This document shows positions 1 through 64,000 of a DNA stretch of 64,000 nucleotides, piece by piece. Position numbers and translations under genes: made by a program. The notes beneath the pieces are model-generated. The model searched no databases. It saw nothing but the letters and a program-made list of their open reading frames with translations, and was not told where the DNA came from. Location: the NCBI RefSeq assembly GCF_003797835.1, contig NZ_RKMF01000004.1, forward strand, positions 62,001-126,000. Direction: 5' to 3'. The DNA comes from Kocuria soli (GTDB taxonomy: Bacteria; Actinomycetota; Actinomycetes; Actinomycetales; Micrococcaceae). Numbering within the stretch: position 1 is the stretch's first letter; every line of letters starts with the position of its first letter.

Positions 1-71
1 GCAACGGGTCGTTCCCGTCCGAGGAACACACCTACTGACGCTTCCTGCGGTCCCGGGCACGGTAGGCGTGC

Positions 72-248
72 TCAGTCGTCGCCGAGGTAACGCCGTTCGT
101 TCTCGTCCCAGCGCTGAGTGTTCTCCGCGGCGGTCTGCAGCGCCCGCTGTGCGTCCTCACGGGAGGAGTACGGGCCCATCAGCTGGCTGTAGTCGGACCG
201 CGGTCCCTCTTCGACCTGACGGGTGTTGAGGTTGAACCAGTACTCCAT
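72..248 (-). CDS. small SPOR-like protein (58 aa)
   Basis: The 58-residue protein begins MEYWFNLNTRQVEEG and ends RRYLGDD. It is short, charged, has no membrane segment, and resembles the small SPOR-domain proteins that lie beside map in Arthrobacter-type genomes; that family link is from memory. The phrase MGPYSSREDAQRAL is typical of SPOR repeats, which in larger proteins bind denuded glycan strands. A GGGAGG ribosome site lies 4-9 bases upstream of the ATG, which supports it as a real gene despite its size. It diverges from map. A role in the cell wall is inference only, because there is no signal peptide. Confidence 0.72.
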   Translation of the reverse strand: MEYWFNLNTRQVEEGPRSDYSQLMGPYSSREDAQRALQTAAENTQRWDENERRYLGDD

Positions 249-333
249 CGTGACCTCCCATGTCCTTGTGGCCTCCGCTCTGCCGGATGCCCATGATCAG
301 CCCCCGGTCCGGTCGGGCCCGGTGGTGGTCGTC

Positions 334-366
334 ACCCTACGGCATGACCGGTCAGAGCATTAGGCT
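334..366. promoter_or_regulatory. divergent -10 candidates for SPOR-like gene and map
   Basis: A TAGGGT hexamer on the minus strand (334-339) points to the SPOR-like gene, and a TAGGCT on the plus strand (361-366) points to map. Both fit the actinobacterial TAnnnT -10 pattern. I see no convincing -35 for either, so this rests on -10 similarity and position alone. Confidence 0.3.
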
Positions 367-413
367 GGCTCCAGGCCAAGCACATCCTCCAGGCGATCCA
401 GGAGCCCTCTTCC

Positions 414-1355
414 GTGACCACAACCACCTCCCCGAGCCCGAACTCCGCGGCAGCGGCCTCGCACAATCTCCCGGCCGAGCCGGGACGAGCGCCGGTCGGT
501 CGACTGCGCCCGGGCACTCTGGGACCGCGACGCGCCGTTCCAGCCTCGATCCAGCGTCCGGAGTACGTGGGCAAGCCGGAGGCCGATGAAGGCCACGACT
601 CCAACATGTACACGCCCGAGGAGATCGAGAAGGTTCGGGTGGCCGGCCGAATCGCCGCCAACGCCATGTACGAGGCTGGCAAGGCCTGCGTGCCGGGAAC
701 CACCACGGACGAACTGGACCGCATCGCCCACGAATACATGTGCGACCACGGTGCCTACCCGTCCACGTTGGGATACCGCGGGTACCCCAAGTCCCTGTGC
801 TCCTCGATCAACGAGGTCATCTGCCACGGCATCCCCGACTCGACCGTCCTCGAGGACGGCGACATCGTCAATCTGGACGTGACCGCCTACATCGGCGGGG
901 TGCACGGGGACACGAATGCGATGTTCATGGTCGGTGACGTTGACGAAGAATCACGCCTGTTGGTCGAACGGACGCAGGAGTCTTTGAACCGGGCCATCAA
1001 GGCCGTGCGCCCTGGCCGGCAATTCAACGTGATCGGCCGCGTGATCGAGAAATACGCCCAGCGCTTCGGCTACGGCGTGGTCCGTGACTTCACCGGGCAC
1101 GGCGTCGGCCGCGAGTTCCACTCCGGCCTGATCATCCCCCATTACGACGCCGCCCCCGCCTATTCGGAGGAAATCCGCAAGGGCATGATCTTCACCATCG
1201 AGCCCATGTTGACGCTGGGGACCATCAACTGGGACCAGTGGGAGGACGACTGGACGATCACCACCCGGGACCGACGCCGAACCGCGCAGTTCGAACACAC
1301 AATGGTCGTGACGGACGACGGCGTAGAGATCCTCACCCTGCCCGACGGCGCGTGA
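414..1355 (+). CDS. map: type I methionine aminopeptidase
   Basis: Removes the initiator methionine from new proteins in the cytosol. The five metal ligands of the family are visible: two Asp in [17 protein letters not shown], His in [10 protein letters not shown], Glu in FTIEPML and Glu in QFEHTMVV. At 313 residues it is longer than the roughly 250-residue minimal enzyme because of an N-terminal extension of about 60 residues rich in Pro and Ala, ending RPEYVGKP, as in the longer actinobacterial MapB type. The GTG start is supported by CAGGAG 9 bases upstream. A later start at [11 protein letters not shown] would remove the extension but lacks a better ribosome site. The gene is followed by ppgK after 99 bases. 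Confidence 0.95.
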
Positions 1356-1454
1356 GCACGACCGTCGCACACCACAACAGCCCTTGATCTACACGTGCGG
1401 CTGAACCAGTATCACTGACAGCCTCGCAGTACCTGCATCGGAAGGACACCGGCC

Positions 1455-2315
1455 ATGAGTGACGAGACCATTGACAGCACCGGACGACGCGCGGACGACC
1501 CCGTCTCCGCGGCCAGCAAGGGTTCGACGACGAGCCCGCGGCGTGTGATCGGCATCGACGTCGGCGGGACCGGCGTCAAGGGCGGCATCGTCGATCTTGA
1601 GGTCGGCGACCTGATCGGTGAGCGCTACCGCATCCCCACACCGAAGCCCGCCACCCCGGAGGCCGTGGCCAAGGTCATCAAGGAGATCGTCGACGAGCTG
1701 CAGACCCGAGACGGCGCACCTGATCCGCACTCGCCCATCGGCGTCATCGTCCCGTCAATCGTCAAGGACGGCGTGACGTTGCTGGCTGCGAACATCGACC
1801 CCACCTGGGTCGGGGCCGACATCGCCGGGCTGTTGGAGAAGACCCTCGGCCGACCGGTGGCCGCCCTCAACGACGCCGATGGCGCCGGGCTGGCCGAATC
1901 CTTGTACGGAGCTGGCAAGGGAGTCAGCGGGACAGTCCTGGTCATGACTTTGGGCACTGGCATCGGCTCCGCACTGATCGTCGACGGGCGGCTGGTACCG
2001 AACGCCGAACTCGGCCATCTCGAACTCGACGGGCACGACGCCGAAACGCGAGCCTCGGCCACCGCGCGCGAACGCGATGACCTGTCCTTCAAGAAGTGGG
2101 CAACTCAACGCCTGCAGCCATACTTCGAGCACGTGGAGATGCTGTTCACGCCCTCCCTGTTCGTGATCGGCGGCGGAGTTTCCAAGAAGGCCGACAAGTT
2201 CCTGCCGCTGCTCGAATTGCGGACGCCGATCGAGGTCGCTCAGCTGCGCAACAACGCCGGGATCGTCGGTGCCGCACTCTGGGCCGAACGAGACCCGGGA
2301 ACCGCCGATTCCTGA
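1455..2315 (+). CDS. ppgK: polyphosphate glucokinase (ROK family)
   Basis: Phosphorylates glucose to glucose 6-phosphate, using inorganic polyphosphate (and usually ATP) as donor; this enzyme type is characteristic of actinobacteria. The phosphate-binding motif IGIDVGGTGVKGGIVDL lies near residue 34, the catalytic Asp is in ALNDADGAGLAE, and TLGTGIGSALIVDGRLVPNAELGHLE matches the sugar-binding region of ROK-like kinases. The length of 286 residues is normal, with about 30 extra low-complexity residues at the N-terminus. GGAAGGA lies 8 bases before the ATG. A strong hairpin follows the stop, so transcription probably ends there. Confidence 0.93.
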   Translation: MSDETIDSTGRRADDPVSAASKGSTTSPRRVIGIDVGGTGVKGGIVDLEVGDLIGERYRIPTPKPATPEAVAKVIKEIVDELQTRDGAPDPHSPIGVIVPSIVKDGVTLLAANIDPTWVGADIAGLLEKTLGRPVAALNDADGAGLAESLYGAGKGVSGTVLVMTLGTGIGSALIVDGRLVPNAELGHLELDGHDAETRASATARERDDLSFKKWATQRLQPYFEHVEMLFTPSLFVIGGGVSKKADKFLPLLELRTPIEVAQLRNNAGIVGAALWAERDPGTADS

Positions 2316-2342
2316 ACCCGGGCCTGCCGACCCCTTGACGGA

Positions 2343-2372
2343 GCGCCCCCAACTCGGACGGGTTGGGGGCGC
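2343..2372 (+). terminator. ppgK intrinsic terminator
   Basis: The arms GCGCCCCCAAC and GTTGGGGGCGC (11 perfect pairs) enclose an 8-base loop 27 bases after the ppgK stop, followed by a short TT run. It faces the end of nrdR, so it should also separate the convergent transcripts. Confidence 0.8.
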
Positions 2373-2751
2373 TTCCCTGTTCGCGGTTCTTCAGCCACCT
2401 TGAGGATTCACGTGAGAGTTGACCCAACCTTCAGGGTCAGGTTGAACGGCTCGAAACACTCTGCGACACCAGAGCACACTGATCGAAGGTGAAACTTGAG
2501 GTTCGGCTTCATGCCTGGCCACTCTGGAGCCCGGCGGCAGAGGCAGGTTTTCGGGGCATACGTAAAGCCCGGCAGGTGTCGCGGCTTCCCCTCCGCGACC
2601 CCTGCCGGGCTTTGTGTCTTCAGTTTAGGGGCATGAATCCGACGAAAGCAACCCGGACTAGCACGGTTTTTGGGGTCCCGACCGAAAAACCCCGGGCGTG
2701 TCCGCCACTGTTCAGGTCGACCGGCCCCGCGATCCGCATGATCACGCGGAT
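2373..2751. other. convergent intergenic region with extra hairpins
   Basis: This stretch of about 380 bases lies between ppgK (plus) and nrdR (minus) and has no convincing gene. It holds a large hairpin at 2564-2613 and an imperfect one near 2415-2440 (TGACCC/GGGTCA). Open frames crossing it are shadows or lack ribosome sites. A small RNA is possible but not shown by the sequence. Confidence 0.5.
2564..2613 (-). terminator. large hairpin, probable nrdR terminator
   Basis: AAAGCCCGGCAGG is matched by CCTGCCGGGCTTT, and the stem extends inward through GTCGCGG/CCGCGAC around a loop of about 8 bases, with one bulge. It ends in A/T runs on both sides and so could work in either direction. Its place downstream of nrdR makes that gene the likely user. 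Confidence 0.7.
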
Positions 2752-3360
2752 CTAAAGTAAACGTTCCTGTGCAGGTCGAGACTCTGAATTTTTTTCTGAC
2801 CGTCCCTTGACTGCTCGACTCTGAGTCTTGGGTTGAGAGTTTGCGCCGTTGCGTCGTGGCCGCCGCGGGGCGTGAGTCTCCTCGTCCACCAGTGCCTGCT
2901 GCCCCGTGGTCTGGTGCTGTTCGCCCCGCAGCACCTCGATGGCAGATTCGAAGTCGTCCAGGTCGTTGAAGGCCTGGTACACCGAGGCGAACCGGAGATA
3001 TGCGACGACGTCCAGTCTCCGGAGCGGTTTCAGAATCGCGAGACCGACCTCGTGGGCCTCGATCTCTGCGATGCCGGCCGAACGCACCGACTCCTCGACC
3101 TCTTGCGCCAACTTGGCCAGGTCGTCCTCCGTGACCGGTCGGCCTTGGCAGGCCTTGCGCACTCCGGACACGATCTTGGAGCGCTCGAACGGTTCGGTGA
3201 CGCCCGATCGTTTGATCACGGAGATCGACGTCGTCTCCAGCGTCGAGAACCGCCGTCCACACGAGCCGCATTGACGGCGGCGGCGAATGGCTGCGCCGTC
3301 GTCGGTGGTGCGGGAGTCGACGACCTTGGAATCCGGGTGTCGGCAGAACGGACAGTGCAC
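2752..3360 (-). CDS. nrdR: transcriptional repressor NrdR
   Basis: A repressor of ribonucleotide reductase genes that senses ATP/dATP. It begins [17 protein letters not shown], with the first zinc Cys pair in CPFC and the second in CGSC, followed by the ATP-cone ([16 protein letters not shown] to about residue 140). The length of 202 residues exceeds the usual 150-190 because of a basic, low-complexity tail after HQTTGQQ; the tail is not part of the known fold. The GTG start is chosen because the family begins M-H/Y-C-P-F-C and GGGAGGG lies 7 bases upstream. The start is only 2 bases after the hisD stop, so the two genes are cotranscribed. A 7-pair stem (GATCCGC/GCGGATC) begins at the stop codon. 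Confidence 0.93.
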
Positions 3361-3362
3361 GA

Positions 3363-4784
3363 TCAGCCCTCCCGACGGACGTTCACGGCCACGCCGTGGT
3401 TGGGCAGGTTCTCGGCCTCGGCCAGCGCCACGATGTCCTCCTCGAGCACGGCCAGCGCCTCTTGGGAGTACTCGATGACCTGAACGGCCTTCATGAAACT
3501 CGTAGTGCACAAGCCCTGTGCGTGGACCGCGGACCCCCCGGTCGGGAGGACGTGGTTCGACCCGGCCGCGTAGTCCCCCAGCGGCACAGGGCTGTACGGG
3601 CCGAGGAAGATGGCGCCGGCATTGCGGACCCGTGCGGCGACCTCACGGGGCTGGGCCACATGCAGTTCCAAGTGTTCAGCGGCGTAGGCATCGGCGGCTG
3701 CGACGGAAGCCTCCAGGTCATCCGTGAGCACGACGCCGGACTGGGGGCCGGCCAGCGCTGTGCGGATCCGTTCGTCGTGCCGGGCGGTGGTCACCAGGTC
3801 GGCGATTTCCAGGGCCACCCGGTCGGCCAGCTCGGTAACGTGGGTGATCAGCACGGAACCGGCTGCCGGGTCGTGCTCGGCCTGGGAGATCAGGTCCGCC
3901 GCGACGTAACGCGGATTGGCTGTCTCGTCGGCGATCACGGCGATCTCGGTGGTACCCGCCTCCGCATCGACGCCGACGACGGACTGAAGGAGCCGCTTGG
4001 CCGTCGCGACGAACACATTGCCCGGGCCGGTGATGGTCTGCACGGGTTCGAGCACGTCCTGACGGCCCGCCTGCGTGGCATCGGAGGTCTCGGGTGCCGC
4101 GTCGGAGATTCCGTAGGCCATCGCGGCGAGCGCCTGGGCACCGCCGATCGCCCAGACCTCGTCGACCCCGAGCAACCCGGCCGCCGCCAGGATCGTCGGA
4201 TGCGGGAGTCCACCGAACTCGGCCTGCGGCGGGGTGCACAGCACCACGGAGTCCACACCGGCCGCCTGGGCGGGAACGACGTTCATGACCACGGAGGACG
4301 GGTACACCGCCAGACCGCCGGGGACGTAGAGGCCCACCCGGGCCACGGGTGTCCACCGGTGGAACAGGCGTGCCCCGGGTGCCACCTCGACCTCCGCATC
4401 CGCGGGCCGCTGGGCCTCCGCGAAGCGTCGGCAACGTTCGATCGCGGACTCCAGTCCGTGACGCACCGCGGGGTCCAGGCCCTCGACGGCGCGGGTGATC
4501 TCCTCCGGAGCCACCCTGATCCTGCCCTGTTCGACACCGTCGAAACGCTGCGCGTACTCGCGAAGGGCCACTGCACCGCGGTCACGGACGTCGTCGATGA
4601 TCCCGCGGACCGTCTGCTCTGCGGCGCCCAGGGACTGCGGGGTCTGGCGTGGTACCACGGCCCGTAGTTGGGCCCAGTCGAGATGCCGCCCCCGCAGGTC
4701 GATGGTGCGCATGAGCGGTGTAGCTGCGGTGGATGGTGAGGGGTTCTCGGGGCTCGCGTTCACGCCCTCCATCCTACGGGGCAC
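3363..4784 (-). CDS. hisD: histidinol dehydrogenase
   Basis: Catalyses the last two steps of histidine synthesis, L-histidinol to L-histidine, with NAD and zinc. Family signatures include [59 protein letters not shown] (zinc Glu region), LISQAEHDP and AEHLELH. The C-terminal [16 protein letters not shown] also fits. The extreme N-terminus is uncertain: the longest frame starts with GTG (position 4784), with an ATG at 4772 and a GTG at 4763, and none has a well-spaced ribosome site. Conserved sequence starts at MRTIDLRG. It follows dnaE by 30-50 bases and precedes nrdR by 2, so it sits inside the dnaE transcription unit rather than in a his operon. Confidence 0.92.
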
Positions 4785-4814
4785 CCGGAAACTATCCGGG
4801 GACGGGCCGCGGCC

Positions 4815-7800
4815 TCAGCCGGTGACTTCCAGGCAGGCCGGGCCCAGGAGCACCTTGAGGTCCCCGAACAGCGCCGGAGAGGCGTCCACGCGGTACTGCG
4901 GGGGCAGTGACCAGATCTGCAAGGAGCGTTGCGTCTCCAGGTGGACCCGGACCTCCGAGTCGCCGCGGTGGTTGCGCAGCACCTCTGCCAAGGCGTTGAC
5001 GGTCTGTTCGGTGGCCTTGTGCTCGCTCAACGCGATCTTGACCGGACCGGAGTGACCGTCCGGGGTGATCTCCGGGACGGTCAGTTCCATGGCCGACAGG
5101 GACGTGGATCCGTCGTCGCGCTTCTGCAGACGTGCTTTGACGGAGCAGATGAGGTCCTCGGCCAGGACCCCGGCGATGGGGGCGTAGGTCTTGCCGAAGA
5201 ACATGATCTCCACGGACCCCGTCCGGTCCTCGAGTTCGATCCGTGCGTAGGCGTTCCCGGAAGACTTGGCGATGCGGCGTTGCACCGAGGTGATCATGCC
5301 GGCCACGGTCACGATGGTGCCGTCCGGTCTGCCACTGTCCTCCGCGATCAGTGCCTGGACCGTGGTGTCCGAGTACTGCCCCAGGGCGTCGTCGAGTCCG
5401 CGCAGCGGGTGGTCAGAGACGTACAGGCCAAGCATCTCGCGTTCGAAGGACAGCATGTCCTTCCGCTCCCATTCGGGAACGTCGGGTACCTCGACGGCGA
5501 GTCCCTGTGAATCCTCAGCACCGGAGTCATCACCGCCCATTGCGAACAGGTCGAAGGTGAACTCGCCGTTGGCCTCGTTCTTCTTCTGGGCCACGACGTC
5601 GTCGATCGCCTGCTCGTGGCACATGACCAGGGACCGGCGGGTGTGGCCCAGTTGGTCGAAGGCACCGGACTTGATGAGCGATTCGATGGTGCGCTTGTTG
5701 CACACCACCACCGGCACCTTGGAGAGGAAGTCGTTGAAGGAGGTGAAGGCACCTTGTTCCTCACGTGCGTCCACGATCCCCTGGACCACATTGGCACCCA
5801 CGTTGCGCACCGCGGCCATGCCGAAACGGATGTCGTTGCCCACGGGGGTGAAGGTGATGACCGATTCGTTGACGTCCGGCGGCAGCACGGTGATGCCCAT
5901 GTGGCGGCATTCGTTGAGGTAGAGCGCCAGCTTGTCCTTGTCGTCACCCACCGAGGTCAGCAGGGCGGCCATGTACTCGGCCGGGTAGTGCGCCTTGAGG
6001 TAGGCCGTCCAGTAGGACACCAGGCCGTAGGCCGCGGTGTGGGCCTTGTTGAACGCGTAGTCGGAGAAGGACTCCAGGACGTGCCACAGGGTCTTGGCGG
6101 CGTCCTCCGAGTAGCCGTTCTCCTTCATGCCGCCGAAGAACACGTCCTGCTGTTTGTCCAGCTCGGACTTCTTCTTCTTGCCCATCGCACGGCGCAGCAG
6201 GTCCGCTTGGCCGAGCGTGTAGTTGGCCACCTTCTGGGCCACGGCCATGACCTGTTCCTGGTACACGATCAGGCCGTAGGTGGTGTCCAGGATCTCCGCC
6301 AGGGGCTCTTCCAGCTCCGGGTGGATCGGAGTGACTTCCTGCTGTCCCGTCTTGCGCAGGGCGTAGTTGGTGTGGGAGTTCACGCCCATGGGGCCCGGTC
6401 GGTAGAGCGCGAGCACGGCGGAGATGTCCTCGAACTCGTCCGGCTGCATCAGGCGCAGCAGGGAGCGCATGGGACCGCCGTCCAGCTGGAACACACCCAG
6501 GGTGTCGCCGCGGGCCAGCAGGTCGTATGAGGCTTTGTCGTCCAGTTCCAGGGTTTCCAGGTCCAGGACGAACCCGTCCCGGTTCAGGGTGATGTTCTCC
6601 AGGGCGTCAGAGATGATCGTGAGGTTGCGCAACCCCAGGAAGTCCATCTTGATCAGCCCCAGCCCCTCACACGTGGGGTAGTCGAACTGGGTGATGACCT
6701 GCCCGTCGGCTTCGCGGCGCATGAGCGGGATGATGTCGATCAGGGGGTCCGAGGACATGATCACGCCCGCGGCGTGCACACCCCACTGCCGTTTCAGGCC
6801 CTCCAGGCCGGTTGCCGTCTCGAAGACCTTGGCGGCTTCCGGATCCTCCTCGAGGACCTCGCGCAGTTCCCCGGCCTCGTCATAGCGTTTGGCGTCCTTG
6901 TTGTAGACATCGGCCAGGGAGATGCCCTTGCCCATGATGTCCGGCGGCATGGCCTTGGTGAGCTTCTCCCCCATGGAGAACGGGTACCCCAGGACGCGGG
7001 AGGAGTCCTTGAGCGCCTGCTTGGCCTTGATGGTGCCGTAGGTGACGATCATGGCCACACGTTCGTCGCCGTACTTGTCCGTGACGTACTTGATGACTTC
7101 CGACCGACGACGATCGTCGAAGTCGACGTCGAAGTCGGGCATGGACACGCGTTCCGGGTTGAGGAAGCGCTCGAAGATCAGGCCGTGTTCCAGCGGGTTC
7201 AACTCGGTGATGCGCATGGCGTAGGCCACCATGGACCCCGCACCGGAACCACGACCCGGACCCACACGAATACCGTTGTCCTTGGCCCAGTTGATGAAGT
7301 CGGCCACCACCAGGAAGTATCCCGGGAAGCCCATCTGCTGGATGATGCCCTTTTCGTACTCCGCCTGGTCGCGCGCTTCCTGCGGCACCCCGTTGGGGAA
7401 GCGGTACTCCAGACCCGAATCCACCTCCTTGGCGAACCAAGAGGCCTCGTTCTCCCCCTCCGGGACGGGGAAGACCGGCATGAACTTGCCGATCGACTCG
7501 TCGAACTCGACGTGGCAGCGTTCGGCGATCTCGAGTGTGTTGTCGCAGGCCGCCGGGTAGTCCCGGAACAGGTCGCGCATCTCTGCCGCGGACTTGAGGT
7601 AGAACTCGTCGGCGTCGAACTTGAAGCGTTTGGGGTCCGCCAGGGTCGACCCCGACTGCACGCACAACAGGGCCGCGTGTGCCTTGGCGTCCTCCGCGTG
7701 GGTGTAGTGCAGGTCGTTCGTGGCCACCAACGGGAGGTTGAGGTCCTTGGCCAGCTTCATGAGGTCCTGGTGGACGTTCTTCTCGATCCCCAGACCGTGG

Positions 7801-8375
7801 TCCATGATCTCGCAGTAGAAGTTCTCCGCGCCGAAGATGTCCCGGAACTCTGCCGCGGCGTCGATCGCCTCCTTGTACTGGCCGAGGCGCAGACGGGTCT
7901 GGATCTCACCCGACGGGCACCCGGTGGTGGCAATCAGTCCCTTGCCGTACTGGTTGAGCAGCTCGCGGTCCATGCGCGGCTTGTAGAGCTGGCCTTCCAG
8001 GGACGCGTAGGAGGAGGCCCGGAAGAGGTTCTGCATGCCCTCGGTGGTCTCTGCGAGCAGCGTCATGTGCGTGTAGGCACCACCGCCGGAGACGTCTTCA
8101 CGACCACCTTCGTGGAACTTCACGCGGGACCGGTCCGTGCGGTGCGTGCCGGGGGTCAGGTACGCCTCCACGCCGATGATCGGTTTGATCCCAGCCTTGG
8201 TGGCCTTGGACCAGAAGTCGTAGGCGCCGAACACGAAGCCGTGGTCCGTGGTGGCCAGGGAATCCATGCCGTTGGCGTGACAGGCCTCGAAGAGGTCGTC
8301 GAGTCGGGCTGCACCGTCGAGCATCGAGTACTCGGTGTGCACGTGCAGATGCGTAAATCCCTTGCCCTTGGTCAC
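4815..8375 (-). CDS. dnaE: DNA polymerase III alpha subunit
   Basis: The replicative polymerase catalytic subunit. The N-terminal PHP domain starts at HLHVHTEYSMLDG. The catalytic aspartates are in MPDFDVDFDDRRR near residue 412. The fingers and helix-hairpin-helix regions follow, and the OB-fold is seen in TVAGMITSVQRR near the C-terminus. The 1186 residues are full length for DnaE1. The GTG start (VTKGKGFTHLHVH) has no ribosome site. Instead TAGAAT lies exactly 6 bases upstream, so the message is probably leaderless. The upstream gene rluD ends 58 bases away; hisD and nrdR follow on the same strand. Confidence 0.97.
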   Translation of the reverse strand: MTKGKGFTHLHVHTEYSMLDGAARLDDLFEACHANGMDSLATTDHGFVFGAYDFWSKATKAGIKPIIGVEAYLTPGTHRTDRSRVKFHEGGREDVSGGGAYTHMTLLAETTEGMQNLFRASSYASLEGQLYKPRMDRELLNQYGKGLIATTGCPSGEIQTRLRLGQYKEAIDAAAEFRDIFGAENFYCEIMDHGLGIEKNVHQDLMKLAKDLNLPLVATNDLHYTHAEDAKAHAALLCVQSGSTLADPKRFKFDADEFYLKSAAEMRDLFRDYPAACDNTLEIAERCHVEFDESIGKFMPVFPVPEGENEASWFAKEVDSGLEYRFPNGVPQEARDQAEYEKGIIQQMGFPGYFLVVADFINWAKDNGIRVGPGRGSGAGSMVAYAMRITELNPLEHGLIFERFLNPERVSMPDFDVDFDDRRRSEVIKYVTDKYGDERVAMIVTYGTIKAKQALKDSSRVLGYPFSMGEKLTKAMPPDIMGKGISLADVYNKDAKRYDEAGELREVLEEDPEAAKVFETATGLEGLKRQWGVHAAGVIMSSDPLIDIIPLMRREADGQVITQFDYPTCEGLGLIKMDFLGLRNLTIISDALENITLNRDGFVLDLETLELDDKASYDLLARGDTLGVFQLDGGPMRSLLRLMQPDEFEDISAVLALYRPGPMGVNSHTNYALRKTGQQEVTPIHPELEEPLAEILDTTYGLIVYQEQVMAVAQKVANYTLGQADLLRRAMGKKKKSELDKQQDVFFGGMKENGYSEDAAKTLWHVLESFSDYAFNKAHTAAYGLVSYWTAYLKAHYPAEYMAALLTSVGDDKDKLALYLNECRHMGITVLPPDVNESVITFTPVGNDIRFGMAAVRNVGANVVQGIVDAREEQGAFTSFNDFLSKVPVVVCNKRTIESLIKSGAFDQLGHTRRSLVMCHEQAIDDVVAQKKNEANGEFTFDLFAMGGDDSGAEDSQGLAVEVPDVPEWERKDMLSFEREMLGLYVSDHPLRGLDDALGQYSDTTVQALIAEDSGRPDGTIVTVAGMITSVQRRIAKSSGNAYARIELEDRTGSVEIMFFGKTYAPIAGVLAEDLICSVKARLQKRDDGSTSLSAMELTVPEITPDGHSGPVKIALSEHKATEQTVNALAEVLRNHRGDSEVRVHLETQRSLQIWSLPPQYRVDASPALFGDLKVLLGPACLEVTG

Positions 8376-8381
8376 CAGAAG

Positions 8382-8387
8382 ATTCTA
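8382..8387 (-). promoter_or_regulatory. dnaE leaderless -10 box
   Basis: TAGAAT on the minus strand is separated from the dnaE GTG by 6 bases, so transcription should begin at the G of the start codon. There is no purine-rich ribosome site before this GTG. No good -35 is visible. Confidence 0.6.
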
Positions 8388-8433
8388 GCGGCGGACTCGG
8401 ACACGAGCCTCACGGGACACCGTGCGAGATCTC

Positions 8434-9372
8434 TCAGGGACCGCCGTCGCGCAGGGTCTCCAATGCGTAGTCGAGATCCGGGGGGTAAGGGCTCTCGAAG
8501 GTCACGTTCTCACCGGTGGCCGGGTGTACGAAGCCCAGCCGACGAGCGTGCAACCACTGCCGGGTCAGCCCCAGGCCCGCGGACAGGGCCGGATCGGCCC
8601 CGTACGTCAGGTCTCCGCAGCACGGGTGGTGCAGTGCGGAGAAGTGCACGCGGATCTGGTGAGTCCGCCCGGTCTCCAGGTGGACTTCCACGAGCGTGGC
8701 ACGACCGAAGGCTTCAAGGGTCTCGTAGTGGGTCACCGAATCACGTCCACCGTCCACGACGGCGAATCGCCATTCGTAGCCGGGGTGGCGTCCGATCGGG
8801 GCGTCGATCGTGCCTTCCAACGGGTCGGGCAGACTCTGGACCACCGTGTGGTAGACCTTCTCGACCGTCCGTTCCTTGAACGCGCGCTTGAGCGCCGTGT
8901 AGGCCCGTTCTGTCCGTGCCACGACCATGAGACCGGAGGTCCCGACATCGAGCCGGTGGACGATCCCCTGACGTTCCGCGGCTCCGGAGGTGCTCACGGA
9001 GACTCCCACCCCCGCCAGGGCACTCACGACCGTGGGACCCTTCCACCCGGGGGACGGGTGGGCGGCCACACCGGCGGGCTTGTCGACGACGACGATGTCG
9101 TCGTCGCAGTGGACGACCTCGAAGCCAGCGACCACCTCGGGGGTGATCTCGGCGAGATCGCGTTCTTCGGGCAGCAGCAGCCGGACCACCGAGCCGGCCG
9201 CCACCTTGTCGGACTTGGCCAGGACGCTTCCGTCGGCCGTGGCCTCTCCCGCCCGCAGGAGCTTTCCGACGACCGTTCGAGAGAGTCCGGTCAGACGGGC
9301 CAAGGCGGCGTCGGCCCGGGCGTCGTCGAACTCGTCCGGGACCGTGAACTCCTGGTGGACGCGGTCGGTCAC
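8434..9372 (-). CDS. rluD: RluA/RluD-family pseudouridine synthase
   Basis: Converts uridines to pseudouridine in 23S rRNA; the exact positions cannot be read from sequence. An N-terminal S4 RNA-binding domain (residues about 14-75, RADAALARLTGLSRTVVGKLL) precedes the catalytic domain with HRLDVGTSGLMVVARTE (catalytic Asp), GRTHQIRVHFSALHHP and GDLTYGAD. At 312 residues it is the usual size. The GTG start overlaps the lspA stop by 4 bases (GTGA), suggesting translational coupling with lspA, the normal neighbour of this gene in many bacteria. The symbol rluD is a family name here; RluA or RluC specificity is possible. Confidence 0.9.
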   Translation of the reverse strand: MTDRVHQEFTVPDEFDDARADAALARLTGLSRTVVGKLLRAGEATADGSVLAKSDKVAAGSVVRLLLPEERDLAEITPEVVAGFEVVHCDDDIVVVDKPAGVAAHPSPGWKGPTVVSALAGVGVSVSTSGAAERQGIVHRLDVGTSGLMVVARTERAYTALKRAFKERTVEKVYHTVVQSLPDPLEGTIDAPIGRHPGYEWRFAVVDGGRDSVTHYETLEAFGRATLVEVHLETGRTHQIRVHFSALHHPCCGDLTYGADPALSAGLGLTRQWLHARRLGFVHPATGENVTFESPYPPDLDYALETLRDGGP

Positions 9373-9923
9373 CCGCCGCCCTCCTGTCCACGTCCGGTGC
9401 CCGCAGAGCGAGTTCCGTCCGCCTCACGCCCGGTCAACAGCAGGAACGCGATCAACCCGATCCCGACCACGACGCCGCAGTCGGCCAGGTTGAACACGGC
9501 GAAGTGCTTGACGTGGATGAAGTCGACCACGTGGCCGTTGGGGAATCCCGGCCACCGCAAGAGCCGGTCCGTGAGGTTTCCCAGCGCGCCGCCCAGGACC
9601 AGCCCGAGGGCAACCACCCACGGCCGACTCCGGACCTTGGGCAGGAAGGCGAGGATGCCCACGCTGACCACGGCCATGATGGCCGTGAAGATCCAGGTGT
9701 GGTCCTCACCCATGGAGAACGCCGCACCGGGGTTGAGGATGTAGTGCCACTGGAGCCAGTCGCCCAGGACCGGGACGGTCTCGCCTAGTTGCATGCTGCG
9801 TTCCACGAACATCTTGCTGCACTGGTCGAGGGCGTACACCAGAGCACTCACGGCAAGAGTGCCCAGGACGTAACCGGTGGCCGCACGGCCCCGCGAGGCC
9901 GCGGGCTGCTCGGCTGGAATCAT
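9369..9923 (-). CDS. lspA: signal peptidase II (lipoprotein)
   Basis: Cleaves the signal peptide of prolipoproteins in the membrane. Four membrane segments and the family blocks are visible: ALDQCSKMFVERSM, LNPGAAFSMG, GGALGNLTDRLLRW (first catalytic Asp) and HVVDFIHVKHFAVFNLADCGVVVG (second Asp in NLAD). The start MIPAEQPAASRG gives 184 residues, within the family range. Longer in-frame starts would run through the end of divIVA and encode Arg/Pro-rich non-conserved sequence, so I reject them. It begins 19 bases after divIVA and is coupled to rluD by a 4-base overlap. Confidence 0.93.
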   Translation of the reverse strand: MIPAEQPAASRGRAATGYVLGTLAVSALVYALDQCSKMFVERSMQLGETVPVLGDWLQWHYILNPGAAFSMGEDHTWIFTAIMAVVSVGILAFLPKVRSRPWVVALGLVLGGALGNLTDRLLRWPGFPNGHVVDFIHVKHFAVFNLADCGVVVGIGLIAFLLLTGREADGTRSAGTGRGQEGGG

Positions 9924-9942
9924 GGGGCGGATCTTCGCCGCC

Positions 9943-10716
9943 TCAGGACGCGGAGTTCTGGCCGGAGGTGCCCTCCGGGTTGCCCTCGTCGGCCGCGGAG
10001 TCGGCGTCGGTGACAGCCTGCGGGGCGGCATCCGTGGCCCCCTGGACCTGCGGTTCGTCAGCGGGCAACTCGCCCACGATCGCAGCCACGTCGTCCTCCA
10101 CGGGCGGAGCTGCATCGATGTCGTTGAGCTGACCGGAGATGAACTCCTTGAGCTTCACCCGGTAGGTCTGTTCGAAGCCGCGCAGATGATCGACCTTCTC
10201 CTGCAAGGCACCGCGCTCGGATTCCAGGCTGGTCAGGACTTCATCCTTCGAGCGCTGGGCCTCGGAGAGCAGACGGTCGTACTCGGACTGGCCGTCGGCC
10301 GTGAGGCGGTCATGTTCTGCCTGGCCCTTGGCCACGTACTCGTCGTGCAACCGCTGAGCCATGACCAGGACACCCGCCGCGCTCTGCGCGTCGCCGGCAC
10401 CTGGAGCTGTAGCCCGGTCCACGGGCTCGCCTGCCGCACCGGCTGCGTCCTCGGCCACGATCGGCTGAGCGACCTCCTCCTCGGTCTCGACGGCGGGTGC
10501 GGTCTCCTCCGTGGTGGTTTGGGCGGTCGAGTCGTCGGCAACGGCTCCGGTCCCCGTTTCGAGCTGTTGACGCAGGTCGGAGTTCTCCTGGTTCAGCCGA
10601 CGCAGTTCCACCACGATCTCGTCCAGGAAGTCATCGACCTCATCCTGGTCGTAGCCCTCACGGAACTTCGTGGGCTGGAAACGCTTGTTGATGACGTCTT
10701 CTGGAGTCAAGGCCAT
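9943..10716 (-). CDS. divIVA: DivIVA/Wag31 polar scaffold
   Basis: A cytoplasmic coiled-coil protein that marks curved membrane and organises polar wall growth in actinobacteria. The N-terminal DivIVA domain starts MALTPEDVINKRFQPTKFREGYDQDEVDDFLDEI. A variable acidic linker (about residues 55-115) follows, then a second coiled coil (LHDEYVAKGQAEHDRL to about 210), and the tail is Asp/Glu-rich. At 257 residues it matches Wag31-type proteins. AGGAG lies about 11 bases before the ATG, which is a long spacing. It follows the sepF-yggT pair, the usual actinobacterial order. Wag31 is a kinase substrate in mycobacteria; whether a phospho-Thr is kept here cannot be judged. Confidence 0.95.
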   Translation of the reverse strand: MALTPEDVINKRFQPTKFREGYDQDEVDDFLDEIVVELRRLNQENSDLRQQLETGTGAVADDSTAQTTTEETAPAVETEEEVAQPIVAEDAAGAAGEPVDRATAPGAGDAQSAAGVLVMAQRLHDEYVAKGQAEHDRLTADGQSEYDRLLSEAQRSKDEVLTSLESERGALQEKVDHLRGFEQTYRVKLKEFISGQLNDIDAAPPVEDDVAAIVGELPADEPQVQGATDAAPQAVTDADSAADEGNPEGTSGQNSAS

Positions 10717-10803
10717 CGGAAGTAACTCTCCTCGTGCAGGTCATTGCTCAGGCCGCCTCGGTTGCCGTGGTCATGGCCATCCGAGCGGTCGTGGTCTGGA
10801 ATC

Positions 10804-10809
10804 ACAGTA
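10804..10809 (-). promoter_or_regulatory. possible divIVA promoter -10
   Basis: TACTGT, preceded by TG (extended -10), lies on the minus strand in the 182-base gap between yggT and divIVA. It would give a leader of about 80 bases. No clear -35 is seen, so this is tentative. Confidence 0.35.
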
Positions 10810-10898
10810 CATCGTTGCTACTCCCTGTCCCCATTCCGAGGGGCAGAGATCAGCGTCACCACGCTTCACGTGGCCGCTGCGGGCCGTGGGCGCCGGGC

Positions 10899-11192
10899 TC
10901 AGGCGTAAAAGGCGACGCGCACCAGGGACTGCAGCAGGCTCAGCCCGAAGATGAGAATGAGCGCTGAGAGATCCAGGGCGATTCCGCCCATCTGCAGCGG
11001 CGGGATCAACCGTCGGAGGGGCTTGAAGACCGGGTCGGTGACCCCGTACACCACGGAGGCAAGGACCAGCACGGCGCCGCGCGGACGCCAGTTCCTGGCC
11101 CAGGACGTGACCATTTCGAGCACGAAGCGGGCCAGAACGATCAGCACCAGGAGGTGGATCGCCAGGTAGAGGATGCCGAGGACGATGCTCAC
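10899..11192 (-). CDS. YggT family membrane protein
   Basis: A 97-residue protein with two hydrophobic segments (about residues 4-26 and 68-92) flanking the family motif VYGVTDPVFKPLRRLIPPL. YggT proteins are linked to division and osmotic tolerance in several bacteria, but the molecular role is not settled. The GTG start lies 5 bases after the sepF stop, so the two are likely cotranscribed and perhaps coupled. The position between sepF and divIVA is conserved across actinobacteria and cyanobacteria. Confidence 0.88.
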   Translation of the reverse strand: MSIVLGILYLAIHLLVLIVLARFVLEMVTSWARNWRPRGAVLVLASVVYGVTDPVFKPLRRLIPPLQMGGIALDLSALILIFGLSLLQSLVRVAFYA

Positions 11193-11197
11193 TCAGG

Positions 11198-11830
11198 TCA
11201 GCCCTGTGCAGCCTCTTGGGTGTCCCCCGCCGCGGAGTTGTCCACGACCTCCACGTAGGAAGGCGTCAGGAGGAACACCGTGGTGGTGACCCGCTCGATG
11301 GAACCGTGCAGTGCGTAGACCAGGCCGGCGGCGAAGTCGACCAAGCGCTTGGCCTCGGCCTCCCCCAGATCGGTCAGGTCCATGATGACCGGGGTGCCGT
11401 CACGGAAGGATTCGCCGACCGATTTGGCGTCGTTGTACGAACGAGGGTGCACGGTGGTGATGGTGCGCATGTCGTCGGCATCCTCTCGGGATGTTGAGGG
11501 GGCACGCTTGATCGGCGTGACGGGGGCACGGTATTCGCCGGTGCGGCGTCGGTCCTGGGGCGCCCGAGACTTCGCGGGGGCCTCGGTGGCGGAACGGGAG
11601 GTGGACCCGGAGCTGCGCCCTGCGGCGGCGCGTTCACCCCGGGACGGTTCGCGCTCGGGGGTGGGACGCGCCTCCGCTTCGGGGGCGGGGCGGCGTTCGG
11701 CGGCGAGACGCTCGGCGCGTTCGGCGTGGTGACGCGGTTCCTGGCGTTCGTCGCGTTGGGGCCGATCGTTCGGCTCATCGGGCTCGGCCAGTCCCAAGGC
11801 GATCATGGCTCGGCGCATTGACTGACCCAT
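11198..11830 (-). CDS. sepF: cell division protein SepF
   Basis: Tethers FtsZ filaments to the membrane, replacing FtsA, which is absent here as in other actinobacteria. The N-terminal [15 protein letters not shown] is the amphipathic membrane-binding helix. A long Arg/Glu/Pro linker (about residues 20-105) follows. The C-terminal SepF core runs from [31 protein letters not shown] through [30 protein letters not shown]. The start MGQSMRRAM is chosen because AAGGAG lies 8 bases upstream. A longer frame from position 11920 would bury the membrane helix internally. The length of 210 residues is normal for actinobacterial SepF. Confidence 0.94.
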
Positions 11831-11947
11831 GGACAGCACTCCTTGCTCTGCAACGGACGACGACGGTTGAGGTCGGTGGACGATGGTTCCGGGCGGTGGA
11901 CCTCCGGCTGCGGTGCTCACCCTGCGGGCGGCCGCGCACGCGCTGGA

Positions 11948-12742
11948 TCAGCCCACCGGACGCGCACCGAGAATACCGGAACCGACCCGCACGTGGGTGG
12001 AGCCCCACCGTACGGCCGCTTCCAAATCCGCGCTCATTCCGGCGGATATCTGGGTGGCGGACGGGTGCTGTTCCCGCAGCTGCTGTGCGTAGCCGTGGAG
12101 GCGCTCGAACGCGGGCTCGGGCGCGCTGCCCAGCGGGGCGACGGCCATGACGCCGCCCAACCGGAGGCCCTCCTCGGCGGCGACGGCATCGGCCAGGGCC
12201 GCCAGGTCAACGGGACGCACACCTCCGCGACCCTCGGAGTCGTCGAGCGAGACCTGGACCAGACAGTCGAGGTCACCTTCGGTACAGGGTCCACCCTGTG
12301 CCTGGCCTTCGGCGACCGCCGCCCGGTGGTTGCGCACAGCCTTGCCGAGTGCTGTGACCAACGACATGCGATCCACGGAGTGCACGCGCGAGGCGTAACG
12401 GACCACCGAGGTGGATTTCTTGGACTGGAGCTGTCCGATGAAATGCCACGTCGCATCGGGGACCGAGCGCGCCTTCTCGGCGGCTTCCTGGTCGCGGTTC
12501 TCCCCCACGTCACGCACGCCCACGTCCAGCAGCCGCTGCACGTCCTGGGCGGGGAAGAACTTGGTCACGGCGATCAGGTCGACCGGCCCGGTCCCCACGT
12601 GTCGATCGTTCTCGGCCGCTGAAAGGCGCTCCCGAAGTCGTTCGAGGTTGCCTCGGAGTTCATGGGTCCGGGCGTCCTCCACCGCGCTGTTTTCCGACTC
12701 AGTGCTGTTCGCCGACTCAGTGCTGTTTTCCGACTCAGTCAC
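11948..12742 (-). CDS. YggS/PROSC PLP-binding protein
   Basis: A pyridoxal-phosphate homeostasis protein of the alanine-racemase-like barrel fold. The PLP lysine is in LIAVTKFFPAQDVQRL. Other family blocks are VGENRDQEAAEK, WHFIGQLQSKK, VHSVDR, GGVMAVAPLG and ISAGMSADLEAAVRWGSTHVRVGSGILG. The GTG start (VTESENSTESAN) is preceded by GGGAGG with 8 bases spacing and overlaps the pgeF stop by 8 bases. Its first residues are an unusual three-fold TESENS-type repeat encoded by an 18-base tandem repeat. The catalytic fold begins only at about residue 22 (THELRGNLERLRERL). The length is 264 residues with this start. Confidence 0.92.
   Translation of the reverse strand: MTESENSTESANSTESENSAVEDARTHELRGNLERLRERLSAAENDRHVGTGPVDLIAVTKFFPAQDVQRLLDVGVRDVGENRDQEAAEKARSVPDATWHFIGQLQSKKSTSVVRYASRVHSVDRMSLVTALGKAVRNHRAAVAEGQAQGGPCTEGDLDCLVQVSLDDSEGRGGVRPVDLAALADAVAAEEGLRLGGVMAVAPLGSAPEPAFERLHGYAQQLREQHPSATQISAGMSADLEAAVRWGSTHVRVGSGILGARPVG
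12686..12739 (-). repeat. three 18-base tandem repeats in yggS 5' end
   Basis: Three adjoining 18-base units occur at 12686-12703, 12704-12721 and 12722-12739. The outer two are identical (GCTGTTTTCCGACTCAGT) and the middle differs at two bases. On the minus strand they encode the Ser/Glu/Asn-rich N-terminus of the YggS protein, and the last unit also overlaps the end of pgeF. A whole-codon unit length keeps the frame whatever the copy number. Confidence 0.9.
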
Positions 12743-13514
12743 TGTGGCCACCTCCCTGGACCGCGTGCGGTGCGCGGGCCACCGCGTCCGTCGGCATCTG
12801 CGCGCCGACGACGACGCCGACGATACGTCCGCTGCCCGGGTCACGCCGGTGAGAGGACAGCGCTTGATTCTCCAAGGTGCAGGCGGGACCGTCCTCGCCG
12901 ACCGGACGCGTGACGACCACGTCGAGACGCTTGAGTTCCCTCACGACCGCCGCCGGAAGGTCCAGGCCGGAGGTTCCCCGGGCCGTGGTCGACCGGATGC
13001 CGGGCAGCCGACGCTCGGCGTCCGCGGCCATGTCCTCGGGGACCTCGTAGCAGGAACCACACACACACGGACCGACGACGGCGCGGACGGTCGTGGCCCC
13101 TCGGGCGCGCATGGTCTGCACCGTTGCTTCCAGGACCCCCTCGAGAAGTCCGTTGCGGCCGGCATGCGCCACGGCGGTCACGGACAGGTCCGGCGTGAGC
13201 GGGTCGGTCCCCTCGAACAGGACCGGGACACAGTCGGCCACCATTACGGCCAGTGGACGACCCGTGGTGGACACGGCGGCGTCGGCCGTGGGGGCAGTGC
13301 CGAGATCCGGATCGTCCGCGTCCGCCACGCGCGTTCCGTGAACCTGGTCCAGGAAGAGAAGGGAGCCTGGCTCGACACCCAGATCGTCTTCCAGGCGCAG
13401 TCGCCGACGACGTACGGCGTCCGCGTCGTCTGGGACGTGGAGGGCGAGATTGCCGAGTTCCCGGTCCGTGAATGCGACCCGCGCCGCCCCGAGTTCTCCG
13501 CGATACCAGTACAT
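12735..13514 (-). CDS. pgeF: peptidoglycan editing factor PgeF
   Basis: A copper/zinc 'laccase-fold' protein (DUF152/YfiH). In E. coli PgeF removes wrongly added serine from peptidoglycan precursors; purine nucleosidase activity is also reported for the family. The metal-site residues are visible in LDQVHGTRVADA (His), VMVADCVPVLFEG (Cys) and VAHAGRNGLLEGVL (His). GPCVCGSCYEVPEDM is the usual downstream block. At 259 residues it is a typical size. It lies just downstream of ftsZ, separated by a strong terminator, and is translationally overlapped with yggS. Its own promoter must lie in the 50 bases before the start. Confidence 0.92.
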   Translation of the reverse strand: MYWYRGELGAARVAFTDRELGNLALHVPDDADAVRRRRLRLEDDLGVEPGSLLFLDQVHGTRVADADDPDLGTAPTADAAVSTTGRPLAVMVADCVPVLFEGTDPLTPDLSVTAVAHAGRNGLLEGVLEATVQTMRARGATTVRAVVGPCVCGSCYEVPEDMAADAERRLPGIRSTTARGTSGLDLPAAVVRELKRLDVVVTRPVGEDGPACTLENQALSSHRRDPGSGRIVGVVVGAQMPTDAVARAPHAVQGGGHSD

Positions 13515-13564
13515 GCTTCGATCCTAACCACCAGCTGAGGCCGGTCGTGCGGCCTCGAGACGGA

Positions 13565-13607
13565 ACGACCGTGGCCGGAGACGACAATCGTCTCCGGCCA
13601 CGGTCGT
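13565..13607 (-). terminator. ftsZ terminator
   Basis: An 18-base perfect stem (ACGACCGTGGCCGGAGAC and its complement) with a 7-base loop lies about 80 bases after the ftsZ stop and before pgeF. It has no T-run, which is common in high-GC terminators. It is the strongest hairpin within the division cluster and marks the end of the main dcw transcript. Confidence 0.82.
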
Positions 13608-13687
13608 GGTTACCCGGTTCGGGCGCGTGAGGTCGGTCTTCCACCCGGTCCGTCACCCGGCGGGGCGAAGGACCGACCTCCCCGAGA

Positions 13688-14935
13688 TCACTTCAGGAAA
13701 TCCGGGAAATCCAGGGAGTCCTTGCGGTTCGAGGAACCCTTGACCGTGTCCTGCTCGGCCGGGAGGTCCACGTCGAAACCGGCGTCGTCCGGGACGTCGT
13801 CGTTGCTGGTGCTCTGCCCACCCCAGCCGGAGCCGTTGCCGGACCGGTTCGGAGCGGACTGGCCGCCGCGCTGCGGGCCACGGCCCAGGTCGGCGGGCTG
13901 ACCGGCACCGGAGCCGAAGGCGGCACGGGTGGAGGCGGCCTGCTGAGCTGCCGCAGAGGTGTTGTTGGCGTTCGTCTCAGGCGACACGGAATCGAAACCG
14001 GCGGCGATCACGGTGACGCGAGCCTGGTCGCCCAGCGCGTCGTCGATCACGGCGCCGAAGATGATGTTCGCCTCCGGGTGGGCCACTTCCTGGACCAGGC
14101 GGGCGGCCTCGTTGATCTCGAACAGGCCGAGGTCCGAGCCACCCTGGATGGACAGCAGGACGCCGTGGGCGCCGTCGATCGACGCTTCGAGCAGCGGCGA
14201 AGCGATCGCGAGCTCGGCGGCCTTGACCGCCCGGTCCTCGCCCTGGGCCGAGCCGATGCCCATGAGCGCCGAACCGGCACCCTGCATGACCGACTTGACG
14301 TCGGCGAAGTCGAGGTTGATCAGGCCCGGGGTGGTGATCAGGTCGGTGATGCCCTGCACACCGGAGAGGAGCACCTGGTCCGCGGACTTGAACGCATCGA
14401 GCATGGACACGTTGCGGTCCGAGATGGACAGTAGACGATCGTTCGGGATGACGATCAGGGTGTCGACCTCGTCACGAAGGGTCTCGATGCCGTTCTCGGC
14501 CTGGTTGGAACGACGGCGACCTTCGAAAGTGAAGGGACGCGTGACCACACCGATGGTCAGAGCACCCAGGGAACGAGCAATCCGGGCGATCACGGGGGCG
14601 CCACCGGTACCGGTGCCACCACCCTCACCTGCGGTCACGAACACCATGTCGGCGCCCTTGAGGACCTCCTCGATCTCCTCCTGGTGATCCTCAGCGGCCT
14701 GACGTCCGACGTCGGGGTTGGCCCCGGCGCCCAGGCCACGGGTCAACTCGCGTCCGACGTCGAGCTTGACGTCGGCATCCGACATCAGCAGCGCCTGGGC
14801 GTCCGTGTTGATCGCGATGAACTCGACACCGCGCAAACCTTCTTCGATCATGCGGTTCACGGCGTTAACGCCGCCACCGCCAATGCCGACAACCTTGATG
14901 ACGGCCAGGTAGTTCTGGGGAGTCGTGGTGTCCAT
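13688..14935 (-). CDS. ftsZ: cell division GTPase FtsZ
   Basis: The tubulin-like protein that forms the division ring. Visible signatures: [20 protein letters not shown], the tubulin motif [13 protein letters not shown], the T7 loop [12 protein letters not shown], and the C-terminal peptide DVDLPAEQ followed by [10 protein letters not shown] at the very end. The length is 415 residues from [17 protein letters not shown] lies just before this ATG. A GTG two codons earlier also opens the frame. A Gly/Gln/Asn-rich linker (about residues 320-395) joins the GTPase to the tail that binds SepF and FtsW. The 259-base gap to ftsQ suggests its own promoters. Confidence 0.98.
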
Positions 14936-15090
14936 GATCACCTGTTTCGCTTCGGGGGTCCGCCCGCGTGGGGGCCGAACGGGCTGCTTCCGGTGAGACC
15001 GTCAACCGCTGCCAACATTTCTTAACCTTCAAGTGGTGGTTCAGTGTTGGACTGCCGGTCGATGTGGCTCATCTCTTTATTCCACGCCAA

Positions 15091-15096
15091 AGACTA
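15091..15096 (-). promoter_or_regulatory. possible ftsZ promoter -10
   Basis: TAGTCT on the minus strand lies in the ftsQ-ftsZ gap (14936-15194), giving a leader of about 150 bases. A weak stem (AAGTTTG/CAAACCTT with a bulge, 15173-15190) follows the ftsQ stop and might reduce read-through. Separate ftsZ promoters are usual in actinobacteria; this exact site is a guess. Confidence 0.35.
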
Positions 15097-15194
15097 GCAA
15101 TGGGATTTCGCTCGAACGGATACGCGGGGGCGTGTTGAAGGTCGCATGCGGTCATTTTCCGTTCCAAGCCTCAAGGTTTGCCTCAAACTTGACG

Positions 15195-16121
15195 TCATTC
15201 GAGGACGGGATGCTCCGGGGAGGACACGTCGTACACGTTGACGGCCCCGGTCTGCTCGCGCGCGTCCACCAGCTGCGCCAAGACCTCCGCCTTGAGGTTC
15301 CCGCGCGTGGAATCACCCCACCGAGCGGTGACACCGCCGTCCAGTTCGAGTTCAACGGTCGAGTCCGACTCCGCCTTCGCGGAGTTCACCTGCTCGAGCA
15401 ACGACGACGGAAGCGTGGACAGCACTCCCGCCACGGAGTCGAAGCTCTCGGTTCCCAGGACGTCCGTACCGCCTTCGATGACGGGGACCTGGACCTCCGC
15501 ACGGTCCTCGACCGTCCGCAACACCGTGCCGTCCTGGTCCACGAGCGACCAGCCCTTGTCGCCGTCCTCGACGGCCGCCACTGGAACCCGCTCGGTCAAC
15601 TCGACCACCAGGTGCCCGTCGGGAAGGGTCGAGATGTGCACGGACCTGACCTGGGGCAGAGACCCCAGGCTGTCCATGACGTCTCGTTCTGAGATCCTGG
15701 TCATGGGCACGCCCTCGAACTGGCTCAGGTGGTCCCGGACCTCGTCGGCGTCCGTCAGGCGGGCCCCTTCGACGTCGATGGACCGGACCGCGAACAGCGG
15801 CGAGAAGAACACGACGAAGACCAGCAGCAACGCCAGCAGGAGCGCCGCAGCGACCGCACCGAGCGTCCGACGGCGCCGTCCTGCCTTACGGGCCTCGGCC
15901 GAAAGCCCCGCGGGGGCACGGCGCTGACCGGGTTCCCGCCCCGACTGGGTCTGAACGGTACGGCGCCAGGCACTGAACCGCCCTCCGCCCGTGGGGACCT
16001 CCTCGAACCGTTCACTGTCCAGTTCCGAGACCTTGGACCCGTCGTTGACCTTGACCCGGGTCTTCCCCGTGGAGGTCGCCCCGGAAGCCCGGGGACGGCC
16101 CGGCCGTTCTCCCCCGGGCAT
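15195..16121 (-). CDS. ftsQ: cell division protein FtsQ
   Basis: A single-pass divisome protein. A long basic cytoplasmic N-terminus of about 85 residues is followed by one membrane segment (TLGAVAAALLLALLLVFVVFFSPL), the POTRA domain (VRSIDVEGARLTDADEVRDHL) and the FtsQ beta domain (VELTERVPVAAVED). At 308 residues it is typical for actinobacteria. The ATG shares one base with the murC stop (TGATG). It is the last gene of the coupled murE-ftsQ run. Confidence 0.93.
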   Translation of the reverse strand: MPGGERPGRPRASGATSTGKTRVKVNDGSKVSELDSERFEEVPTGGGRFSAWRRTVQTQSGREPGQRRAPAGLSAEARKAGRRRRTLGAVAAALLLALLLVFVVFFSPLFAVRSIDVEGARLTDADEVRDHLSQFEGVPMTRISERDVMDSLGSLPQVRSVHISTLPDGHLVVELTERVPVAAVEDGDKGWSLVDQDGTVLRTVEDRAEVQVPVIEGGTDVLGTESFDSVAGVLSTLPSSLLEQVNSAKAESDSTVELELDGGVTARWGDSTRGNLKAEVLAQLVDAREQTGAVNVYDVSSPEHPVLE

Positions 16122-17617
16122 CAGGACGAAGGCTCCGCATCCCCCGACGTCCGGCCCTCGGCCAAGGCCTCCACTAGACGCGGGCCGTGGACTGTGACGT
16201 CGCCCGCACCGATGGTCAGGACCAGGTCACCGGGCGCGGCGGCCTGGGCGATCTCTCGCACGGCATCCTCCGGCTGAGCTGCCGCGACGACCGTCGCGCC
16301 ACCCGCGTCCGTGATCAAGGCCGAACTCACCCCCGGAACGGGGTCCTCGCGCGCGGCGAAGACCGGGAGCACCCACGCGCGATCCGCGATCTGCAAGGCC
16401 TGCGCAAACTCCCCTGCAAAGGCCTGCGTGCGCGAGAACAGGTGAGGCTGGAACAGGGCCAGGACCTTGTGCTCCCCGGCCACCTTGCGGGCTGCCGTGA
16501 GCGCAGCGGCGACCTCGGTCGGGTGATGGGCGTAGTCGTCGAAGACCCGCACCCCGTTCCCCTCGCCCTTGAGGTCGAAACGGCGGGCCGACCCGTGGAA
16601 GCCCGTCAGGCCGCGCAGCGCTTCCTCGGCAGGTATGCCCACGGCCGAGGACACCGCGAAAGCCGCGGCTGCATTCAGCACGTTGTGCTCCCCCGGTACC
16701 GCCAGGGCCATCCGGTGCCGTCGGGCATCGGCACCTTCTCCCACCGACAGGGTGGCGGAGGTGCCGAGGCCGTGGGACTCGATCTCCTGGATGGAGATGT
16801 CCGAGGTGGGATCGGTGCCGTACGTGAGCACTCGGGCTCCGGCGTCCCGTGTCCGGCGCGCCAGCTCGCGCGAGCCGGCGTCGTCCTGACAGGCCACCAG
16901 GGTTCCGCCCGGACGCATGGTGGCGGTGAAGTCGTCGAAGGCCTGGAAGAACTCCTCCGTGGAGCCGTAGTGGTCCAGGTGGTCCGGTTCGATGTTCGTG
17001 ACCACCGCGACGGTCGGCGCGTACTTGAGGAAGGACCCGTCGGACTCGTCGGCCTCCGCCACGAACCACGCGCCGTGCCCGAGCGCGGCGTTGGCGCCGA
17101 GGTCCGCGACGTGGGCACCGATCGCCCACGAGGGCTGGACGCCGGCCGCTTCCAGCATGACGGCGATCATCGAACTGGTCGTGGTCTTTCCGTGCGTTCC
17201 GGCCACGGCGACCACCTGGGACCCGTGCATGCTCACGGCAAGGGCGTCGGAACGGTGGACGACAGTGAGCCCCCGTTCCCGTGCGGTGGCCAACTCGGGG
17301 TTGGTCTCCCGAATCGCGGTGGACACCACGACCGTGTCCACGTCGTGGACGTTCTCCGCCCGCTGCCCGACGACGACCGCCGCACCCTGTTCCCGCAGGT
17401 GCGCGAGGCCCATGGACTCCTGTGCGTCCGAGCCGGACACGGTCACACCGTGGGCCAGCAGGAGGCGGGCCACCGCCGACATGCCGGCACCGCCGATACC
17501 GATCAGGTGCGTGCGGCCGAGGTCCCGCGGGTCGGTGTCGACGCCCACGGGTGCCGTAGGTGCGGAATCGACCTGCCCTGCGCCGTCGGGGGTCTCTTGG
17601 GATGGCTGGGTGTTCAC
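16121..17617 (-). CDS. murC: UDP-N-acetylmuramate-L-alanine ligase
   Basis: Adds L-alanine to UDP-MurNAc, the first stem-peptide step, in the cytosol. The Rossmann motif [18 protein letters not shown] is at about residue 37, the ATP motif [20 protein letters not shown] near residue 135, and [13 protein letters not shown] is the C-terminal ligase signature. The length is 498 residues, with about 30 extra N-terminal residues ahead of the family core. It overlaps murG by 4 bases and ftsQ by 1. Confidence 0.97.
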
Positions 17618-18765
17618 GCGCGTGCCTCCTGCAGGATCAGCCGCGCCATGGTCCGGTCGGCGTCTCGCACACCGGCGCCCTGGGCGGCTTCGGACATCGC
17701 CGCCAGCGCGGGGCCGTCGGAGATGAGGGGAAGAATGTTGTCACGGAACCATTCGGGGGTGAATGCCGCGTCTTCGACCAGTCTGGCGGCGCCGGAGGCC
17801 ACCAAGGACTTGGCGTTGAGCGCCTGTTCGCCGTTGCCGATCGGCAAGGGAACGAAAACGGCGGGCAGTCCCACGGCGGCGACTTCCGAGACCGTGGCAG
17901 CGCCGGAGCGGGCCACCAGCAGGTCGGCGGCCGCGTAGACGTTCTCCATCCCGTCCACGTACTCGACCTGCGTGTAGCCCTCAGCCGTCAACAGCTTCCC
18001 GGCGTCGTCGAGCACCTGCTTGTTGCGCCCCGTGATGTGCAGCAGTTGGGCCCCGGAAGCCGCGATCTCGCCCGCAACACGGGCGACGGTGCGGTTCATC
18101 GAGAGCGCACCGGAGGACCCGCCCGTGACGATCACCGTGGGTTTCTCCGGATCGAGCCCGAGTTCTCGCCTGGCCTCGGCCCGTCGAGCGGCCCGGTCGA
18201 GCTGGGAGATCTCCTTGCGCATGGGCATCCCGACGGTGCGCGCACCCTGCAGCGGGGTGTCGGGGAATGCCGCCGCGACGACGGCCGCCGAGCGCGCACC
18301 CACCCGGTTGGCGATGCCGGGACGGGCGTTGGCCTCGTGAATGACGACGGGGACACCGCGGCGTTTGGCGGCAAGGTACATGGGGGTGCACACGTACCCA
18401 CCCACGCCGACGACGACGTCGGCCCCGGCGCCGTCGATGATGTCTCCGGCCTGGCGGATCGCGCGCCGCAGACGAACGGGCAGCTTGAGCAGGTCCGGGG
18501 AGGGTTTCCGGGGCAGCGGCACCCGGTCAATGGTCTCCAACGACAGGCCCGCGGCGGGGACCAAGCGGGTCTCCATCCCGGCAGCCGTGCCCACGGCGGT
18601 GACCCGGGCGTTGGGTTCCTGGTCCAGGACGGCCCGGGCGATGGCCAACAGGGGCGAGATGTGTCCCGCCGTTCCACCACCCGCAATCACGACCGAGGGA
18701 CCACCGGCGGAACGGTCGGGAGTTGCACCCGCGTCCTGGGACCGTGGCTGTTCCTGAGGGTTCAT
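17614..18765 (-). CDS. murG: lipid II synthase MurG (GlcNAc transferase)
   Basis: Transfers GlcNAc to lipid I, making lipid II at the inner membrane face. Signatures are [22 protein letters not shown] near residue 26 (the family GGTGGH motif here reads GGTAGH), [31 protein letters not shown], and [15 protein letters not shown] with [28 protein letters not shown] in the UDP-binding domain. The length is 383 residues. A 20-residue Pro/Ala/Gly/Ser extension precedes the fold. It has 4-base overlaps on both sides (ftsW before, murC after). Confidence 0.97.
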
Positions 18766-20117
18766 GGGTTCCTCTCTGCCCTGGAGGGAAGGCGGCGAAC
18801 GTTGCCGGGCATCTCGTGCTCCGGCAGGAGAGCCTCCCCGTCGTGGTGGTCTTCAACCTCGTCACGTGGCGGACCGGAGGTCCGGGAACCGGCGCGGGTG
18901 TAGCGGGTGAAGGACATCACCACGCCCACCGCCGCAAGACACATGAGAAGGGAGGAACCACCGTAGCTGATGAACGGGAGCGGGACGCCGATCACGGGGA
19001 GGGCACCTGTGACCATGCCGATGTTCACGAAGGCCTGACCGATGAGCCAGGTCAGGACACTGCCGGTGACCACGCGTTCGAAGGTCGAGGTGGTCCGCAA
19101 CAGCACCCGGGCCATGGCCACTCCCATGACCACGAACAGCACGAGGATCAGGACGGTGCCGATCAGGCCCAGTTCCTCGCCGATGATCGCGAAGATGTAG
19201 TCGTTGTGGGCCTCCGGCACGTAGTTGTACTTGGAGCGGGACTGGCCCAGTCCGACGCCCCACCAGCCTCCCGTGGCCAGTGCGGCCAGCCCTTGTTGGG
19301 CCTGCCAGCAGGCACCGCTGACGTCGCATTCCCCCGTGAACCAGCCCGTCATCCGCTCCATCCGGTGCGGGGCGATGATGACGGCGAGGGCGCCGAGGAC
19401 GGCCACCGCCCCGAAGAGCATGCCGAAGAGTTTCCACGGCGTGCCGATCAGGATCAGGGCGGCCAGGTAGATCAAGCCGAAGATCACGACGGTTCCGATG
19501 TCACCACCCAGCGCGACGAAGCCGACCGGGATTCCCACGATCCCCAAGGAGGGCCACAGGTAGTCCTTGTACTCGCGGAACCGATGCGCGCTGCGGGCGA
19601 AGTGCCATCCCAGCATGAGAGCGACGCCGAGTTTGGCGGCCTCCGAGGGCTGGAGTGTGAACCCGCCGATGTTGAGCCAGTTCTTGTTGCCGTTGACCTC
19701 CACGCCCAGCGGGATGACCAGGAAGACCAACGCGCTGGAGATCCCGAACGCCAGGGGCGCGAACCGTTCGTAGGTCCTGGAGGGCACCAGGGACAACGCG
19801 AACATCAGCACAACACCCGCCACACCGAACATGATCTGGCGCAGGAAGTAGAAGAACGCCGAACGGTCCGCGGAAATGGACTCGACGGCCGAGGCCGAGA
19901 GCACCATCATCCCGCCCACGGAGAAGAGCAGAATCGCACTGATGGCCAGGGCGTAGTACGAGTGCACCAGGGGCCCGTCCTGGATCCAGTCCCGGAGCCG
20001 ACGCAGCAGACCCTCACCGACCGGTGAGTGCTCCTGCCGGGGGGCCCGCTCGGTGGCGTGGTCAGGGTGCCGGACGGCGCTGACCGCCCGGGTGCGTGCA
20101 CGGCCCCGAGGACTCAC
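18762..20117 (-). CDS. ftsW: SEDS peptidoglycan polymerase FtsW
   Basis: A multi-spanning glycosyltransferase that polymerises lipid II at the septum, paired with the FtsI transpeptidase. About ten membrane segments are visible. The signature [27 protein letters not shown] lies near the C-terminus, and [34 protein letters not shown] matches the large periplasmic loop. The length is 451 residues with a basic cytoplasmic N-terminus. The GTG start overlaps the murD stop by 4 bases (GTGA). The C-terminal tail after TRYTRAG is charged and probably cytosolic. Confidence 0.95.
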
Positions 20118-21643
20118 GACAGGCGCTCCACGAGGTCAGCGACACTTGCGGTGAAGGCCTCGCCACGGTGTACGTAGTCCCGGAACTGGTCCATGGAGGC
20201 GGCGGCGGGGGCCAGCAGGACCGTGTCGCCGTCCACCGCCACGCGGTGAGCTTCCTGCACGGCCATTGCCATGACGGCGTCGCCGTCGTGGACGTCCGTC
20301 TCCGGGGAGGCGGCGGGAATCACGGGAACCCCCGGTGCCGACTGCTCGAGGGCGTCGAGCAGGTTCTGGTTGTCCGTGCCGATCAGCACCACGGCGCGCA
20401 GGCGTCCCGCGTGCTTGGCCACCAGCTCGTGGGAGTCCGTGCCCTTGGACAGCCCGCCGGCGATCCAGACCACGGGCTCGAAGGCAGACAGGGACGCGTT
20501 GGCGGCGTGCGGGTTGGTGGCCTTGGTGTCGTTGATCCACAGGACCCCGTTGGTCTTGGCCACCGGTTGGATGCGGTGCGCGCCGGGTTCGAAGGCCCGC
20601 AGCCCGTCGCCCACCTTGTCCGCGTCGACTCCCGCCGCGCGGGCCAGTGCCGCGGCGGCCAGGGCGTTGGCCACGCCGTGGACGGTCGGAACGGGTTTGA
20701 TGTCCGTGACGGCGGCGAGTTCCAGCGCCTGGTTCCGCCGGTCGTCCAGGAACGCACGGTCGACCAGCAGGTCCTCCACCACGCCGAGCATGGAGGGTTC
20801 GGGGTGCCCCGCCGTGAAGCCGATGGCTCGGCAGCCCTCGATCACGTCCGCTTCCTCGACCATCCGCAGGGTGCGGTCATCGGCCACGTTGAAGATCGCG
20901 GCCACCTTGCAGTGCTCGTAGATCCGGGACTTGTCCGCGACGTACTCCTCGAAACCGCCGTGCCAGTCGACGTGGTCCTCGGCCACGTTCAGGCACACGG
21001 CGGCAAGGGGGGAAACCGAGTACTGCCAGTGCAGCTGGAAGCTGGACAGTTCGACGGCCAGGAGGTCGTAGTCGACGGGGTCCCGCAGGGCGTCCAGGAT
21101 CGGGGTCCCCACGTTGCCGACCGCGATCGCCTTGAGATCGCCCGCCTGAAGCATGGCCTCCGTCATCTGGACCGTCGTCGTCTTGCCGTTGGTCCCGGTG
21201 ATGCAGACCCACTCGGCGGTCTTCCGGCCTTCCCGGGTGCGGATCCGCCAGGCCAGCTCGACGTCGCCCCAGATCTGCACCTTGTTCGCCACGGCATCCG
21301 CCAGCAGGGACTGGTCGGGCCGCAGGCCGGGCGAGGTGACCACGAGTTCCGCGGGTTGCCCGTCCACCGTGGGCAGGGAGGTCATGGCCTGCTCGCCGAG
21401 CAGGACCTCCGCCGCGCCCACGATCTTGAGCGTCTCCGCCTTGGCCCGGGTCTCCTCCGTGTCCTTGCCGTCCACGACCACGACGCGGGCACCCAGCTCG
21501 ATCAGGGTGTCGGCGGCCGCGAACCCGGAGATCCCGATACCGACGACGACGACGCGCAGACCACCCCAGTCCGCGTCCCAGCTGGTCAGTGATTCCAGCC
21601 GCGGATCGTCCAGGAGGGGGTTTGCGTTGTGGGAAGGGATCAC
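20114..21643 (-). CDS. murD: UDP-MurNAc-L-Ala-D-Glu ligase
   Basis: Adds D-glutamate to UDP-MurNAc-L-Ala. The Rossmann region VVVVGIGISGFAAADTLIELG is near residue 28, the ATP motif CITGTNGKTTTVQMTEAML near residue 155, and INDTKATNPHAANASLSAF is the family C-terminal block. The start chosen is GTG (VIPSHNANPLLDD), because it overlaps the mraY stop as GTGA and has GGAGG 9 bases upstream. This gives 509 residues. The frame stays open about 140 codons further into mraY, but that part is Arg/Gly-rich and is a shadow of mraY. Confidence 0.96.
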   Translation of the reverse strand: MIPSHNANPLLDDPRLESLTSWDADWGGLRVVVVGIGISGFAAADTLIELGARVVVVDGKDTEETRAKAETLKIVGAAEVLLGEQAMTSLPTVDGQPAELVVTSPGLRPDQSLLADAVANKVQIWGDVELAWRIRTREGRKTAEWVCITGTNGKTTTVQMTEAMLQAGDLKAIAVGNVGTPILDALRDPVDYDLLAVELSSFQLHWQYSVSPLAAVCLNVAEDHVDWHGGFEEYVADKSRIYEHCKVAAIFNVADDRTLRMVEEADVIEGCRAIGFTAGHPEPSMLGVVEDLLVDRAFLDDRRNQALELAAVTDIKPVPTVHGVANALAAAALARAAGVDADKVGDGLRAFEPGAHRIQPVAKTNGVLWINDTKATNPHAANASLSAFEPVVWIAGGLSKGTDSHELVAKHAGRLRAVVLIGTDNQNLLDALEQSAPGVPVIPAASPETDVHDGDAVMAMAVQEAHRVAVDGDTVLLAPAAASMDQFRDYVHRGEAFTASVADLVERLS

Positions 21644-22821
21644 CGGAAGGTGCCTCCGTTCGAGATCAGCCATTCGCCGTAGAACACGGCCAGGGCGACG
21701 GCCACGAAGAGCCCGGCGATGATCCAGAAGCGGACTACGACCGTGACTTCCTGCCAGCCCTTGAGTTCGAAGTGGTGTTGCAGGGGTGCCATCTTGAAGA
21801 TGCGCTTGCCGCCGGAGATCTTGAACCACCCCACCTGCAGGATCACCGAAATCGTGATCACCACGAACAGGCCGGCGATGAGCACCAGGAGCAGCTCGGT
21901 GTGGGTCAGCACGGCGCAGGCCGCCAGGGCACCGCCCAGTCCCAGGGACCCCGTGTCCCCCATGAAGATCTTGGCCGGCGAGGTGTTCCACCACAGGAAC
22001 CCGATCAGCGCACCGATCAGGGCGGCGGCCAACACGGCGATGTCGGAGGGGTCCCGCACGGTGTAGCACAGCCCGTTGCTGGCGGGACCCATCGGATCAC
22101 CGCACTCGTGCCCGCTCTGCCACAGGCTGATGAGCATGTAGCCGGAGAACACGAAGATCGCAGCTCCGGTGGCCAGCCCGTCCAGCCCGTCGGTCAGGTT
22201 CACGGCGTTGGTCGTGGCCGTGGCGATGAGGTTGACCCACACCACGAACAGCAGCACGCCGATGATCACCAGGATCACCGGGCGACCGGAGGTCAGGGCC
22301 TCGACGAGCCCGCCGCGCAGCTGCGTGAAGCCCATGTCCAGCTCGGGGATGTCCCGGGTCAGGGACACCACCGTGGAGGCGGGGGTCTTGCCGTCCTCGT
22401 CCGGGAACAACAGCGCCAGGATCGCGAACACGGAACCGATCAGGCCCTGCAGCAGGATCTTGCCCTTGGGCGTCAGTCCCAGGTTCTGCTTCTTGGTGAT
22501 CTTGGTGAAGTCATCGATCGCGCCCACGAAGCCCATGCCGAGCATGAGGAACAGCGCGAGCAGACCCGAGACGGTGGGTCCGGTCCACTGGCCCGTGGAG
22601 AGCCCGACGACGAGGTGCGAGATCAGGTAGGCCACCGTGGCGGCACCCAGGATCGTCACCCCGCCCATGGTCGGTGTGCCGCGCTTGGTCTGGTGACTGG
22701 AGGGACCGTCCTCCCGGATGAACTGTCCGTAACCCTGGCGTTCGAGGAACTTGATGAACGCCGGGGTGCCGAAGATCGAGAGGACAAGGCCCAGCAGGGA
22801 GGCGACGAGGATCTGGATCAC
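21640..22821 (-). CDS. mraY: phospho-MurNAc-pentapeptide translocase
   Basis: Moves phospho-MurNAc-pentapeptide to undecaprenyl phosphate, making lipid I in the membrane. Ten predicted helices are present. The family blocks KRGTPTMGGVTIL, GFVGAIDDFTKITKKQNLGL (catalytic Asp pair), NAVNLTDGLDGLATG and GDTGSLGLGGALAACAV are present, as is PLQHHFELKGWQEVTVVVRFWI (the HHH-type site). The length is 393 residues, slightly longer than the usual 360. It has 4-base overlaps with murF and murD. Confidence 0.97.
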   Translation of the reverse strand: MIQILVASLLGLVLSIFGTPAFIKFLERQGYGQFIREDGPSSHQTKRGTPTMGGVTILGAATVAYLISHLVVGLSTGQWTGPTVSGLLALFLMLGMGFVGAIDDFTKITKKQNLGLTPKGKILLQGLIGSVFAILALLFPDEDGKTPASTVVSLTRDIPELDMGFTQLRGGLVEALTSGRPVILVIIGVLLFVVWVNLIATATTNAVNLTDGLDGLATGAAIFVFSGYMLISLWQSGHECGDPMGPASNGLCYTVRDPSDIAVLAAALIGALIGFLWWNTSPAKIFMGDTGSLGLGGALAACAVLTHTELLLVLIAGLFVVITISVILQVGWFKISGGKRIFKMAPLQHHFELKGWQEVTVVVRFWIIAGLFVAVALAVFYGEWLISNGGTFR

Positions 22822-24410
22822 GCGCTCTCCCCCTTCCGTTCGGCTTTGGGATCGGCGTTGACGAAGTCGCCGGCGGACAGCCAGTGGTCACCGGCTGCGG
22901 AGGTGTCGTTCGTCGCCGCGGGGTCTCGGGTCGCCGTTGGCTCGGCGGCCGCGACCTTGTCGCCCAGGATCTTGAGTCCGGAGGCGTTGGAGGACTTGAA
23001 GAGCACGATGTCCCCGGGAGCCAGTTCGCGGGCCAGCAGTTCCTCCGCGGCGTCGGCGTCCTCCACCCAGGTGGCCTCGTTGCCCCAGGAGCCCTCGAGG
23101 TGGGCCGCGTTGTAGACCGGCCGCGCCGTGTCTCCGACGGCGACCAGCTTGGAGATGTTCAAGCGCACGGCCTGGCGACCGATCGCGTCGTGCTCCTCGA
23201 CGGACGAGTCCCCCAATTCGAGCATTCCACCCAGGACGGCCCAGGTCCGCCGGGCAGGTCGCTGGTCCGTGGGGCGTCCGAGGTCGACCAGGGTCTGCAG
23301 GGCCGCGCGCATGGACTGCGGGTTGGCGTTGTAGGCGTCGTTGATGATCGTGACGCCGTCGGGCCGCTCGGTGCGTTCCATCCGCCAACGGCTCCCCGCG
23401 CCGCGGTTCCGCAGCACGGCGGCGATGTCCTCGGACGGGATACCCGAGACGAACGCGGCCGACGCCGCGGCCAGGATGTTGCTCACGTGGTGGGCGCCGA
23501 TCAGTCCGGAGACCACCCGGTGCTCCGACCCGTCGGGGAAGTGCAGAGTGAGGCTCGGATGTCCGTCGGCGTCGGTCGTGACCTCCGTGGCGCGCACGCG
23601 CGCACCCTTCAGGGGTTCGTCGGCACCCGAGGGTGCTTCCTCGGCCGCGGTGAAGAACACGACCGGCGCCTGGGTCCGGGTGTGCATGGCCCGAACCCTG
23701 GGGTCGTCCTCGTTGAGCACCGCCACGCCGTCGCCCCCGAGTGCTTCGACGAGTTCACCCTTGGCCACGGCGATGTTCTCCACGCCGCCGAACTCCCCGG
23801 CGTGGGCCGACCCGACGCACAGCACCACGCCGACGTCGGGGCGCACCATCTTGCACAGGTACTCGATGTTGCCGATGTGGGTCGCGCCCATCTCCACGAC
23901 CAGGTACCGGGTCTGCTCCGTGGCGGTGAACACCGTGAGCGGCACGCCGACCTCACCGTTGTAGGACCCGCGGGGAGCGATCGTGGGGCCCGCGGATTCG
24001 AAGATCGCCCGCAGGAGATCCTTGGTGGTGGTCTTGCCCACCGATCCGGTCACGCCGACGACCTTGACGTCGTTGCGGCTTCGCAGGTGGCTGACCACCC
24101 ACGAGGCCAGGGCTCCCATGGCTTCGACCACGTCCGGAACCTGGACGGCCGGGTACGGACGCCCGTCGTCGTCCTGGACCGGGCGTTCCACCAGAGCCAG
24201 CCTGGCACCGGCGGCGACCGCCGTCCCGACGAACCGGTGACCGTCGGTCACCTCCCCCGGCTTGGCCACGAACAGGGTGCCGTCCACGACCTCCCGGGAA
24301 TCCGTCGTGACGTGGTCGATCACCGGCAGGTCGGCGTCGGTGACGCCGTCGAGACCCAGCAGGGCGCCTCCGGTGATGTCTGCGATTCGGCGTGCGTTGA
24401 GTGGGATCAC
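22818..24410 (-). CDS. murF: D-Ala-D-Ala-adding ligase MurF
   Basis: Adds D-Ala-D-Ala to the UDP-MurNAc-tripeptide. The ATP motif VVGVTGSVGKTTTKDLL is near residue 122, and INDAYNANPQSMRAAL and WAVLGGMLELGDSSVEEHDAIG are family blocks. The C-terminus has ELAPGDIVLFKSSNASGLKIL. The start is the GTG of VIPLNARRIAD at 24410, because it forms the GTGA overlap with murE seen throughout this operon and matches the MIPL start of relatives. A GTG four codons earlier (24422) is the alternative. The length is 530 residues. Confidence 0.95.
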   Translation of the reverse strand: MIPLNARRIADITGGALLGLDGVTDADLPVIDHVTTDSREVVDGTLFVAKPGEVTDGHRFVGTAVAAGARLALVERPVQDDDGRPYPAVQVPDVVEAMGALASWVVSHLRSRNDVKVVGVTGSVGKTTTKDLLRAIFESAGPTIAPRGSYNGEVGVPLTVFTATEQTRYLVVEMGATHIGNIEYLCKMVRPDVGVVLCVGSAHAGEFGGVENIAVAKGELVEALGGDGVAVLNEDDPRVRAMHTRTQAPVVFFTAAEEAPSGADEPLKGARVRATEVTTDADGHPSLTLHFPDGSEHRVVSGLIGAHHVSNILAAASAAFVSGIPSEDIAAVLRNRGAGSRWRMERTERPDGVTIINDAYNANPQSMRAALQTLVDLGRPTDQRPARRTWAVLGGMLELGDSSVEEHDAIGRQAVRLNISKLVAVGDTARPVYNAAHLEGSWGNEATWVEDADAAEELLARELAPGDIVLFKSSNASGLKILGDKVAAAEPTATRDPAATNDTSAAGDHWLSAGDFVNADPKAERKGESA

Positions 24411-26089
24411 TGGTGTTCCCACCGTCCTTCCTGCATGTCTTCAAGCGCTGCGCGCAACTCGGCGCGGTCGTCAAGGGGGTGGTCCACGCCCGCGATTTCC
24501 TGAACGGTCTCGTGTCCGCGGCCGGCCACGATCACCGAGTCCCCGCGGCCCGCCATGCGCACCGCCGAGCGGATCGCGACCGCGCGAGGCGAGATCTCGT
24601 GGACCTCCGCGGCCCGGGCCCGCCCGGACTCGATCAAGGCGTGGGCGCCGGCGGCCACCTCGGCGCGGATCGCGGCGGGATCCTCCCCGTGCGGGTCGTC
24701 GTCGCTGATGATCACGACGTCTGCCTCCCGGGCTGCGATCTCGCCCATGAGGGGCCGCTTGGTCTTGTCCCGGTCGCCCGTGGCACCGAAGACCAGAATG
24801 ACCCGGCCGTTGCCCTCGGGCGGGTCGACGGCGGCCAGGGCACGGGCCAACGCGTCCGGGTTGTGGGCGAAGTCCACCACGGCCGTGGGCTCCGTCCCGA
24901 TCAGCTGCATGCGGCCCGGGACGTCAGTGGTCAGGGGGTCGTGCTCGTCCAGGACGCGCTGCAGCAGGTCGAGTTCGACCCCGGAAGCCAGGACCATGAG
25001 GGTGGCCAGGGCCGCGTTCGCCACGTTGAACTCGCCCGGCAACCCCGTGCTCACCCGGAGGCTGCGCCCGTCCCTGTGCACGAGCTCGAAGGCGTGGCCG
25101 ATACCGCGCCGGGTCATCGAATGCAGGGTCCAGTCGGCCCCGCGGCGCTGCGGGCCGCCCTCGCGGTCGGCCACCACGCCACCGCGCATGGCGAACACAT
25201 CCACGTTGTCCGCGCCGAGCTGCGCACGGGCGTGGCGGGCCATCGCGATGCCCCACTCGTCGTCGTCATCGGCGACGACGACGACGGCCCGGCCGGTGCG
25301 TTCCGGCGTGAACAGGCGCGCCTTGACGTCGAAGTAGGCCTGCATGGTTCCGTGCAGGTCCAGGTGGTCCTGCGTCAGGTTGGTGAACCCCGCGACGTCG
25401 TAGCGGACTCCGGCAACCCGGTCGAACTCGATCGCGTGGGAGGAGACCTCCATGGAGGCCGCGGTCATCCCGGATTCGCGCATGACCGCCAGCAGTGCGT
25501 GCACGGTCGAGGCCTCGGGGGTGGTCAGCTTGGACGGGATCTTCTGGTCATCGGCCAGGATCTCGATGGTTCCGATCAGTCCCGTCGTCTCGCCCAGGGC
25601 CCGCAGGATCGAGTTCACGAAGTACGTGGTGGTGGTCTTGCCGTTGGTGCCCGTCACACCGAACAGGCCCAGGCCGGTGCCGTCCTGGGGTTGCGAGCCG
25701 TAGACGGTGCGGGCCACCGCTCCGAGCTGCGCCCGCGGGTCCTCGACCACGATGACGGGCAACGCGGCCTGCTCACCCAGGATGCGGGCGCCGTCGGGGT
25801 CGGTCAGAACGGCGACGGCGCCGGCTTTGCGTGCTCCGTCGGCGAAATCGGCACCGTGGAAACGTGCCCCCGGAAGGGCCGCATAGAGGTCGCCCGGTCG
25901 GATGGCACGGGAGTCGATGCTGACACCGCTGACACGGAGTTCCGCGGCGTCGCCCGTGCCCTGCAGCCCGGGGAGAAGCTGCCCGCCCGTCAATGAGGCC
26001 AACTGCCCCAGCGCGAGCGAAGACACACCTTCCGGCCGCAGCAAAGCTGCGTCCGTGGTGATCTCCGGCGAGTTCTCCATACTCTCCAC
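24407..26089 (-). CDS. murE: MurE ligase, probably L-lysine-adding
   Basis: Adds the third stem-peptide residue to UDP-MurNAc-L-Ala-D-Glu. The ATP motif GVTGTNGKTTTTYFVNSIL and SMEVSSHAIEFDRVAG are clear. At the position of the DNPR motif that marks diaminopimelate enzymes, the protein reads SDDDPHGEDPAAIR, with no Arg. Lysine-adding enzymes lack that Arg, so lysine is predicted, as in Micrococcaceae walls. The GTG start (VESMENSPEITT) has GGAAGG 5 bases upstream; an ATG three codons later is possible. The length is about 560 residues, with an N-terminal extension of about 25. It is separated from ftsI by 236 bases. Confidence 0.94.
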   Translation of the reverse strand: MESMENSPEITTDAALLRPEGVSSLALGQLASLTGGQLLPGLQGTGDAAELRVSGVSIDSRAIRPGDLYAALPGARFHGADFADGARKAGAVAVLTDPDGARILGEQAALPVIVVEDPRAQLGAVARTVYGSQPQDGTGLGLFGVTGTNGKTTTTYFVNSILRALGETTGLIGTIEILADDQKIPSKLTTPEASTVHALLAVMRESGMTAASMEVSSHAIEFDRVAGVRYDVAGFTNLTQDHLDLHGTMQAYFDVKARLFTPERTGRAVVVVADDDDEWGIAMARHARAQLGADNVDVFAMRGGVVADREGGPQRRGADWTLHSMTRRGIGHAFELVHRDGRSLRVSTGLPGEFNVANAALATLMVLASGVELDLLQRVLDEHDPLTTDVPGRMQLIGTEPTAVVDFAHNPDALARALAAVDPPEGNGRVILVFGATGDRDKTKRPLMGEIAAREADVVIISDDDPHGEDPAAIRAEVAAGAHALIESGRARAAEVHEISPRAVAIRSAVRMAGRGDSVIVAGRGHETVQEIAGVDHPLDDRAELRAALEDMQEGRWEHQ

Positions 26090-26325
26090 GTTGTCCTTCC
26101 TGACATGCTGCCGGCGTGTGTACCGGCCTCTCCCCCGGCCCGTCTGTGCACGGACTCGGCTCCGGTCAGGACTTCGCCCACCCGTCACCGAGGGGCAAAA
26201 CGGCGGGGAAGTACCGTTGCGGACTGCAGCCGAGTCTAGCGACCCCGGTCGGGTGCGTGGCGCAGCAGTGAGCGCGCCCCACCATTTCCCTCCGAGCGTT
26301 CTTCCCGGAGCCCGACCGCGACCGG

Positions 26326-28170
26326 TCAGGTCTGACCGGGATCCTCGTTGCGTCCCTCGTCCTTTCCGAAGAACTTGGGCAGCCCTTCCGGCTCGCTGTC
26401 GGACGGGCTCACGCCGTAGTGCTTCAGCACCTGGCCCATGATTTCGCTGAACACTCCTGCCGCGCCGATCTCACGGACGTCGCCTTGGGGCCGTTGCAGG
26501 GTCACGGCCACCACGTACTGGGGGTCCTCGATCGGGCCGATCCCCGCGAAGGAGGTCGTGAACCCGTCGTAGCCGCCCTGCTCTCCCGGTGCTTCGGCCG
26601 TACCGGACTTGCCACCGACCCGGTAACCGTCCACGGCCGCTTCGGGCGCACCGCCGACTGTGACCACGCTCTCCAGGATCTCGCGCACCTTCTGAGCCGT
26701 TTCAGCCGAGACCACCCGCACCGGTTCGGCTGCCTCCGACTCCGTGCGGTTCCCCTCGGTGTCGATCACGGCTTGGAGGATGCGCGGTTCGATGCGCACG
26801 CCGTCGTTGCCCATGGTCTGGAAGATCGTGGCTGTGCGCAGGGGCGACTGGGACACGCCCTGGCCGAAGAGCACGGTGTACTGCTGGCGGTCGTCCCACG
26901 CGGTCCAGTCCGCCAGCAAGCCCGGGGTCTCACCGGGGATCTCGATGCCGGTCACGTCCCCAACCCCGAATTTCTTGAGCCAGCTGTGGCGCTGCTCCGC
27001 GCTGAGCTTGCTGCCCACCTCCACGGTCCCGGTGTTCATGGAGTCCGCGATCACGCCCGCAAACGTCCTGTCCTCCGCACCGTGGTTGAAGGCGTCCGTG
27101 AACGTCTGACCGTCGATCGTCAGTTCTGCGGGCACCGGCACTTCGCTGAGGGGTTCGATCTTGCCCTCGTCGATCGCGGCGGCTGCGGTCAGGGTCTTCT
27201 GGGTCGAACCCGGTTCGACGGCGGCCGCGACCGCGCGGGGGGAGTAGTCGCCTTCGTCATCGGTTCGGCCGGGTTCGTTGGGGTCGACCATCGACGAGTC
27301 GGCCAGTGCCAGGACGGTGCCGTCCGAGACCCGGAGCACCACTGCGGTCCCCCATTCCGCGTCGAGTTCCTTGGCCCGGGCCGCCACGGCCTCCTGTGCG
27401 TAGTACTGGACGTCGCGATCGAGGGTCAGCTGCACGCTCGATCCGTCAACGGGCAGGGTTTCGTCGTGCGGGGCCACTGGAATGCGCACGCCGTCGGCGC
27501 TGATCTCGAACACCCGGCTGCCGTCCTCCCCCCGCAGGACCTCGTCCTGGGAGAGCTCGATGCCGGCCAGGGCTTCGTCGTCGCCCCCGATGAACCCGAC
27601 CACTGAACCCCCCAGAGGCCCGTTCGGGTAGCTGCGCTGGGACACGGGCTCAGCCGTGACGAAGCCCAGTTGCAGATCTTGGATCGAGTTCCACTGCTCC
27701 GGTGTGGCCGCCCGGTACAGGTATTCGAAGTTGGCATCCCCGTCCAGCGCGTTTTTCACGTCGTCGTCCTTGACGTGGAGGATGTCCGCCAGTTTCCGGA
27801 TCGCGTCCAGGACGGTGGTGGTCTCCGAGGTCCCGTCCGGGTGGCGCACGGTCACGTCCGCCACGAGTGTCTGGTCCACCGCGATGTCGTAGCGCTGGAT
27901 GCTGCGGGCCAACACCGAGCCGTTGCGGTCCAGGATCTCGCCCCGCAACGCGGGAAGTGCCTCGTGCCGCAACCGATCGTTTTCGGCATTGGCCGCGCGC
28001 CCGCTCAGGTCGAGGCCCTGGACCCAGACCAGGCGAAGCGCCAGTAGAACCAGGGAGGCAAGACCGATCAGCAGGACGACGAACTCGCGGCGGCTGGTGA
28101 GGCGCGCGAATCCGCTGGAGTCACTGTGCCGGTCAGGGTTGTCCGAAGGCGGCTGGGGTGTGTCGCTCAT
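26326..28170 (-). CDS. ftsI: septal transpeptidase FtsI/PBP3
   Basis: A class B penicillin-binding protein that crosslinks septal peptidoglycan. One N-terminal membrane anchor is present (FVVLLIGLASLVLLALRLVWVQG). The dimerisation domain contains GEILDRNGSVLARS. Active-site motifs are all present: STQK (Ser near residue 322), SMN (near 377) and KSG (near 521). At 614 residues it is normal size. The ATG overlaps the ftsL stop by 4 bases. A 236-base gap follows to murE, so this is the one clear break inside the mur/fts run. The Asp/Glu-rich tail after HYGVSPSDSEPEG is not conserved catalytic sequence. Confidence 0.96.
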   Translation of the reverse strand: MSDTPQPPSDNPDRHSDSSGFARLTSRREFVVLLIGLASLVLLALRLVWVQGLDLSGRAANAENDRLRHEALPALRGEILDRNGSVLARSIQRYDIAVDQTLVADVTVRHPDGTSETTTVLDAIRKLADILHVKDDDVKNALDGDANFEYLYRAATPEQWNSIQDLQLGFVTAEPVSQRSYPNGPLGGSVVGFIGGDDEALAGIELSQDEVLRGEDGSRVFEISADGVRIPVAPHDETLPVDGSSVQLTLDRDVQYYAQEAVAARAKELDAEWGTAVVLRVSDGTVLALADSSMVDPNEPGRTDDEGDYSPRAVAAAVEPGSTQKTLTAAAAIDEGKIEPLSEVPVPAELTIDGQTFTDAFNHGAEDRTFAGVIADSMNTGTVEVGSKLSAEQRHSWLKKFGVGDVTGIEIPGETPGLLADWTAWDDRQQYTVLFGQGVSQSPLRTATIFQTMGNDGVRIEPRILQAVIDTEGNRTESEAAEPVRVVSAETAQKVREILESVVTVGGAPEAAVDGYRVGGKSGTAEAPGEQGGYDGFTTSFAGIGPIEDPQYVVAVTLQRPQGDVREIGAAGVFSEIMGQVLKHYGVSPSDSEPEGLPKFFGKDEGRNEDPGQT

Positions 28171-28946
28171 TGCGCGCCCCCGTCCTGAGCATTGCTGTCC
28201 TGAGCATTGGCGCCTTGGTCGGCGTTCTGCTCGTCGTTCTGGTCTGTGTTCTGGTCGGTTCCGGGCTGGCCGGCTTCCTGATTCGTCTCTCCGCTCGGAG
28301 AAGGGGATGCCGTCTGGCCCGAGGGCTTGCGTTGTTGCGGTGCCGGGATGGACCCACCGTTGAGGTCGACGTCGCCTTCGGCCTCATTGGCGGCCCCGAG
28401 TTGCTCGTCGGCCTCGGACTGGGAATTGGGCAGCGCGTCGCGACGCTCGCGGGCGATGGCCGCAGCACGATCGGCCGCAGCTGAGCCGCGCTGAACGGGT
28501 TGGTCCACGAGGATCTCGTCGTTCTCGGATTCGGCTGCCGGGACGGGATCGCCGCTGACCTCACCGGAGTTGAGATCCACAACGCCCTCAGAGGTGGAGG
28601 GCACCATGCCCTCGTCCCGGGCCGACACCGCCAGGTTCTGCGGCGCCTGGTAGAACTCCAGATCCTGATTGCGGGCTTCGGCCTCCTGCGCCAGGGAGCG
28701 TTCCTGGGCGCGCAGCTCGACCAGTCGATACTGCCCGTCACTGACCTTGATGTTCAGCACCAGAATCCCGGCCAGGGTGGCGATGATCGCGAGCATGGCG
28801 ATGACCGGAGGCATGAACCGGGACCACCGGCGTCGCCGCACCGCGGCCGCACCACCGGCCACTGCCGCTCGCGGTTCCGGGATCCGGGCGAGCAACCCGC
28901 CCAGGCCTGGCCGTGAGGTCGACCGTTTCGACGAACCAAACTTCAT
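28167..28946 (-). CDS. ftsL: FtsL-like divisome protein with long tail
   Basis: A bitopic membrane protein between rsmH and ftsI, the conserved ftsL position. A basic cytoplasmic part of about 45 residues is followed by one membrane segment ([21 protein letters not shown]) and a short coiled coil ([23 protein letters not shown]), as in FtsL/FtsB-type proteins. It continues for about 150 residues more, unlike the short classical FtsL. The tail is disordered-looking and ends in a Gln/Asn/Asp-rich run ([20 protein letters not shown]). Both neighbours overlap by 4 bases. Sequence conservation is low in this family, so the identity rests on topology and position. Confidence 0.85.
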
Positions 28947-29950
28947 ACCGACGCCCCACTTCGACGTCGACCCACGCGGCCGTGGTCCCCGCGGATGCGT
29001 TCCGCGGCACGCAAGCGGGCGGAGGCCGCACGCGGGTTCGCCTCGATCTCCCGGGGAGTCGGGGTGTGGGTGCCCCGGGTCAGGACCTTGAACGTGGGCT
29101 TGTGCTCCTCGAGTTCCACCGGGAGCCCCTTGGGCGCCGTCGAAACGGAGCGGGCGGCCAACTCTCTCTTGACGATCTTGTCCTCGAGCGAGTGGTAACT
29201 CATGGCCACCACCCGTCCCCCCACGCTCAGCGCGTCCAGGGCACGCGGGACGGCCCGGTTCAAGACGTCCAGTTCCTGGTTGACCTCGATCCGCAGCGCC
29301 TGGAACGTCTGTTTGGCCGGGTGCCCCTTCTTGTGCTGGGCCGCCATCGGAACGGCCGAACGCACGACCTCCACGAGCTGGCCGGTCGTGGTCAGCTCGT
29401 GCTCCGAGCGGGCGGCGACGACGGCTCGGGCGATGCGGCCGGCAAAGAGTTCCTCGCCCCAGTCACGCAGAATCCGGCGGAGATCGTTCTCCGAATACGT
29501 GGACAGGACCTCTCGCGCGGTCAAGGGCGCGGTGGAATCCATGCGCATGTCCAAGGGCGCGTCATAGGAATAGGCGAAGCCACGCTCCCGCTCGTCGAGC
29601 TGCATGGAGGAGACGCCGAGGTCGAACAGGATCCCGTCGGCATGATCGAATCCGGCGCTCTCCAGGGCCTCGGGGATCCGGTCGTAGGTCATGTGGACCG
29701 GTCGGAACCTGTCACCGAACGGGTCCAGGCGGGCCGTTGCCAATTCCAGTGCGGCGGGGTCCCGGTCCACACCGATCAGGGTGATGTCCGGAAAGCGCTG
29801 CAGAATCGCTTCGGAATGGCCGCCCATGCCCAGGGTCGCGTCCACCGCCACGGGGTGCTCCCGCTCCAGCCCGGGAGCCAACAGCTCGATGCACTGTTCG
29901 AGCAGGACGGGCACGTGTCGCTGCGACGTGGGGCGCGGTGCGTCCGACAT
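28943..29950 (-). CDS. rsmH: 16S rRNA m4C1402 methyltransferase
   Basis: Methylates N4 of C1402 in 16S rRNA using S-adenosylmethionine. Family blocks are [35 protein letters not shown] (SAM site), [32 protein letters not shown] and [16 protein letters not shown]. The length is 335 residues. AAGGAG lies 5 bases before the ATG. A gap of nearly 300 bases separates it from mraZ, so it may have an added promoter, yet it is the normal second gene of dcw clusters. Confidence 0.97.
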
Positions 29951-30248
29951 GTCTGCTCCTTCGTGCAGCTGGCTTGAGAATCTGGGGCACGCGCCATTGC
30001 ATGCGGGTTTTTCGGCAGGGTCAGCTTACTGGCGACAGGCTGGTCAATGACGAACACCGCACCGTGAGCTACGTGACCAGAACCCCGCCCGCTGGCCGTC
30101 CCTCGAATCCGGCCTGGCTCAGGGGAAGGTGAGTCAGGACGGTGACGGCGGTGCGGGTGGAGATCTCGCCGCGGAGATCCCGATGCGGTGTTCAACCGCG
30201 TACATCGACAGCTATTCGGTTACCTACCGGGGACGCACAGGTGGCCGT
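29951..30248 (-). other. mraZ-rsmH intergenic stretch, no gene seen
   Basis: About 300 bases separate mraZ from rsmH, longer than usual. An open frame here (to 30195) runs out of frame into rsmH, is Arg/Pro/His-rich and has no ribosome site, so I reject it. TTGACC and TAAGCT occur but at 13 bases spacing, too short for a standard promoter. I see no strong terminator. Confidence 0.5.
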
Positions 30249-30680
30249 TCAGAACAGCCCCGGAATCACTTCGTCCTCCGTGTCGGAGAACGCTGATTCC
30301 TGCTCCGCCAGATACGACTCCCAGGCCTGGGCGTCCCAGATCTCAGCTCGCGAACCTGCACCGACGACGGCCAGTTCACGATCAAGACCTGCGTACTGAC
30401 GAAGCGGGGTCGGGATGGTCACTCGGCCCTGCTTGTCCGGCACCTCGTCAGAGGCACCCGAGAGAAACACGCGGATGTAGTCACGGGCCTGCTTGGAGGA
30501 CAGCGGTGCCGCCCTCATCTGCTCGTGGACCTTTTCGAACTCCGTGGCGCTGAACACGTAGATGCAGCGCTCCTGGCCTCGCGTGAGCACCAGTCCCTCT
30601 GCCAGTTCGTCACGGAACTTGGCGGGAAGGATCAGGCGCCCCTTCTCATCCAGGCGCGGTGAGTACGTCCCGAGGAACAT
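30249..30680 (-). CDS. mraZ: transcriptional regulator MraZ
   Basis: A DNA-binding regulator at the head of the dcw cluster, made of two AbrB-like halves. The sequence starts [26 protein letters not shown] and the second half has [25 protein letters not shown], with the two D-x-K/Q-G-R repeats typical of the family. The length of 143 residues is exactly typical. The ATG at 30680 is chosen over one three codons upstream because the family begins MFLGTY. In E. coli and Corynebacterium MraZ represses its own operon through short repeats at the promoter; similar repeats occur here. Confidence 0.96.
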
Positions 30681-30729
30681 GCACACCACCTTGGTTCGAC
30701 GAGGATCCTCCTGTTTCTCTCTTCGGCCC

Positions 30730-30744
30730 CCACTTTACTCCACT
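30730..30744 (-). promoter_or_regulatory. probable MraZ operator repeats
   Basis: Two AGTGG boxes (30740-30744 and 30730-30734, minus strand) are spaced exactly 10 bases and span the -10 box; a weaker GGGG box precedes them by 10. Known MraZ sites are TGGG/GTGG direct repeats with 9-10-base periodicity over the mraZ promoter, so autoregulation is likely. Confidence 0.6.
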
Positions 30745-30759
30745 TCCCTCCCCGGTCAA
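30732..30759 (-). promoter_or_regulatory. mraZ (dcw cluster) promoter
   Basis: On the minus strand TTGACC (30754-30759) and TAAAGT (30732-30737) are separated by 16 bases and lie about 50 bases before mraZ. This is the best sigma-70-like promoter in the window, and it heads the division cluster. Confidence 0.72.
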
Positions 30760-30980
30760 CCCAAATCGGCGAATTCAGGCCCCGTATGGGACCGGCGTGC
30801 GACGCACTCACACCCCATCACCCCCAGCCCTTCCAACGTTTCCGCATGTCACAGGCGTCGCGTCGAGCACAACGGCGGACGAGGGATGAAAGTGGAGTGG
30901 CGTGGGGAGCGAAGTGGAGGGGGTGGGCCCAAACCTCTTCGATCGCCTGTTCACGGAACGCGAGGATCGCCAGACACGAC
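30760..30980. other. region upstream of mraZ with GTGG array
   Basis: There is no gene between the mraZ promoter and the DUF3040 terminator. The plus strand at 30891-30927 has five GTGG boxes (starting near 30892, 30897, 30902, 30914 and 30923), of which two pairs are spaced 9-10 bases. These look like MraZ boxes in the opposite orientation, but no plus-strand gene follows them. Confidence 0.4.
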
Positions 30981-31010
30981 GAAACCCCGGACCGTGAGGT
31001 CCGGGGTTTC
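30981..31010 (-). terminator. terminator of the DUF3040 gene
   Basis: A 13-pair perfect stem (GAAACCCCGGACC and its complement) with a GTGA loop lies 45 bases after the DUF3040 stop. It isolates the mraZ promoter from upstream transcription. Confidence 0.85.
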
Positions 31011-31054
31011 AGCTGCGATCCAAGCCAACTCGCATCGAGTGGGGCGCAAGCGAC

Positions 31055-31453
31055 TCAGGGGCCGCTGGAGCGGCGCTCGTCCCACCGGTCTTCGAGATTG
31101 CGCATGAAGTTCGACGACGGCTTGGCCGCCTTGGGCGCGGGTCCCGCGTCGGGTGCGGGATTCCCGCGGACCTCCCCGCGGGGCTTGCCCGACCCACGGG
31201 TACTCGCCCAGTAGACCCCGAGGGACATGATCAGGAATCCCGCGACGCCGATCAGCACCGACTTGAGCATGACGCCGCCGAGCACCACGGCAAGGCCGAC
31301 CACGCCCAAGACGACTCCGAGGACGACGGCCCTCGTGGAGAACGTGGGGCGAACCGGCCGCGCATCCATGTGGCTCGCGAACTGGGGGTCGTCAGCATTG
31401 AGCTGCTGTTCGAGTTGCGCCAGCAGCTGTTGCTCTCGCTCGGATAGAGCCAC
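31055..31453 (-). CDS. DUF3040 membrane protein
   Basis: A 132-residue protein starting MALSEREQQLLAQLEQQLNADDPQFA, the hallmark of the DUF3040 family, which lies beside mraZ in many actinobacteria (Rv2169c in M. tuberculosis). Two membrane segments (about residues 43-62 and 65-84) are followed by a Pro/Gly-rich cytosolic tail. The function is unknown. AGGAGG lies 6 bases before the GTG start. Confidence 0.88.
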   Translation of the reverse strand: MALSEREQQLLAQLEQQLNADDPQFASHMDARPVRPTFSTRAVVLGVVLGVVGLAVVLGGVMLKSVLIGVAGFLIMSLGVYWASTRGSGKPRGEVRGNPAPDAGPAPKAAKPSSNFMRNLEDRWDERRSSGP

Positions 31454-31618
31454 GACGTCCCTCCTATGGCTGTTGGGGCCCGATGTACGCGGGGGAAGGG
31501 AATCTTACGCCGTCGGGTGATGTACTCACCAGCCTACCCGTCGGGAACGGCGGAAGAAATGTCGCGCAGACAGTGTGGAGAAAATTGTCAGGCTCCTTAT
31601 GGACTGTGGGGTTGCGTG

Positions 31619-32845
31619 TCACGTCGGTTCGCTGTCCTGTCGGCGGTGACCCGTGCCTTTGTGGCCGAGCATCGATGCCGGGCCCAGCCCGACGTCGCCG
31701 AACCGGGCGCGGGCCTGGTCCATGGCGGATTCCACTGCGGCCCAGTGCTCCTCGCGGCCGTCCAGGCTCAGTTGCACCGCAGTGTCGTCGTCCTCGAGGG
31801 ACTCCGCGCGGACCCCGATCAGACGTACGGGGGCGGCCAGGGGCACTTCCTGTGCCAGGAGTTCGTTGGCGTGGTGGAACAGGTCGTGTCCGGAGGCGAA
31901 CGGATGCTCCACTGTGCGCGAGCGCGAGATCGTCGAGAAGTCCGACCACCGAAGCTTCAACCCGATCCGACGGGCTCGGAGTCGGTGGGAGCGCAGCCGC
32001 GCTGCGGTCCTGTGGGACAGGCCGAGCAGTTCCCTGCGCAGCGTCACCAGATCCGTGACGTCCTCCTCGAAGGTTCCCTCCGCACCGAGGCTCTTTTCCT
32101 CCCGCACCGGCGTGACGGGACGGGGGTCATGGCCGTTGGCCAAGGCGTGCAGGTGAGCTCCGGCGGCCGGGCCGAGGAGTCTGGCCAGGGTTGCGGGACT
32201 CTGGGCAGCAAGATCGCCGACGTGGTTGTAGCCGGCCGTCTGAAGGATCTGGGCGGTCTTCTGACCCACTCCCCAGAGCGCGCTGACGGGCAGTTGGGCC
32301 AGAAAGGCCACCGAGTCGTCATGGTCCACGAGCAACAATCCGTCCGGTTTGGAACGCGTGGAGGCGATCTTGGCCACGGTCTTGGTGGAGCCGATTCCCA
32401 CGGAGGCCGTCAGGCTGGTGGCCGCCCGGATCCTTCGACGCAGCTCGCGGGCGATGTGTACGGGTGGCCCTAGTCGGCGGACCGCCCCGGACACGTCCAG
32501 GAACGCTTCGTCCACGCTGATCTGTTCGACCCGATCAGTGATCTCGTGGAACAGGTCCATGACGGCCCGTGAATAGCGCGGGTACACCCCGTAATGCGGT
32601 GTCAGCACCGTCCCCTGCGGGCACAGCGCTCGGGCTCGGGCAAGCGGCATTCCGGACCGGACGCCGAAGGCACGGGCCTCGTAGGAAGCCGACAGGACCA
32701 CGGACCGGTTGGACTGCGCGGCCACGATGACCGGGCGCCCCACGAGTTCGGGATGCTCGAGCAGCTCCACCGCGACGAAGAACATGTCCATGTCCACGTG
32801 CATGATCGCGGTACGGCGCCAGGAGGCCAGCTCTCTCTCATTCAT
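31619..32845 (-). CDS. dinB: DNA polymerase IV (Y family)
   Basis: A translesion polymerase. The catalytic carboxylates lie in IMHVDMDMFFVAVE and EQISVDEAFLDVSG. YEARAFGVRSGMPLARARALCP is the fingers motif, SVGIGSTKTVAKIASTRSKPDGL the palm, and ALWGVGQKTAQILQTAGYNHVGDLA the helix-hairpin-helix. The C-terminal QLSLD resembles a sliding-clamp-binding peptide. The length is 408 residues. GAAGGAGG lies 6 bases before the ATG. It diverges from the prenyl synthase gene. I see no LexA box nearby, so SOS control is not supported. Confidence 0.94.
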   Translation of the reverse strand: MNERELASWRRTAIMHVDMDMFFVAVELLEHPELVGRPVIVAAQSNRSVVLSASYEARAFGVRSGMPLARARALCPQGTVLTPHYGVYPRYSRAVMDLFHEITDRVEQISVDEAFLDVSGAVRRLGPPVHIARELRRRIRAATSLTASVGIGSTKTVAKIASTRSKPDGLLLVDHDDSVAFLAQLPVSALWGVGQKTAQILQTAGYNHVGDLAAQSPATLARLLGPAAGAHLHALANGHDPRPVTPVREEKSLGAEGTFEEDVTDLVTLRRELLGLSHRTAARLRSHRLRARRIGLKLRWSDFSTISRSRTVEHPFASGHDLFHHANELLAQEVPLAAPVRLIGVRAESLEDDDTAVQLSLDGREEHWAAVESAMDQARARFGDVGLGPASMLGHKGTGHRRQDSEPT

Positions 32846-32953
32846 TCAGGGCCTCCTTCCGCTCGTCCCACTCGTCCCGCCCGTCGACACCCACCACTAC
32901 CCGCGTTCCCGGGCAGCCGCGGTCCGGTGCACCGTTGTCCCGCGCGGCTCGTC

Positions 32954-32959
32954 TACGCT
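32954..32959 (+). promoter_or_regulatory. possible idsA-like gene promoter -10
   Basis: TACGCT lies about 90 bases before the GTG of the prenyl synthase gene, in the 203-base divergent gap with dinB. No clear -35 is present at 16-18 bases. A TACGGT at about 33028 is an alternative. Confidence 0.3.
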
Positions 32960-33048
32960 GAATCCGGTACGCCGATCATCAGGCCGGTTGGTCAAGCACC
33001 ACCGAGCCACCCGCAGCGCGTACGGTCACGTACCGACAAGGAGCCGCC

Positions 33049-34167
33049 GTGTCTCACGACAGCATCGCATCCCCGGCAGACACCGCAACGGTGCAGGCCG
33101 AGACCCAGGCCTTCCTGGCCGGACTGACGCGAACGCTGGACACCTGGTTCCAGCAGCAATCCGCGGGAGCCGCAGACATCTCCGAGGCCGCGGTTCCCCT
33201 GGTCGAGTCCATCTCGGCGCTGTCGACGGGCGGCAAACGGCTGCGGGCACAGTTGTTGTACTGGGGGTGGCGCGCAGCCGGCAAAGCCGCTGATTCCACG
33301 GTTCCGCTCGAAGCTGCCGCCGCGCTTGAACTGTTCCAGACCGCGGCGTTGATCCACGACGACGTGATCGACCGGTCGGCCACCCGACGCGGCATGCCGA
33401 GCACGCATGAACGCTTCTCCTCACTGCACACTGAGCGGCGGTGGGAACAGGACCCCGCGCACTTCGGTTCCTCGGCCGCGATCCTGACCGGGGACCTGGC
33501 ACTGACCTGGTCGGAGCAACTGTTCAACCTGGCCGTGGAACATGCAGGGCATCCGTCGGGGGCCGCCGAGGACTTCGCCACGATGCGCACCGAGGTCATG
33601 ATCGGGCAGTACCTCGACATCCACGCTGAGGTCGCCGGGCCCGATGTACCCCGGGACCAGGCGGTTCAGCGCGCACTGGACGTCCTGCGGTACAAGTCCG
33701 CGAAGTACTCGGCCGAACACCCCGTTGCCCTGGGCATGTTGTTGGCCGGGGGTGATCCCGACCTCGTGCGCGCTGGCCGCGCCTTCGCGTTGCCCCTCGG
33801 GGAGGCCTTCCAAGTGCGCGACGACGTCCTCGGAGTCTTCGGGGACCCCGCGACCACGGGCAAACCCGCCGGTGACGACCTGCGCGAAGGGAAGCGCACG
33901 GTCGTCACCGGGTTGCACTTCGAACGGGCCGACCGGGCGGATGCCGAGGTCGTCGCCAACTCGCTGGGTCAGCAGGACCTCTCGGAGGTCCAGGTCCGAG
34001 CTGCGCAGGAGGCGCTACGGCGCAGCGGCGCCCTCACGGCCACGGAGGACCTGGTGGAGCGGTTGACCGCGGACACGTTCGAGGCACTCGACCAACTACC
34101 CGTGGGTCCGGTGGTCCGCACGGCCTTCCGAACCATTGCGCAGGCGGCGGTCCGACGGGACCGCTGA
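33049..34167 (+). CDS. idsA: polyprenyl (geranylgeranyl-type) diphosphate synthase
   Basis: Condenses isopentenyl diphosphate with allylic diphosphates to make a prenyl chain, probably C20-class, for carotenoid, menaquinone or lipid carriers. The first Asp-rich motif is in LIHDDVIDRSATRRG and the second in FQVRDDVLGVFGD; TGGKRLRAQL is the substrate Lys/Arg region and GDLALTWSEQL follows. The length is 372 residues. AAGGAG sits 5 bases before the GTG. It converges with the Rv2175c-like gene, with only 2 bases between stops. Chain length cannot be settled from sequence by eye. Confidence 0.9.
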   Translation: MSHDSIASPADTATVQAETQAFLAGLTRTLDTWFQQQSAGAADISEAAVPLVESISALSTGGKRLRAQLLYWGWRAAGKAADSTVPLEAAAALELFQTAALIHDDVIDRSATRRGMPSTHERFSSLHTERRWEQDPAHFGSSAAILTGDLALTWSEQLFNLAVEHAGHPSGAAEDFATMRTEVMIGQYLDIHAEVAGPDVPRDQAVQRALDVLRYKSAKYSAEHPVALGMLLAGGDPDLVRAGRAFALPLGEAFQVRDDVLGVFGDPATTGKPAGDDLREGKRTVVTGLHFERADRADAEVVANSLGQQDLSEVQVRAAQEALRRSGALTATEDLVERLTADTFEALDQLPVGPVVRTAFRTIAQAAVRRDR

Positions 34168-34169
34168 CG

Positions 34170-34568
34170 TCACCAGGCCATGGCCTGGGCGCGCCGACGC
34201 ACCTCCGTCTTGCGTCCGGCATGCAGGAGGTCCACGGGCCGTCCCGGCAGTGACTCATCGGGTGTGAGCAGCCAGAGGGCGGACTCAAGATCCGAGAATC
34301 CGGCGTCGCGAAGGACGGAGATCGTTCCACGCAGCGAATCGAGCGGCTTGCCGTCCACTGTGAAGATCGCGGGAATCCGCCGCACCCCGTCCGTCGGGTC
34401 ACGGAAGGCCAGGACGGCCCCGTCGTCGACCAGGGCGTGGACTCGGGTCACGATCACGTCCAGGGCTTCGGCGATGTCGGGGATGGTGGTCCATTCCTCG
34501 ACCAGCGCCGACAACTGGGCGAACTGTTCGGGGGTGGGATCGGCTTCTTGATGCGTGGACTTCTTCAC
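34170..34568 (-). CDS. Rv2175c-like DNA-binding protein
   Basis: A 132-residue protein with a winged-helix region (TTIPDIAEALDVIVTRVHALVDDGAVLAFRD) and the C-terminal half RRIPAIFTVDGKPLDSLRGTISVLRDAGFSDLESALWLLTPDESLPGRPVDLL, closely matching Rv2175c. In M. tuberculosis that protein binds DNA weakly and is phosphorylated by the kinase PknL, encoded next to it; here a PASTA kinase lies 1.5 kb away. The GTG start lacks a ribosome site. CACTCT lies 6 bases upstream, so a leaderless message is possible. It converges with the prenyl synthase. Confidence 0.88.
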   Translation of the reverse strand: MKKSTHQEADPTPEQFAQLSALVEEWTTIPDIAEALDVIVTRVHALVDDGAVLAFRDPTDGVRRIPAIFTVDGKPLDSLRGTISVLRDAGFSDLESALWLLTPDESLPGRPVDLLHAGRKTEVRRRAQAMAW

Positions 34569-34755
34569 GCCATCAGAGTGCCACGAGCGCAGGTCCGATG
34601 CACAAGACGCGCCCTCGGGTGCCTGTGTGTCCCGTCCGACTCATGGGCGACTCGCGTGCCCTCCTGCTCGTCGGAGGGGATTCAGCCGGGTAGCCTCGGG
34701 GCCGCGGCCAGAACTTCCCCCTGGTCGTTCCCCAAGTCCCCCCGAGGTCATCTCG

Positions 34756-36009
34756 ATGCACCGCACCAACGAGGGCCAGGTTCCGCACGACGGCACCCCG
34801 GCCGCGGACACTTCGTCACGCCCCCACAAGCTCGCCGCCGCACGAACGGCGACAACCATGGCGGCCTTGGCCGCACTGGGACTGACCGGAGCACCGGCCG
34901 CCCACGGTCAGCCGGCCGCCGAGCACCCCACGCCGACGCACGACGAGTCCCGCCCCGATGGGCCCGTTCGGACCGTCATGCCGGGCGACTCGCTGTGGTC
35001 CGTGGCCACGACCAACGGCATCTCCGTCGAAGAGCTCATGGAACTCAACGACCTCTCGGGAGACGCCGCACTCACACCCGGTCAGCACCTGCGCCTGAGC
35101 GAACCGGAGGCCAAGTCGCAGCGCGGAGAAGACCGTCCCCCTGAACGGGTGCAGGCCGATGCCGCCGCCTCTCCCGAACCCGCTGGGCACAGCGCCTCCC
35201 CTGCGCCCGCGTCGCCCAAGGGCGACGCCGCTGACTCCGTGCGACACGAGGTCACCGCCGGTGACTCCCTCTGGGACCTCGCGCTGCGCCATGACGTCAC
35301 CGTGGCCCAGATCATCGAGACCAACGACCTCGACTTGAGTGCGGGACTGCGACCGGGCCAGGTCCTGCAGATCCCGGCAGCACCCGCGACTGCAGCGCCG
35401 GTCTCCCGGGAACGGTCCGAGCCGAAGGCCGCGCCGACGGACCAGGGCACCGCCGCCCGGACCGCGCACACGGATTCTCAAGCCCGGACGGGCAAGGACG
35501 ACGGCGGGGACGCGGATGCGGACGAGGTCCGCAACAACTTCCCCGGATACGACTACGACGACGCCACCGTGGCAGCCGCCAACAGGAGCCTGGAACAGCT
35601 GCGCGAACGACCGGCGGTCCCGGCCGAGGACATCCAGGCCATGGTCCGTTCGACCGCGCAGGAGATGGGCGTCGACCCCGCATTGGCGCTGGCCCACGCG
35701 CAGCAGGAGTCGGGATTCAACCACCAGGTGGTCTCCCCCGCCAACGCGATCGGCACCATGCAGGTGGTCCCTTCGGCGGGCGAATGGGCAGAGTCCCTGG
35801 TGGGCCGCGACCTGAACCTCATGGACCCGCAGGACAACATCACGGCGGGCGTCGCCATCATCCGGGCCAACTCGGAACGGGCGGACGGTCAGGACGAGGC
35901 GATCGGTGCGTACTACCAGGGCCTGCACGGCGTCCGCGAGTACGGCATGTACTCGGACACCAAGGACTACGTGTCCGACGTCAAGTCCAAGCTCAAGCTC
36001 TGGAGCTGA
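34756..36009 (+). CDS. secreted LysM/lytic transglycosylase protein
   Basis: A predicted wall-acting enzyme of 417 residues. An N-terminal hydrophobic export segment (ATTMAALAALGLTGAPAAHGQ) is followed by two LysM domains (VMPGDSLWSVATTNGISVEELMELNDL and VTAGDSLWDLALRHDVTVAQIIETNDL) joined by disordered linkers. The C-terminal SLT-type domain has GVDPALALAHAQQESGFNHQ (catalytic Glu in QQESGF), ANAIGTMQVVPSAGEW and DPQDNITAGVAII. It probably cleaves glycan strands. The start MHRTNEGQ is chosen for GAGGT 7 bases upstream; the frame is open further but with no export signal at its start. The export segment begins about 25 residues in, which is late for a Sec signal. It lies just upstream of the PASTA kinase. 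Confidence 0.9.
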   Translation: MHRTNEGQVPHDGTPAADTSSRPHKLAAARTATTMAALAALGLTGAPAAHGQPAAEHPTPTHDESRPDGPVRTVMPGDSLWSVATTNGISVEELMELNDLSGDAALTPGQHLRLSEPEAKSQRGEDRPPERVQADAAASPEPAGHSASPAPASPKGDAADSVRHEVTAGDSLWDLALRHDVTVAQIIETNDLDLSAGLRPGQVLQIPAAPATAAPVSRERSEPKAAPTDQGTAARTAHTDSQARTGKDDGGDADADEVRNNFPGYDYDDATVAAANRSLEQLRERPAVPAEDIQAMVRSTAQEMGVDPALALAHAQQESGFNHQVVSPANAIGTMQVVPSAGEWAESLVGRDLNLMDPQDNITAGVAIIRANSERADGQDEAIGAYYQGLHGVREYGMYSDTKDYVSDVKSKLKLWS

Positions 36010-36106
36010 CCACCGGCGGCCACTGACCGGCGGAGCCAACCTGCACGTTCGCGCTGAATGTGGTCACAGGTACGCATCCTTCGAGCTCGCCACGAGCACC
36101 CTGTCT

Positions 36107-36112
36107 TAGGGT
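36107..36112 (+). promoter_or_regulatory. leaderless -10 box of the PASTA kinase
   Basis: TAGGGT lies 6 bases before the GTG at 36119, so transcription should start at or beside the start codon. There is no proper ribosome site. A possible out-of-frame ATG at 36117 is not the start. Confidence 0.6.
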
Positions 36113-36118
36113 TGTCAT

Positions 36119-38332
36119 GTGCAAAGTTCTCACGAAGACCACCTGACCGGCATGGTGCTGGACGGCCGGTACACCGTGGGGCCACGGATGGCCCGCGGTG
36201 GCACGGGTGGTGTCTACCGTGCCGTGGACGAACGTCTGGACCGCACGGTCGCGGTCAAGATCATGCACCCCCATTTGACGGAGGACCCCGATTTCGTGGG
36301 GCGATTCGCCCGGGAAGCACGAGCGGCCGCGCAGTTGTCGCACCCCAACGTGGTGGCGGTGCTGGACCAGGGCCGGACCGACGACGGCCTGGTGTTCCTG
36401 GTCATGGAGTTCGTGGAGGGCGGCACCTTGCGCGACGTCCTCAACCGCAAGCGGTTCTTGACCCCCGATCAGATGTTCCAGGTGCTCCGGCCGCTGCTGG
36501 CCGGCCTGGCCAGTGCCCACGCCGCGGGCCTGGTCCACCGGGACATGAAGCCCGAGAACGTCCTCATGCGACCCGACGGCACGGTCAAGGTCGCGGACTT
36601 CGGTCTGTCTCGGGGTGCGGATCAGCAGACCGCCACCGGGCCCGTTCTTGGCACGGTGGCCTACGCGGCACCGGAGCTGGTCAAGGAAGAACCGGTGGAC
36701 GCCCGCTCGGACGTGTACTCCGTGGGGATCATGGCGTGGGAAATGCTGGCCGGGAAGCGGCCCTTCCAGGGCAACCCCTGGATGCTGGCCCGTGCCCACG
36801 CCGAGGACTCGGTTCCTGATCTCTCCGGTGTGGTCTCCGGGTTGGCTCCCGAGATCGCCTCCGTCGTCCGGCAGTGGACGGCCAAGGCTCCCGGTGACCG
36901 GCCGGACGACGCGGCGGGCATGGTGGTCCAGCTGGGGCAGTTGGCCACCACTCTCGATCCCACCGCGCTGCATCACGTTCCCGTCGGGTGGGAGCAGGGC
37001 CCGGGGCCGATCGCACCGGTCCTGGAGGACCCTGGCGCCTCCGTGCTGCCCGATTCCGCCCCCGCGACCGGCCCGGTCGAGGAACTCCGGAGCGAGGGAC
37101 CCCTGGTCACCGACGACGCCGCCACCGCGGCGCTGCCGGCCGCAGCCGCCAACGCTGCTCAGGGACCCGCCACGGAAGCGCTCCCGGCCACCACCGCCTC
37201 CGATGCCGCATCCGGCACCGCGCAGGGCCCGGCCACGGAGGCGCTCCCGGCCGACCGGACGAATGCGGGACCAGGACCGGTTTCGGCCGTTGCCTCGGCC
37301 GGTGCTACGGCCGGTGCCACGGCGTCCTCCGTGGGCGCAGCCGAGCGGCCCGGCAGCCGCAGGTCCGGTGGGTACGCGCACGGGCAGTTGGGCATGTTCG
37401 ACGACACGACGGACATCACCGATCTCACGACGGGCTCCGCCCCTGCAGCGGCCCCCGGGCACACGCGTGGCGGGGACGGCAGCAGTGGGGCTGCCGGAAG
37501 CGGTGCGACGAGCACGTCCTCCGGCGGCGCTCCTGGCAGGTCTGCCTGGGGAACACTCGCGACCACGCTGCGCGGTTCCGGCTCCCCGACTCTCGACGAA
37601 TCGGGGCGGCTGGTGGAGACGCCGTCCTCGGATCCGACCCGACCCACCGTGCACCTCATCCGGTTCCCCGCCCTCACGGTGGTGGTCTCGCTGGCCGTCA
37701 CGGCCCTGCTGGTCGCTCTGGTAGCGTTCCTGGGCTGGCTGCTGGGCTCGGGAAGCTTCCGAACAGCGGTGGTCCCCACGGTCCAGGGCACGTCCTCCGA
37801 GCAGGCCCAGACGATGATCGAGGACGAGGGCTTCGGCAACATCCGCGTCTACGAGGAGGCCAATGCGGAGGTCGCCGCCGGAACCGTCATCGGCACGACA
37901 CCCGATGAGGGCACGGAAATGCGCGTGGGCGAGCAGGTCTCCGTGCTGGTGTCCAGCGGCCCCGCCCAGGTGTCCGTGCCCTCCCTCGAGGGTCTGACCG
38001 AGGACGAGGCGAGTTCCCGGCTGGACGAGGCCGGACTGTCCGCGGGCAGTGTTGCCACGGAGTTTTCGGACTCCCCCGAGGGCACGGTGCTCTCGGCGTC
38101 TCCGGCCGAGAGCACGCAGGTCGAGGAAGGCTCCTCCGTGGACCTCACCCTGTCGGCGGGGTCGGAACCCACGGAGGTCCCCAACGTGGTGGGTTCGACC
38201 GTGGAGGACGCCACCTCAGAGCTGGAAGAACTCGGCTTCACGGTCGAACGGGAGGACGTCGCCGGAGCCCGGATGGGACGCGTGATCAGTCAGTCCCAGG
38301 ACGGGACCACGATCACGCTTCAGGTCATCTGA
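36119..38332 (+). CDS. pknL: PASTA Ser/Thr protein kinase (PknL-like)
   Basis: A transmembrane kinase of 737 residues. The kinase domain (about residues 18-280) has the glycine loop MARGGTGGVYRAVD, Lys in VAVKIM, catalytic loop HRDMKPENVL, ADFGLS and GTVAYAAPE. A long Ala/Pro/Gly/Thr linker (to about 510) contains a repeated AQGPATEALPA. One membrane segment (VVVSLAVTALLVALVAFLGWLLG) precedes three PASTA domains (VVPTVQGTSSEQAQ, VSVPSLEGLTEDEASS, TEVPNVVGSTVEDATS), which usually sense muropeptides or lipid II. M. tuberculosis PknL lacks PASTA domains, so the name rests on neighbours (Rv2175c-like gene, aroG). The usual M-A-T in the glycine loop reads T-G-G here. Confidence 0.92.
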   Translation: MQSSHEDHLTGMVLDGRYTVGPRMARGGTGGVYRAVDERLDRTVAVKIMHPHLTEDPDFVGRFAREARAAAQLSHPNVVAVLDQGRTDDGLVFLVMEFVEGGTLRDVLNRKRFLTPDQMFQVLRPLLAGLASAHAAGLVHRDMKPENVLMRPDGTVKVADFGLSRGADQQTATGPVLGTVAYAAPELVKEEPVDARSDVYSVGIMAWEMLAGKRPFQGNPWMLARAHAEDSVPDLSGVVSGLAPEIASVVRQWTAKAPGDRPDDAAGMVVQLGQLATTLDPTALHHVPVGWEQGPGPIAPVLEDPGASVLPDSAPATGPVEELRSEGPLVTDDAATAALPAAAANAAQGPATEALPATTASDAASGTAQGPATEALPADRTNAGPGPVSAVASAGATAGATASSVGAAERPGSRRSGGYAHGQLGMFDDTTDITDLTTGSAPAAAPGHTRGGDGSSGAAGSGATSTSSGGAPGRSAWGTLATTLRGSGSPTLDESGRLVETPSSDPTRPTVHLIRFPALTVVVSLAVTALLVALVAFLGWLLGSGSFRTAVVPTVQGTSSEQAQTMIEDEGFGNIRVYEEANAEVAAGTVIGTTPDEGTEMRVGEQVSVLVSSGPAQVSVPSLEGLTEDEASSRLDEAGLSAGSVATEFSDSPEGTVLSASPAESTQVEEGSSVDLTLSAGSEPTEVPNVVGSTVEDATSELEELGFTVEREDVAGARMGRVISQSQDGTTITLQVI

Positions 38333-38393
38333 GCCCGTCAGCCACTTTGGCCTCGGCAGCGACGGCCACCGAGGCTGCAAAGGAGTTCGCCGC

Positions 38394-39788
38394 TCAGTGC
38401 TCCCGAGCCAGGTAGCCCGCCACCAGGAAGGCGATTTCCAGGGACTGCATGTGGTTCAGCCGCGGGTCGCACAGCGTCTCGTACCGGTCGGCGAAGTGCG
38501 CTTCCTCGACAGCGGCGGCACCGCCCAGGCACTCCGCGACGTCGTCGCCGGTCATCTCCACGTGCAACCCACCGGGGTGGGACCCGATGGCCTGATGGAC
38601 CTCGAAGAACCCGCGGACCTCGTCCACGACGTCGTCGAAGTTGCGGGTCTTGAACCCCGACGGGGTGGACACGGTGTTGCCGTGCATGGGGTCGGACACC
38701 CACACGACCTTGGCCCCGGAGCCTTCGACCGCTTCCACGACCCGCGGGAGGTTCTCCCGGATCTTGGTCGCGCCCATGCGGGTGATGAAGGTCAGGCGAC
38801 CGGGTTCGCGCTCCGGATCGAGTTTGTCGATCAGTGCCAGGGCGTCCTCGGGCGTGGTGCTCGGGCCGAGCTTGACGCCGATGGGGTTCTGCAGGCGGGA
38901 GAGCAGGTCGACGTGCGCGTCGTCGAGCCCACGGGTGCGCTCACCGATCCACAGGAAGTGGCCCGAGGTCCCGTAGGGGCGGTGCGTGCGGGAGTCGATG
39001 CGTGTCAGAGCCCGTTCGTAGTCGAGCAACAGTGCCTCGTGGCCCGTGAACAGTTCGGTGGTCTTGAGGCCGTCGAAATCGGCGCCGCACGCCTCCATGA
39101 ACTTCACGGCCCGGTCGATCTCCCGCGCCATGGATTCGTACCGCGAGTGAGCCGGGTTGGAGGCGAAGCCCATGTTCCACGAGTGGACGTGCCGCAGGTC
39201 GGCGAATCCACCGCCCGTGAACGCACGGATCAGGTTCAAGGTCGACGCCGACGTGTGGTAGCCGCGAACCATGCGCTTGGGGTCGTGGACACGGGCTTCC
39301 TCCGTGAAGTCGAAGCCGTTGACCATCTCGCCGCGGAAAGTCGGGAGGGTCACGCCCTCACGGGTCTCGTCGTTCGAGGACCGCGGCTTGGAGAACTGCC
39401 CGGCCATGCGCCCCATCTTGACGACCGGCATGGACGCGCCGTAGGTCAGGACGGCCGCCATCTGCAAGAGGGTCTTGACCCGGGCGGTGATCTTGTCCGC
39501 GGTGGCGCCCTCGAAGGTCTCCGCGCAGTCGCCACCCTGGAGGAAGAACGCGCGTCCTTCGGCGACCTCGGCCAGACGGGCCTTGAGAGTGTCGACCTCG
39601 CCGGCGAACACCAGCGGGGGGACGGTGGAGAGTTCCTTGATGCTGGCCGCGAAGTCCGGGTGTTCGCTCCATGTGGGCTGCTGGTCGATGTTCAGGTCCC
39701 GCCACTGGTCCAGCCCGTACGTCTCAGCGGTGGGCTTGGGGCCCGGCTGGAACGGCAGTTGTGCGGTGTCTACGGAAACCTGAGTCAC
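38394..39788 (-). CDS. aroG: class II DAHP synthase
   Basis: Joins erythrose 4-phosphate and phosphoenolpyruvate, the first step to aromatic amino acids. It is the plant-like class II type of 464 residues. Blocks seen are FLQGGDCAETFEG (metal Cys), PVVKMGRMAGQFSKPRSS, LPTFRGEMVNGFDF, TGHFLWIGERTR, GVKLGPSTTP, RMGATKIRENLP, WVSDPMHGNT and GGLHVEMTGDDVAECLGG. The GTG start has AAGGA about 9-10 bases upstream. A likely TAGCGT -10 (39866-39871) would start the message at a small GC hairpin. It converges with the kinase gene over a 61-base gap with only a weak stem. Confidence 0.96.
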   Translation of the reverse strand: MTQVSVDTAQLPFQPGPKPTAETYGLDQWRDLNIDQQPTWSEHPDFAASIKELSTVPPLVFAGEVDTLKARLAEVAEGRAFFLQGGDCAETFEGATADKITARVKTLLQMAAVLTYGASMPVVKMGRMAGQFSKPRSSNDETREGVTLPTFRGEMVNGFDFTEEARVHDPKRMVRGYHTSASTLNLIRAFTGGGFADLRHVHSWNMGFASNPAHSRYESMAREIDRAVKFMEACGADFDGLKTTELFTGHEALLLDYERALTRIDSRTHRPYGTSGHFLWIGERTRGLDDAHVDLLSRLQNPIGVKLGPSTTPEDALALIDKLDPEREPGRLTFITRMGATKIRENLPRVVEAVEGSGAKVVWVSDPMHGNTVSTPSGFKTRNFDDVVDEVRGFFEVHQAIGSHPGGLHVEMTGDDVAECLGGAAAVEEAHFADRYETLCDPRLNHMQSLEIAFLVAGYLAREH

Positions 39789-39842
39789 GGTGATGTGTCC
39801 TTGCTTTGTTGCGGCATTCGGGCCGCGGTGTCCTGCGCCTCG

Positions 39843-39871
39843 GCGCGCTCCTGGCGCGCGGTTCTACGCTA
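39843..39871 (-). promoter_or_regulatory. possible aroG promoter and 5' hairpin
   Basis: TAGCGT (39866-39871, minus) would start transcription near 39859. The RNA would then begin with GCGCGC-CAGGA-GCGCGC (39843-39859), a stem right at the 5' end. No -35 is clear. The biological meaning is inference. Confidence 0.35.
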
Positions 39872-39948
39872 CCGCAGTGCGGTGGACCCGTTCGCCACCG
39901 TCCCGGCCCGCACTGCCGACGGGCGCATGCGTCCAGGAGATCGGCCGG

Positions 39949-40665
39949 TCACCGGCCGGTGCCGGGGTCCTTCGCCAACTCCCGCTTGATGTCGGCGGCG
40001 TAGGCGTCCACGTACTCCTGGTCGGAGAGCTTCTGGATCGCCTCGACGATCTCGTCGGTGATCCGACGGGCCACCTCTCGTTCGTCGGAGCGCTGCCGCA
40101 GGTCCGAGAAGTCAAGGGGCTCACCGAAGATCGTGGTCACGCGGAAACCGTTCTTTTGCCGCCACGGGGCGGGGAACGGGGTGCCCAGGGGCTGTACGAC
40201 GTCCGTGCCGATCATGGCGATGGGAACCACAGGTGCGCCGGATTCGAGGACCAGCTTGGCCACACCGATCTTGCCCTTGTAGAGCCGCCCGTCGTGCGAG
40301 CGGGTGCCTTCGGGGTAGATCCCCAGCAGCTCCCCTTCGGCCAGCTTCTTGCCGCCCGCGGACAGCGACGCCGCGGACTTCTTGCCGCCGGAGCGGTCCA
40401 TGGGGATTTGGTTGATGGCGCGGAAGAACTCTCCGACCACCCGCCCCTTGAGGCCCTTGCCCGTGAAGTAGTCGGACTTGGCCAGGAAGAAGATCTGACG
40501 TTGGACCGCGATCGGCATGAAGATGTGATCCGCCGCGGAGAGATGATTGCTGGCCAGGATGGCCGGGCCACTGGTCGGGACGTTCTCCGCGCCCACGACC
40601 TTGGGGCGGAAGATCAAATTGACGAACGGGGCGACCACCCAGTCCTTCAGGAACATGTAGACCAT
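39949..40665 (-). CDS. plsC: 1-acylglycerol-3-phosphate-type acyltransferase
   Basis: A membrane acyltransferase likely to acylate lysophosphatidate. Motif I is NHLSAAD (NHx4D), motif II is in FFRAINQIPMDRSGG, motif III is GIYPEGTRSHDGRLYKGKIGVAKL and motif IV is VVPIAMIG. From MVYMFLKDWVVAPF it has 238 residues, the normal size, with GGAGGAG 10 bases upstream. The frame also opens at 40764, giving 271 residues with a very basic 33-residue extension; I prefer the shorter form. It diverges from the esterase gene. Paralogues are common, so the exact substrate is unsure. Confidence 0.88.
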   Translation of the reverse strand: MVYMFLKDWVVAPFVNLIFRPKVVGAENVPTSGPAILASNHLSAADHIFMPIAVQRQIFFLAKSDYFTGKGLKGRVVGEFFRAINQIPMDRSGGKKSAASLSAGGKKLAEGELLGIYPEGTRSHDGRLYKGKIGVAKLVLESGAPVVPIAMIGTDVVQPLGTPFPAPWRQKNGFRVTTIFGEPLDFSDLRQRSDEREVARRITDEIVEAIQKLSDQEYVDAYAADIKRELAKDPGTGR

Positions 40666-40876
40666 GTGGCCCGCACTCCTCCGGCTGACGAAATGACGAC
40701 GCCGAGCCCAGTTCTGGCGGAGTCGGCGGTGGAACCGTGGAGCGATTCCGCTGAAGTATCTCATGTGCGAGCCCCCGCCCGGACCGACACACGGGTTGCG
40801 CTCCGGGTGGACTCACGCCCCTGCGGAGGCGAGTCATGTGACGCCGTCCGGAGCCCGGCAATGAGAGCATTGCCGC

Positions 40877-41731
40877 ATGACACTCAGCGCTCCTGATCCG
40901 GGGAATTCTGCGCTCCCGTCGGAGCAGGACCCACGCATCGGATTCACCGTCCCCGCCACCCCCGTCGAGGGCCAGTCCCGGGCCGGGGTGTTGGTCCTGC
41001 ATGGATTCACGGGATCCGTGTACTCCGTTCGTGACTGGGCGTTGAGCCTGACCCCCGAGCACTCCGTGTCCGCACCGGCCCTCCCGGGTCACGAGGGCTC
41101 CTGGGAGGACCTCGCCGACACCACGTGGCAGGACTGGTACGCCGCCGCCGCACGGGAACTCGATGCCCTGCGCGAGCGCCACGAACGCGTGGTGGTGGCC
41201 GGGTTGTCCATGGGCGGGGCGTTGGCCCTGCGCCTGGCCGAGACCCGACCGCAGGACGTGGACGGCGTCGTCGTCGTGAATCCGGCACTGTCCCTGCGCA
41301 ATCGTGCGGCACGGACGGCAGGCGTGGTGCGCAGGTTCGTCGGCTCCACGCCGGGCATCGGCAATGACGTCGCCAAGCCCGGGGCGAACGAACACGCCTA
41401 CGAACGCACGCCCGTGGCGGGTGTGGCGCAGCTGAACCGGCTCATGGCGGTGACCACCCGGGGGCTCGGACGGGTGGAGGCCCCGGTCCTGGTCCTGCGC
41501 TCCCGACAGGACCACATCGTCTCCGACCCCTCCCACGAACGCATCATGCGCGGGTGCAGCGGACCCGTGGAGACCGTGATTCTGCCCCGCAGCTACCACG
41601 TGGCGACGCTGGACCACGACGCCCCGACGGTGAACGCGCGCACCCGGGGATTCGTGTCGGCGGTGGCCTCTGGGATCTGCCCGATCACGGGCGCGCCCCT
41701 TCCCCCGAAGGCGGGCGGCAACCGTGACTGA
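40877..41731 (+). CDS. alpha/beta hydrolase, carboxylesterase/lipase type
   Basis: A 284-residue serine hydrolase resembling bacterial monoglyceride lipase/carboxylesterase. The oxyanion region is VLVLHGFTGSVYSVRDWA, the nucleophile elbow VVVAGLSMGGALAL (Ser), the acid Asp in LVLRSRQDHIV and the His in LPRSYHVATLDHD. There is no signal peptide, so it is cytosolic. The ribosome site is weak (GAGAG). It overlaps the next gene by 8 bases and lies among lipid genes, which fits fatty-acid turnover; the substrate is unknown. Confidence 0.88.
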   Translation: MTLSAPDPGNSALPSEQDPRIGFTVPATPVEGQSRAGVLVLHGFTGSVYSVRDWALSLTPEHSVSAPALPGHEGSWEDLADTTWQDWYAAAARELDALRERHERVVVAGLSMGGALALRLAETRPQDVDGVVVVNPALSLRNRAARTAGVVRRFVGSTPGIGNDVAKPGANEHAYERTPVAGVAQLNRLMAVTTRGLGRVEAPVLVLRSRQDHIVSDPSHERIMRGCSGPVETVILPRSYHVATLDHDAPTVNARTRGFVSAVASGICPITGAPLPPKAGGNRD

Positions 41732-42143
41732 GCCCCGACGCGACCCGGAGGCCGACGACCTGGCCTGGCAGGAGATCGTGCGTCACCTGCGCGATCCGGA
41801 GCAGGGCGCACCGGACCAGGAATCTCAACTCCAGTACGCACCGGGACCGGATGCCCCCGGACAGGACGCACCCGGACAAGACGCGCCGTTGCCGGAGGAC
41901 GACGAGGACTGGCAACCTCCGGATCCCGGACGTGTCACGGCGGGCATGAGCCCGGGTGCCGTGACAGCCTGGAGTGTCCTCGCCGTGGTCCCCGTGGTGC
42001 TGCTCGCACTCGGTCTCCTGCTCGACGGGCTCCCGTGGTGGCTGTGGTTCCCGGGCCTGACCGCTGTGATCACCGCGATCGTCGTCCTGCTCGGTGGGCT
42101 GCCGGAGGAACGCGACGAGAACGACGACGGCGCCAGGGTCTGA
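41724..42143 (+). CDS. two-TM protein of unknown function
   Basis: A 139-residue protein with an acidic N-terminal half containing a short tandem repeat (APGQDAPGQDAP), then two hydrophobic segments (about residues 78-97 and 102-125), ending in an acidic tail. It overlaps the esterase gene by 8 bases and is followed 58 bases later by the acyl-CoA synthetase, so it is probably cotranscribed. I do not recognise a family by eye. The layout resembles small Micrococcaceae membrane proteins found at this locus. Confidence 0.75.
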   Translation: MTEPRRDPEADDLAWQEIVRHLRDPEQGAPDQESQLQYAPGPDAPGQDAPGQDAPLPEDDEDWQPPDPGRVTAGMSPGAVTAWSVLAVVPVVLLALGLLLDGLPWWLWFPGLTAVITAIVVLLGGLPEERDENDDGARV

Positions 42144-42201
42144 CCCCGCCGCCACAAAACCCTTTGACGTGCCCGCCTCAACCATTCCCAGGAGCCTCCC
42201 C

Positions 42202-44208
42202 GTGCGCAGCGCATCGGTCCCCGCACTCGTCGAGCGACTGACCCATGACCGCATCACCGACCTGCTTCAGCGCCAGGCGACCTCACCGGCGGACCCCGTC
42301 CTCTACGAACGTCTCCCGCCCCTGGGCCCCGGTGTTCCCGTGCGCGCCTCCGACTTCCGTGCGCAGGTGATCGCCGTTGCCAAGGGCCTGGTGGCCGCCG
42401 GGATCGAACCGGGCGACCGGGTGGGCATTCTGGGACGCACGCGCTACGAGTGGACGTTGGTCGATTTCGCCGTGTGGTGGGCGGGTGCGGTCTCCGTGCC
42501 GGTCTACGACTCCTCCTCCCACGCCCAGATCGCCTGGAACCTCATGGACTCCGGCGCTCGGGCGATCTTCGTGGAGAACGAGAAGCTGGAGACCGCCGTC
42601 CGCGACACCGCGCGTGAACTCCAGGACGGGAGCCTGGACGCGTTGGGCGGTTCCCTGCCGACCGAGCCGCTGAAAGCCGCACAACGTGTGTGGCGCATGG
42701 ACGGCACGGCCACGTCATTGGGTGAGCTCATTGCCCTGGGCAGCACGGTCTCCGACGAGGACCTGGAACGACGACGAACCTCCCGGGCCCTGGACGACAC
42801 CGCGACGATCGTCTACACCTCCGGGACCACGGGTCCGCCCAAGGGATGCGCGCTGACCCATCGGAACTTCATCTCCCTGTGCGAGAACGTCCAGCCGTAT
42901 CTGCCTGAGGTCGTGCACGCAGGGGCCAAGACCGTGCTCTTCCTGCCGCTGGCGCACGTGTTCGCGCGGATGGTCGAGGTCCTGGCCCTGCACTCCGGGG
43001 TGATCCTCGCCCACACGGCGGACGTCAAGAACCTGACCACGGATCTCCAACGAGTGCACCCGTCCTTCATCCTCGCGGTCCCGCGCGTTTTCGAGAAGAT
43101 CGTGATCGGGGCGCGCATGCGGGCCCAGGACGGCGGAAAGCTGCGGTCGTGGCTGTTCAACCGGGCCGTCACCACGGGTGAGAAGTGGTCCCGGGCGCAG
43201 GTCGGCCGCCGCGTTCACCCGGTGCTGGAGGCTCGGCACCGCCTCTACGACCGACTGGTCTACGCCAAACTGCGCGAAGCGATGGGTGGGGACGTCCGGT
43301 GGGCGATCTCCGGTGGCGCCGCCCTGAGCGAATCGCTGGCACACTTCTTCCACGGGATCGGCGTCTACGTCGTCGAAGGCTACGGGCTGACCGAGACCAC
43401 GGCGCCGATCGCGGCGAACACCCCCACCCTGGACGCGTTGGGCACCGTGGGGCTGCCCCTTCCGGGCCACGAGATCCGTCTGGCCGACGACGACGAGATC
43501 CAGGTCAGGGGTCCGCACGTCATGGCCTGTTACCACGGCCGCCCCGACCTCACGGCCGAGGCCCTCCAGGACGGGTGGTTTGCCACGGGGGACCTGGGCG
43601 CCATGGACGACCGTGGGCTGCTGCGGATCACCGGGCGCAAGAAGGAAATCATTGTCACGGCGGGCGGCAAGAACGTGATTCCGGAGCAGCTGGAGGCTCC
43701 CATCCGGGCCACGGCCATGGTGGGCCAGTGCATGGTCGTGGGCGAGGGACGTAAGTTCGTGGCCGCCCTGATCACGCTGGACCCGGAGACGCTGCCGCAC
43801 CGTTTGGAACACCTGGGCCTGGACCGGAACCTGACTCCCGCTCAAGCTGCGCTGGAGCCCAAGGTCATCGCCCACCTTCAGGAAGTCGTCGACCAGGCCA
43901 ACCGGAAGGTCTCCACCGCCGAGAGCATCCGTGCCTTCGAGATCCTCCCGACCGACCTCACCGTGGAGTCCGGGCACCTCACACCGTCCTTGAAACTCCG
44001 CCGGGACGACATCCTGCGGGACTTCGCCGACGTCGTGGAGGATCTGTACTCGCGGCCCGCTCCCCCGGTCAGGCAGGGGTCCGAGACCCTGGCCAAGCTG
44101 GAGTCCTCGTTCGAGAACTCCTTGGAGAGACTTCGTGAGCTCAAGGACGTACGAGAGCTGAAGGACCTTCGCGAGCTGCGCGACCGAGGCTCGGAGCGAG
44201 ACGTTTAG
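42202..44208 (+). CDS. fadD: long-chain acyl-CoA synthetase (FadD15-like)
   Basis: Activates fatty acids to acyl-CoA through an acyl-adenylate. The P-loop TIVYTSGTTGPPKGCALTHRNF is near residue 205, YGLTETTAPIAANTP is the adenylate motif, and GWFATGDLGAMDDRGLLRITGRKKEIIVTAGGKNVIPEQLE is the hinge region. The start is GTG (VRSASVPALV) with AGGAG 7 bases upstream, giving 668 residues; a longer frame from 42094 overlaps the previous gene. The C-terminus has a charged repeat (RELKDVRELKDLRELRD) that looks like a short coiled coil. It shares one base with the next gene (TAGTG). Confidence 0.93.
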   Translation: MRSASVPALVERLTHDRITDLLQRQATSPADPVLYERLPPLGPGVPVRASDFRAQVIAVAKGLVAAGIEPGDRVGILGRTRYEWTLVDFAVWWAGAVSVPVYDSSSHAQIAWNLMDSGARAIFVENEKLETAVRDTARELQDGSLDALGGSLPTEPLKAAQRVWRMDGTATSLGELIALGSTVSDEDLERRRTSRALDDTATIVYTSGTTGPPKGCALTHRNFISLCENVQPYLPEVVHAGAKTVLFLPLAHVFARMVEVLALHSGVILAHTADVKNLTTDLQRVHPSFILAVPRVFEKIVIGARMRAQDGGKLRSWLFNRAVTTGEKWSRAQVGRRVHPVLEARHRLYDRLVYAKLREAMGGDVRWAISGGAALSESLAHFFHGIGVYVVEGYGLTETTAPIAANTPTLDALGTVGLPLPGHEIRLADDDEIQVRGPHVMACYHGRPDLTAEALQDGWFATGDLGAMDDRGLLRITGRKKEIIVTAGGKNVIPEQLEAPIRATAMVGQCMVVGEGRKFVAALITLDPETLPHRLEHLGLDRNLTPAQAALEPKVIAHLQEVVDQANRKVSTAESIRAFEILPTDLTVESGHLTPSLKLRRDDILRDFADVVEDLYSRPAPPVRQGSETLAKLESSFENSLERLRELKDVRELKDLRELRDRGSERDV

Positions 44209-45527
44209 TGCACGCTCCCCGACGTCCCGCCGGTTCCTCGCCGTCGCCCGCCCGCTTGCGCGTCGCGCGCGTCGCCGCCTCCGGCTTCTTCCTGGTCAAC
44301 GGTGCCGTGTTCGCCAACCTGCTGCCTCGACTACCCGAGGTCAAGGAGGCCTTCGGCCTCTCGAACACGGTCTACGGGCTGCTGGTCATCGCGTTCCCGA
44401 TCGGTTCGATCGCCGCGGGCATGGCACCGGCTCCCCTGCTACGGCGTTTCGGGTCGGCCCGGGTGGCCGGGGTCGGTTCGGTCCTGTTGGCCGCACTGGT
44501 CGCCGCAGCGGGCGCCGTGGGTTCCGTCGGCGGGGGCGCAGCCATGCTGCTGCTCTACGCCGTCCCGATCGTCCTGGCGGGGGTGCTCGACGCCATCGTG
44601 GACACGGCCCAGAACGCCCAGGCCATCGACCTCCAGAAGAGCATGGGCCGTTCGGTCCTCAATTCCATGCACGCCCTGTGGAGCCTGGGTGCCATGGTGG
44701 GCGGCATCATGGGGTCCGCCGCAGTGGGCGCCGGTCTCGCACTGCCACTGCACCTCGGAATCAGCGGCGCAATCTTCTCCGTCCTGGCGCTGCTGTCCCA
44801 GCGCTTTGCCCTGACCCCGGAGGAGGTCCGCGCCGTCCAACGGGTCGGAGGCCGGGAGATACCGGGACCGAACGACGACGCCCCCGCCGCGAAACACGCC
44901 CCGACGGAGCCGGCGCCCGCCACCGGACGCCTGTCCGCACGCAACCGTGCGATCGGCATCGTGATCCTGATCGGTGTCATCGCCATCGCCGGGGCCATGA
45001 TCGAGGACCTGGCGATGAACTGGTCCACCCTGCTGCTGTCCCGGGTGCTGGATGCCCCGGGCCCCATGGCGGGCATGGGACTCGTGGCCATGATGGCCGC
45101 TCAATTCCTGGGCCGACTCCTCGGCGATCGGATGACCGACCGCTTCGGCCGCGTTTGCATGGCGAAACTCGGCGGAACGCTGTCCGCCGTCGGTCTGTGC
45201 GTGGTCGCCTTGGCCCCGGCGCCCGCCGTGGCCGTCGTGGGTTTCGCGGTGGCCGGGTTCGGGTGCGCCACGCTGGTGCCCTCGGCCTTCCACGCGGCGG
45301 ACTCGGTACCGGGCCTGCGCCCAGGCACGGGCCTGACCCTGGCCGGATGGCTCCTACGAGTGGCCTTCCTGTCCGTGTCCCCGTTCGTGGGCGTGGTCTC
45401 CGACGCGGTCGGGCTACGCCTGGCGATTATGGCCGTGCCCGTGGTCGCACTCGTCGCGGTCCTGGTCGCGGGCGTGCTGCGGGACAGGGACGACGACGAT
45501 CCTCGGCCTTCCCCGGCAGCTCCCTGA
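44208..45527 (+). CDS. MFS transporter
   Basis: A 439-residue membrane protein with about 12 hydrophobic segments and a charged central loop (about residues 205-245). MFS features include the first-half loop APLLRRFGSARVAGVG and, in the second half, FLGRLLGDRMTDRFGRVCMAKLGG. It resembles the actinobacterial FucP/YbjJ-like MFS proteins. The substrate is unknown. The GTG start overlaps the acyl-CoA synthetase stop by one base, so translation is coupled. It converges with mtr with only 17 bases between stops and no visible terminator. Confidence 0.88.
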   Translation: MHAPRRPAGSSPSPARLRVARVAASGFFLVNGAVFANLLPRLPEVKEAFGLSNTVYGLLVIAFPIGSIAAGMAPAPLLRRFGSARVAGVGSVLLAALVAAAGAVGSVGGGAAMLLLYAVPIVLAGVLDAIVDTAQNAQAIDLQKSMGRSVLNSMHALWSLGAMVGGIMGSAAVGAGLALPLHLGISGAIFSVLALLSQRFALTPEEVRAVQRVGGREIPGPNDDAPAAKHAPTEPAPATGRLSARNRAIGIVILIGVIAIAGAMIEDLAMNWSTLLLSRVLDAPGPMAGMGLVAMMAAQFLGRLLGDRMTDRFGRVCMAKLGGTLSAVGLCVVALAPAPAVAVVGFAVAGFGCATLVPSAFHAADSVPGLRPGTGLTLAGWLLRVAFLSVSPFVGVVSDAVGLRLAIMAVPVVALVAVLVAGVLRDRDDDDPRPSPAAP

Positions 45528-45544
45528 TCGCCCGGCCCCGGAGT

Positions 45545-46996
45545 TCAGTCCAGGTCCAGTCCCAGGAGGGCGTTCTCGACCACTTCCGTCAGGGACGGGT
45601 GGATCCAGTACTGGCCGCGGGCGATGTCCTGTACGGTCTGCCCCGTACTCATCGCCTGGATCAACGGTTGGATCAGGATCGAGGCGTGCGGGCCGATCAG
45701 GTGTGCGCCCAGGAGTTGTCCGGTCGCCGGGTCCGCGATCACCTTGCAGACACCACGACGGTCCTCCATGGCCCACCCGTAGGCCACGTCGCCAAAGGCC
45801 TGGGACTTCACGGCGACCCGTTCGTGTTGCGCCCGGGCCTGGTCCTCGGTCATCCCGACGGAGGCGATCTCCGGGTGGGTGAACACGGCGGCCGGAATGA
45901 ACCGGTGGTCCGCTGCCACCGGGTCCTCGGGATGAATCACGTTGTGCGCGACGACCCGCGCCTCATGGTTGGCCACGTGCTTCAACTGCGCGGGTGAGCA
46001 GATGTCCCCCAGTGCCCACAGTCCGTCCATGACGTTCCCGTCCGCATCGAGCACCCGCTGGTACTCGTCCACCCGGAGCAGCCCGCTCTCCGGATCGATG
46101 CCGAGCCCCGCGGCGGCCGGATCCAACAGGTCCGTGTTCGGACGACGTCCGGTGGCCATGAGGACGACGTCGGCCACATCCTCCCGTGTTCCCGGCCCCT
46201 CAACGGTGCTCTGCTGGGCCGCGTCCCTTCGGTCCTCCTCCGGTGCGGTCCGGGTGGAGCGCACCGTCACGGTTCCGTCGTCGGCGGGCACGATCGCGTG
46301 CGGGGTCCATCCGAGCTGCAGATCCCACTGGTCCTGCGCGGATTCCCGGAAACGTTCGGCGATCTCCCGGTCCTGCCCGCGCAGGAGGCGGTCGGAGCGA
46401 TTCAGCTGGGTCACGTGCGCACCAAGACCGTGGAAGATGTGCGCGAACTCTGCCGCGATGTACCCGCCTCCCACGATCACCACGCGAGCCGGCCACTCGG
46501 GCAGGCGCATCACGGTGTCCGAGGTGTGCACCTGCGGCAGGTCCAGTCCTGGCAGATCCGGAAGCTCCACGCGGGACCCTGAGGCGATCACGATCTTGGG
46601 CGCCGTGAGTTCCTGGCCGGAGTCCGTGACCAGGGTCCTGGGGCCCGTGAATCGCACGTGCTCCTGGTACACGGTGACGTTGGGCAGGGACCGCCGGTAG
46701 TCCAGACCCCCTTCGGAGATCGCGTCGATGCGACCGAAGATCCGGTCCCTGATCGCGGGCCAGTCGACGTCGGCCGCATCGACGTCGACAGTGACGCCAA
46801 GGGGACCCAGTTCCCGCGCGGACTGGGCGACTTCTGCCGGGTAGACGTACATCTTGGTGGGGATGCAGCCCACGTTCAGGCAGGTTCCACCGAACGTGCC
46901 GCCGTCGATGATGGCGACGTCCAAGTTCTCGTAGTCGGGGCCGAGCAGGGAGTTCCCCGATCCGGACCCGATGATGATCACATCGTGTGCGCGCAT
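45545..46996 (-). CDS. mtr: mycothione reductase
   Basis: A flavoprotein disulfide reductase that regenerates mycothiol from mycothione with NADPH. The FAD motif is DVIIIGSGSGN, the redox-active Cys pair is in GTCLNVGCIPTKM, the NADPH motif is VVIVGGGYIAAEFAHI, and the C-terminal active-site His-Pro is in YWIHPSLTEVVENALLGL. Mycothione reductases have GSGSGN rather than GGGPGG, favouring Mtr over lipoamide dehydrogenase. The length of 483 residues includes a short Thr/Ala/Glu insertion near residue 255. No ribosome site precedes the ATG; TAGGAT is placed for a leaderless message. Confidence 0.92.
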   Translation of the reverse strand: MRAHDVIIIGSGSGNSLLGPDYENLDVAIIDGGTFGGTCLNVGCIPTKMYVYPAEVAQSARELGPLGVTVDVDAADVDWPAIRDRIFGRIDAISEGGLDYRRSLPNVTVYQEHVRFTGPRTLVTDSGQELTAPKIVIASGSRVELPDLPGLDLPQVHTSDTVMRLPEWPARVVIVGGGYIAAEFAHIFHGLGAHVTQLNRSDRLLRGQDREIAERFRESAQDQWDLQLGWTPHAIVPADDGTVTVRSTRTAPEEDRRDAAQQSTVEGPGTREDVADVVLMATGRRPNTDLLDPAAAGLGIDPESGLLRVDEYQRVLDADGNVMDGLWALGDICSPAQLKHVANHEARVVAHNVIHPEDPVAADHRFIPAAVFTHPEIASVGMTEDQARAQHERVAVKSQAFGDVAYGWAMEDRRGVCKVIADPATGQLLGAHLIGPHASILIQPLIQAMSTGQTVQDIARGQYWIHPSLTEVVENALLGLDLD

Positions 46997-47002
46997 TGGA
47001 TC

Positions 47003-47008
47003 ATCCTA
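47003..47008 (-). promoter_or_regulatory. mtr leaderless -10 box
   Basis: TAGGAT on the minus strand is followed by exactly 6 bases and then the mtr ATG, so the transcript should begin with the start codon. The divergent parA-like gene has a TAAACT (47060-47065) on the other strand. Confidence 0.6.
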
Positions 47009-47105
47009 AATCCGCTGACTCTCCGGGTCGGTCACGCGGGTTGATCTGCAGCTACTGGCTAAACTGGCGACCGCCTCCCCGTCGTCGAACTCCCCGAAGG
47101 ACACC

Positions 47106-47909
47106 GTGCAGATCGTCAGCATCTCCAGCCTCAAAGGCGGAGTCGGCAAATCCTCCGTCGCCCTGGGCCTGGCCTCCGCGGCTCTCGAGAACGGTCTCCG
47201 AACCCTGGTGGTCGACCTGGACCCGCACGCGGATGCGACCACGGGGCTAGGTGTCCACGCGCCGTCCCGCAACACGGTCGGACGTGTCCTGGCCAAACGG
47301 GGCAAGTCGGGTGCGCTCGGTGGCATCGCCGTGGCGTCACCCTGGTCCGAGGCCCACGATCCGGCGGCCGGTTCCCGGGGGTCACTCGACGTCGCCCCGG
47401 GATCCTCGCAGTCCTCGCATTTCGACAGGGCCACCTACAAGGGGTCGGAACTCGACCGGCTAAGCCGGGCGTTGACGGGTTTGGAATCGCGGTACGACCT
47501 GGTCCTGGTGGACTGCCCGCCCAACCTCAATGCACTGACGCGCATGGCCTGGGCCGCCTCCGACAAGGTCCTCTCCGTCGCGGAGCCGTCCCTGTTCTCC
47601 GTGGCCGGAACTCAGCGGACCATGACCGCGATCGCCCAATTCGAACGCGGTTCCCGGTGGGCGGTGGACTCCGCGGGTGTGGTGATCAACAAGGTGGACA
47701 TGGATTCCGCCGAGCACCAGCACCGGGTCCGTGAACTCAATGAGTTGTTCGGCCACCTGGTGGTGGATCCCGTGATCCCGGAACACCCGGTCTGGCAGCG
47801 CGCCCAGGGTGCCGCGTGGCCGATCCACCGGTGGCCGGGTGACGACGCACGCGATCTGGCGCAGCGTTTCTCGACGATCGTGCGCGGGCTGGTCAACAGC
47901 GTGAAGTGA
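47106..47909 (+). CDS. orphan ParA/MinD-type ATPase
   Basis: A 267-residue P-loop ATPase. The deviant Walker A box is SLKGGVGKSSVALGLA near residue 8, with LVVDLDPHADATTGLG (Walker A') and YDLVLVDCPPNLNALTRMA (Walker B). GVVINKVDMDS follows the usual pattern. No ParB gene or clear centromere repeats are adjacent, so it is not a complete partition system. Its place beside the ftsR/garA set suggests a link to division or growth control, but this is inference. GAAGG lies 5 bases before the GTG. Confidence 0.88.
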   Translation: MQIVSISSLKGGVGKSSVALGLASAALENGLRTLVVDLDPHADATTGLGVHAPSRNTVGRVLAKRGKSGALGGIAVASPWSEAHDPAAGSRGSLDVAPGSSQSSHFDRATYKGSELDRLSRALTGLESRYDLVLVDCPPNLNALTRMAWAASDKVLSVAEPSLFSVAGTQRTMTAIAQFERGSRWAVDSAGVVINKVDMDSAEHQHRVRELNELFGHLVVDPVIPEHPVWQRAQGAAWPIHRWPGDDARDLAQRFSTIVRGLVNSVK

Positions 47910-47915
47910 TCACTG

Positions 47916-47943
47916 CACACGGTCGTCGCTCGGCGGCCGTGTG
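47916..47943 (+). terminator. convergent hairpin between parA-like and merR genes
   Basis: CACACGG and CCGTGTG (7 pairs) enclose a 14-base loop that can pair partly (CGTCG/CGGCG). It lies 6 bases after the ParA-like stop and before the merR stop on the other strand. Confidence 0.5.
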
Positions 47944-47962
47944 AGGGGTGACCGAGCGTTGG

Positions 47963-48577
47963 TCAGGAAACGTTCTTCTGGCGACGGGCCCGCCGCGCGG
48001 AGAGCTCGTCCCCGGGGAACTCCGTCTCCTCGCCGTCGCCGTTGGCTTCGGGAAGGCTCGCCAGGCTGCCTTCGACCTCACGCCACACGCGACCGACGGC
48101 GATGCCGAACACGCCCTGTCCCCCCTGCACCAGGTCGATGACCTCTTCCTGAGAGGTGCACTCGTAGACGGAGGCGCCGTCGCTCATGAGGGTCAACTGG
48201 GCCAGGTCCTCGATGCCGCGTTCCCGCAAGGCGATGACGGCCGAACGGATCTGCTGCAGGGACACCCCGGTGTCCAGGAGGCGCTTCACGATCTTGAGGA
48301 CCACGATGTCGCGGAAGCTGTAGAGCCGCTGCGACCCCGATCCCTTGGCGCTGCGAACCGTGGGCTCCACGAGTTCGGTGCGGGCCCAGTAGTCGAGCTG
48401 ACGGTACGTGATGCCCGTGACCTTGCAGGCGGTGGCACCGCGGTACCCGACGGTGTCGTCGAGCACCTGCCGCTCGTCGTCGAAGAGCACGCCCTGCGTT
48501 CCTCCGGCGAGCGAGGTGAAAACAGGCAGTGTCAGTTCTTCGGCAAGCGGAGCATCGACGTGATCGGTGTCCTTCAC
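47963..48577 (-). CDS. MerR-family regulator (Rv1830-like)
   Basis: A transcription regulator of 204 residues. The winged-helix part is GATACKVTGITYRQLDYWARTELVEPTVRSAKGSGSQRLYSFRDIVVLKIVKRLLDTGVSLQQIRSAV. The effector-less C-terminal part has VYECTSQEEVIDLVQGGQGVFGIAVGRVWREVE. It matches Rv1830 in sequence features and position (one gene beyond the bifunctional nuclease). Rv1830 homologues affect growth rate and division genes in mycobacteria. The GTG start (VKDTDHVDAPL) is chosen for GGGAGG 6 bases upstream; the longer open frame is not conserved-looking. Confidence 0.88.
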   Translation of the reverse strand: MKDTDHVDAPLAEELTLPVFTSLAGGTQGVLFDDERQVLDDTVGYRGATACKVTGITYRQLDYWARTELVEPTVRSAKGSGSQRLYSFRDIVVLKIVKRLLDTGVSLQQIRSAVIALRERGIEDLAQLTLMSDGASVYECTSQEEVIDLVQGGQGVFGIAVGRVWREVEGSLASLPEANGDGEETEFPGDELSARRARRQKNVS

Positions 48578-48893
48578 GCAGGTCCTCCCGGCCTTGGGCG
48601 CCGACCCGGAGGACAGCGGCATGTGCAGATCGTGGTGTAAAGCAGAGGGTCCGCCGGTCCAATGCCCCTGAAACACCGTCCCGGTCGCTCCTCGGTCGAG
48701 GAGTCGTGGGCGGCGGCGAGGGGCACGGAAGAACCGACTTGAAAGTGACGGTAGACGGGCGCGGGCCCGTAAGCAAAGACCTTGGCGCTCAACGCGATCG
48801 TGTCGCACCGGGACGGGTGTGACCGTTGACCCGCCCGTTGCCTGAAAACACGCCCCGGATCGACCCACAACCGGCCCAGAGGCGCGGTCAAGA
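48578..48893 (-). promoter_or_regulatory. intergenic region with merR promoter
   Basis: This 316-base gap has no gene I can support. On the minus strand TTGGAC (48657-48662) and TACACC (48634-48639) are spaced 17 bases and would give a leader of about 50 bases to the MerR gene. The rest shows nothing clear. Confidence 0.45.
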
Positions 48894-49430
48894 TCACTTC
48901 AAGAAGTCCTCGGGGTCGATCGTGTCCAGGAAGTCTCGGAATTGTCGGACCTCTTGTTCCGCACCGTCCGCCCCGGTTCGGCCAGCCGCGTCGGCTTCCT
49001 CCGGGCGTTCCTCGCGCAGTTCGCCGTCGCCGGTCATGACCAGACCGGCGGCCTCGAGCACGCCGTCCGAGCACAACACCGGGCAGTCGACGCGCGCCGC
49101 CAGGGCAATGGCGTCCGAGGCGCGGGAATCCACCACGGATCCGTCGTCGAAGACCAACGCCGCATGGAACACGGTGCCCTCCACGGTGTGGATCCTGACC
49201 TTCTCCAGGTTCCGACCGAAGGCCTTGGCCACCTCGAGCAGCAGATCATGGGTCAGCGGACGGGGCGGTTCAATGCCTTGGACGGCGAAGACGATCGACG
49301 TCGCCTCGTTGGTGCCGACCCAGATGGGGACGTGGCGGCGCCCTGCGGCTTCACGCAGCACGACCACCGGCTGCGACGACGGCACGTCCAGCCGTACGCC
49401 GGCGATCTCCATGAGGTGTTCGCGTTGCAT
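48894..49430 (-). CDS. bifunctional nuclease family protein
   Basis: A 178-residue protein of the DUF151/BFN family (Rv1829-like), implicated in DNase/RNase activity in plants, with unclear bacterial roles. The family core is MEIAGVRLDVPSSQPVVVLREAAGRRHVPIWVGTNEATSI through THDLLLEVAKAFGRNLEKVRIHTVEGTVFHAALVFDDGSVVDSRASDAIALAARVDCPVLCSDGVLEAAGL. The tail is acidic and ends DTIDPEDFLK. An ATG at 49430 has GGGAG 9 bases upstream; the family start MEIAGV is at 49412. It lies between ftsR and the Rv1830-like gene, the conserved order. Confidence 0.9.
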   Translation of the reverse strand: MQREHLMEIAGVRLDVPSSQPVVVLREAAGRRHVPIWVGTNEATSIVFAVQGIEPPRPLTHDLLLEVAKAFGRNLEKVRIHTVEGTVFHAALVFDDGSVVDSRASDAIALAARVDCPVLCSDGVLEAAGLVMTGDGELREERPEEADAAGRTGADGAEQEVRQFRDFLDTIDPEDFLK

Positions 49431-49499
49431 GGGCTCGGCTCCCTCGGTTCTGTCCTGGTTGGCTGCGGTGGTGTGCGGGCCCTCGACGAGCGGTCCGGG

Positions 49500-50327
49500 C
49501 TAGTCCTCGACGTCGAGCCGGTCCTGGATGTCTTCCAGCCGCCCCACGACCATCGACGCGTGGATGCTCAGACACAGCTGGGTGATCTCCCCGGCGCGCT
49601 CACTGGCCCTCTTGGCAGCCACGGAACTACGTTTGGCGACCTCGGGAGCGATGGCCTGCTCCACCAGACCAATTTCCCGGTCGGCGGCCTGTCGCAACGT
49701 GCGCAGGTGACGCGGTTCGACGCCGTGGTCACGCAGAGCCCTCGCGGCCCCCGCGATCACCAGATCGTGACGGTCGAAGCCACCGGCTCGTTCGTGCAGC
49801 AGACCGAAGCTGATCAGTTCCCGGACCAGCGGGATGCCCGCACCGGACTGTCGGCAGAGTTCGCGCATGGTCAGCGGCTCGCTCTGCTCGACCGGGGCCT
49901 GTTGAGGGACCGCGGCCGCGTCCCCCACCGAGGTGGCGTGGGCATCCTCGGGTGCGTCGGGGTCCTGTGCACCGCTTGGGGACGACGTGGTGGGTGTCCC
50001 CGTGGCGACATCGTCGACGCCGTCTGCCCCCTTGACCAGGGCTTCGAGCTGACCCGCCTCCGAGAGTTCCCGGATGACCTTGAGCGGAAGGTAGCGCTCC
50101 CGTTGCAGAATCAGGACATGCCGCAGACGTTGCAGATCCTCCGGGGAGAACTTGCGGTAGCCCGAGGGAGTACGGGCGGGGTGCAGCAGGCCCTGGTCCT
50201 CCAGGAACCGGACCTTGGAAGCGGTGACGTCTGGGAACTCGGGCTGCAGTTGCTTGAGCAGCGCGCCCATTCCGATGCGGCGCACCTGCGCCGGATCGAC
50301 GGTTTCCGAGGTTCCGGGTGAACTCAC
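49500..50327 (-). CDS. ftsR: MerR-family regulator FtsR
   Basis: Matches the actinobacterial regulator FtsR (Rv1828/Cg1631), which in Corynebacterium glutamicum activates ftsZ. The DNA-binding domain is IGMGALLKQLQPEFPDVTASKVRFLEDQGLLHPARTPSGYRKFSPEDLQRLRHVLILQRERYLPLKVI. A variable acidic linker follows, then a conserved C-terminal domain (TMRELCRQSGAGIPLVRELISFGLL to the end). The GTG at 50327 lies 1 base after the garA stop; the ribosome site is poor, so the exact start is unsure. With it the protein is 275 residues. It is cotranscribed with garA. Confidence 0.88.
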   Translation of the reverse strand: MSSPGTSETVDPAQVRRIGMGALLKQLQPEFPDVTASKVRFLEDQGLLHPARTPSGYRKFSPEDLQRLRHVLILQRERYLPLKVIRELSEAGQLEALVKGADGVDDVATGTPTTSSPSGAQDPDAPEDAHATSVGDAAAVPQQAPVEQSEPLTMRELCRQSGAGIPLVRELISFGLLHERAGGFDRHDLVIAGAARALRDHGVEPRHLRTLRQAADREIGLVEQAIAPEVAKRSSVAAKRASERAGEITQLCLSIHASMVVGRLEDIQDRLDVED

Positions 50328-50328
50328 C

Positions 50329-50784
50329 TCAGGAGCGACCGTCGGCAGTGCGCGCCGAACGGTAGAAGACGAAACAGAACTTGCCCAGACGCACCTCGTC
50401 CCCACTCTTCAGCAGCACCGAGTCCACGCGGTCGTTGTTGACATAGGTGCCGTTGAGCGAGTTGTCGTCCACGAGTTCGTAGGAGTTGTCCCGGCGAATG
50501 AACCCCGCGTGGCGACGTGAGACGGTGACGTCGTCCAGGAAGACATCGGCCTTCGGGTGACGGCCGGCGGACACCTGGTCCGTGTCCAGCAGGAAGCGCG
50601 AACCGCGGCCGCGGGGGTCCACCTGGACCAGCAGCGCGGTGTTGGGCGGCAAGGCGTCGACGGCTGCCTTTTCCTCGTCCGACAAACGGTGCCCAGAGAC
50701 CTGGGACAGGATGTCGGAGACGATCTGGATCGAGGTCGTTTCCGGGCCGGCGGACGGGATGTTGCGCTCGGACGGCGTGGTCAT
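50329..50784 (-). CDS. garA: FHA protein GarA/OdhI
   Basis: A phospho-switch that inhibits 2-oxoglutarate dehydrogenase and controls glutamate metabolism when unphosphorylated. The N-terminal ETTS motif (Thr 16 and 17, in AGPETTSIQIVSD) is the site used by PknB and PknG in mycobacteria and corynebacteria. The FHA domain follows (LLDTDQVSAGRHPKADVFLDDVTVSRRHAGFIRRDNSYELVDDNSLNGTYVNNDRV). The length is 151 residues, typical. The ATG is preceded by GAGGAGG at a long spacing. It heads the garA-ftsR pair. Confidence 0.94.
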   Translation of the reverse strand: MTTPSERNIPSAGPETTSIQIVSDILSQVSGHRLSDEEKAAVDALPPNTALLVQVDPRGRGSRFLLDTDQVSAGRHPKADVFLDDVTVSRRHAGFIRRDNSYELVDDNSLNGTYVNNDRVDSVLLKSGDEVRLGKFCFVFYRSARTADGRS

Positions 50785-50950
50785 GATTCCCGCGATCCTC
50801 CTCTGGTGCTCAAGAGACTGTGGTGTTCGGCGACCCCGTGGGGAAGGGAAGGAACGAGCCGGCCGGACGTTGTGACTTGTGGCTGGACGTTCGGCCACGA
50901 TCCCACACCCCCACAAGGTGCTCGTGTGACCTGACGGACAACCTCGCCAC

Positions 50951-50956
50951 AGTCTA
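50951..50956 (-). promoter_or_regulatory. possible garA promoter -10
   Basis: TAGACT on the minus strand lies about 165 bases before garA in the divergent 253-base gap with ktrB. No good -35 is visible. The implied leader is long and has no feature I recognise. Confidence 0.35.
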
Positions 50957-51024
50957 GCCATGTCGGACGACAACCGAGCACGGTGCGACGTCCGGTGAAC
51001 GAGGCCGCCGAGCGGGACCGGGTG

Positions 51025-51030
51025 TACTTT
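51025..51030 (+). promoter_or_regulatory. ktrB leaderless -10 box
   Basis: TACTTT preceded by TG lies 7 bases before the GTG at 51038, with no ribosome site between, so the transcript probably begins at the start codon. Confidence 0.55.
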
Positions 51031-51037
51031 GTGTCCT

Positions 51038-52498
51038 GTGCCCCTCGAAGAGGACTTGTACCGGCTGACAACGCGCATCCGCTCCCGGCGCCCCCAGCCG
51101 TGGATGGTGTCGGCTCGCCGCTGGTTCATCCGCCCCCAACCCGCCCCTGGCTCACGAAGAGCCCGCGCCACCTCAGCCGGACGCACCGCACAGATGCTGG
51201 TCACCGGTTTCGCCGTCGTACTCGCGCTGGGTACCGCGGCGCTCATGCTCCCGTTCGCCACGCCCGGGCCCGGTCACGCAAGTTTCATGGAAGCGCTGTT
51301 CACGGCCACGTCATCTCTGTGCCTGACGGGGCTGATCGTGGTCGACACCCCCACGTACTGGACCACGTTTGGTCAAGTGGTCATCCTGGCGCTGATCCAG
51401 ATCGGTGGGTTCGGCGTGATGACCTTCGCGACGATGATCGGCATCTTCATGTCACGGCGCTTCGGGCTCGGCCTGCGGGTGGCCGTGGCCTCCGAGACGC
51501 GTTCGACGGGGCCGGGCGAGATGCGCCACGCGGTCAAACGCATCGTGTTCACGATCGTCGCAGTGGAGACCGCCGTGGCCCTGCTGCTGGCCGCGCGATT
51601 CGCAACGGGCTACGGCTACTCCCCCGGCAAGGCGCTGTGGCACGGGGTGTTCCACTCGATCTCCGGGTTCAACAACGCCGGATTCGCCCTGTACACGGCC
51701 AACCTGATGGATTTCGACGGCGACCCGCTGGTGCTGTTGCCGATCGCCGCCGCCGTGATTGTGGGCGGGCTGGGCTTTCCCGTGATCGTGGAACTGCTGC
51801 GCCACATCCGAGTACCCAGGCTCTGGTCGATGACCACGCGCATGATGGTGGTGGGCACCCCGGTGTTGTTGCTGGGCGGGACGGCGTTCCTGCTGCTGGT
51901 CGAGTGGGGCAACCCGACCACACTGGGCCCCATGGGCTTCGGAGACAAACTGCTCAACGCCTTCTTCCAGTCCACCATCACCCGCACGGCCGGGTTCAAC
52001 TCCGTGGACCTGGCAGGCATGCATCCCGTGGCCTGGTTCGGCATGGACTTCTTGATGCTGGTGGGTGGCGGCTCCGCGGGGACGGCCGGTGGTCTGCGAA
52101 TCACCACGGTGCTGGTGCTGCTGTTCGTCGCCTGGACCGAAGTCCGGGGACAACAGGCCGTCAACGTTCTGGGCCGCAGGCTCTCGCGTTCCGTGCAGCG
52201 CGAGGCGTTGACCATCGTGGTGCTGTCGATGGCGATCCTGGTCACCGCCCAGATGGGCTTGATGCTGCTCGAACCGGACCTCGGTCTGGACCGGCTCTTG
52301 TTCGAATCCGTCTCTGCCTTCGCCACGGTGGGGCTGTCCACGGGAATCACCGCCCAGATCGGTACGGGTGGGCAGCTGATCCTGATCGCCCTGATGTTCA
52401 TCGGCCGTCTGGGCCCCACCACGATCGCCGCTGCCATCGCTGCGCAGGACACGACCCGCACGTGGGAACTGCCCAAGGAACGCCCGTTGATCGGATGA
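51038..52498 (+). CDS. ktrB: K+ uptake membrane subunit KtrB/TrkH
   Basis: The ion-conducting subunit of a Trk/Ktr potassium transporter. Four pore loops are visible: TATSSLCLTGL, HSISGFNNAGFAL, TITRTAGFNSVDL and SAFATVGLSTG, each with the filter Gly. About eight membrane segments are seen in 486 residues. The GTG at 51038 is chosen because TACTTT is positioned for a leaderless message; a TTG three codons earlier is the alternative. The regulatory partner ktrA follows after a 123-base gap that holds a large palindrome. Confidence 0.93.
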   Translation: MPLEEDLYRLTTRIRSRRPQPWMVSARRWFIRPQPAPGSRRARATSAGRTAQMLVTGFAVVLALGTAALMLPFATPGPGHASFMEALFTATSSLCLTGLIVVDTPTYWTTFGQVVILALIQIGGFGVMTFATMIGIFMSRRFGLGLRVAVASETRSTGPGEMRHAVKRIVFTIVAVETAVALLLAARFATGYGYSPGKALWHGVFHSISGFNNAGFALYTANLMDFDGDPLVLLPIAAAVIVGGLGFPVIVELLRHIRVPRLWSMTTRMMVVGTPVLLLGGTAFLLLVEWGNPTTLGPMGFGDKLLNAFFQSTITRTAGFNSVDLAGMHPVAWFGMDFLMLVGGGSAGTAGGLRITTVLVLLFVAWTEVRGQQAVNVLGRRLSRSVQREALTIVVLSMAILVTAQMGLMLLEPDLGLDRLLFESVSAFATVGLSTGITAQIGTGGQLILIALMFIGRLGPTTIAAAIAAQDTTRTWELPKERPLIG

Positions 52499-52508
52499 CC
52501 CCGGCACC

Positions 52509-52577
52509 CTCCGCCGAACCCTCACGAAACTCGCGCGTGAGGGCGTGAAGCGCGAGTTTCGCGAGGGTTCGGCGGAG
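52509..52577. repeat. palindromic element, copy 1
   Basis: Arms 52509-52535 and 52551-52577 (27 bases each, one mismatch) enclose a 15-base loop. The core GAACCCTCRCGAAACTC is shared with copies at 59684 and 61560. It lies 10 bases after the ktrB stop and 44 bases before ktrA, so an RNA hairpin would form inside a presumed operon. It lacks a T-run. Confidence 0.9.
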
Positions 52578-52621
52578 GATGGGCAGAGACAGCGCGACTC
52601 AAGACTTTGAAAGGACGCCAA

Positions 52622-53335
52622 GTGTTCAACCAACGTGGCCGTGAGCATGCATCACGCCAGGAGTCCCGCCGCGGCCACCTCCGCTCGGCGGTGGTGATCG
52701 GGCTGGGCCGATTCGGCTCGGCCCTCGGTCAGGAGCTCATGGACAGCGGCGTGGAGGTCCTGGCCATCGACGACGACCCCAAGGTGGTCCAGGAGTTCAA
52801 GGGCCAGTTCACCAGCGTGGTCCGCGCGGATGCCACCTCTCAACAGACACTGGAGGAGCTGGGTGTCTCCGACTTCGCCGCCGTCGTGGTGGCCATCGGT
52901 ACGGACCTGGAAGCCTCGGTCCTGACCACCTCCAGGCTCCTGGCCATGGAGAACGTTCCGGAGATCTGGGCCAAGGCCATTTCGGAGGCCCACGCCCAGA
53001 TCCTGGAACAGCTGGGGGTGACGCACGTGATCCGCCCGGAACACGACATGGGCCTGCGGACGGCGCACCTGCTGATCGGCCACGCCCTGGACTTCGTCTC
53101 GCTCGACGGCGGTTTCGCGCTCATTCGCTGCCAACCCCCGGCCGCCACGCAGCAACGCCCCTTCGACACGCTCAACCTGCGCCAGAAGTACGGGGTCACC
53201 GTGGTCGCCCTGCGTCGCAATGGGCAGCAATGGAGCCCGATGGAACCCGGCACCATGCTCTACGACGACGATGAGATCATGGTCACAGGCACCAAGCACG
53301 ACGTCGAACACTTCGCGGGCCTAGACTCGAACTAG
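52622..53335 (+). CDS. ktrA: K+ uptake regulatory subunit KtrA/TrkA
   Basis: A cytosolic RCK subunit gating KtrB. The RCK_N Rossmann motif is AVVIGLGRFGSALGQELMDSGVEVLAIDDD (Gly-x-Gly-x-x-Gly then Asp), with VVRADATSQQTLEELGV following. The RCK_C part is at TLNLRQKYGVTVVALRRNGQQWSPMEPGTMLYDDDEIMVTG. The GTG (VFNQRGREH) is chosen for AAAGGA 6 bases upstream; an in-frame TTG lies five codons earlier. The length is 237 residues. Confidence 0.93.
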   Translation: MFNQRGREHASRQESRRGHLRSAVVIGLGRFGSALGQELMDSGVEVLAIDDDPKVVQEFKGQFTSVVRADATSQQTLEELGVSDFAAVVVAIGTDLEASVLTTSRLLAMENVPEIWAKAISEAHAQILEQLGVTHVIRPEHDMGLRTAHLLIGHALDFVSLDGGFALIRCQPPAATQQRPFDTLNLRQKYGVTVVALRRNGQQWSPMEPGTMLYDDDEIMVTGTKHDVEHFAGLDSN

Positions 53336-53352
53336 TCATACCCCATGGGGTA

Positions 53353-53370
53353 CCGGGGGCCTCGCCCCGG
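53353..53370 (+). terminator. probable ktrA terminator
   Basis: CCGGGG and CCCCGG enclose a 6-base loop 18 bases after the ktrA stop. Just before it, TACCCCATGGGGTA (53339-53352) is a perfect 14-base palindrome that could strengthen the structure. Confidence 0.55.
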
Positions 53371-53523
53371 ACCACCTCGCATTCCGTGACCCGAACTGCC
53401 CAGCGATCGCCGACTCCACGCGGCATCCTCCCGGATCATTCGTGACCCACCCACAGCGAGCATCGGGTGGTCCGAGCCACGGCCGACACGATCCGCACCC
53501 CGTGTGCGGGCGGGAGAAGCGGC

Positions 53524-55116
53524 ATGGATCCACTCGAAATCGCCCGGTGGCAGTTCGGCATCACCACCGTCTACCACTTCATCATGGTCCCGTTGACCCT
53601 GGGGCTGGGGCCCCTGGTCGCGATCATGCAGACCCTCTGGGTGCGCACCGGCAACGAGCGCTACCTGCGGATGACCAAGTTCTGGGGCAAGGTCTACCTG
53701 ATCAACTTCATCATGGGAGTGGCCACGGGACTGGTGCAGGAATTCCAGTTCGGGATGGCCTGGAGCGAATACTCGCGGTTCGTGGGCGATGTGTTCGGCG
53801 CCCCGCTGGCCATGGAGGGGTTGCTGGCCTTCTTCTTCGAGTCCACCTTCATCGGTCTCTGGATTTTCGGCTGGGACCGGCTGCCCAAGAAGATCCACCT
53901 GGCCTGCCTCTGGATCGCCGTCCTGGGCTCGGTGGCCTCCGCCTACTTCATCATCGTGGCCAACTCCTGGATGCAGCACCCGGTGGGCGTGGAAATGGTC
54001 GACGGGCGACCCGTCATGACCGACATCTGGGCCGTCCTGACCAACAACACCGCCCTGGCCGCTTTCACCCACGCGATCTTCGGTGCCATCGGCGTTGGTT
54101 CAGCCCTTTTGATCGGCATCTCCTGGTACCACCTGTGGCAGCGCCGCCGCGACGGGATCGACACGGTGGACCAGAACGGGCGCGTCGTCGTCGGTGAGAA
54201 TCCTGCGATCCCGGGTCGGGACCGGGAGGACCACTCCGTGTGGCTCAAGTCCCTGCGACTGGGGGCCGTGGCCGCCATGATCGGGTTCGCGGGAGTGGCT
54301 GTGACGGGCGACGTCCAGGGCAAGCTGATGTTCGAACAACAACCCATGAAGATGGCCGCCGCCGAGGCCGCCTGCCACGACGGCACGAGCTTCTCCGTGC
54401 TGTCCGTGGGAGACCTGGGCAGCCAGAACTGCGACGACGTCAAGGGCCTGATCGAGATCCCCGGGCTGCTGTCCTTCCTGGCCGAAGGAGATTTCGGCAC
54501 GCCCGTCCGCGGCGTCTACACCCTGATCCCCGAATACGAACAGGACTACGGCACCAACCTGCCCGAAGACGAAATCTACGGCGAGCGCTCGGGCCAGGAG
54601 ATCGACTACCTCCCGCTCATGGAGGTCACCTACTGGGGCTTCCGGATCATGATCGGCTTCGGCGCAGCGGCCACCGGGTTCGCCGCGCTGGCCCTGTGGA
54701 TCGCCCGCAAGGGAACGGTCCCGGCATCGAAACCCTTGATGTTGTTGGCCGTGGCCTCGATCGGCGCGCCGTTCGTGGCCAACATCGCCGGCTGGGTCTT
54801 CACGGAGATGGGCCGCCAGCCCTTCGTGGTGGCACCGAACCCGGACCCCAGCGGCATCGACGGCGTGTACATGTACACGGCGGCAGCCGTCTCCCCCGGG
54901 GTGACCGGACAGGAGGTCATCTTCTCCCTGGTCACCCTGGGGCTGATCTACCTGGCCTTGTTCGTGGTGGAGGTGTTCCTGCTGGTCAAGTACGTCCGCG
55001 GCGGCGTGGTCTCGGCGATGCCGGAACTGGCGGCCCACGACCACTACGGCGGTGACGGCCACGGCGGCGCTCGGGGGCCGCACTCCGACGACGACGTCCT
55101 GGCCTTCGCGTACTGA
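53524..55116 (+). CDS. cydA: cytochrome bd oxidase subunit I
   Basis: The quinol-oxidising, heme-bearing subunit of the high-affinity terminal oxidase. The N-terminal MDPLEIARWQFGITTVYHFIMVPLTLGLG contains a heme His. GMAWSEYSRFVGDVFGAPLAMEG, AAFTHAIFGAIGVG and the GRQPFVV Q-loop block are typical. About nine membrane segments occur in 530 residues. The start is set by family similarity and GGGAG 7 bases upstream. The C-terminus is His/Gly/Asp-rich (HDHYGGDGHGG). No Rex or other operator is recognised in the 188-base leader, which has a weak CCACCC/GGGTGG stem. Confidence 0.96.
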   Translation: MDPLEIARWQFGITTVYHFIMVPLTLGLGPLVAIMQTLWVRTGNERYLRMTKFWGKVYLINFIMGVATGLVQEFQFGMAWSEYSRFVGDVFGAPLAMEGLLAFFFESTFIGLWIFGWDRLPKKIHLACLWIAVLGSVASAYFIIVANSWMQHPVGVEMVDGRPVMTDIWAVLTNNTALAAFTHAIFGAIGVGSALLIGISWYHLWQRRRDGIDTVDQNGRVVVGENPAIPGRDREDHSVWLKSLRLGAVAAMIGFAGVAVTGDVQGKLMFEQQPMKMAAAEAACHDGTSFSVLSVGDLGSQNCDDVKGLIEIPGLLSFLAEGDFGTPVRGVYTLIPEYEQDYGTNLPEDEIYGERSGQEIDYLPLMEVTYWGFRIMIGFGAAATGFAALALWIARKGTVPASKPLMLLAVASIGAPFVANIAGWVFTEMGRQPFVVAPNPDPSGIDGVYMYTAAAVSPGVTGQEVIFSLVTLGLIYLALFVVEVFLLVKYVRGGVVSAMPELAAHDHYGGDGHGGARGPHSDDDVLAFAY

Positions 55117-55144
55117 CCGACACCCGACCTGCTGGAGAGTCATC

Positions 55145-56176
55145 ATGGAAGTTCTTCACGTCATCTGGTTCGCGGCGCTGGCGTTCCTGTGGACCGGTTA
55201 TCTGGTCCTGGACGGTTTCGACCTGGGCGTCGGGATGCGGATCTGGTTGCGCGGCCGCACGGAGAAGCAGAAGCGGCTCATGCTCAACACGATCGGCCCG
55301 GTCTGGGACGGCAACGAGGTCTGGCTCATCACGGCCGGGGCGGGCACATTCGCCGCCTTCCCCATGTGGTACGCGGGGCTGTTCTCCTCCCTCTACATCC
55401 CGCTGACGATCGTGCTGGTGGCCTTGATCTTCCGCGCCGTCTCCATCGAGTACCGCGGGAAGGGACACACCGATCGGTGGCGTGCCAACTGGGACCGCGC
55501 CCTGGGCCTCGGCTCGGCGGTGATCGCCTTCGGCATCGGCGCCATGCTGGCCAGCACCACTCTGGGCCTGCCCATCGACGCGAACGGCGACCGGGTCGGC
55601 GGTCCGTTTGCGTGGTTCTCCTGGTACGCCGTTCTGGGTGGCCTGGCCGTTCTGGGTTTCAGCTGGATCCACGGCGCCGCGTTCCTGGCCCTCAAGGCCA
55701 GTGGTCAGGTGCGTGCGGACGCCCTGCTCGCCGTGCGTCGGTGGTTGCCCCTGGCGGTCGCGCCGTTGGTGGTCTGGGTCCTGGTGGTCCAGTGGCGGTA
55801 CGGCTCGGTCGCAACGTGGGCGGCCGTCGTCGTGGCCGTCGTGGCGCTGGCCGGTTCGTGGCTTGCTGCCCGCGCGGACCGGGACGGTTGGACCTTCGCG
55901 TGCCTGGCGGCGTTCCTGGTGACCGGCGCGATCTCGATCTTTGCCGCGGTCTTCCCCGTGGTCCTCCCGTCCACGGTCGACCCCGCCTACGACCTCACGG
56001 TGGCCAACGCCTCCAGCGGTGACTACGCGCTGACGATCATGACCTGGGTGGCCGGCGTCGCGTTGCCGCTGATCCTGGTCTACCAGGCGTGGAGCTACTG
56101 GACCTTCCGGCGGCGGTTGTCCGAGGTCCACATCCCCGAAGGGCACGAGGTGCGCCCCGCCGTCCTGCCCCGATGA
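55145..56176 (+). CDS. cydB: cytochrome bd oxidase subunit II
   Basis: The partner of CydA in the oxidase. It starts MEVLHVIWFAALAFLWTGYLVLDGFDLGVGM, and NTIGPVWDGNEVWLITAGAGTFAAFPMWYA is the conserved family block. About nine membrane segments are seen in 343 residues. GGAGAG lies 5 bases upstream. It overlaps cydDC by 4 bases (ATGA). Confidence 0.96.
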   Translation: MEVLHVIWFAALAFLWTGYLVLDGFDLGVGMRIWLRGRTEKQKRLMLNTIGPVWDGNEVWLITAGAGTFAAFPMWYAGLFSSLYIPLTIVLVALIFRAVSIEYRGKGHTDRWRANWDRALGLGSAVIAFGIGAMLASTTLGLPIDANGDRVGGPFAWFSWYAVLGGLAVLGFSWIHGAAFLALKASGQVRADALLAVRRWLPLAVAPLVVWVLVVQWRYGSVATWAAVVVAVVALAGSWLAARADRDGWTFACLAAFLVTGAISIFAAVFPVVLPSTVDPAYDLTVANASSGDYALTIMTWVAGVALPLILVYQAWSYWTFRRRLSEVHIPEGHEVRPAVLPR

Positions 56177-59100
56177 CCCCCGGCGACCGGCTGGGGCCGG
56201 GTGGTGTCCGTGCACTGATCGTGTTCGGGGTCTTGGCGGCGCTCAAGGCGCTGTCCCTGGTCATGATCGCCGAGGCGATGGCCCGCGGGATCGTGGGAGC
56301 CATTGCCCGGGATGCGACGGCCATCGATCACGCCGTGACCCTGGGACTGGCCGGGGCCGTGCTGCGAGCTGGCCTGGTCTGGGTCCAACACTGGTATGCC
56401 ACGCGGGCCGCCGTCATGGCCAAGCAACGGATCCGTCAGGACATGGCGGCCGGGATGCTCGCCCGGCCTTCCGGTGGTGTGGGGGCCAACGCCGCCGTGG
56501 CCACGATCGGGTTGGACGAGCTCGACGAGTACTACCGCTCCGTCCTGCCCACCGCGGTGTCGGCTGCAACGGTGCCCGTGCTGGTGGGCGCCAGGATTCT
56601 GGCCGCCGACTGGCTGAGCGCGTTGATCATCGCCCTGACCCTGCCCCTGGTGCCGGTGTTCATGATCCTGGTCGGGCAGCACACCCGGGCGGAGGCCGAC
56701 CGGTCCTCGGCGACCCTGCAGCGGCTGTCCGACCACCTGGTCGAGCTCGCGCGCGGGCTGCCCGTGTTGGTCGGGCTGGGGCAGCTCTCCGAGCAGTCCG
56801 CTGCTCTGGATCGCATCGGTCGGGAGCACAAGGCCGCCACGCTGCGAACCCTGCGAACCGCTTTCCTGTCCGCGCTGGTCCTCGAACTGATCGCGACGCT
56901 CTCCGTGGCGGTCGTGGCGGTGTTCATCGGGGTCCGGCTGATCGACGGGTCGCTGCCTCTGGCCACGGGGTTGGCGGTGCTGGTCCTGGCCCCCGAGTGC
57001 TTCCAGCCGTTCCGCGAGCTGGGCGCGGCCTTCCACGCGTCGCAGGACGGGCTGGCCGCCCTGCGACGGGCCCGGGAATTCGCCCCGGAATCCGGTGCCG
57101 AGCCGGTCGACTCGGCCACCGTCCGTCCCGGTGGGAGCCGTCCCGTGGGTACCCGGGCCATAGGCACCCGGTCCGGAGCCGCCGTCGGCGTGCGCCTCGA
57201 GGGCCTGACGGCGGGGTACCCGGGTCGGAGCCCTGTGCTCGAAGGGTTCGACGCGTGGTTCCCCGTCGGCCAGATCACGGCGGTGACCGGTGCCAGCGGA
57301 ACGGGCAAGTCCACGCTTTTGGGCGTCCTGGCCGGCCTGGTCCCCGTACGCGCGGGAGCCGTCATCGGTGTGGACCCCGCGCGCGTCGCCTGGGTCCCCC
57401 AGGTGCCACGAACCGTGGGCGACACGGTCCGAGCCGAACTCGAACTGTACGCAGACACCACCGACACGGCGGCCCCGGACGGCGAAGCCAGCACGGTACC
57501 AACCCTGGTTGACGAGGTCCTCGAGCAACTCGACCTGGCGCCCCGGGCCGAGGCGGATCCCGCCCAGTTGAGCCCCGGGGAACTGCGCCGTCTGGCCGTG
57601 GCCCGCGGGCTGCTGCGCATCCGCACCGGTGCCACGGTGCTCCTTGTCGACGAACCGACCGCCCACCTCGATGCCGACTCAGCTCGGCTGGTGCTGGACG
57701 AACTGGCCTCCGTCGGTCGACTCCCGGGGGTGACCGTCATCGTGGCCTCCCACGACCGTCGGGTCGTGGACCTCGCGACCCACCGGGTGGCCCTTGGGCA
57801 CGACGGGGGATGGCGCGAAGATCCCGCAACGACCGATGCCACGACCCTCCCTGGGCAACCCGGCCGACTCGACGACGACGGTGCGACTCCCCCGGGCGAG
57901 CTGTCCGGCCATGACGTCGAAGCGCCCGTCAGGGATCCTTCCGCTCGCGATACAGCCGCGGCGGAAGCGAGCGCGCCGAGGAACGCCCGGGCAGAAGCCT
58001 TCAGGTTCCTGGCCTCGACCCCGTGGCTCTGGGTGGCCGCCGTCGTGGCGGGAGTGGCGGCTGCCGCTTTCGCGACGGCGCTCACCGCGCTGTCCGGTTG
58101 GTTGATCGTGCGGGCCTCCGAACAGCCGTCGATCATGTACCTGACCGTGGCGATCGTGGGAGTGCGATTCTTCGGCATCGGGCGCGCCGTGTTGCACTAC
58201 GTCCAGCAGCTGGCGGCCCACTCTGCCGTGTTCACCTCGCTCGTGGACCTTCGTTCTCGCCTGTGGTCAGGACTGGCCCGGCGCGGCCTCTCCTCCCGTG
58301 CCCTGGCGACGGGGGCGTCAGCTCTGGAACACCTGATCGTCGCGGCGGACCGGGTCCGGGACCTCATGCCCCGGGTTCTCGTTCCCGTGGGAGTGGGAGT
58401 GGGCACCACGGTGCTGGTCCTGACCGTTTACGCCGTCCTGGTGCCCGCCGCCGTTCCGGTGATCGCCGTCGCGTTGGGCGTTGCCCTGCTCGTTGCACCG
58501 ACCGTGGCCCTGGCTGCGGATCGTTTGGCGGCAAGGGCGGGGGTGGCAGCCACAGGCGGGATCGTTCGAGCCTTCGTGCAAATGGGCGCCGCGGTGGGAG
58601 ATCTGTCCCCCAACAACCGTCAAGCACAGGCGCTGCGGCGATTGAGCGACCTCGACGTCCGGGCCGGTGCGCTGGCCCGGCGAGGAGCCTGGGCGCAAGG
58701 CCTGGGAGAAGCGCTCGTCGTCCTGAGCACGGTGGCCGCCGCCGTCCTCGTGCTCCATCCGGCCGCTTCTGCTTTGGGCGCCGGGTCGATCAGCAGGCCG
58801 GTGGTTGCCGCGCTGGCCCTTGTTCCGTTGGGCCTGACCGAACCGCTGGTCGCCGTGGTCTCGGCGGTCCAGCAAGCGCCCGGTCTGCGCGCCGCACTGC
58901 TCCGAACAGCCTCGGTGACGGTCCCGGGCAAGGCTCCAGCCCAGGTCCCCGTCGCGGCGACGGGGACGGCATCGGCTGTGCCGGCGGGACATGCCGAGCC
59001 GACCGGCCTTCCGCCCGACTCCCAACGGCGCGAGCCGGCCGGTCCGCAACTGGTGTTGGACAACCTGAGTGCGCGGTGGCCGGGTGCCGACAGAGCAGCT

Positions 59101-59673
59101 TTCGGGCCCGTGGATACCACCGTTCGCCCCGGGCGCTGGCTGGTAATCGAGGGCCCCTCGGGCAGCGGCAAGTCCACGTTGCTGGCCACCGTGATGGGGC
59201 ACCTGGCGCCGTCGTCGGGATCGGTGCGGGTCACCGGGGTGCCTGAGGAAAACGCGCCCTCGATCGTGTGGTGTCCGCAAGAGGCGCACCTGTTTGCCTC
59301 CACGATCAGGGGCAATCTCGCCCTGGCGCGGCCCAAGGCGGACGCGCCTTCCGCAGACGAAATGACGGACGTGCTGCGGCGCGTGGGACTGGGCCCGTTC
59401 CTAGACGCCCTTCCGCAAGGCTTGGACACCTGGGTGGGCAGCGGCGGCTCCGAGCTCTCCGGAGGCCAGGCGCAACGCGTGGCCGTGGCGCGGGCCTTGC
59501 TGGCTCGTGGGCAGGTGATCCTGCTGGACGAACCGACGGCGCACCTGGACGCGGAGGCCGCACAAGACCTGCTGGCGGACCTCCGTGAGGCGCTGGTCGA
59601 CCGCCCGGTGGTCCTGGTCACCCACCATGCGGAAGACCTGGACCCGACCGATCATCGCTTGCGTCTGGGCTGA
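56173..59673 (+). CDS. cydDC: fused CydD-CydC ABC exporter
   Basis: A 1166-residue single protein joining the two half-transporters needed to assemble cytochrome bd; in E. coli CydDC carries cysteine/glutathione or heme-related cargo. The first half (CydD-like) has six helices, Walker A GASGTGKST near residue 372, signature LSPGELRRLAVARGLL and Walker B VLLVDEPTAHLD. The second half starts near residue 600, with Walker A GPSGSGKST near 994, signature LSGGQAQRVAVARALL and VILLDEPTAHLD. The first signature is degenerate (LSPGE), suggesting unequal ATP sites. Fusion is known in some actinobacteria. Two Pro/Ala/Gly linkers join the parts. Confidence 0.94.
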   Translation: MTPGDRLGPGGVRALIVFGVLAALKALSLVMIAEAMARGIVGAIARDATAIDHAVTLGLAGAVLRAGLVWVQHWYATRAAVMAKQRIRQDMAAGMLARPSGGVGANAAVATIGLDELDEYYRSVLPTAVSAATVPVLVGARILAADWLSALIIALTLPLVPVFMILVGQHTRAEADRSSATLQRLSDHLVELARGLPVLVGLGQLSEQSAALDRIGREHKAATLRTLRTAFLSALVLELIATLSVAVVAVFIGVRLIDGSLPLATGLAVLVLAPECFQPFRELGAAFHASQDGLAALRRAREFAPESGAEPVDSATVRPGGSRPVGTRAIGTRSGAAVGVRLEGLTAGYPGRSPVLEGFDAWFPVGQITAVTGASGTGKSTLLGVLAGLVPVRAGAVIGVDPARVAWVPQVPRTVGDTVRAELELYADTTDTAAPDGEASTVPTLVDEVLEQLDLAPRAEADPAQLSPGELRRLAVARGLLRIRTGATVLLVDEPTAHLDADSARLVLDELASVGRLPGVTVIVASHDRRVVDLATHRVALGHDGGWREDPATTDATTLPGQPGRLDDDGATPPGELSGHDVEAPVRDPSARDTAAAEASAPRNARAEAFRFLASTPWLWVAAVVAGVAAAAFATALTALSGWLIVRASEQPSIMYLTVAIVGVRFFGIGRAVLHYVQQLAAHSAVFTSLVDLRSRLWSGLARRGLSSRALATGASALEHLIVAADRVRDLMPRVLVPVGVGVGTTVLVLTVYAVLVPAAVPVIAVALGVALLVAPTVALAADRLAARAGVAATGGIVRAFVQMGAAVGDLSPNNRQAQALRRLSDLDVRAGALARRGAWAQGLGEALVVLSTVAAAVLVLHPAASALGAGSISRPVVAALALVPLGLTEPLVAVVSAVQQAPGLRAALLRTASVTVPGKAPAQVPVAATGTASAVPAGHAEPTGLPPDSQRREPAGPQLVLDNLSARWPGADRAAFGPVDTTVRPGRWLVIEGPSGSGKSTLLATVMGHLAPSSGSVRVTGVPEENAPSIVWCPQEAHLFASTIRGNLALARPKADAPSADEMTDVLRRVGLGPFLDALPQGLDTWVGSGGSELSGGQAQRVAVARALLARGQVILLDEPTAHLDAEAAQDLLADLREALVDRPVVLVTHHAEDLDPTDHRLRLG

Positions 59674-59683
59674 CTCCTACGCT

Positions 59684-59738
59684 GAACCCTCGCGAAACTC
59701 ACCCATCGCACCCTGATCGGTGAGTTTCGCGAGGGTTC
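59684..59738. repeat. palindromic element, copy 2
   Basis: Arms 59684-59703 and 59719-59738 (20 perfect pairs) enclose a 15-base loop. The core GAACCCTCGCGAAACTC is identical to that in copy 3. The outer 7 bases seen in the other copies have diverged. It begins 10 bases after the cydDC stop. Confidence 0.9.
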
Positions 59739-59788
59739 GACGAGAGCTCGGATCAGCAACACTTGCTGTCGGCCCCGGCCCGGGGTTC

Positions 59789-59794
59789 TAGGCT
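59789..59794 (+). promoter_or_regulatory. leaderless -10 box of the receiver/TrxR-like gene
   Basis: TAGGCT is followed by 6 bases and then ATG at 59801, so the transcript should start at the A of the start codon. This supports the ATG over an in-frame GTG two codons earlier. Confidence 0.6.
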
Positions 59795-59800
59795 GTGCGC

Positions 59801-61558
59801 ATGACTGAACGTCCCGTGATCCTGCTGGTGGCAGAGGCCCACCGCGACGTGATCGAAGCCGAGTTCCGTGCCCGTTACGACCGTGACTACGCCATCGAGG
59901 TGGCATCCTCCGGACGGGAGGCGCTCGAACGTGCCGCGGACCTGTGCACGGTCTCCTCCCGTCTCGCGATGGTCGCGGCCGAGTACCAATTGCCCGACGC
60001 CACCGCAATCGACCTGTTGCGCGAGATTCAGGCGGTCAGCCCGCCGTCGCGTCGTGTGGCCCTGGTGGACTTCGACGACTACGCGGAACACCTTGAAGAG
60101 CTCAAGCGGGCCGCCCTGGAACGGGACATGGACACGTTCGTGGGCATCCCGCGCGGGCCGCGGGACGAGGAGTTCCACACGGCGCTGATCGAGCTGCTCT
60201 CCGAATGGGGCTGGTCCGTGGCCCACCCTGTGGTGACCGCCGTGGACGTGGTCTCCGACGGTCCGACCCCGACGACGGCCGCCATCCGTGACGTCCTGGA
60301 CAGGATGGGTGTCCCGAACAGGCTCCTGGCCCTCGACGACGAAGACGCGCAGGCGATCGTGGAGGAAGTCGGCCCCGACGCCCGGCTGCCCCTTGTCCGG
60401 CCCATCCGCGGCGAGGTCATTCAGGACGCGACTCCGCAGTCCGTGACCGAACGCCTCTACGGAAGCTACGACGCGATCCCGGAAGGCACGATCGCCGACG
60501 TCGCCGTGATCGGCGCCGGTCCGGCCGGCCTGGCCGCCGCCGTGTACGCCGCCTCGGAGGGGCTGTCCACGATCGTGCTGGAATCGGATGCGATCGGCGG
60601 TCAGGCCGGGTCCTCGTCCATGATCCGCAACTATCTGGGCTTTCCGCGCGGGATCTCCGGGATGCGTCTGGCGCAGCGTTCCAGGATCCAGGCCGGGCGG
60701 TTCGGTGCGACGTTCTACACGGGGCGTCCCGTGGTGCAGGTGGAGCCCGGACCAGCCGACGAGCCCGAGCACCACCACGTGCTGGTCGAAGGAACTCACC
60801 TGTGCGCCCGTACGGTGGTCGTCGCCACGGGTGTGGCCTACCGGCGGCTGGGCGTCGCGTCCGTGGACGAGCGCATCGGGATGGGCGTGCACTACGGCGC
60901 CGCCACCTCCATGGCGCGGGAGATGCAGGACAAGGAGGTCTACGTGGTCGGCGGTGGCAACTCCGCGGGGCAGGCAGCCGTCCACATGGCCAAGTTCGCC
61001 CGCAACGTGACCATCGTGGTCCGCCGGGACTCCCTCACCGCGACCATGTCCGACTACCTGATCCGGGAGGTCGAGGCGACACCAAACATCGCGGTCCGCA
61101 CCCACTCCCGGGTGGTGGACGCCGGAGGCTCCGGTCGACTGGAGTGGATCGGCCTGGCGGACAGCCGGTCGGCAACAGCCTCCGCGTCCGCGCAATCGGA
61201 GACCCGAGCGCCGTCGTCGTCGGACCCGGAGCCGGAAGTGGCCTCGGACTCGGTTGAACGGCTGCCCGCGGACGGTCTGTTCTGCCTGCTCGGCGCCCAG
61301 CCGGCCTGCCACTGGCTCCCGGAATCACTGGCCCTGGACGATCACGGTTTCATCCTGACCGGGCGCGACGTCCCTCAGGAGACGTGGACGGACGGTGTGC
61401 CCCCGGCCAGCTTGGAGACCACCATTCCCGGGGTGTTCGCGGTGGGCGACGTGCGCGCCGGCTCGATGAAGCGCGTGGCCTCGGCCGCCGGCGAAGGCGC
61501 CTCCGTCCTCCCTCTGGTGCACGCGCACCTGGAAAAGCTCCGCCAGTCCGGCGTCTGA
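59801..61558 (+). CDS. receiver-domain/thioredoxin-reductase-like fusion
   Basis: A 585-residue fusion. Residues about 1-135 resemble a response-regulator receiver (PVILLVAEAHRDVIEAEF, LVDFDDYAEHLEELKRAALERDMDTFVGIP). A thioredoxin-like linker (about 145-215, DVLDRMGVPNRLLALDDEDAQ) follows, then a thioredoxin-reductase-type FAD/NADPH part: VIGAGPAGLAAAVYAA near residue 237, ESDAIGGQAGSSSMIRNYLGFP, VYVVGGGNSAGQAAVHMAKFA near 384, and VFAVGDVRAGSMKRVASAAGEGA. The CxxC redox pair of thioredoxin reductase is missing, so it is not a standard one. Similar fusions exist in actinobacteria with unknown substrates. It is flanked by two palindromes. Confidence 0.85.
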   Translation: MTERPVILLVAEAHRDVIEAEFRARYDRDYAIEVASSGREALERAADLCTVSSRLAMVAAEYQLPDATAIDLLREIQAVSPPSRRVALVDFDDYAEHLEELKRAALERDMDTFVGIPRGPRDEEFHTALIELLSEWGWSVAHPVVTAVDVVSDGPTPTTAAIRDVLDRMGVPNRLLALDDEDAQAIVEEVGPDARLPLVRPIRGEVIQDATPQSVTERLYGSYDAIPEGTIADVAVIGAGPAGLAAAVYAASEGLSTIVLESDAIGGQAGSSSMIRNYLGFPRGISGMRLAQRSRIQAGRFGATFYTGRPVVQVEPGPADEPEHHHVLVEGTHLCARTVVVATGVAYRRLGVASVDERIGMGVHYGAATSMAREMQDKEVYVVGGGNSAGQAAVHMAKFARNVTIVVRRDSLTATMSDYLIREVEATPNIAVRTHSRVVDAGGSGRLEWIGLADSRSATASASAQSETRAPSSSDPEPEVASDSVERLPADGLFCLLGAQPACHWLPESLALDDHGFILTGRDVPQETWTDGVPPASLETTIPGVFAVGDVRAGSMKRVASAAGEGASVLPLVHAHLEKLRQSGV

Positions 61559-61559
61559 C

Positions 61560-61628
61560 CCCCGCCGAACCCTCGCGAAACTCGCCTATCAGGCCCTGAT
61601 CGGCGAGTTTCGCGAGGGTTCGGCGGGG
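61560..61628. repeat. palindromic element, copy 3
   Basis: Arms 61560-61586 and 61602-61628 match perfectly over 27 bases with a 15-base loop; the loop itself can pair (ATCAGG/CCTGAT). The stem starts 2 bases after the stop of the receiver/TrxR-like gene and lies between convergent genes, so it could act as a two-way terminator. Confidence 0.92.
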
Positions 61629-61643
61629 AGAGAGGGACGTGGG

Positions 61644-63473
61644 TCAGGAACGACGCCGGAACGGGTGCTCGTCCTGGGTGGCCATCTGTGCCTCCAGCTC
61701 GGCGATGATCGTCCGTGCGTCATGCGGACCGATGTGCCGTGACCCGTTGAGGAAGAACGTGGGCGTCCCCCGCGCACCGCTGTCCAGCGCGCTCTCCTTG
61801 TGCTTCCTGACCACCTTGAGCAACACGGGGTCCTCGAGGTCACGCTCGAACTGTTCCAGGTCCAGGTCAAGCTCGCGCGCCAGATGCGTGTAGGTCTCCT
61901 CCCCCAGGTCGTTCTGGTGGTCGAACAGCGCCTTGTGCATGCCCCAGAACTTGTCCTGGCGGGCCGCAGCCTCGGCTACGACGGCGGCGCGCTCCGCGTG
62001 TTCGTGCAGGTCAGTCACCGGAAGGTGCCGCACCACGAATCGCACCCGGCTCCCGAAATGCTCCTTGAGGTCCTGGGCGATGCCGGTGGTCCGGGAGCAG
62101 AACGGGCACTCGTAGTCGAAGTACTCGACCACCTCGGCCTCAGCGTGTGGCGATCCGATGATGTGGTCGTACTCCTCGTGGATCGGCGGCGTCAGAGTCA
62201 CGGGGAGATCGGCGGAGACCTCCCCGAATCGGGTCCGGGCCACCCGGAAGATCAGCCAGCCGAGGATCCAGGCGAGGACCATGGCCAGCAGGACACCCAC
62301 GGTGGCGGAACTGATCTGCGACTCCTGCGTGAAGGCCAGACCGATCACCAGCAGGGACACGGTGAACCCGATCCCGGACAGGGCGGCACCGCCCATGATG
62401 GACCCGGGCCCGACGCCGTCGGGAAGCTTGCCGAGCCCCATGCGGATCGCCAGCCACGTACCCCCGGAGATGCCGACCAGCTTCCCAATCACCAGCCCCG
62501 CGACCACACCCCACGTCACCGTGGAGGTCAGCGCAATCCCCAGGGTGTCCCCGCGCAGGTCCACTCCGGCATTGGCCAGCGCGAACAGCGGCACCACGAC
62601 CAACGACGACGCCCCGCGCAGGCTCACGTGCAACCGCTCGTTCACGGAAATCGACTGCGCCAGGCCCCGCGAGGCGGACCGGGCCACATCAGCCTCGGGC
62701 GACTGCCGGAAGTCCCGGAACAGGTTGCCCACGTGGTCCACGATGCCGCGATGTGTGGCGAAGGCCGGGACCAGCAGGCCGGCGATCATGCCCGCGATGG
62801 AGGGGTGGATGCCGGACTCCAGGGTGGCCAGCCACAGCACGACCACCAGTGCCACGTACGGCGCCGATCGCCACTGCCGGGTCCGGCCCAGGAAGTAGAG
62901 CGCGACCAGCGCCACAACGGCGACCACCAGGGCGGTGATCTTCAGCCCGTCCGTGTAGTACACCCCGATGATGCTCACGGCCAGGAAGTCGTCCACCACG
63001 GTCAGCGTCAGGAGGAAGATCCGCAACTGGTTGGACATCGCGGGCCCCACAAGGGCCAGAGCCCCCAGGAGGAAGGCCGTGTCCGTCCCCACCACAGCAC
63101 CCCACCCGGCGGCGGCCTCCCGCCCGGCGACCGCCAGGTAGACGGCGGCCGGCACGGCAACTCCCAGGACACCGGCCACCAACGGGACCAGCGCCCGTCG
63201 TCGGTCGCGGAGGGACCCCACGGCCAGTTCTTGCCGCACTTCCAGCCCGACCACGAAGAAGAAGATCACCATGAGCCCGTCGTTGACCCAGTGGTGCAGG
63301 CTCAGGTCCAGCCCCCAGGGCCCCAGCGTCACACCCAGGTGGGTCTCCCAGATCTCGTGGTAGAGCCCCGACCAGGGGGAATTGGCCCACGCCAGGGCGA
63401 ACAACGTGACCGCGACCAGCAGGAGGGCACTGCCTGATTCGCTGCGGAGACGATCGAGCACTGTGGTGCGCAT
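61644..63473 (-). CDS. nhaA: NhaA antiporter fused to a DsbA-like domain
   Basis: A Na+/H+ antiporter of about 390 residues joined to a C-terminal thiol-disulfide domain. NhaA blocks include VNDGLMVIFFFVVGLEVRQEL, GTDTAFLLGAL, LLTLTVVDDFLAVSIIGVYY (paired Asp) and GGAALSGIGFTVSLLVIGLAF. The DsbA part has YFDYECPFCSRTTG (CxxC near residues 456-459) and GTPTFFLNG (cis-Pro loop). The chosen ATG gives 609 residues. The frame is open to 63596, but that region holds a strong terminator-like palindrome, so the longer start is unlikely. Such fusions are known in actinobacteria. Confidence 0.93.
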   Translation of the reverse strand: MRTTVLDRLRSESGSALLLVAVTLFALAWANSPWSGLYHEIWETHLGVTLGPWGLDLSLHHWVNDGLMVIFFFVVGLEVRQELAVGSLRDRRRALVPLVAGVLGVAVPAAVYLAVAGREAAAGWGAVVGTDTAFLLGALALVGPAMSNQLRIFLLTLTVVDDFLAVSIIGVYYTDGLKITALVVAVVALVALYFLGRTRQWRSAPYVALVVVLWLATLESGIHPSIAGMIAGLLVPAFATHRGIVDHVGNLFRDFRQSPEADVARSASRGLAQSISVNERLHVSLRGASSLVVVPLFALANAGVDLRGDTLGIALTSTVTWGVVAGLVIGKLVGISGGTWLAIRMGLGKLPDGVGPGSIMGGAALSGIGFTVSLLVIGLAFTQESQISSATVGVLLAMVLAWILGWLIFRVARTRFGEVSADLPVTLTPPIHEEYDHIIGSPHAEAEVVEYFDYECPFCSRTTGIAQDLKEHFGSRVRFVVRHLPVTDLHEHAERAAVVAEAAARQDKFWGMHKALFDHQNDLGEETYTHLARELDLDLEQFERDLEDPVLLKVVRKHKESALDSGARGTPTFFLNGSRHIGPHDARTIIAELEAQMATQDEHPFRRRS

Positions 63474-63525
63474 GGTGGGCGTCCTGTTCTCACGGGTTGC
63501 GGGTGGTTCCGGCTCAGGGGACGAG

Positions 63526-63556
63526 GAAGCCCCCACCCGCCGGGTGGGGGCTTCCC
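63526..63556 (-). terminator. terminator after the dehydrogenase gene
   Basis: GGAAGCCCCCACCCG and its exact complement (15 bases each) are separated by one base, making a strong hairpin on either strand. It lies 65 bases after the dehydrogenase stop and before the nhaA start, so it likely ends the dehydrogenase transcript. Confidence 0.75.
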
Positions 63557-63620
63557 GACGGCGCCCCGCGGGGTCGTCGTCGAACCGATCAGTCATTGAA
63601 CCAGAACCGGCCGCCCAGGT

Positions 63621-64000
63621 TCACAATCCCTGGCCGCTGGGCGAGACCAAAATCTTCACGGCCGTCTCGTTCCGGTTGATCAGAGTGTCGAAACCTTCGT
63701 CCACCAGGTTCTCCACGGCGATCTTGCCGGTGATGAACGGCGCCAGGTCGATCTTCCCGGACTCCACCAGTTCGATGGTCGCCGGGTGGGAGTTGACGTA
63801 GGCGATGGTGCCGCGCAGGTCGATCTCCTTCATGACCAGTTTGTGGATGTCGAAGTTCGACCGCTGGGCCCAGATGGAGACGACCACCAGCACACCGGTC
63901 GGACGCAGCGCATCCATCAGGGTGTCCAGCACGACCTGCACGGAGGTGCACTCGAAGGCGACGTCGGCGCCGCGCCCGTCCGAGGAGAGCTTGCGGACCT
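63621..64000 (-). CDS. butanediol-type zinc dehydrogenase (3' part)
   Basis: Only the C-terminal 126 or so residues lie in the window; the 5' end is beyond base 64000. The visible sequence GADVAFECTSVQVVLDTLMDALRP, then VMKEIDLRGTIAYVNSHPATIELVESGKIDLAPFITGKI and FDTLINRNETAVKILVSPSG, fits the cofactor and substrate domains of medium-chain alcohol dehydrogenases, closest to (R,R)-butanediol dehydrogenase, which interconverts acetoin and 2,3-butanediol with NAD(H). The zinc-binding N-terminus cannot be seen, so the substrate is uncertain. Confidence 0.85.
   Translation of the reverse strand, partial: VRKLSSDGRGADVAFECTSVQVVLDTLMDALRPTGVLVVVSIWAQRSNFDIHKLVMKEIDLRGTIAYVNSHPATIELVESGKIDLAPFITGKIAVENLVDEGFDTLINRNETAVKILVSPSGQGL

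Follow-up and report, generated by a model that had tools for sequence, protein, structure and literature searches.

A stretch of 64,000 nucleotides from a Kocuria soli contig (hereafter 'the window') contains three long palindromes of common sequence, each lying within a few nucleotides of the end of a gene, and the question raised by this locus is what such elements are and what maintains them. All three were located where a first-pass annotation had placed them, and the neighbours that it had named as ktrB, cydDC and receiver/TrxR-like were assigned by HMM searches to a TrkH-type protein, a CydD-CydC fusion and a thioredoxin-reductase-like protein, respectively. The features are as follows.

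51029..52498, + strand: ktrB-like potassium transporter (TrkH; PF02386, 1.8e-54), ending 5' of copy 1
52505..52581, core 52516-52570: palindrome copy 1, downstream of the ktrB-like stop (52498) and ahead of the ktrA-like open reading frame (52607); predicted RNA hairpin -61.5 kcal/mol
52607..53335, + strand: ktrA-like TrkA_N/TrkA_C protein (HMM), downstream of copy 1
56173..59673, + strand: CydD-CydC fusion (TIGR02857 and TIGR02868, above cut-off), ending 5' of copy 2
59680..59742, core 59684-59738: palindrome copy 2, 3' of the cydDC stop (59673); predicted hairpin -44.1 kcal/mol
59795..61558, + strand: thioredoxin-reductase-like gene (open reading frame and HMM), between copies 2 and 3
61560..61628, core 61567-61621: palindrome copy 3, between the convergent thioredoxin-reductase-like and nhaA-thioredoxin genes; predicted hairpin -67.3 kcal/mol
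61644..63596, - strand: NhaA antiporter with a C-terminal thioredoxin domain (open reading frame and HMM), convergent with the thioredoxin-reductase-like gene at copy 3

A 17-mer core shared by the three palindromes was found six times in the window (five times exactly, and once, in one arm of copy 1, with a single mismatch) versus 0.28 occurrences expected, and none of 100 shuffled windows contained six. The constant geometry that had been described for these elements was borne out as a core-to-core span of 55 nt, whereas the accompanying 15-base loop was not, since that interval is partly paired: the gap between ungapped arms is 13, 7 and 1 nt in copies 1, 2 and 3, and the loops in the corresponding RNA folds are 13, 5 and 3 nt. 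The shared core likewise proved to be part of a longer common unit of approximately 57 nt (CGAACCCTCGCGAAACTCGCsCATCAnnnCTGATGsGCGAGTTTCGCGAGGGTTCG), outside of which the sequence CCG..CGG is usually found in this Kocuria genome. A known RNA family was rejected as an identity for the palindromes, as the window gave no covariance-model match at the Rfam gathering level.

An examination of the entire genome revealed 23 such palindromes, mostly at gene 3' ends, and the outcome that the first-pass annotation had named as refuting, a genome-wide total of three, did not arise. Its suggestion that the elements form a REP-like family dispersed among gene ends was correct. The core-to-core span is exactly 55 nt in 23 of 23, and only one of 47 core matches is unpaired. 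Of 25 model hits in this genome, 20 overlap a called stop codon or lie no more than 25 nt from one; the gene settings of the 25 are convergent (14), tandem (7), divergent (3) and at a contig edge (1). Within 850 kb of the genome, 52 strong palindromes of any sequence were found, none of them inside a called gene. The arms covary strongly: changes on both sides of the stem were observed in 356 cells versus 103 in shuffles, with a covariation score of 0.450 that was no more than 0.091 upon sliding. Outside approximately +-29 nt, pairing is only slightly above that of a swapped-locus control, and an origin by insertion of the element into the middle of a pre-existing terminator hairpin was for that reason not adopted.

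The evidence for what might maintain these elements came from the metX locus, where all four Kocuria species compared carry a single gene with the palindrome on both sides. Its product appears, from its sequence, to combine an AbiEi-like N-terminus with a Vsr/DUF559-like C-terminus. PADLOC AbiEi models match the N-terminal region of 21 of 21 such proteins, the C-terminal region resembles PF18741 (MTES_1575) and PF04480 with displayed scores below the Pfam cut-offs (PF18741 reaching E<=0.01 in 13 of 21), and a PDB profile match to PvuRts1I was obtained at E 6e-4. The motifs DS..ET, D, PDLA and Q.[ED]G.HH, which we take to be catalytic-type residues, are largely conserved. Homologs at E<=1e-30 were found in 272 of 395 Micrococcaceae genomes. 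In the named plasmid records encountered, such genes are labelled as hypothetical or DUF559 proteins.

The association of this gene with flanking palindromes was found at most of the close homologs examined. Using a threshold of at least 35 bits, matching flanking repeats were found at 33 of 42 close homologs from Micrococcaceae, a set composed of 23 Kocuria loci and the 19 best-scoring non-Kocuria matches rather than a random draw; palindromes are present on both sides in 26 of the 33, on one side in five and on neither in two, and nine of the 42 have no matching flank pair by that rule. Twelve of 14 distant homologs also passed, versus six of 200 swapped flanks, one of 47 window genes and four of 642 genes in a genome sample (850 kb, or 29% of this genome). 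That 642-gene screen detected one of the three nuclease units within the sample, the other two being missed because the gene caller had truncated both. Left out of these sets were L162, the latter half of a gene hit that was split in two (from the 42), L169, a homolog with a stop (from the 14), and G003 and G005, whose hits were weak (from alignment A2). Matching flanks are also found at some ordinary genes, namely the thioredoxin-reductase-like gene in the window and, on C28, genes of the TM2 and SLH/CAP types. In two named Arthrobacter plasmid homologs, the palindrome is confined to the upstream side, and one of these two palindromes is weak. Across the phylum, 7 of 29 DUF559 loci passed the threshold (L292, a contig-edge hit, being left out) and a clear long palindrome pair was present at only one, such that phylum-wide universality of the flanks was mostly not seen.

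Further analyses showed that different nuclease paralogs are flanked by different palindrome 'dialects'. Across 15 Kocuria units, which were chosen by eye because their palindrome was clear and which include some orthologs of each other, palindrome similarity was correlated with that of the nucleases (Mantel r 0.684; 0 of 5000 permutations). This genome harbors paralog-specific dialects A (the 23 palindromes described above), B (18) and C, and solo copies of nuclease-flanking dialects are present in the same genome. All 18 dialect B palindromes measure 48 nt between pattern ends, and two of them adjoin that dialect's own nuclease unit; among three relatives, no dialect B palindrome was found in G004 or G020, and a single half-site was found in G022. 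In a comparison of one genome per species, four Kocuria were found to have 13 sets of orthologous positions in common, with dialects that are species-specific. Copies within a species resemble each other (0.768) as much as copies at orthologous positions do (0.754), and both values exceed that of other cross-species pairs (0.672). A single hint of more degenerate palindromes after nuclease loss was also observed (0.795 versus 0.840-0.845, with 11 of 75 elements, belonging to other dialects, left out).

These observations bear upon the simplest alternative, which holds that the palindromes are lineage-specific bidirectional terminators or RNA-stability hairpins, that their similarity reflects chance duplication and ordinary gene conversion, and that the nuclease is flanked by them because it lies between convergent genes. 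The hairpins are strong, and they lie after stop codons in mostly convergent settings, so that both the hairpin and the post-stop position of an intrinsic terminator are found. Among the glpX loci of one other genus, a palindrome lies 3' of the gene in 13 of 14 that have a nuclease hit (by tblastn, with L256, at a contig edge, left out) versus 2 of 15 without; where present, it starts 9-30 nt after the stop and holds the place of a terminator. A rule requiring a perfect stem picked out just 4 of the 14 glpX ends that lack the element, and that claim thus rests on position and folding energy: 11 of those 14 ends have a stronger fold than any of 29 random stretches (strongest, -38.8 kcal/mol). 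It is plausible that the palindromes have a terminator-like role. As a full explanation, however, this is unlikely, since it leaves unaccounted for the separate dialect of each paralog's flank pair (which recurs in solo copies within that genome) and the enrichment at nucleases over both other genes and nuclease-free glpX loci. Furthermore, the main dialect has only GAGTTT, inside the stem, and no U-run after the hairpin, and copy 1 separates ktrB from ktrA with little room (25 nt) for a new promoter, a placement that remains awkward for a strict terminator.

It is also conceivable that the protein is an enzyme of defence or restriction type that regulates itself, with the upstream palindrome serving as an operator (in the manner of AbiEi repression). 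The solo copies would then not be products of mobility but would act as decoys, regulatory targets or self-marks. The AbiEi-type match throughout the 21 proteins agrees with such a scheme, as does the upstream palindrome, which lies, where found, about 47-180 nt 5' of the nuclease gene; autoregulation of AbiEi via inverted repeats is described in PMC7319586. A second matching palindrome, however, usually lies 3' of the gene, and the solos lie mostly after stops instead of in promoters, making this reading decidedly unlikely.

A third alternative, that the elements are classical REP/RAYT repeats, MITEs or insertion-sequence remnants, would suit short, dispersed palindromes at gene ends, but is highly improbable. 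The RAYT-type partner that the first-pass annotation had proposed seeking was not found and is rejected: the Y1 transposase domain (PF01797) matched none of the 27 Kocuria genomes searched, whereas the control search detected it in 5 of 14 known genomes. The partner of each dialect instead resembles a restriction-type nuclease, no target-site duplication was seen by eye around the palindromes, and the nuclease matched no phage record and only 5 and 3 plasmid records (two queries). Neither transposition nor cleavage was seen, the plasmid and phage collections gave no useful case of mobility, and no precise ancestral empty site was obtained; for the aqp-gpx unit, orthologous gpx ends were found in Kocuria without a precise junction, and the corresponding site in this genome carries a palindrome of yet another sequence. 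Units and solos occupy orthologous loci, so that any movement is long past, slow or absent. These findings on mobility count against the reading preferred below as well.

In REP/RAYT systems, the RAYT gene has REPs on its flanks and REPs favour gene ends; the present system displays both dispersed extragenic palindromes and an enzyme gene flanked by cognate palindromes, albeit by way of a different enzyme. The reading that we prefer, with a probability of roughly 0.6, is that the palindromes make up the scattered, non-coding portion of a repeat family tied to an enzyme, which would resemble REPIN/RAYT systems but use an unrelated enzyme, and whose palindromes would replace terminators; the activity of the enzyme and the mobility of the system we infer. 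The AbiEi-like domain would recognise the palindrome, a role proposed because AbiEi proteins bind inverted repeats (PMC7319586), and the Vsr/DUF559-like domain would cut it or the DNA close by. Repair, or copying at a low rate, might then spread and homogenise the palindromes within a genome, so that a change in enzyme dialect would be followed by its sites. Ordinary gene conversion could also account for the homogenisation. They would persist mainly just 3' of stop codons, because there they would be harmless and act, often bidirectionally, as transcription terminators or 3'-end hairpins in place of ordinary terminators. Inheritance of the resident unit would be chiefly vertical, as has been described for RAYT genes, which also retain a lasting association with their repeats (PMC8049555; see also PMC8266576 and PMC3733652).

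Several known systems share some of these properties. Neisserial DNA-uptake sequences, which are used as terminators, likewise occur as inverted pairs at the ends of genes and differ in dialect between species, whereas in this Kocuria unpaired cores are rare (the one in 47 noted above), copies number in the tens, and a cognate nuclease-like gene is present. RAYT is a Y1 HUH protein, unlike the AbiEi-like and Vsr/DUF559-like enzyme of Kocuria, and the palindrome of about 57 nt exceeds the 20-40 given for REP in PMC3733652; the Kocuria system also differs in its tens of copies per dialect, its Micrococcaceae hosts, and its several paralogous enzyme/dialect pairs in one genome. MTES_1575 endonucleases are assigned a Vsr-type fold in PMC3710099, the sections of which consulted mention no associated palindromes. 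Unlike AbiEi antitoxins, the Kocuria protein carries a joined nuclease-like domain, and its inverted repeats are dispersed through the genome.

Searches of open-licence papers yielded no description of such a system. We give a slightly better than even chance to the broader proposal that these palindromes represent a new class, widespread in Micrococcaceae, in which every AbiEi-like/Vsr-like nuclease sustains, propagates and homogenises a palindrome dialect of its own, approximately 57 nt in length, and the host uses these palindromes as bidirectional terminators. The matched palindrome pair at most of the nuclease copies examined offers a concrete substrate hypothesis. If the proposal is true, the REPIN/RAYT way of life would have originated a second time, independently, with a restriction-type nuclease in place of a HUH transposase, and domesticated enzyme-plus-palindrome systems would have arisen more than once. 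It would further explain the recurrent hairpins at gene ends in Micrococcaceae genomes, and would provide a natural series of enzymes and dialects in which to follow both the co-evolution of protein-DNA specificity and the conversion of selfish repeats into terminators.

A scan of the whole Kocuria soli assembly (2.95 Mb in 31 contigs, with up to two mismatches allowed) for the core common to three palindromes of the window returned 23 forward and 24 reverse matches, corresponding to 23 palindromes of exactly 55 nucleotides each and one lone half, and a control scan of the whole genome with the reversed pattern returned none. The dispersed family suspected in the first-pass annotation was thereby established, and the existence and places of its three copies were upheld; the 15-base loops ascribed to them were not, as those bases are partly paired and the constant feature is the 55-nucleotide span. 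A gap-free alignment of the family reads CCGCC-GAACCCTCGCGAAACTC-GCsCATCAnnnCTGATGsGC-GAGTTTCGCGAGGGTTC-GGCGG. A covariance model, applied to 27 Kocuria genomes with 150 candidates scored in each, matched this genome at 25 places, K. coralli SCSIO 13007 (G004) at 19, a Kocuria MAG (G020) at 14 and K. subflava YIM 13062 (G022) at 17, with a single weak match in each of two others (G003 and G005) and none in the remaining 21.

Features of the window
2564-2613 and 13565-13607: two further strong palindromes, resembling ordinary terminators
52505..52581: palindrome, copy 1, bordered by ktrB-like and ktrA-like genes
56173-59673 (+): CydD and CydC fused in one 1166-aa ABC exporter, after cydA and cydB
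59680..59742: palindrome, copy 2
59795..61558 (+): TrxR-like gene
61560..61628: palindrome, copy 3
61644-63596 (-): NhaA antiporter with a thioredoxin/DsbA-like domain fused at its C-terminus

The proximity to stop codons noted for these copies extended to the larger set, in which 20 of the 25 covariance-model places in this genome lie within 25 nucleotides of, or overlap, a called stop. Fourteen places are convergent in gene context, seven tandem, one at a contig edge and three divergent, these last being uncertain because the simple codon-usage caller may miss or truncate genes. A sample of 850 kb, or 29% of the genome, contains 52 strong palindromes of whatever sequence, and none of them is internal to a called gene other than near its end. 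If ktrA relies on the promoter of ktrB, transcription must be able to read through copy 1. Additional long gene-end palindromes, with A-tracts adjoining a GC stem (for example TTTGTCAGGnAAAAGGCC), occur at C22:29208, C22:129815 and C28:33836 on two contigs of this genome, and are possibly another family.

At the metX locus of all four species (this genome, G004, G020 and G022), a palindrome was found on both sides of one gene, whose product of approximately 330 residues displays weak C-terminal matches to DUF559 and to the MTES_1575 restriction endonuclease family, the latter described in PMC3710099 as having a Vsr-type fold. The N-terminus gave PADLOC AbiEi matches in 21 of 21 homologs, and a profile search of solved structures matched the protein to PvuRts1I (E 6e-4). 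Homologs were present in 11 of 27 Kocuria genomes at E<=1e-20 and, with at most five candidates scored per genome, in 272 of 395 genomes of the family at E<=1e-30. When the best repeat common to the upstream and downstream flanks was scored in bits, 33 of 42 close homologs reached at least 35 bits (29 at least 45), as did 12 of 14 distant homologs, compared with 6 of 200 swapped flanks and 1 of 47 window genes (the TrxR-like gene that separates copies 2 and 3). According to the palindrome lists, the 33 passing close homologs carry a palindrome on both sides in 26 cases, on one side in five (L183, L210, L221, L226 and L227) and on neither in two (L182 and L214); matching palindromes lie on both sides of 8 of the 14 distant homologs. 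A screen of the 850-kb sample, which missed two further nuclease genes truncated by the gene caller, returned 4 of 642 genes at this threshold: one nuclease gene, the TrxR-like gene, and a TM2-domain gene and an SLH/CAP gene with matching repeats on both sides (C28:176515-177039 and C28:33917-35146; L343 and L345).

The same layout was found in Rothia kristinae and further genera of the family, and two Arthrobacter plasmid homologs have a palindrome upstream only. Palindrome similarity tracks nuclease similarity (Mantel r 0.684, 0 of 5000 permutations) in 15 Kocuria units, picked for a clear palindrome and including some orthologs of each other. Across the phylum, 7 of 29 DUF559 loci reached 35 bits, at least two of them through low-complexity or tandem sequence, and one has a clear palindrome pair; support for the pairing beyond the family is thin.

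This genome harbors three close nuclease homologs and one distant one, each adjoining palindromes of a different sequence type, or dialect: GAACCCTC..., CGAGTGCGCAGTTTGATCGCC..., CGA(C/G)TTCGGGGTTGTTCCGCC... and GAGACCTCCGTTACGGCCC.... The second was found only at its own nuclease gene in the 29% sample. The third numbers 18 palindromes, all 48 nucleotides between pattern ends, two of which flank its nuclease; none was found in G004 or G020, and one half-site in G022. The fourth comprises two 'odd' matches of the first covariance model and further copies, with a palindrome detected only downstream of its nuclease. A 58-nucleotide palindrome of yet another sequence (GAACTGTTCCCCGGAAG...) lies at the gpx 3' end on contig C8 (L232 1409-1466), a position occupied by a nuclease unit in three relatives. 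The nuclease genes at C28:124704 and C22:189243 received poor scores from a codon-usage model that had been trained on the genome itself, a hint that their composition is atypical.

Among 75 elements of the four species, standard pairs fill 89.9% of the cells at 30 pairs, cells changed on both sides number 356 versus 103 (sd 10) in shuffles, and the covariation score is 0.450 versus 0.091 at most when the structure is slid. The four species widely share the outer GAACCCTC and the inner CATCAG..CTGATG; the middle is species-specific (GCGAAACTC in this genome, GCGGTTGTC in G004, ACGTGACTC-like in G020 and ACGGCACTC-like in G022). Elements of one species have an identity of 0.768 (698 pairs), those at orthologous positions 0.754 (38 pairs) and the remaining between-species pairs 0.672 (2039 pairs). 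Since, moreover, 13 element sets occupy orthologous gene ends in at least two of the four species each, the positions look inherited, and within each species the sequences look homogenised as well. An element of G022 at an orthologous site still carries this genome's dialect (0.96 identity), as a leftover would. The metX nuclease of G022 (L123 3081-3893) has an in-frame alignment gap over a stretch with catalytic-type residues, and palindrome uniformity is lowest in that species (0.795 versus 0.840-0.845); this is the single natural hint of nuclease-linked homogenisation, and a weak one, because further open homologs, belonging to other dialects, are present in G022.

In one other Micrococcaceae genus (g9), where 61 genomes have a glpX match, 30 loci were taken and 29 were usable; 14 of the 30, all of them usable, contain a nuclease match. 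Five units lie at one glpX-femAB locus, one of them reversed and of another dialect. The nuclease stands between two palindromes at 10 of the 29 loci, and 13 have neither. A long nuclease match accompanies one detected palindrome at L274 (glpX side) and L249 (far side only), and a palindrome occurs without nuclease at L273 and, directly between glpX and fem, at L257. At L264 and L266, nuclease fragments (146 and 90 residues) accompany one palindrome each; the intermediate loci as a whole look like a series in which units decay to solitary palindromes. Of the 14 loci with a nuclease match, 13 have a palindrome after glpX, versus 2 of the 15 that lack such a match. The element starts 9-30 nucleotides past the glpX stop, leaving little room for another terminator ahead of it, and glpX ends bearing it have folding energies of -44.9 to -70.5 kcal/mol, compared with -28.5 to -55.4 for the other 14 and -19.4 to -38.8 for random stretches; on these grounds the palindrome occupies the terminator's place, with the terminator role itself predicted.

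Searches among open-licence PubMed Central papers turned up no description of palindromes tied to DUF559/MTES_1575/AbiEi-type nucleases, and one may yet exist in print. The RAYT-type transposase envisaged as a partner was not found in 27 Kocuria genomes, and because that enzyme defines REP/RAYT systems the present elements are not members, although they are alike in how the system works. A mechanism built on the observed association of enzyme and palindrome, matching of dialects, conserved places and covariation would be one in which (i) the AbiEi-like domain recognises the palindrome, AbiEi being reported to bind inverted repeats in PMC7319586; (ii) the Vsr-like domain cuts; and (iii) repair leads to slow spread and homogenisation of the palindromes. 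RAYTs are reported in PMC8049555 to be inherited vertically and to replicate REPINs at very low rates, to which the slow spread proposed here may be likened.
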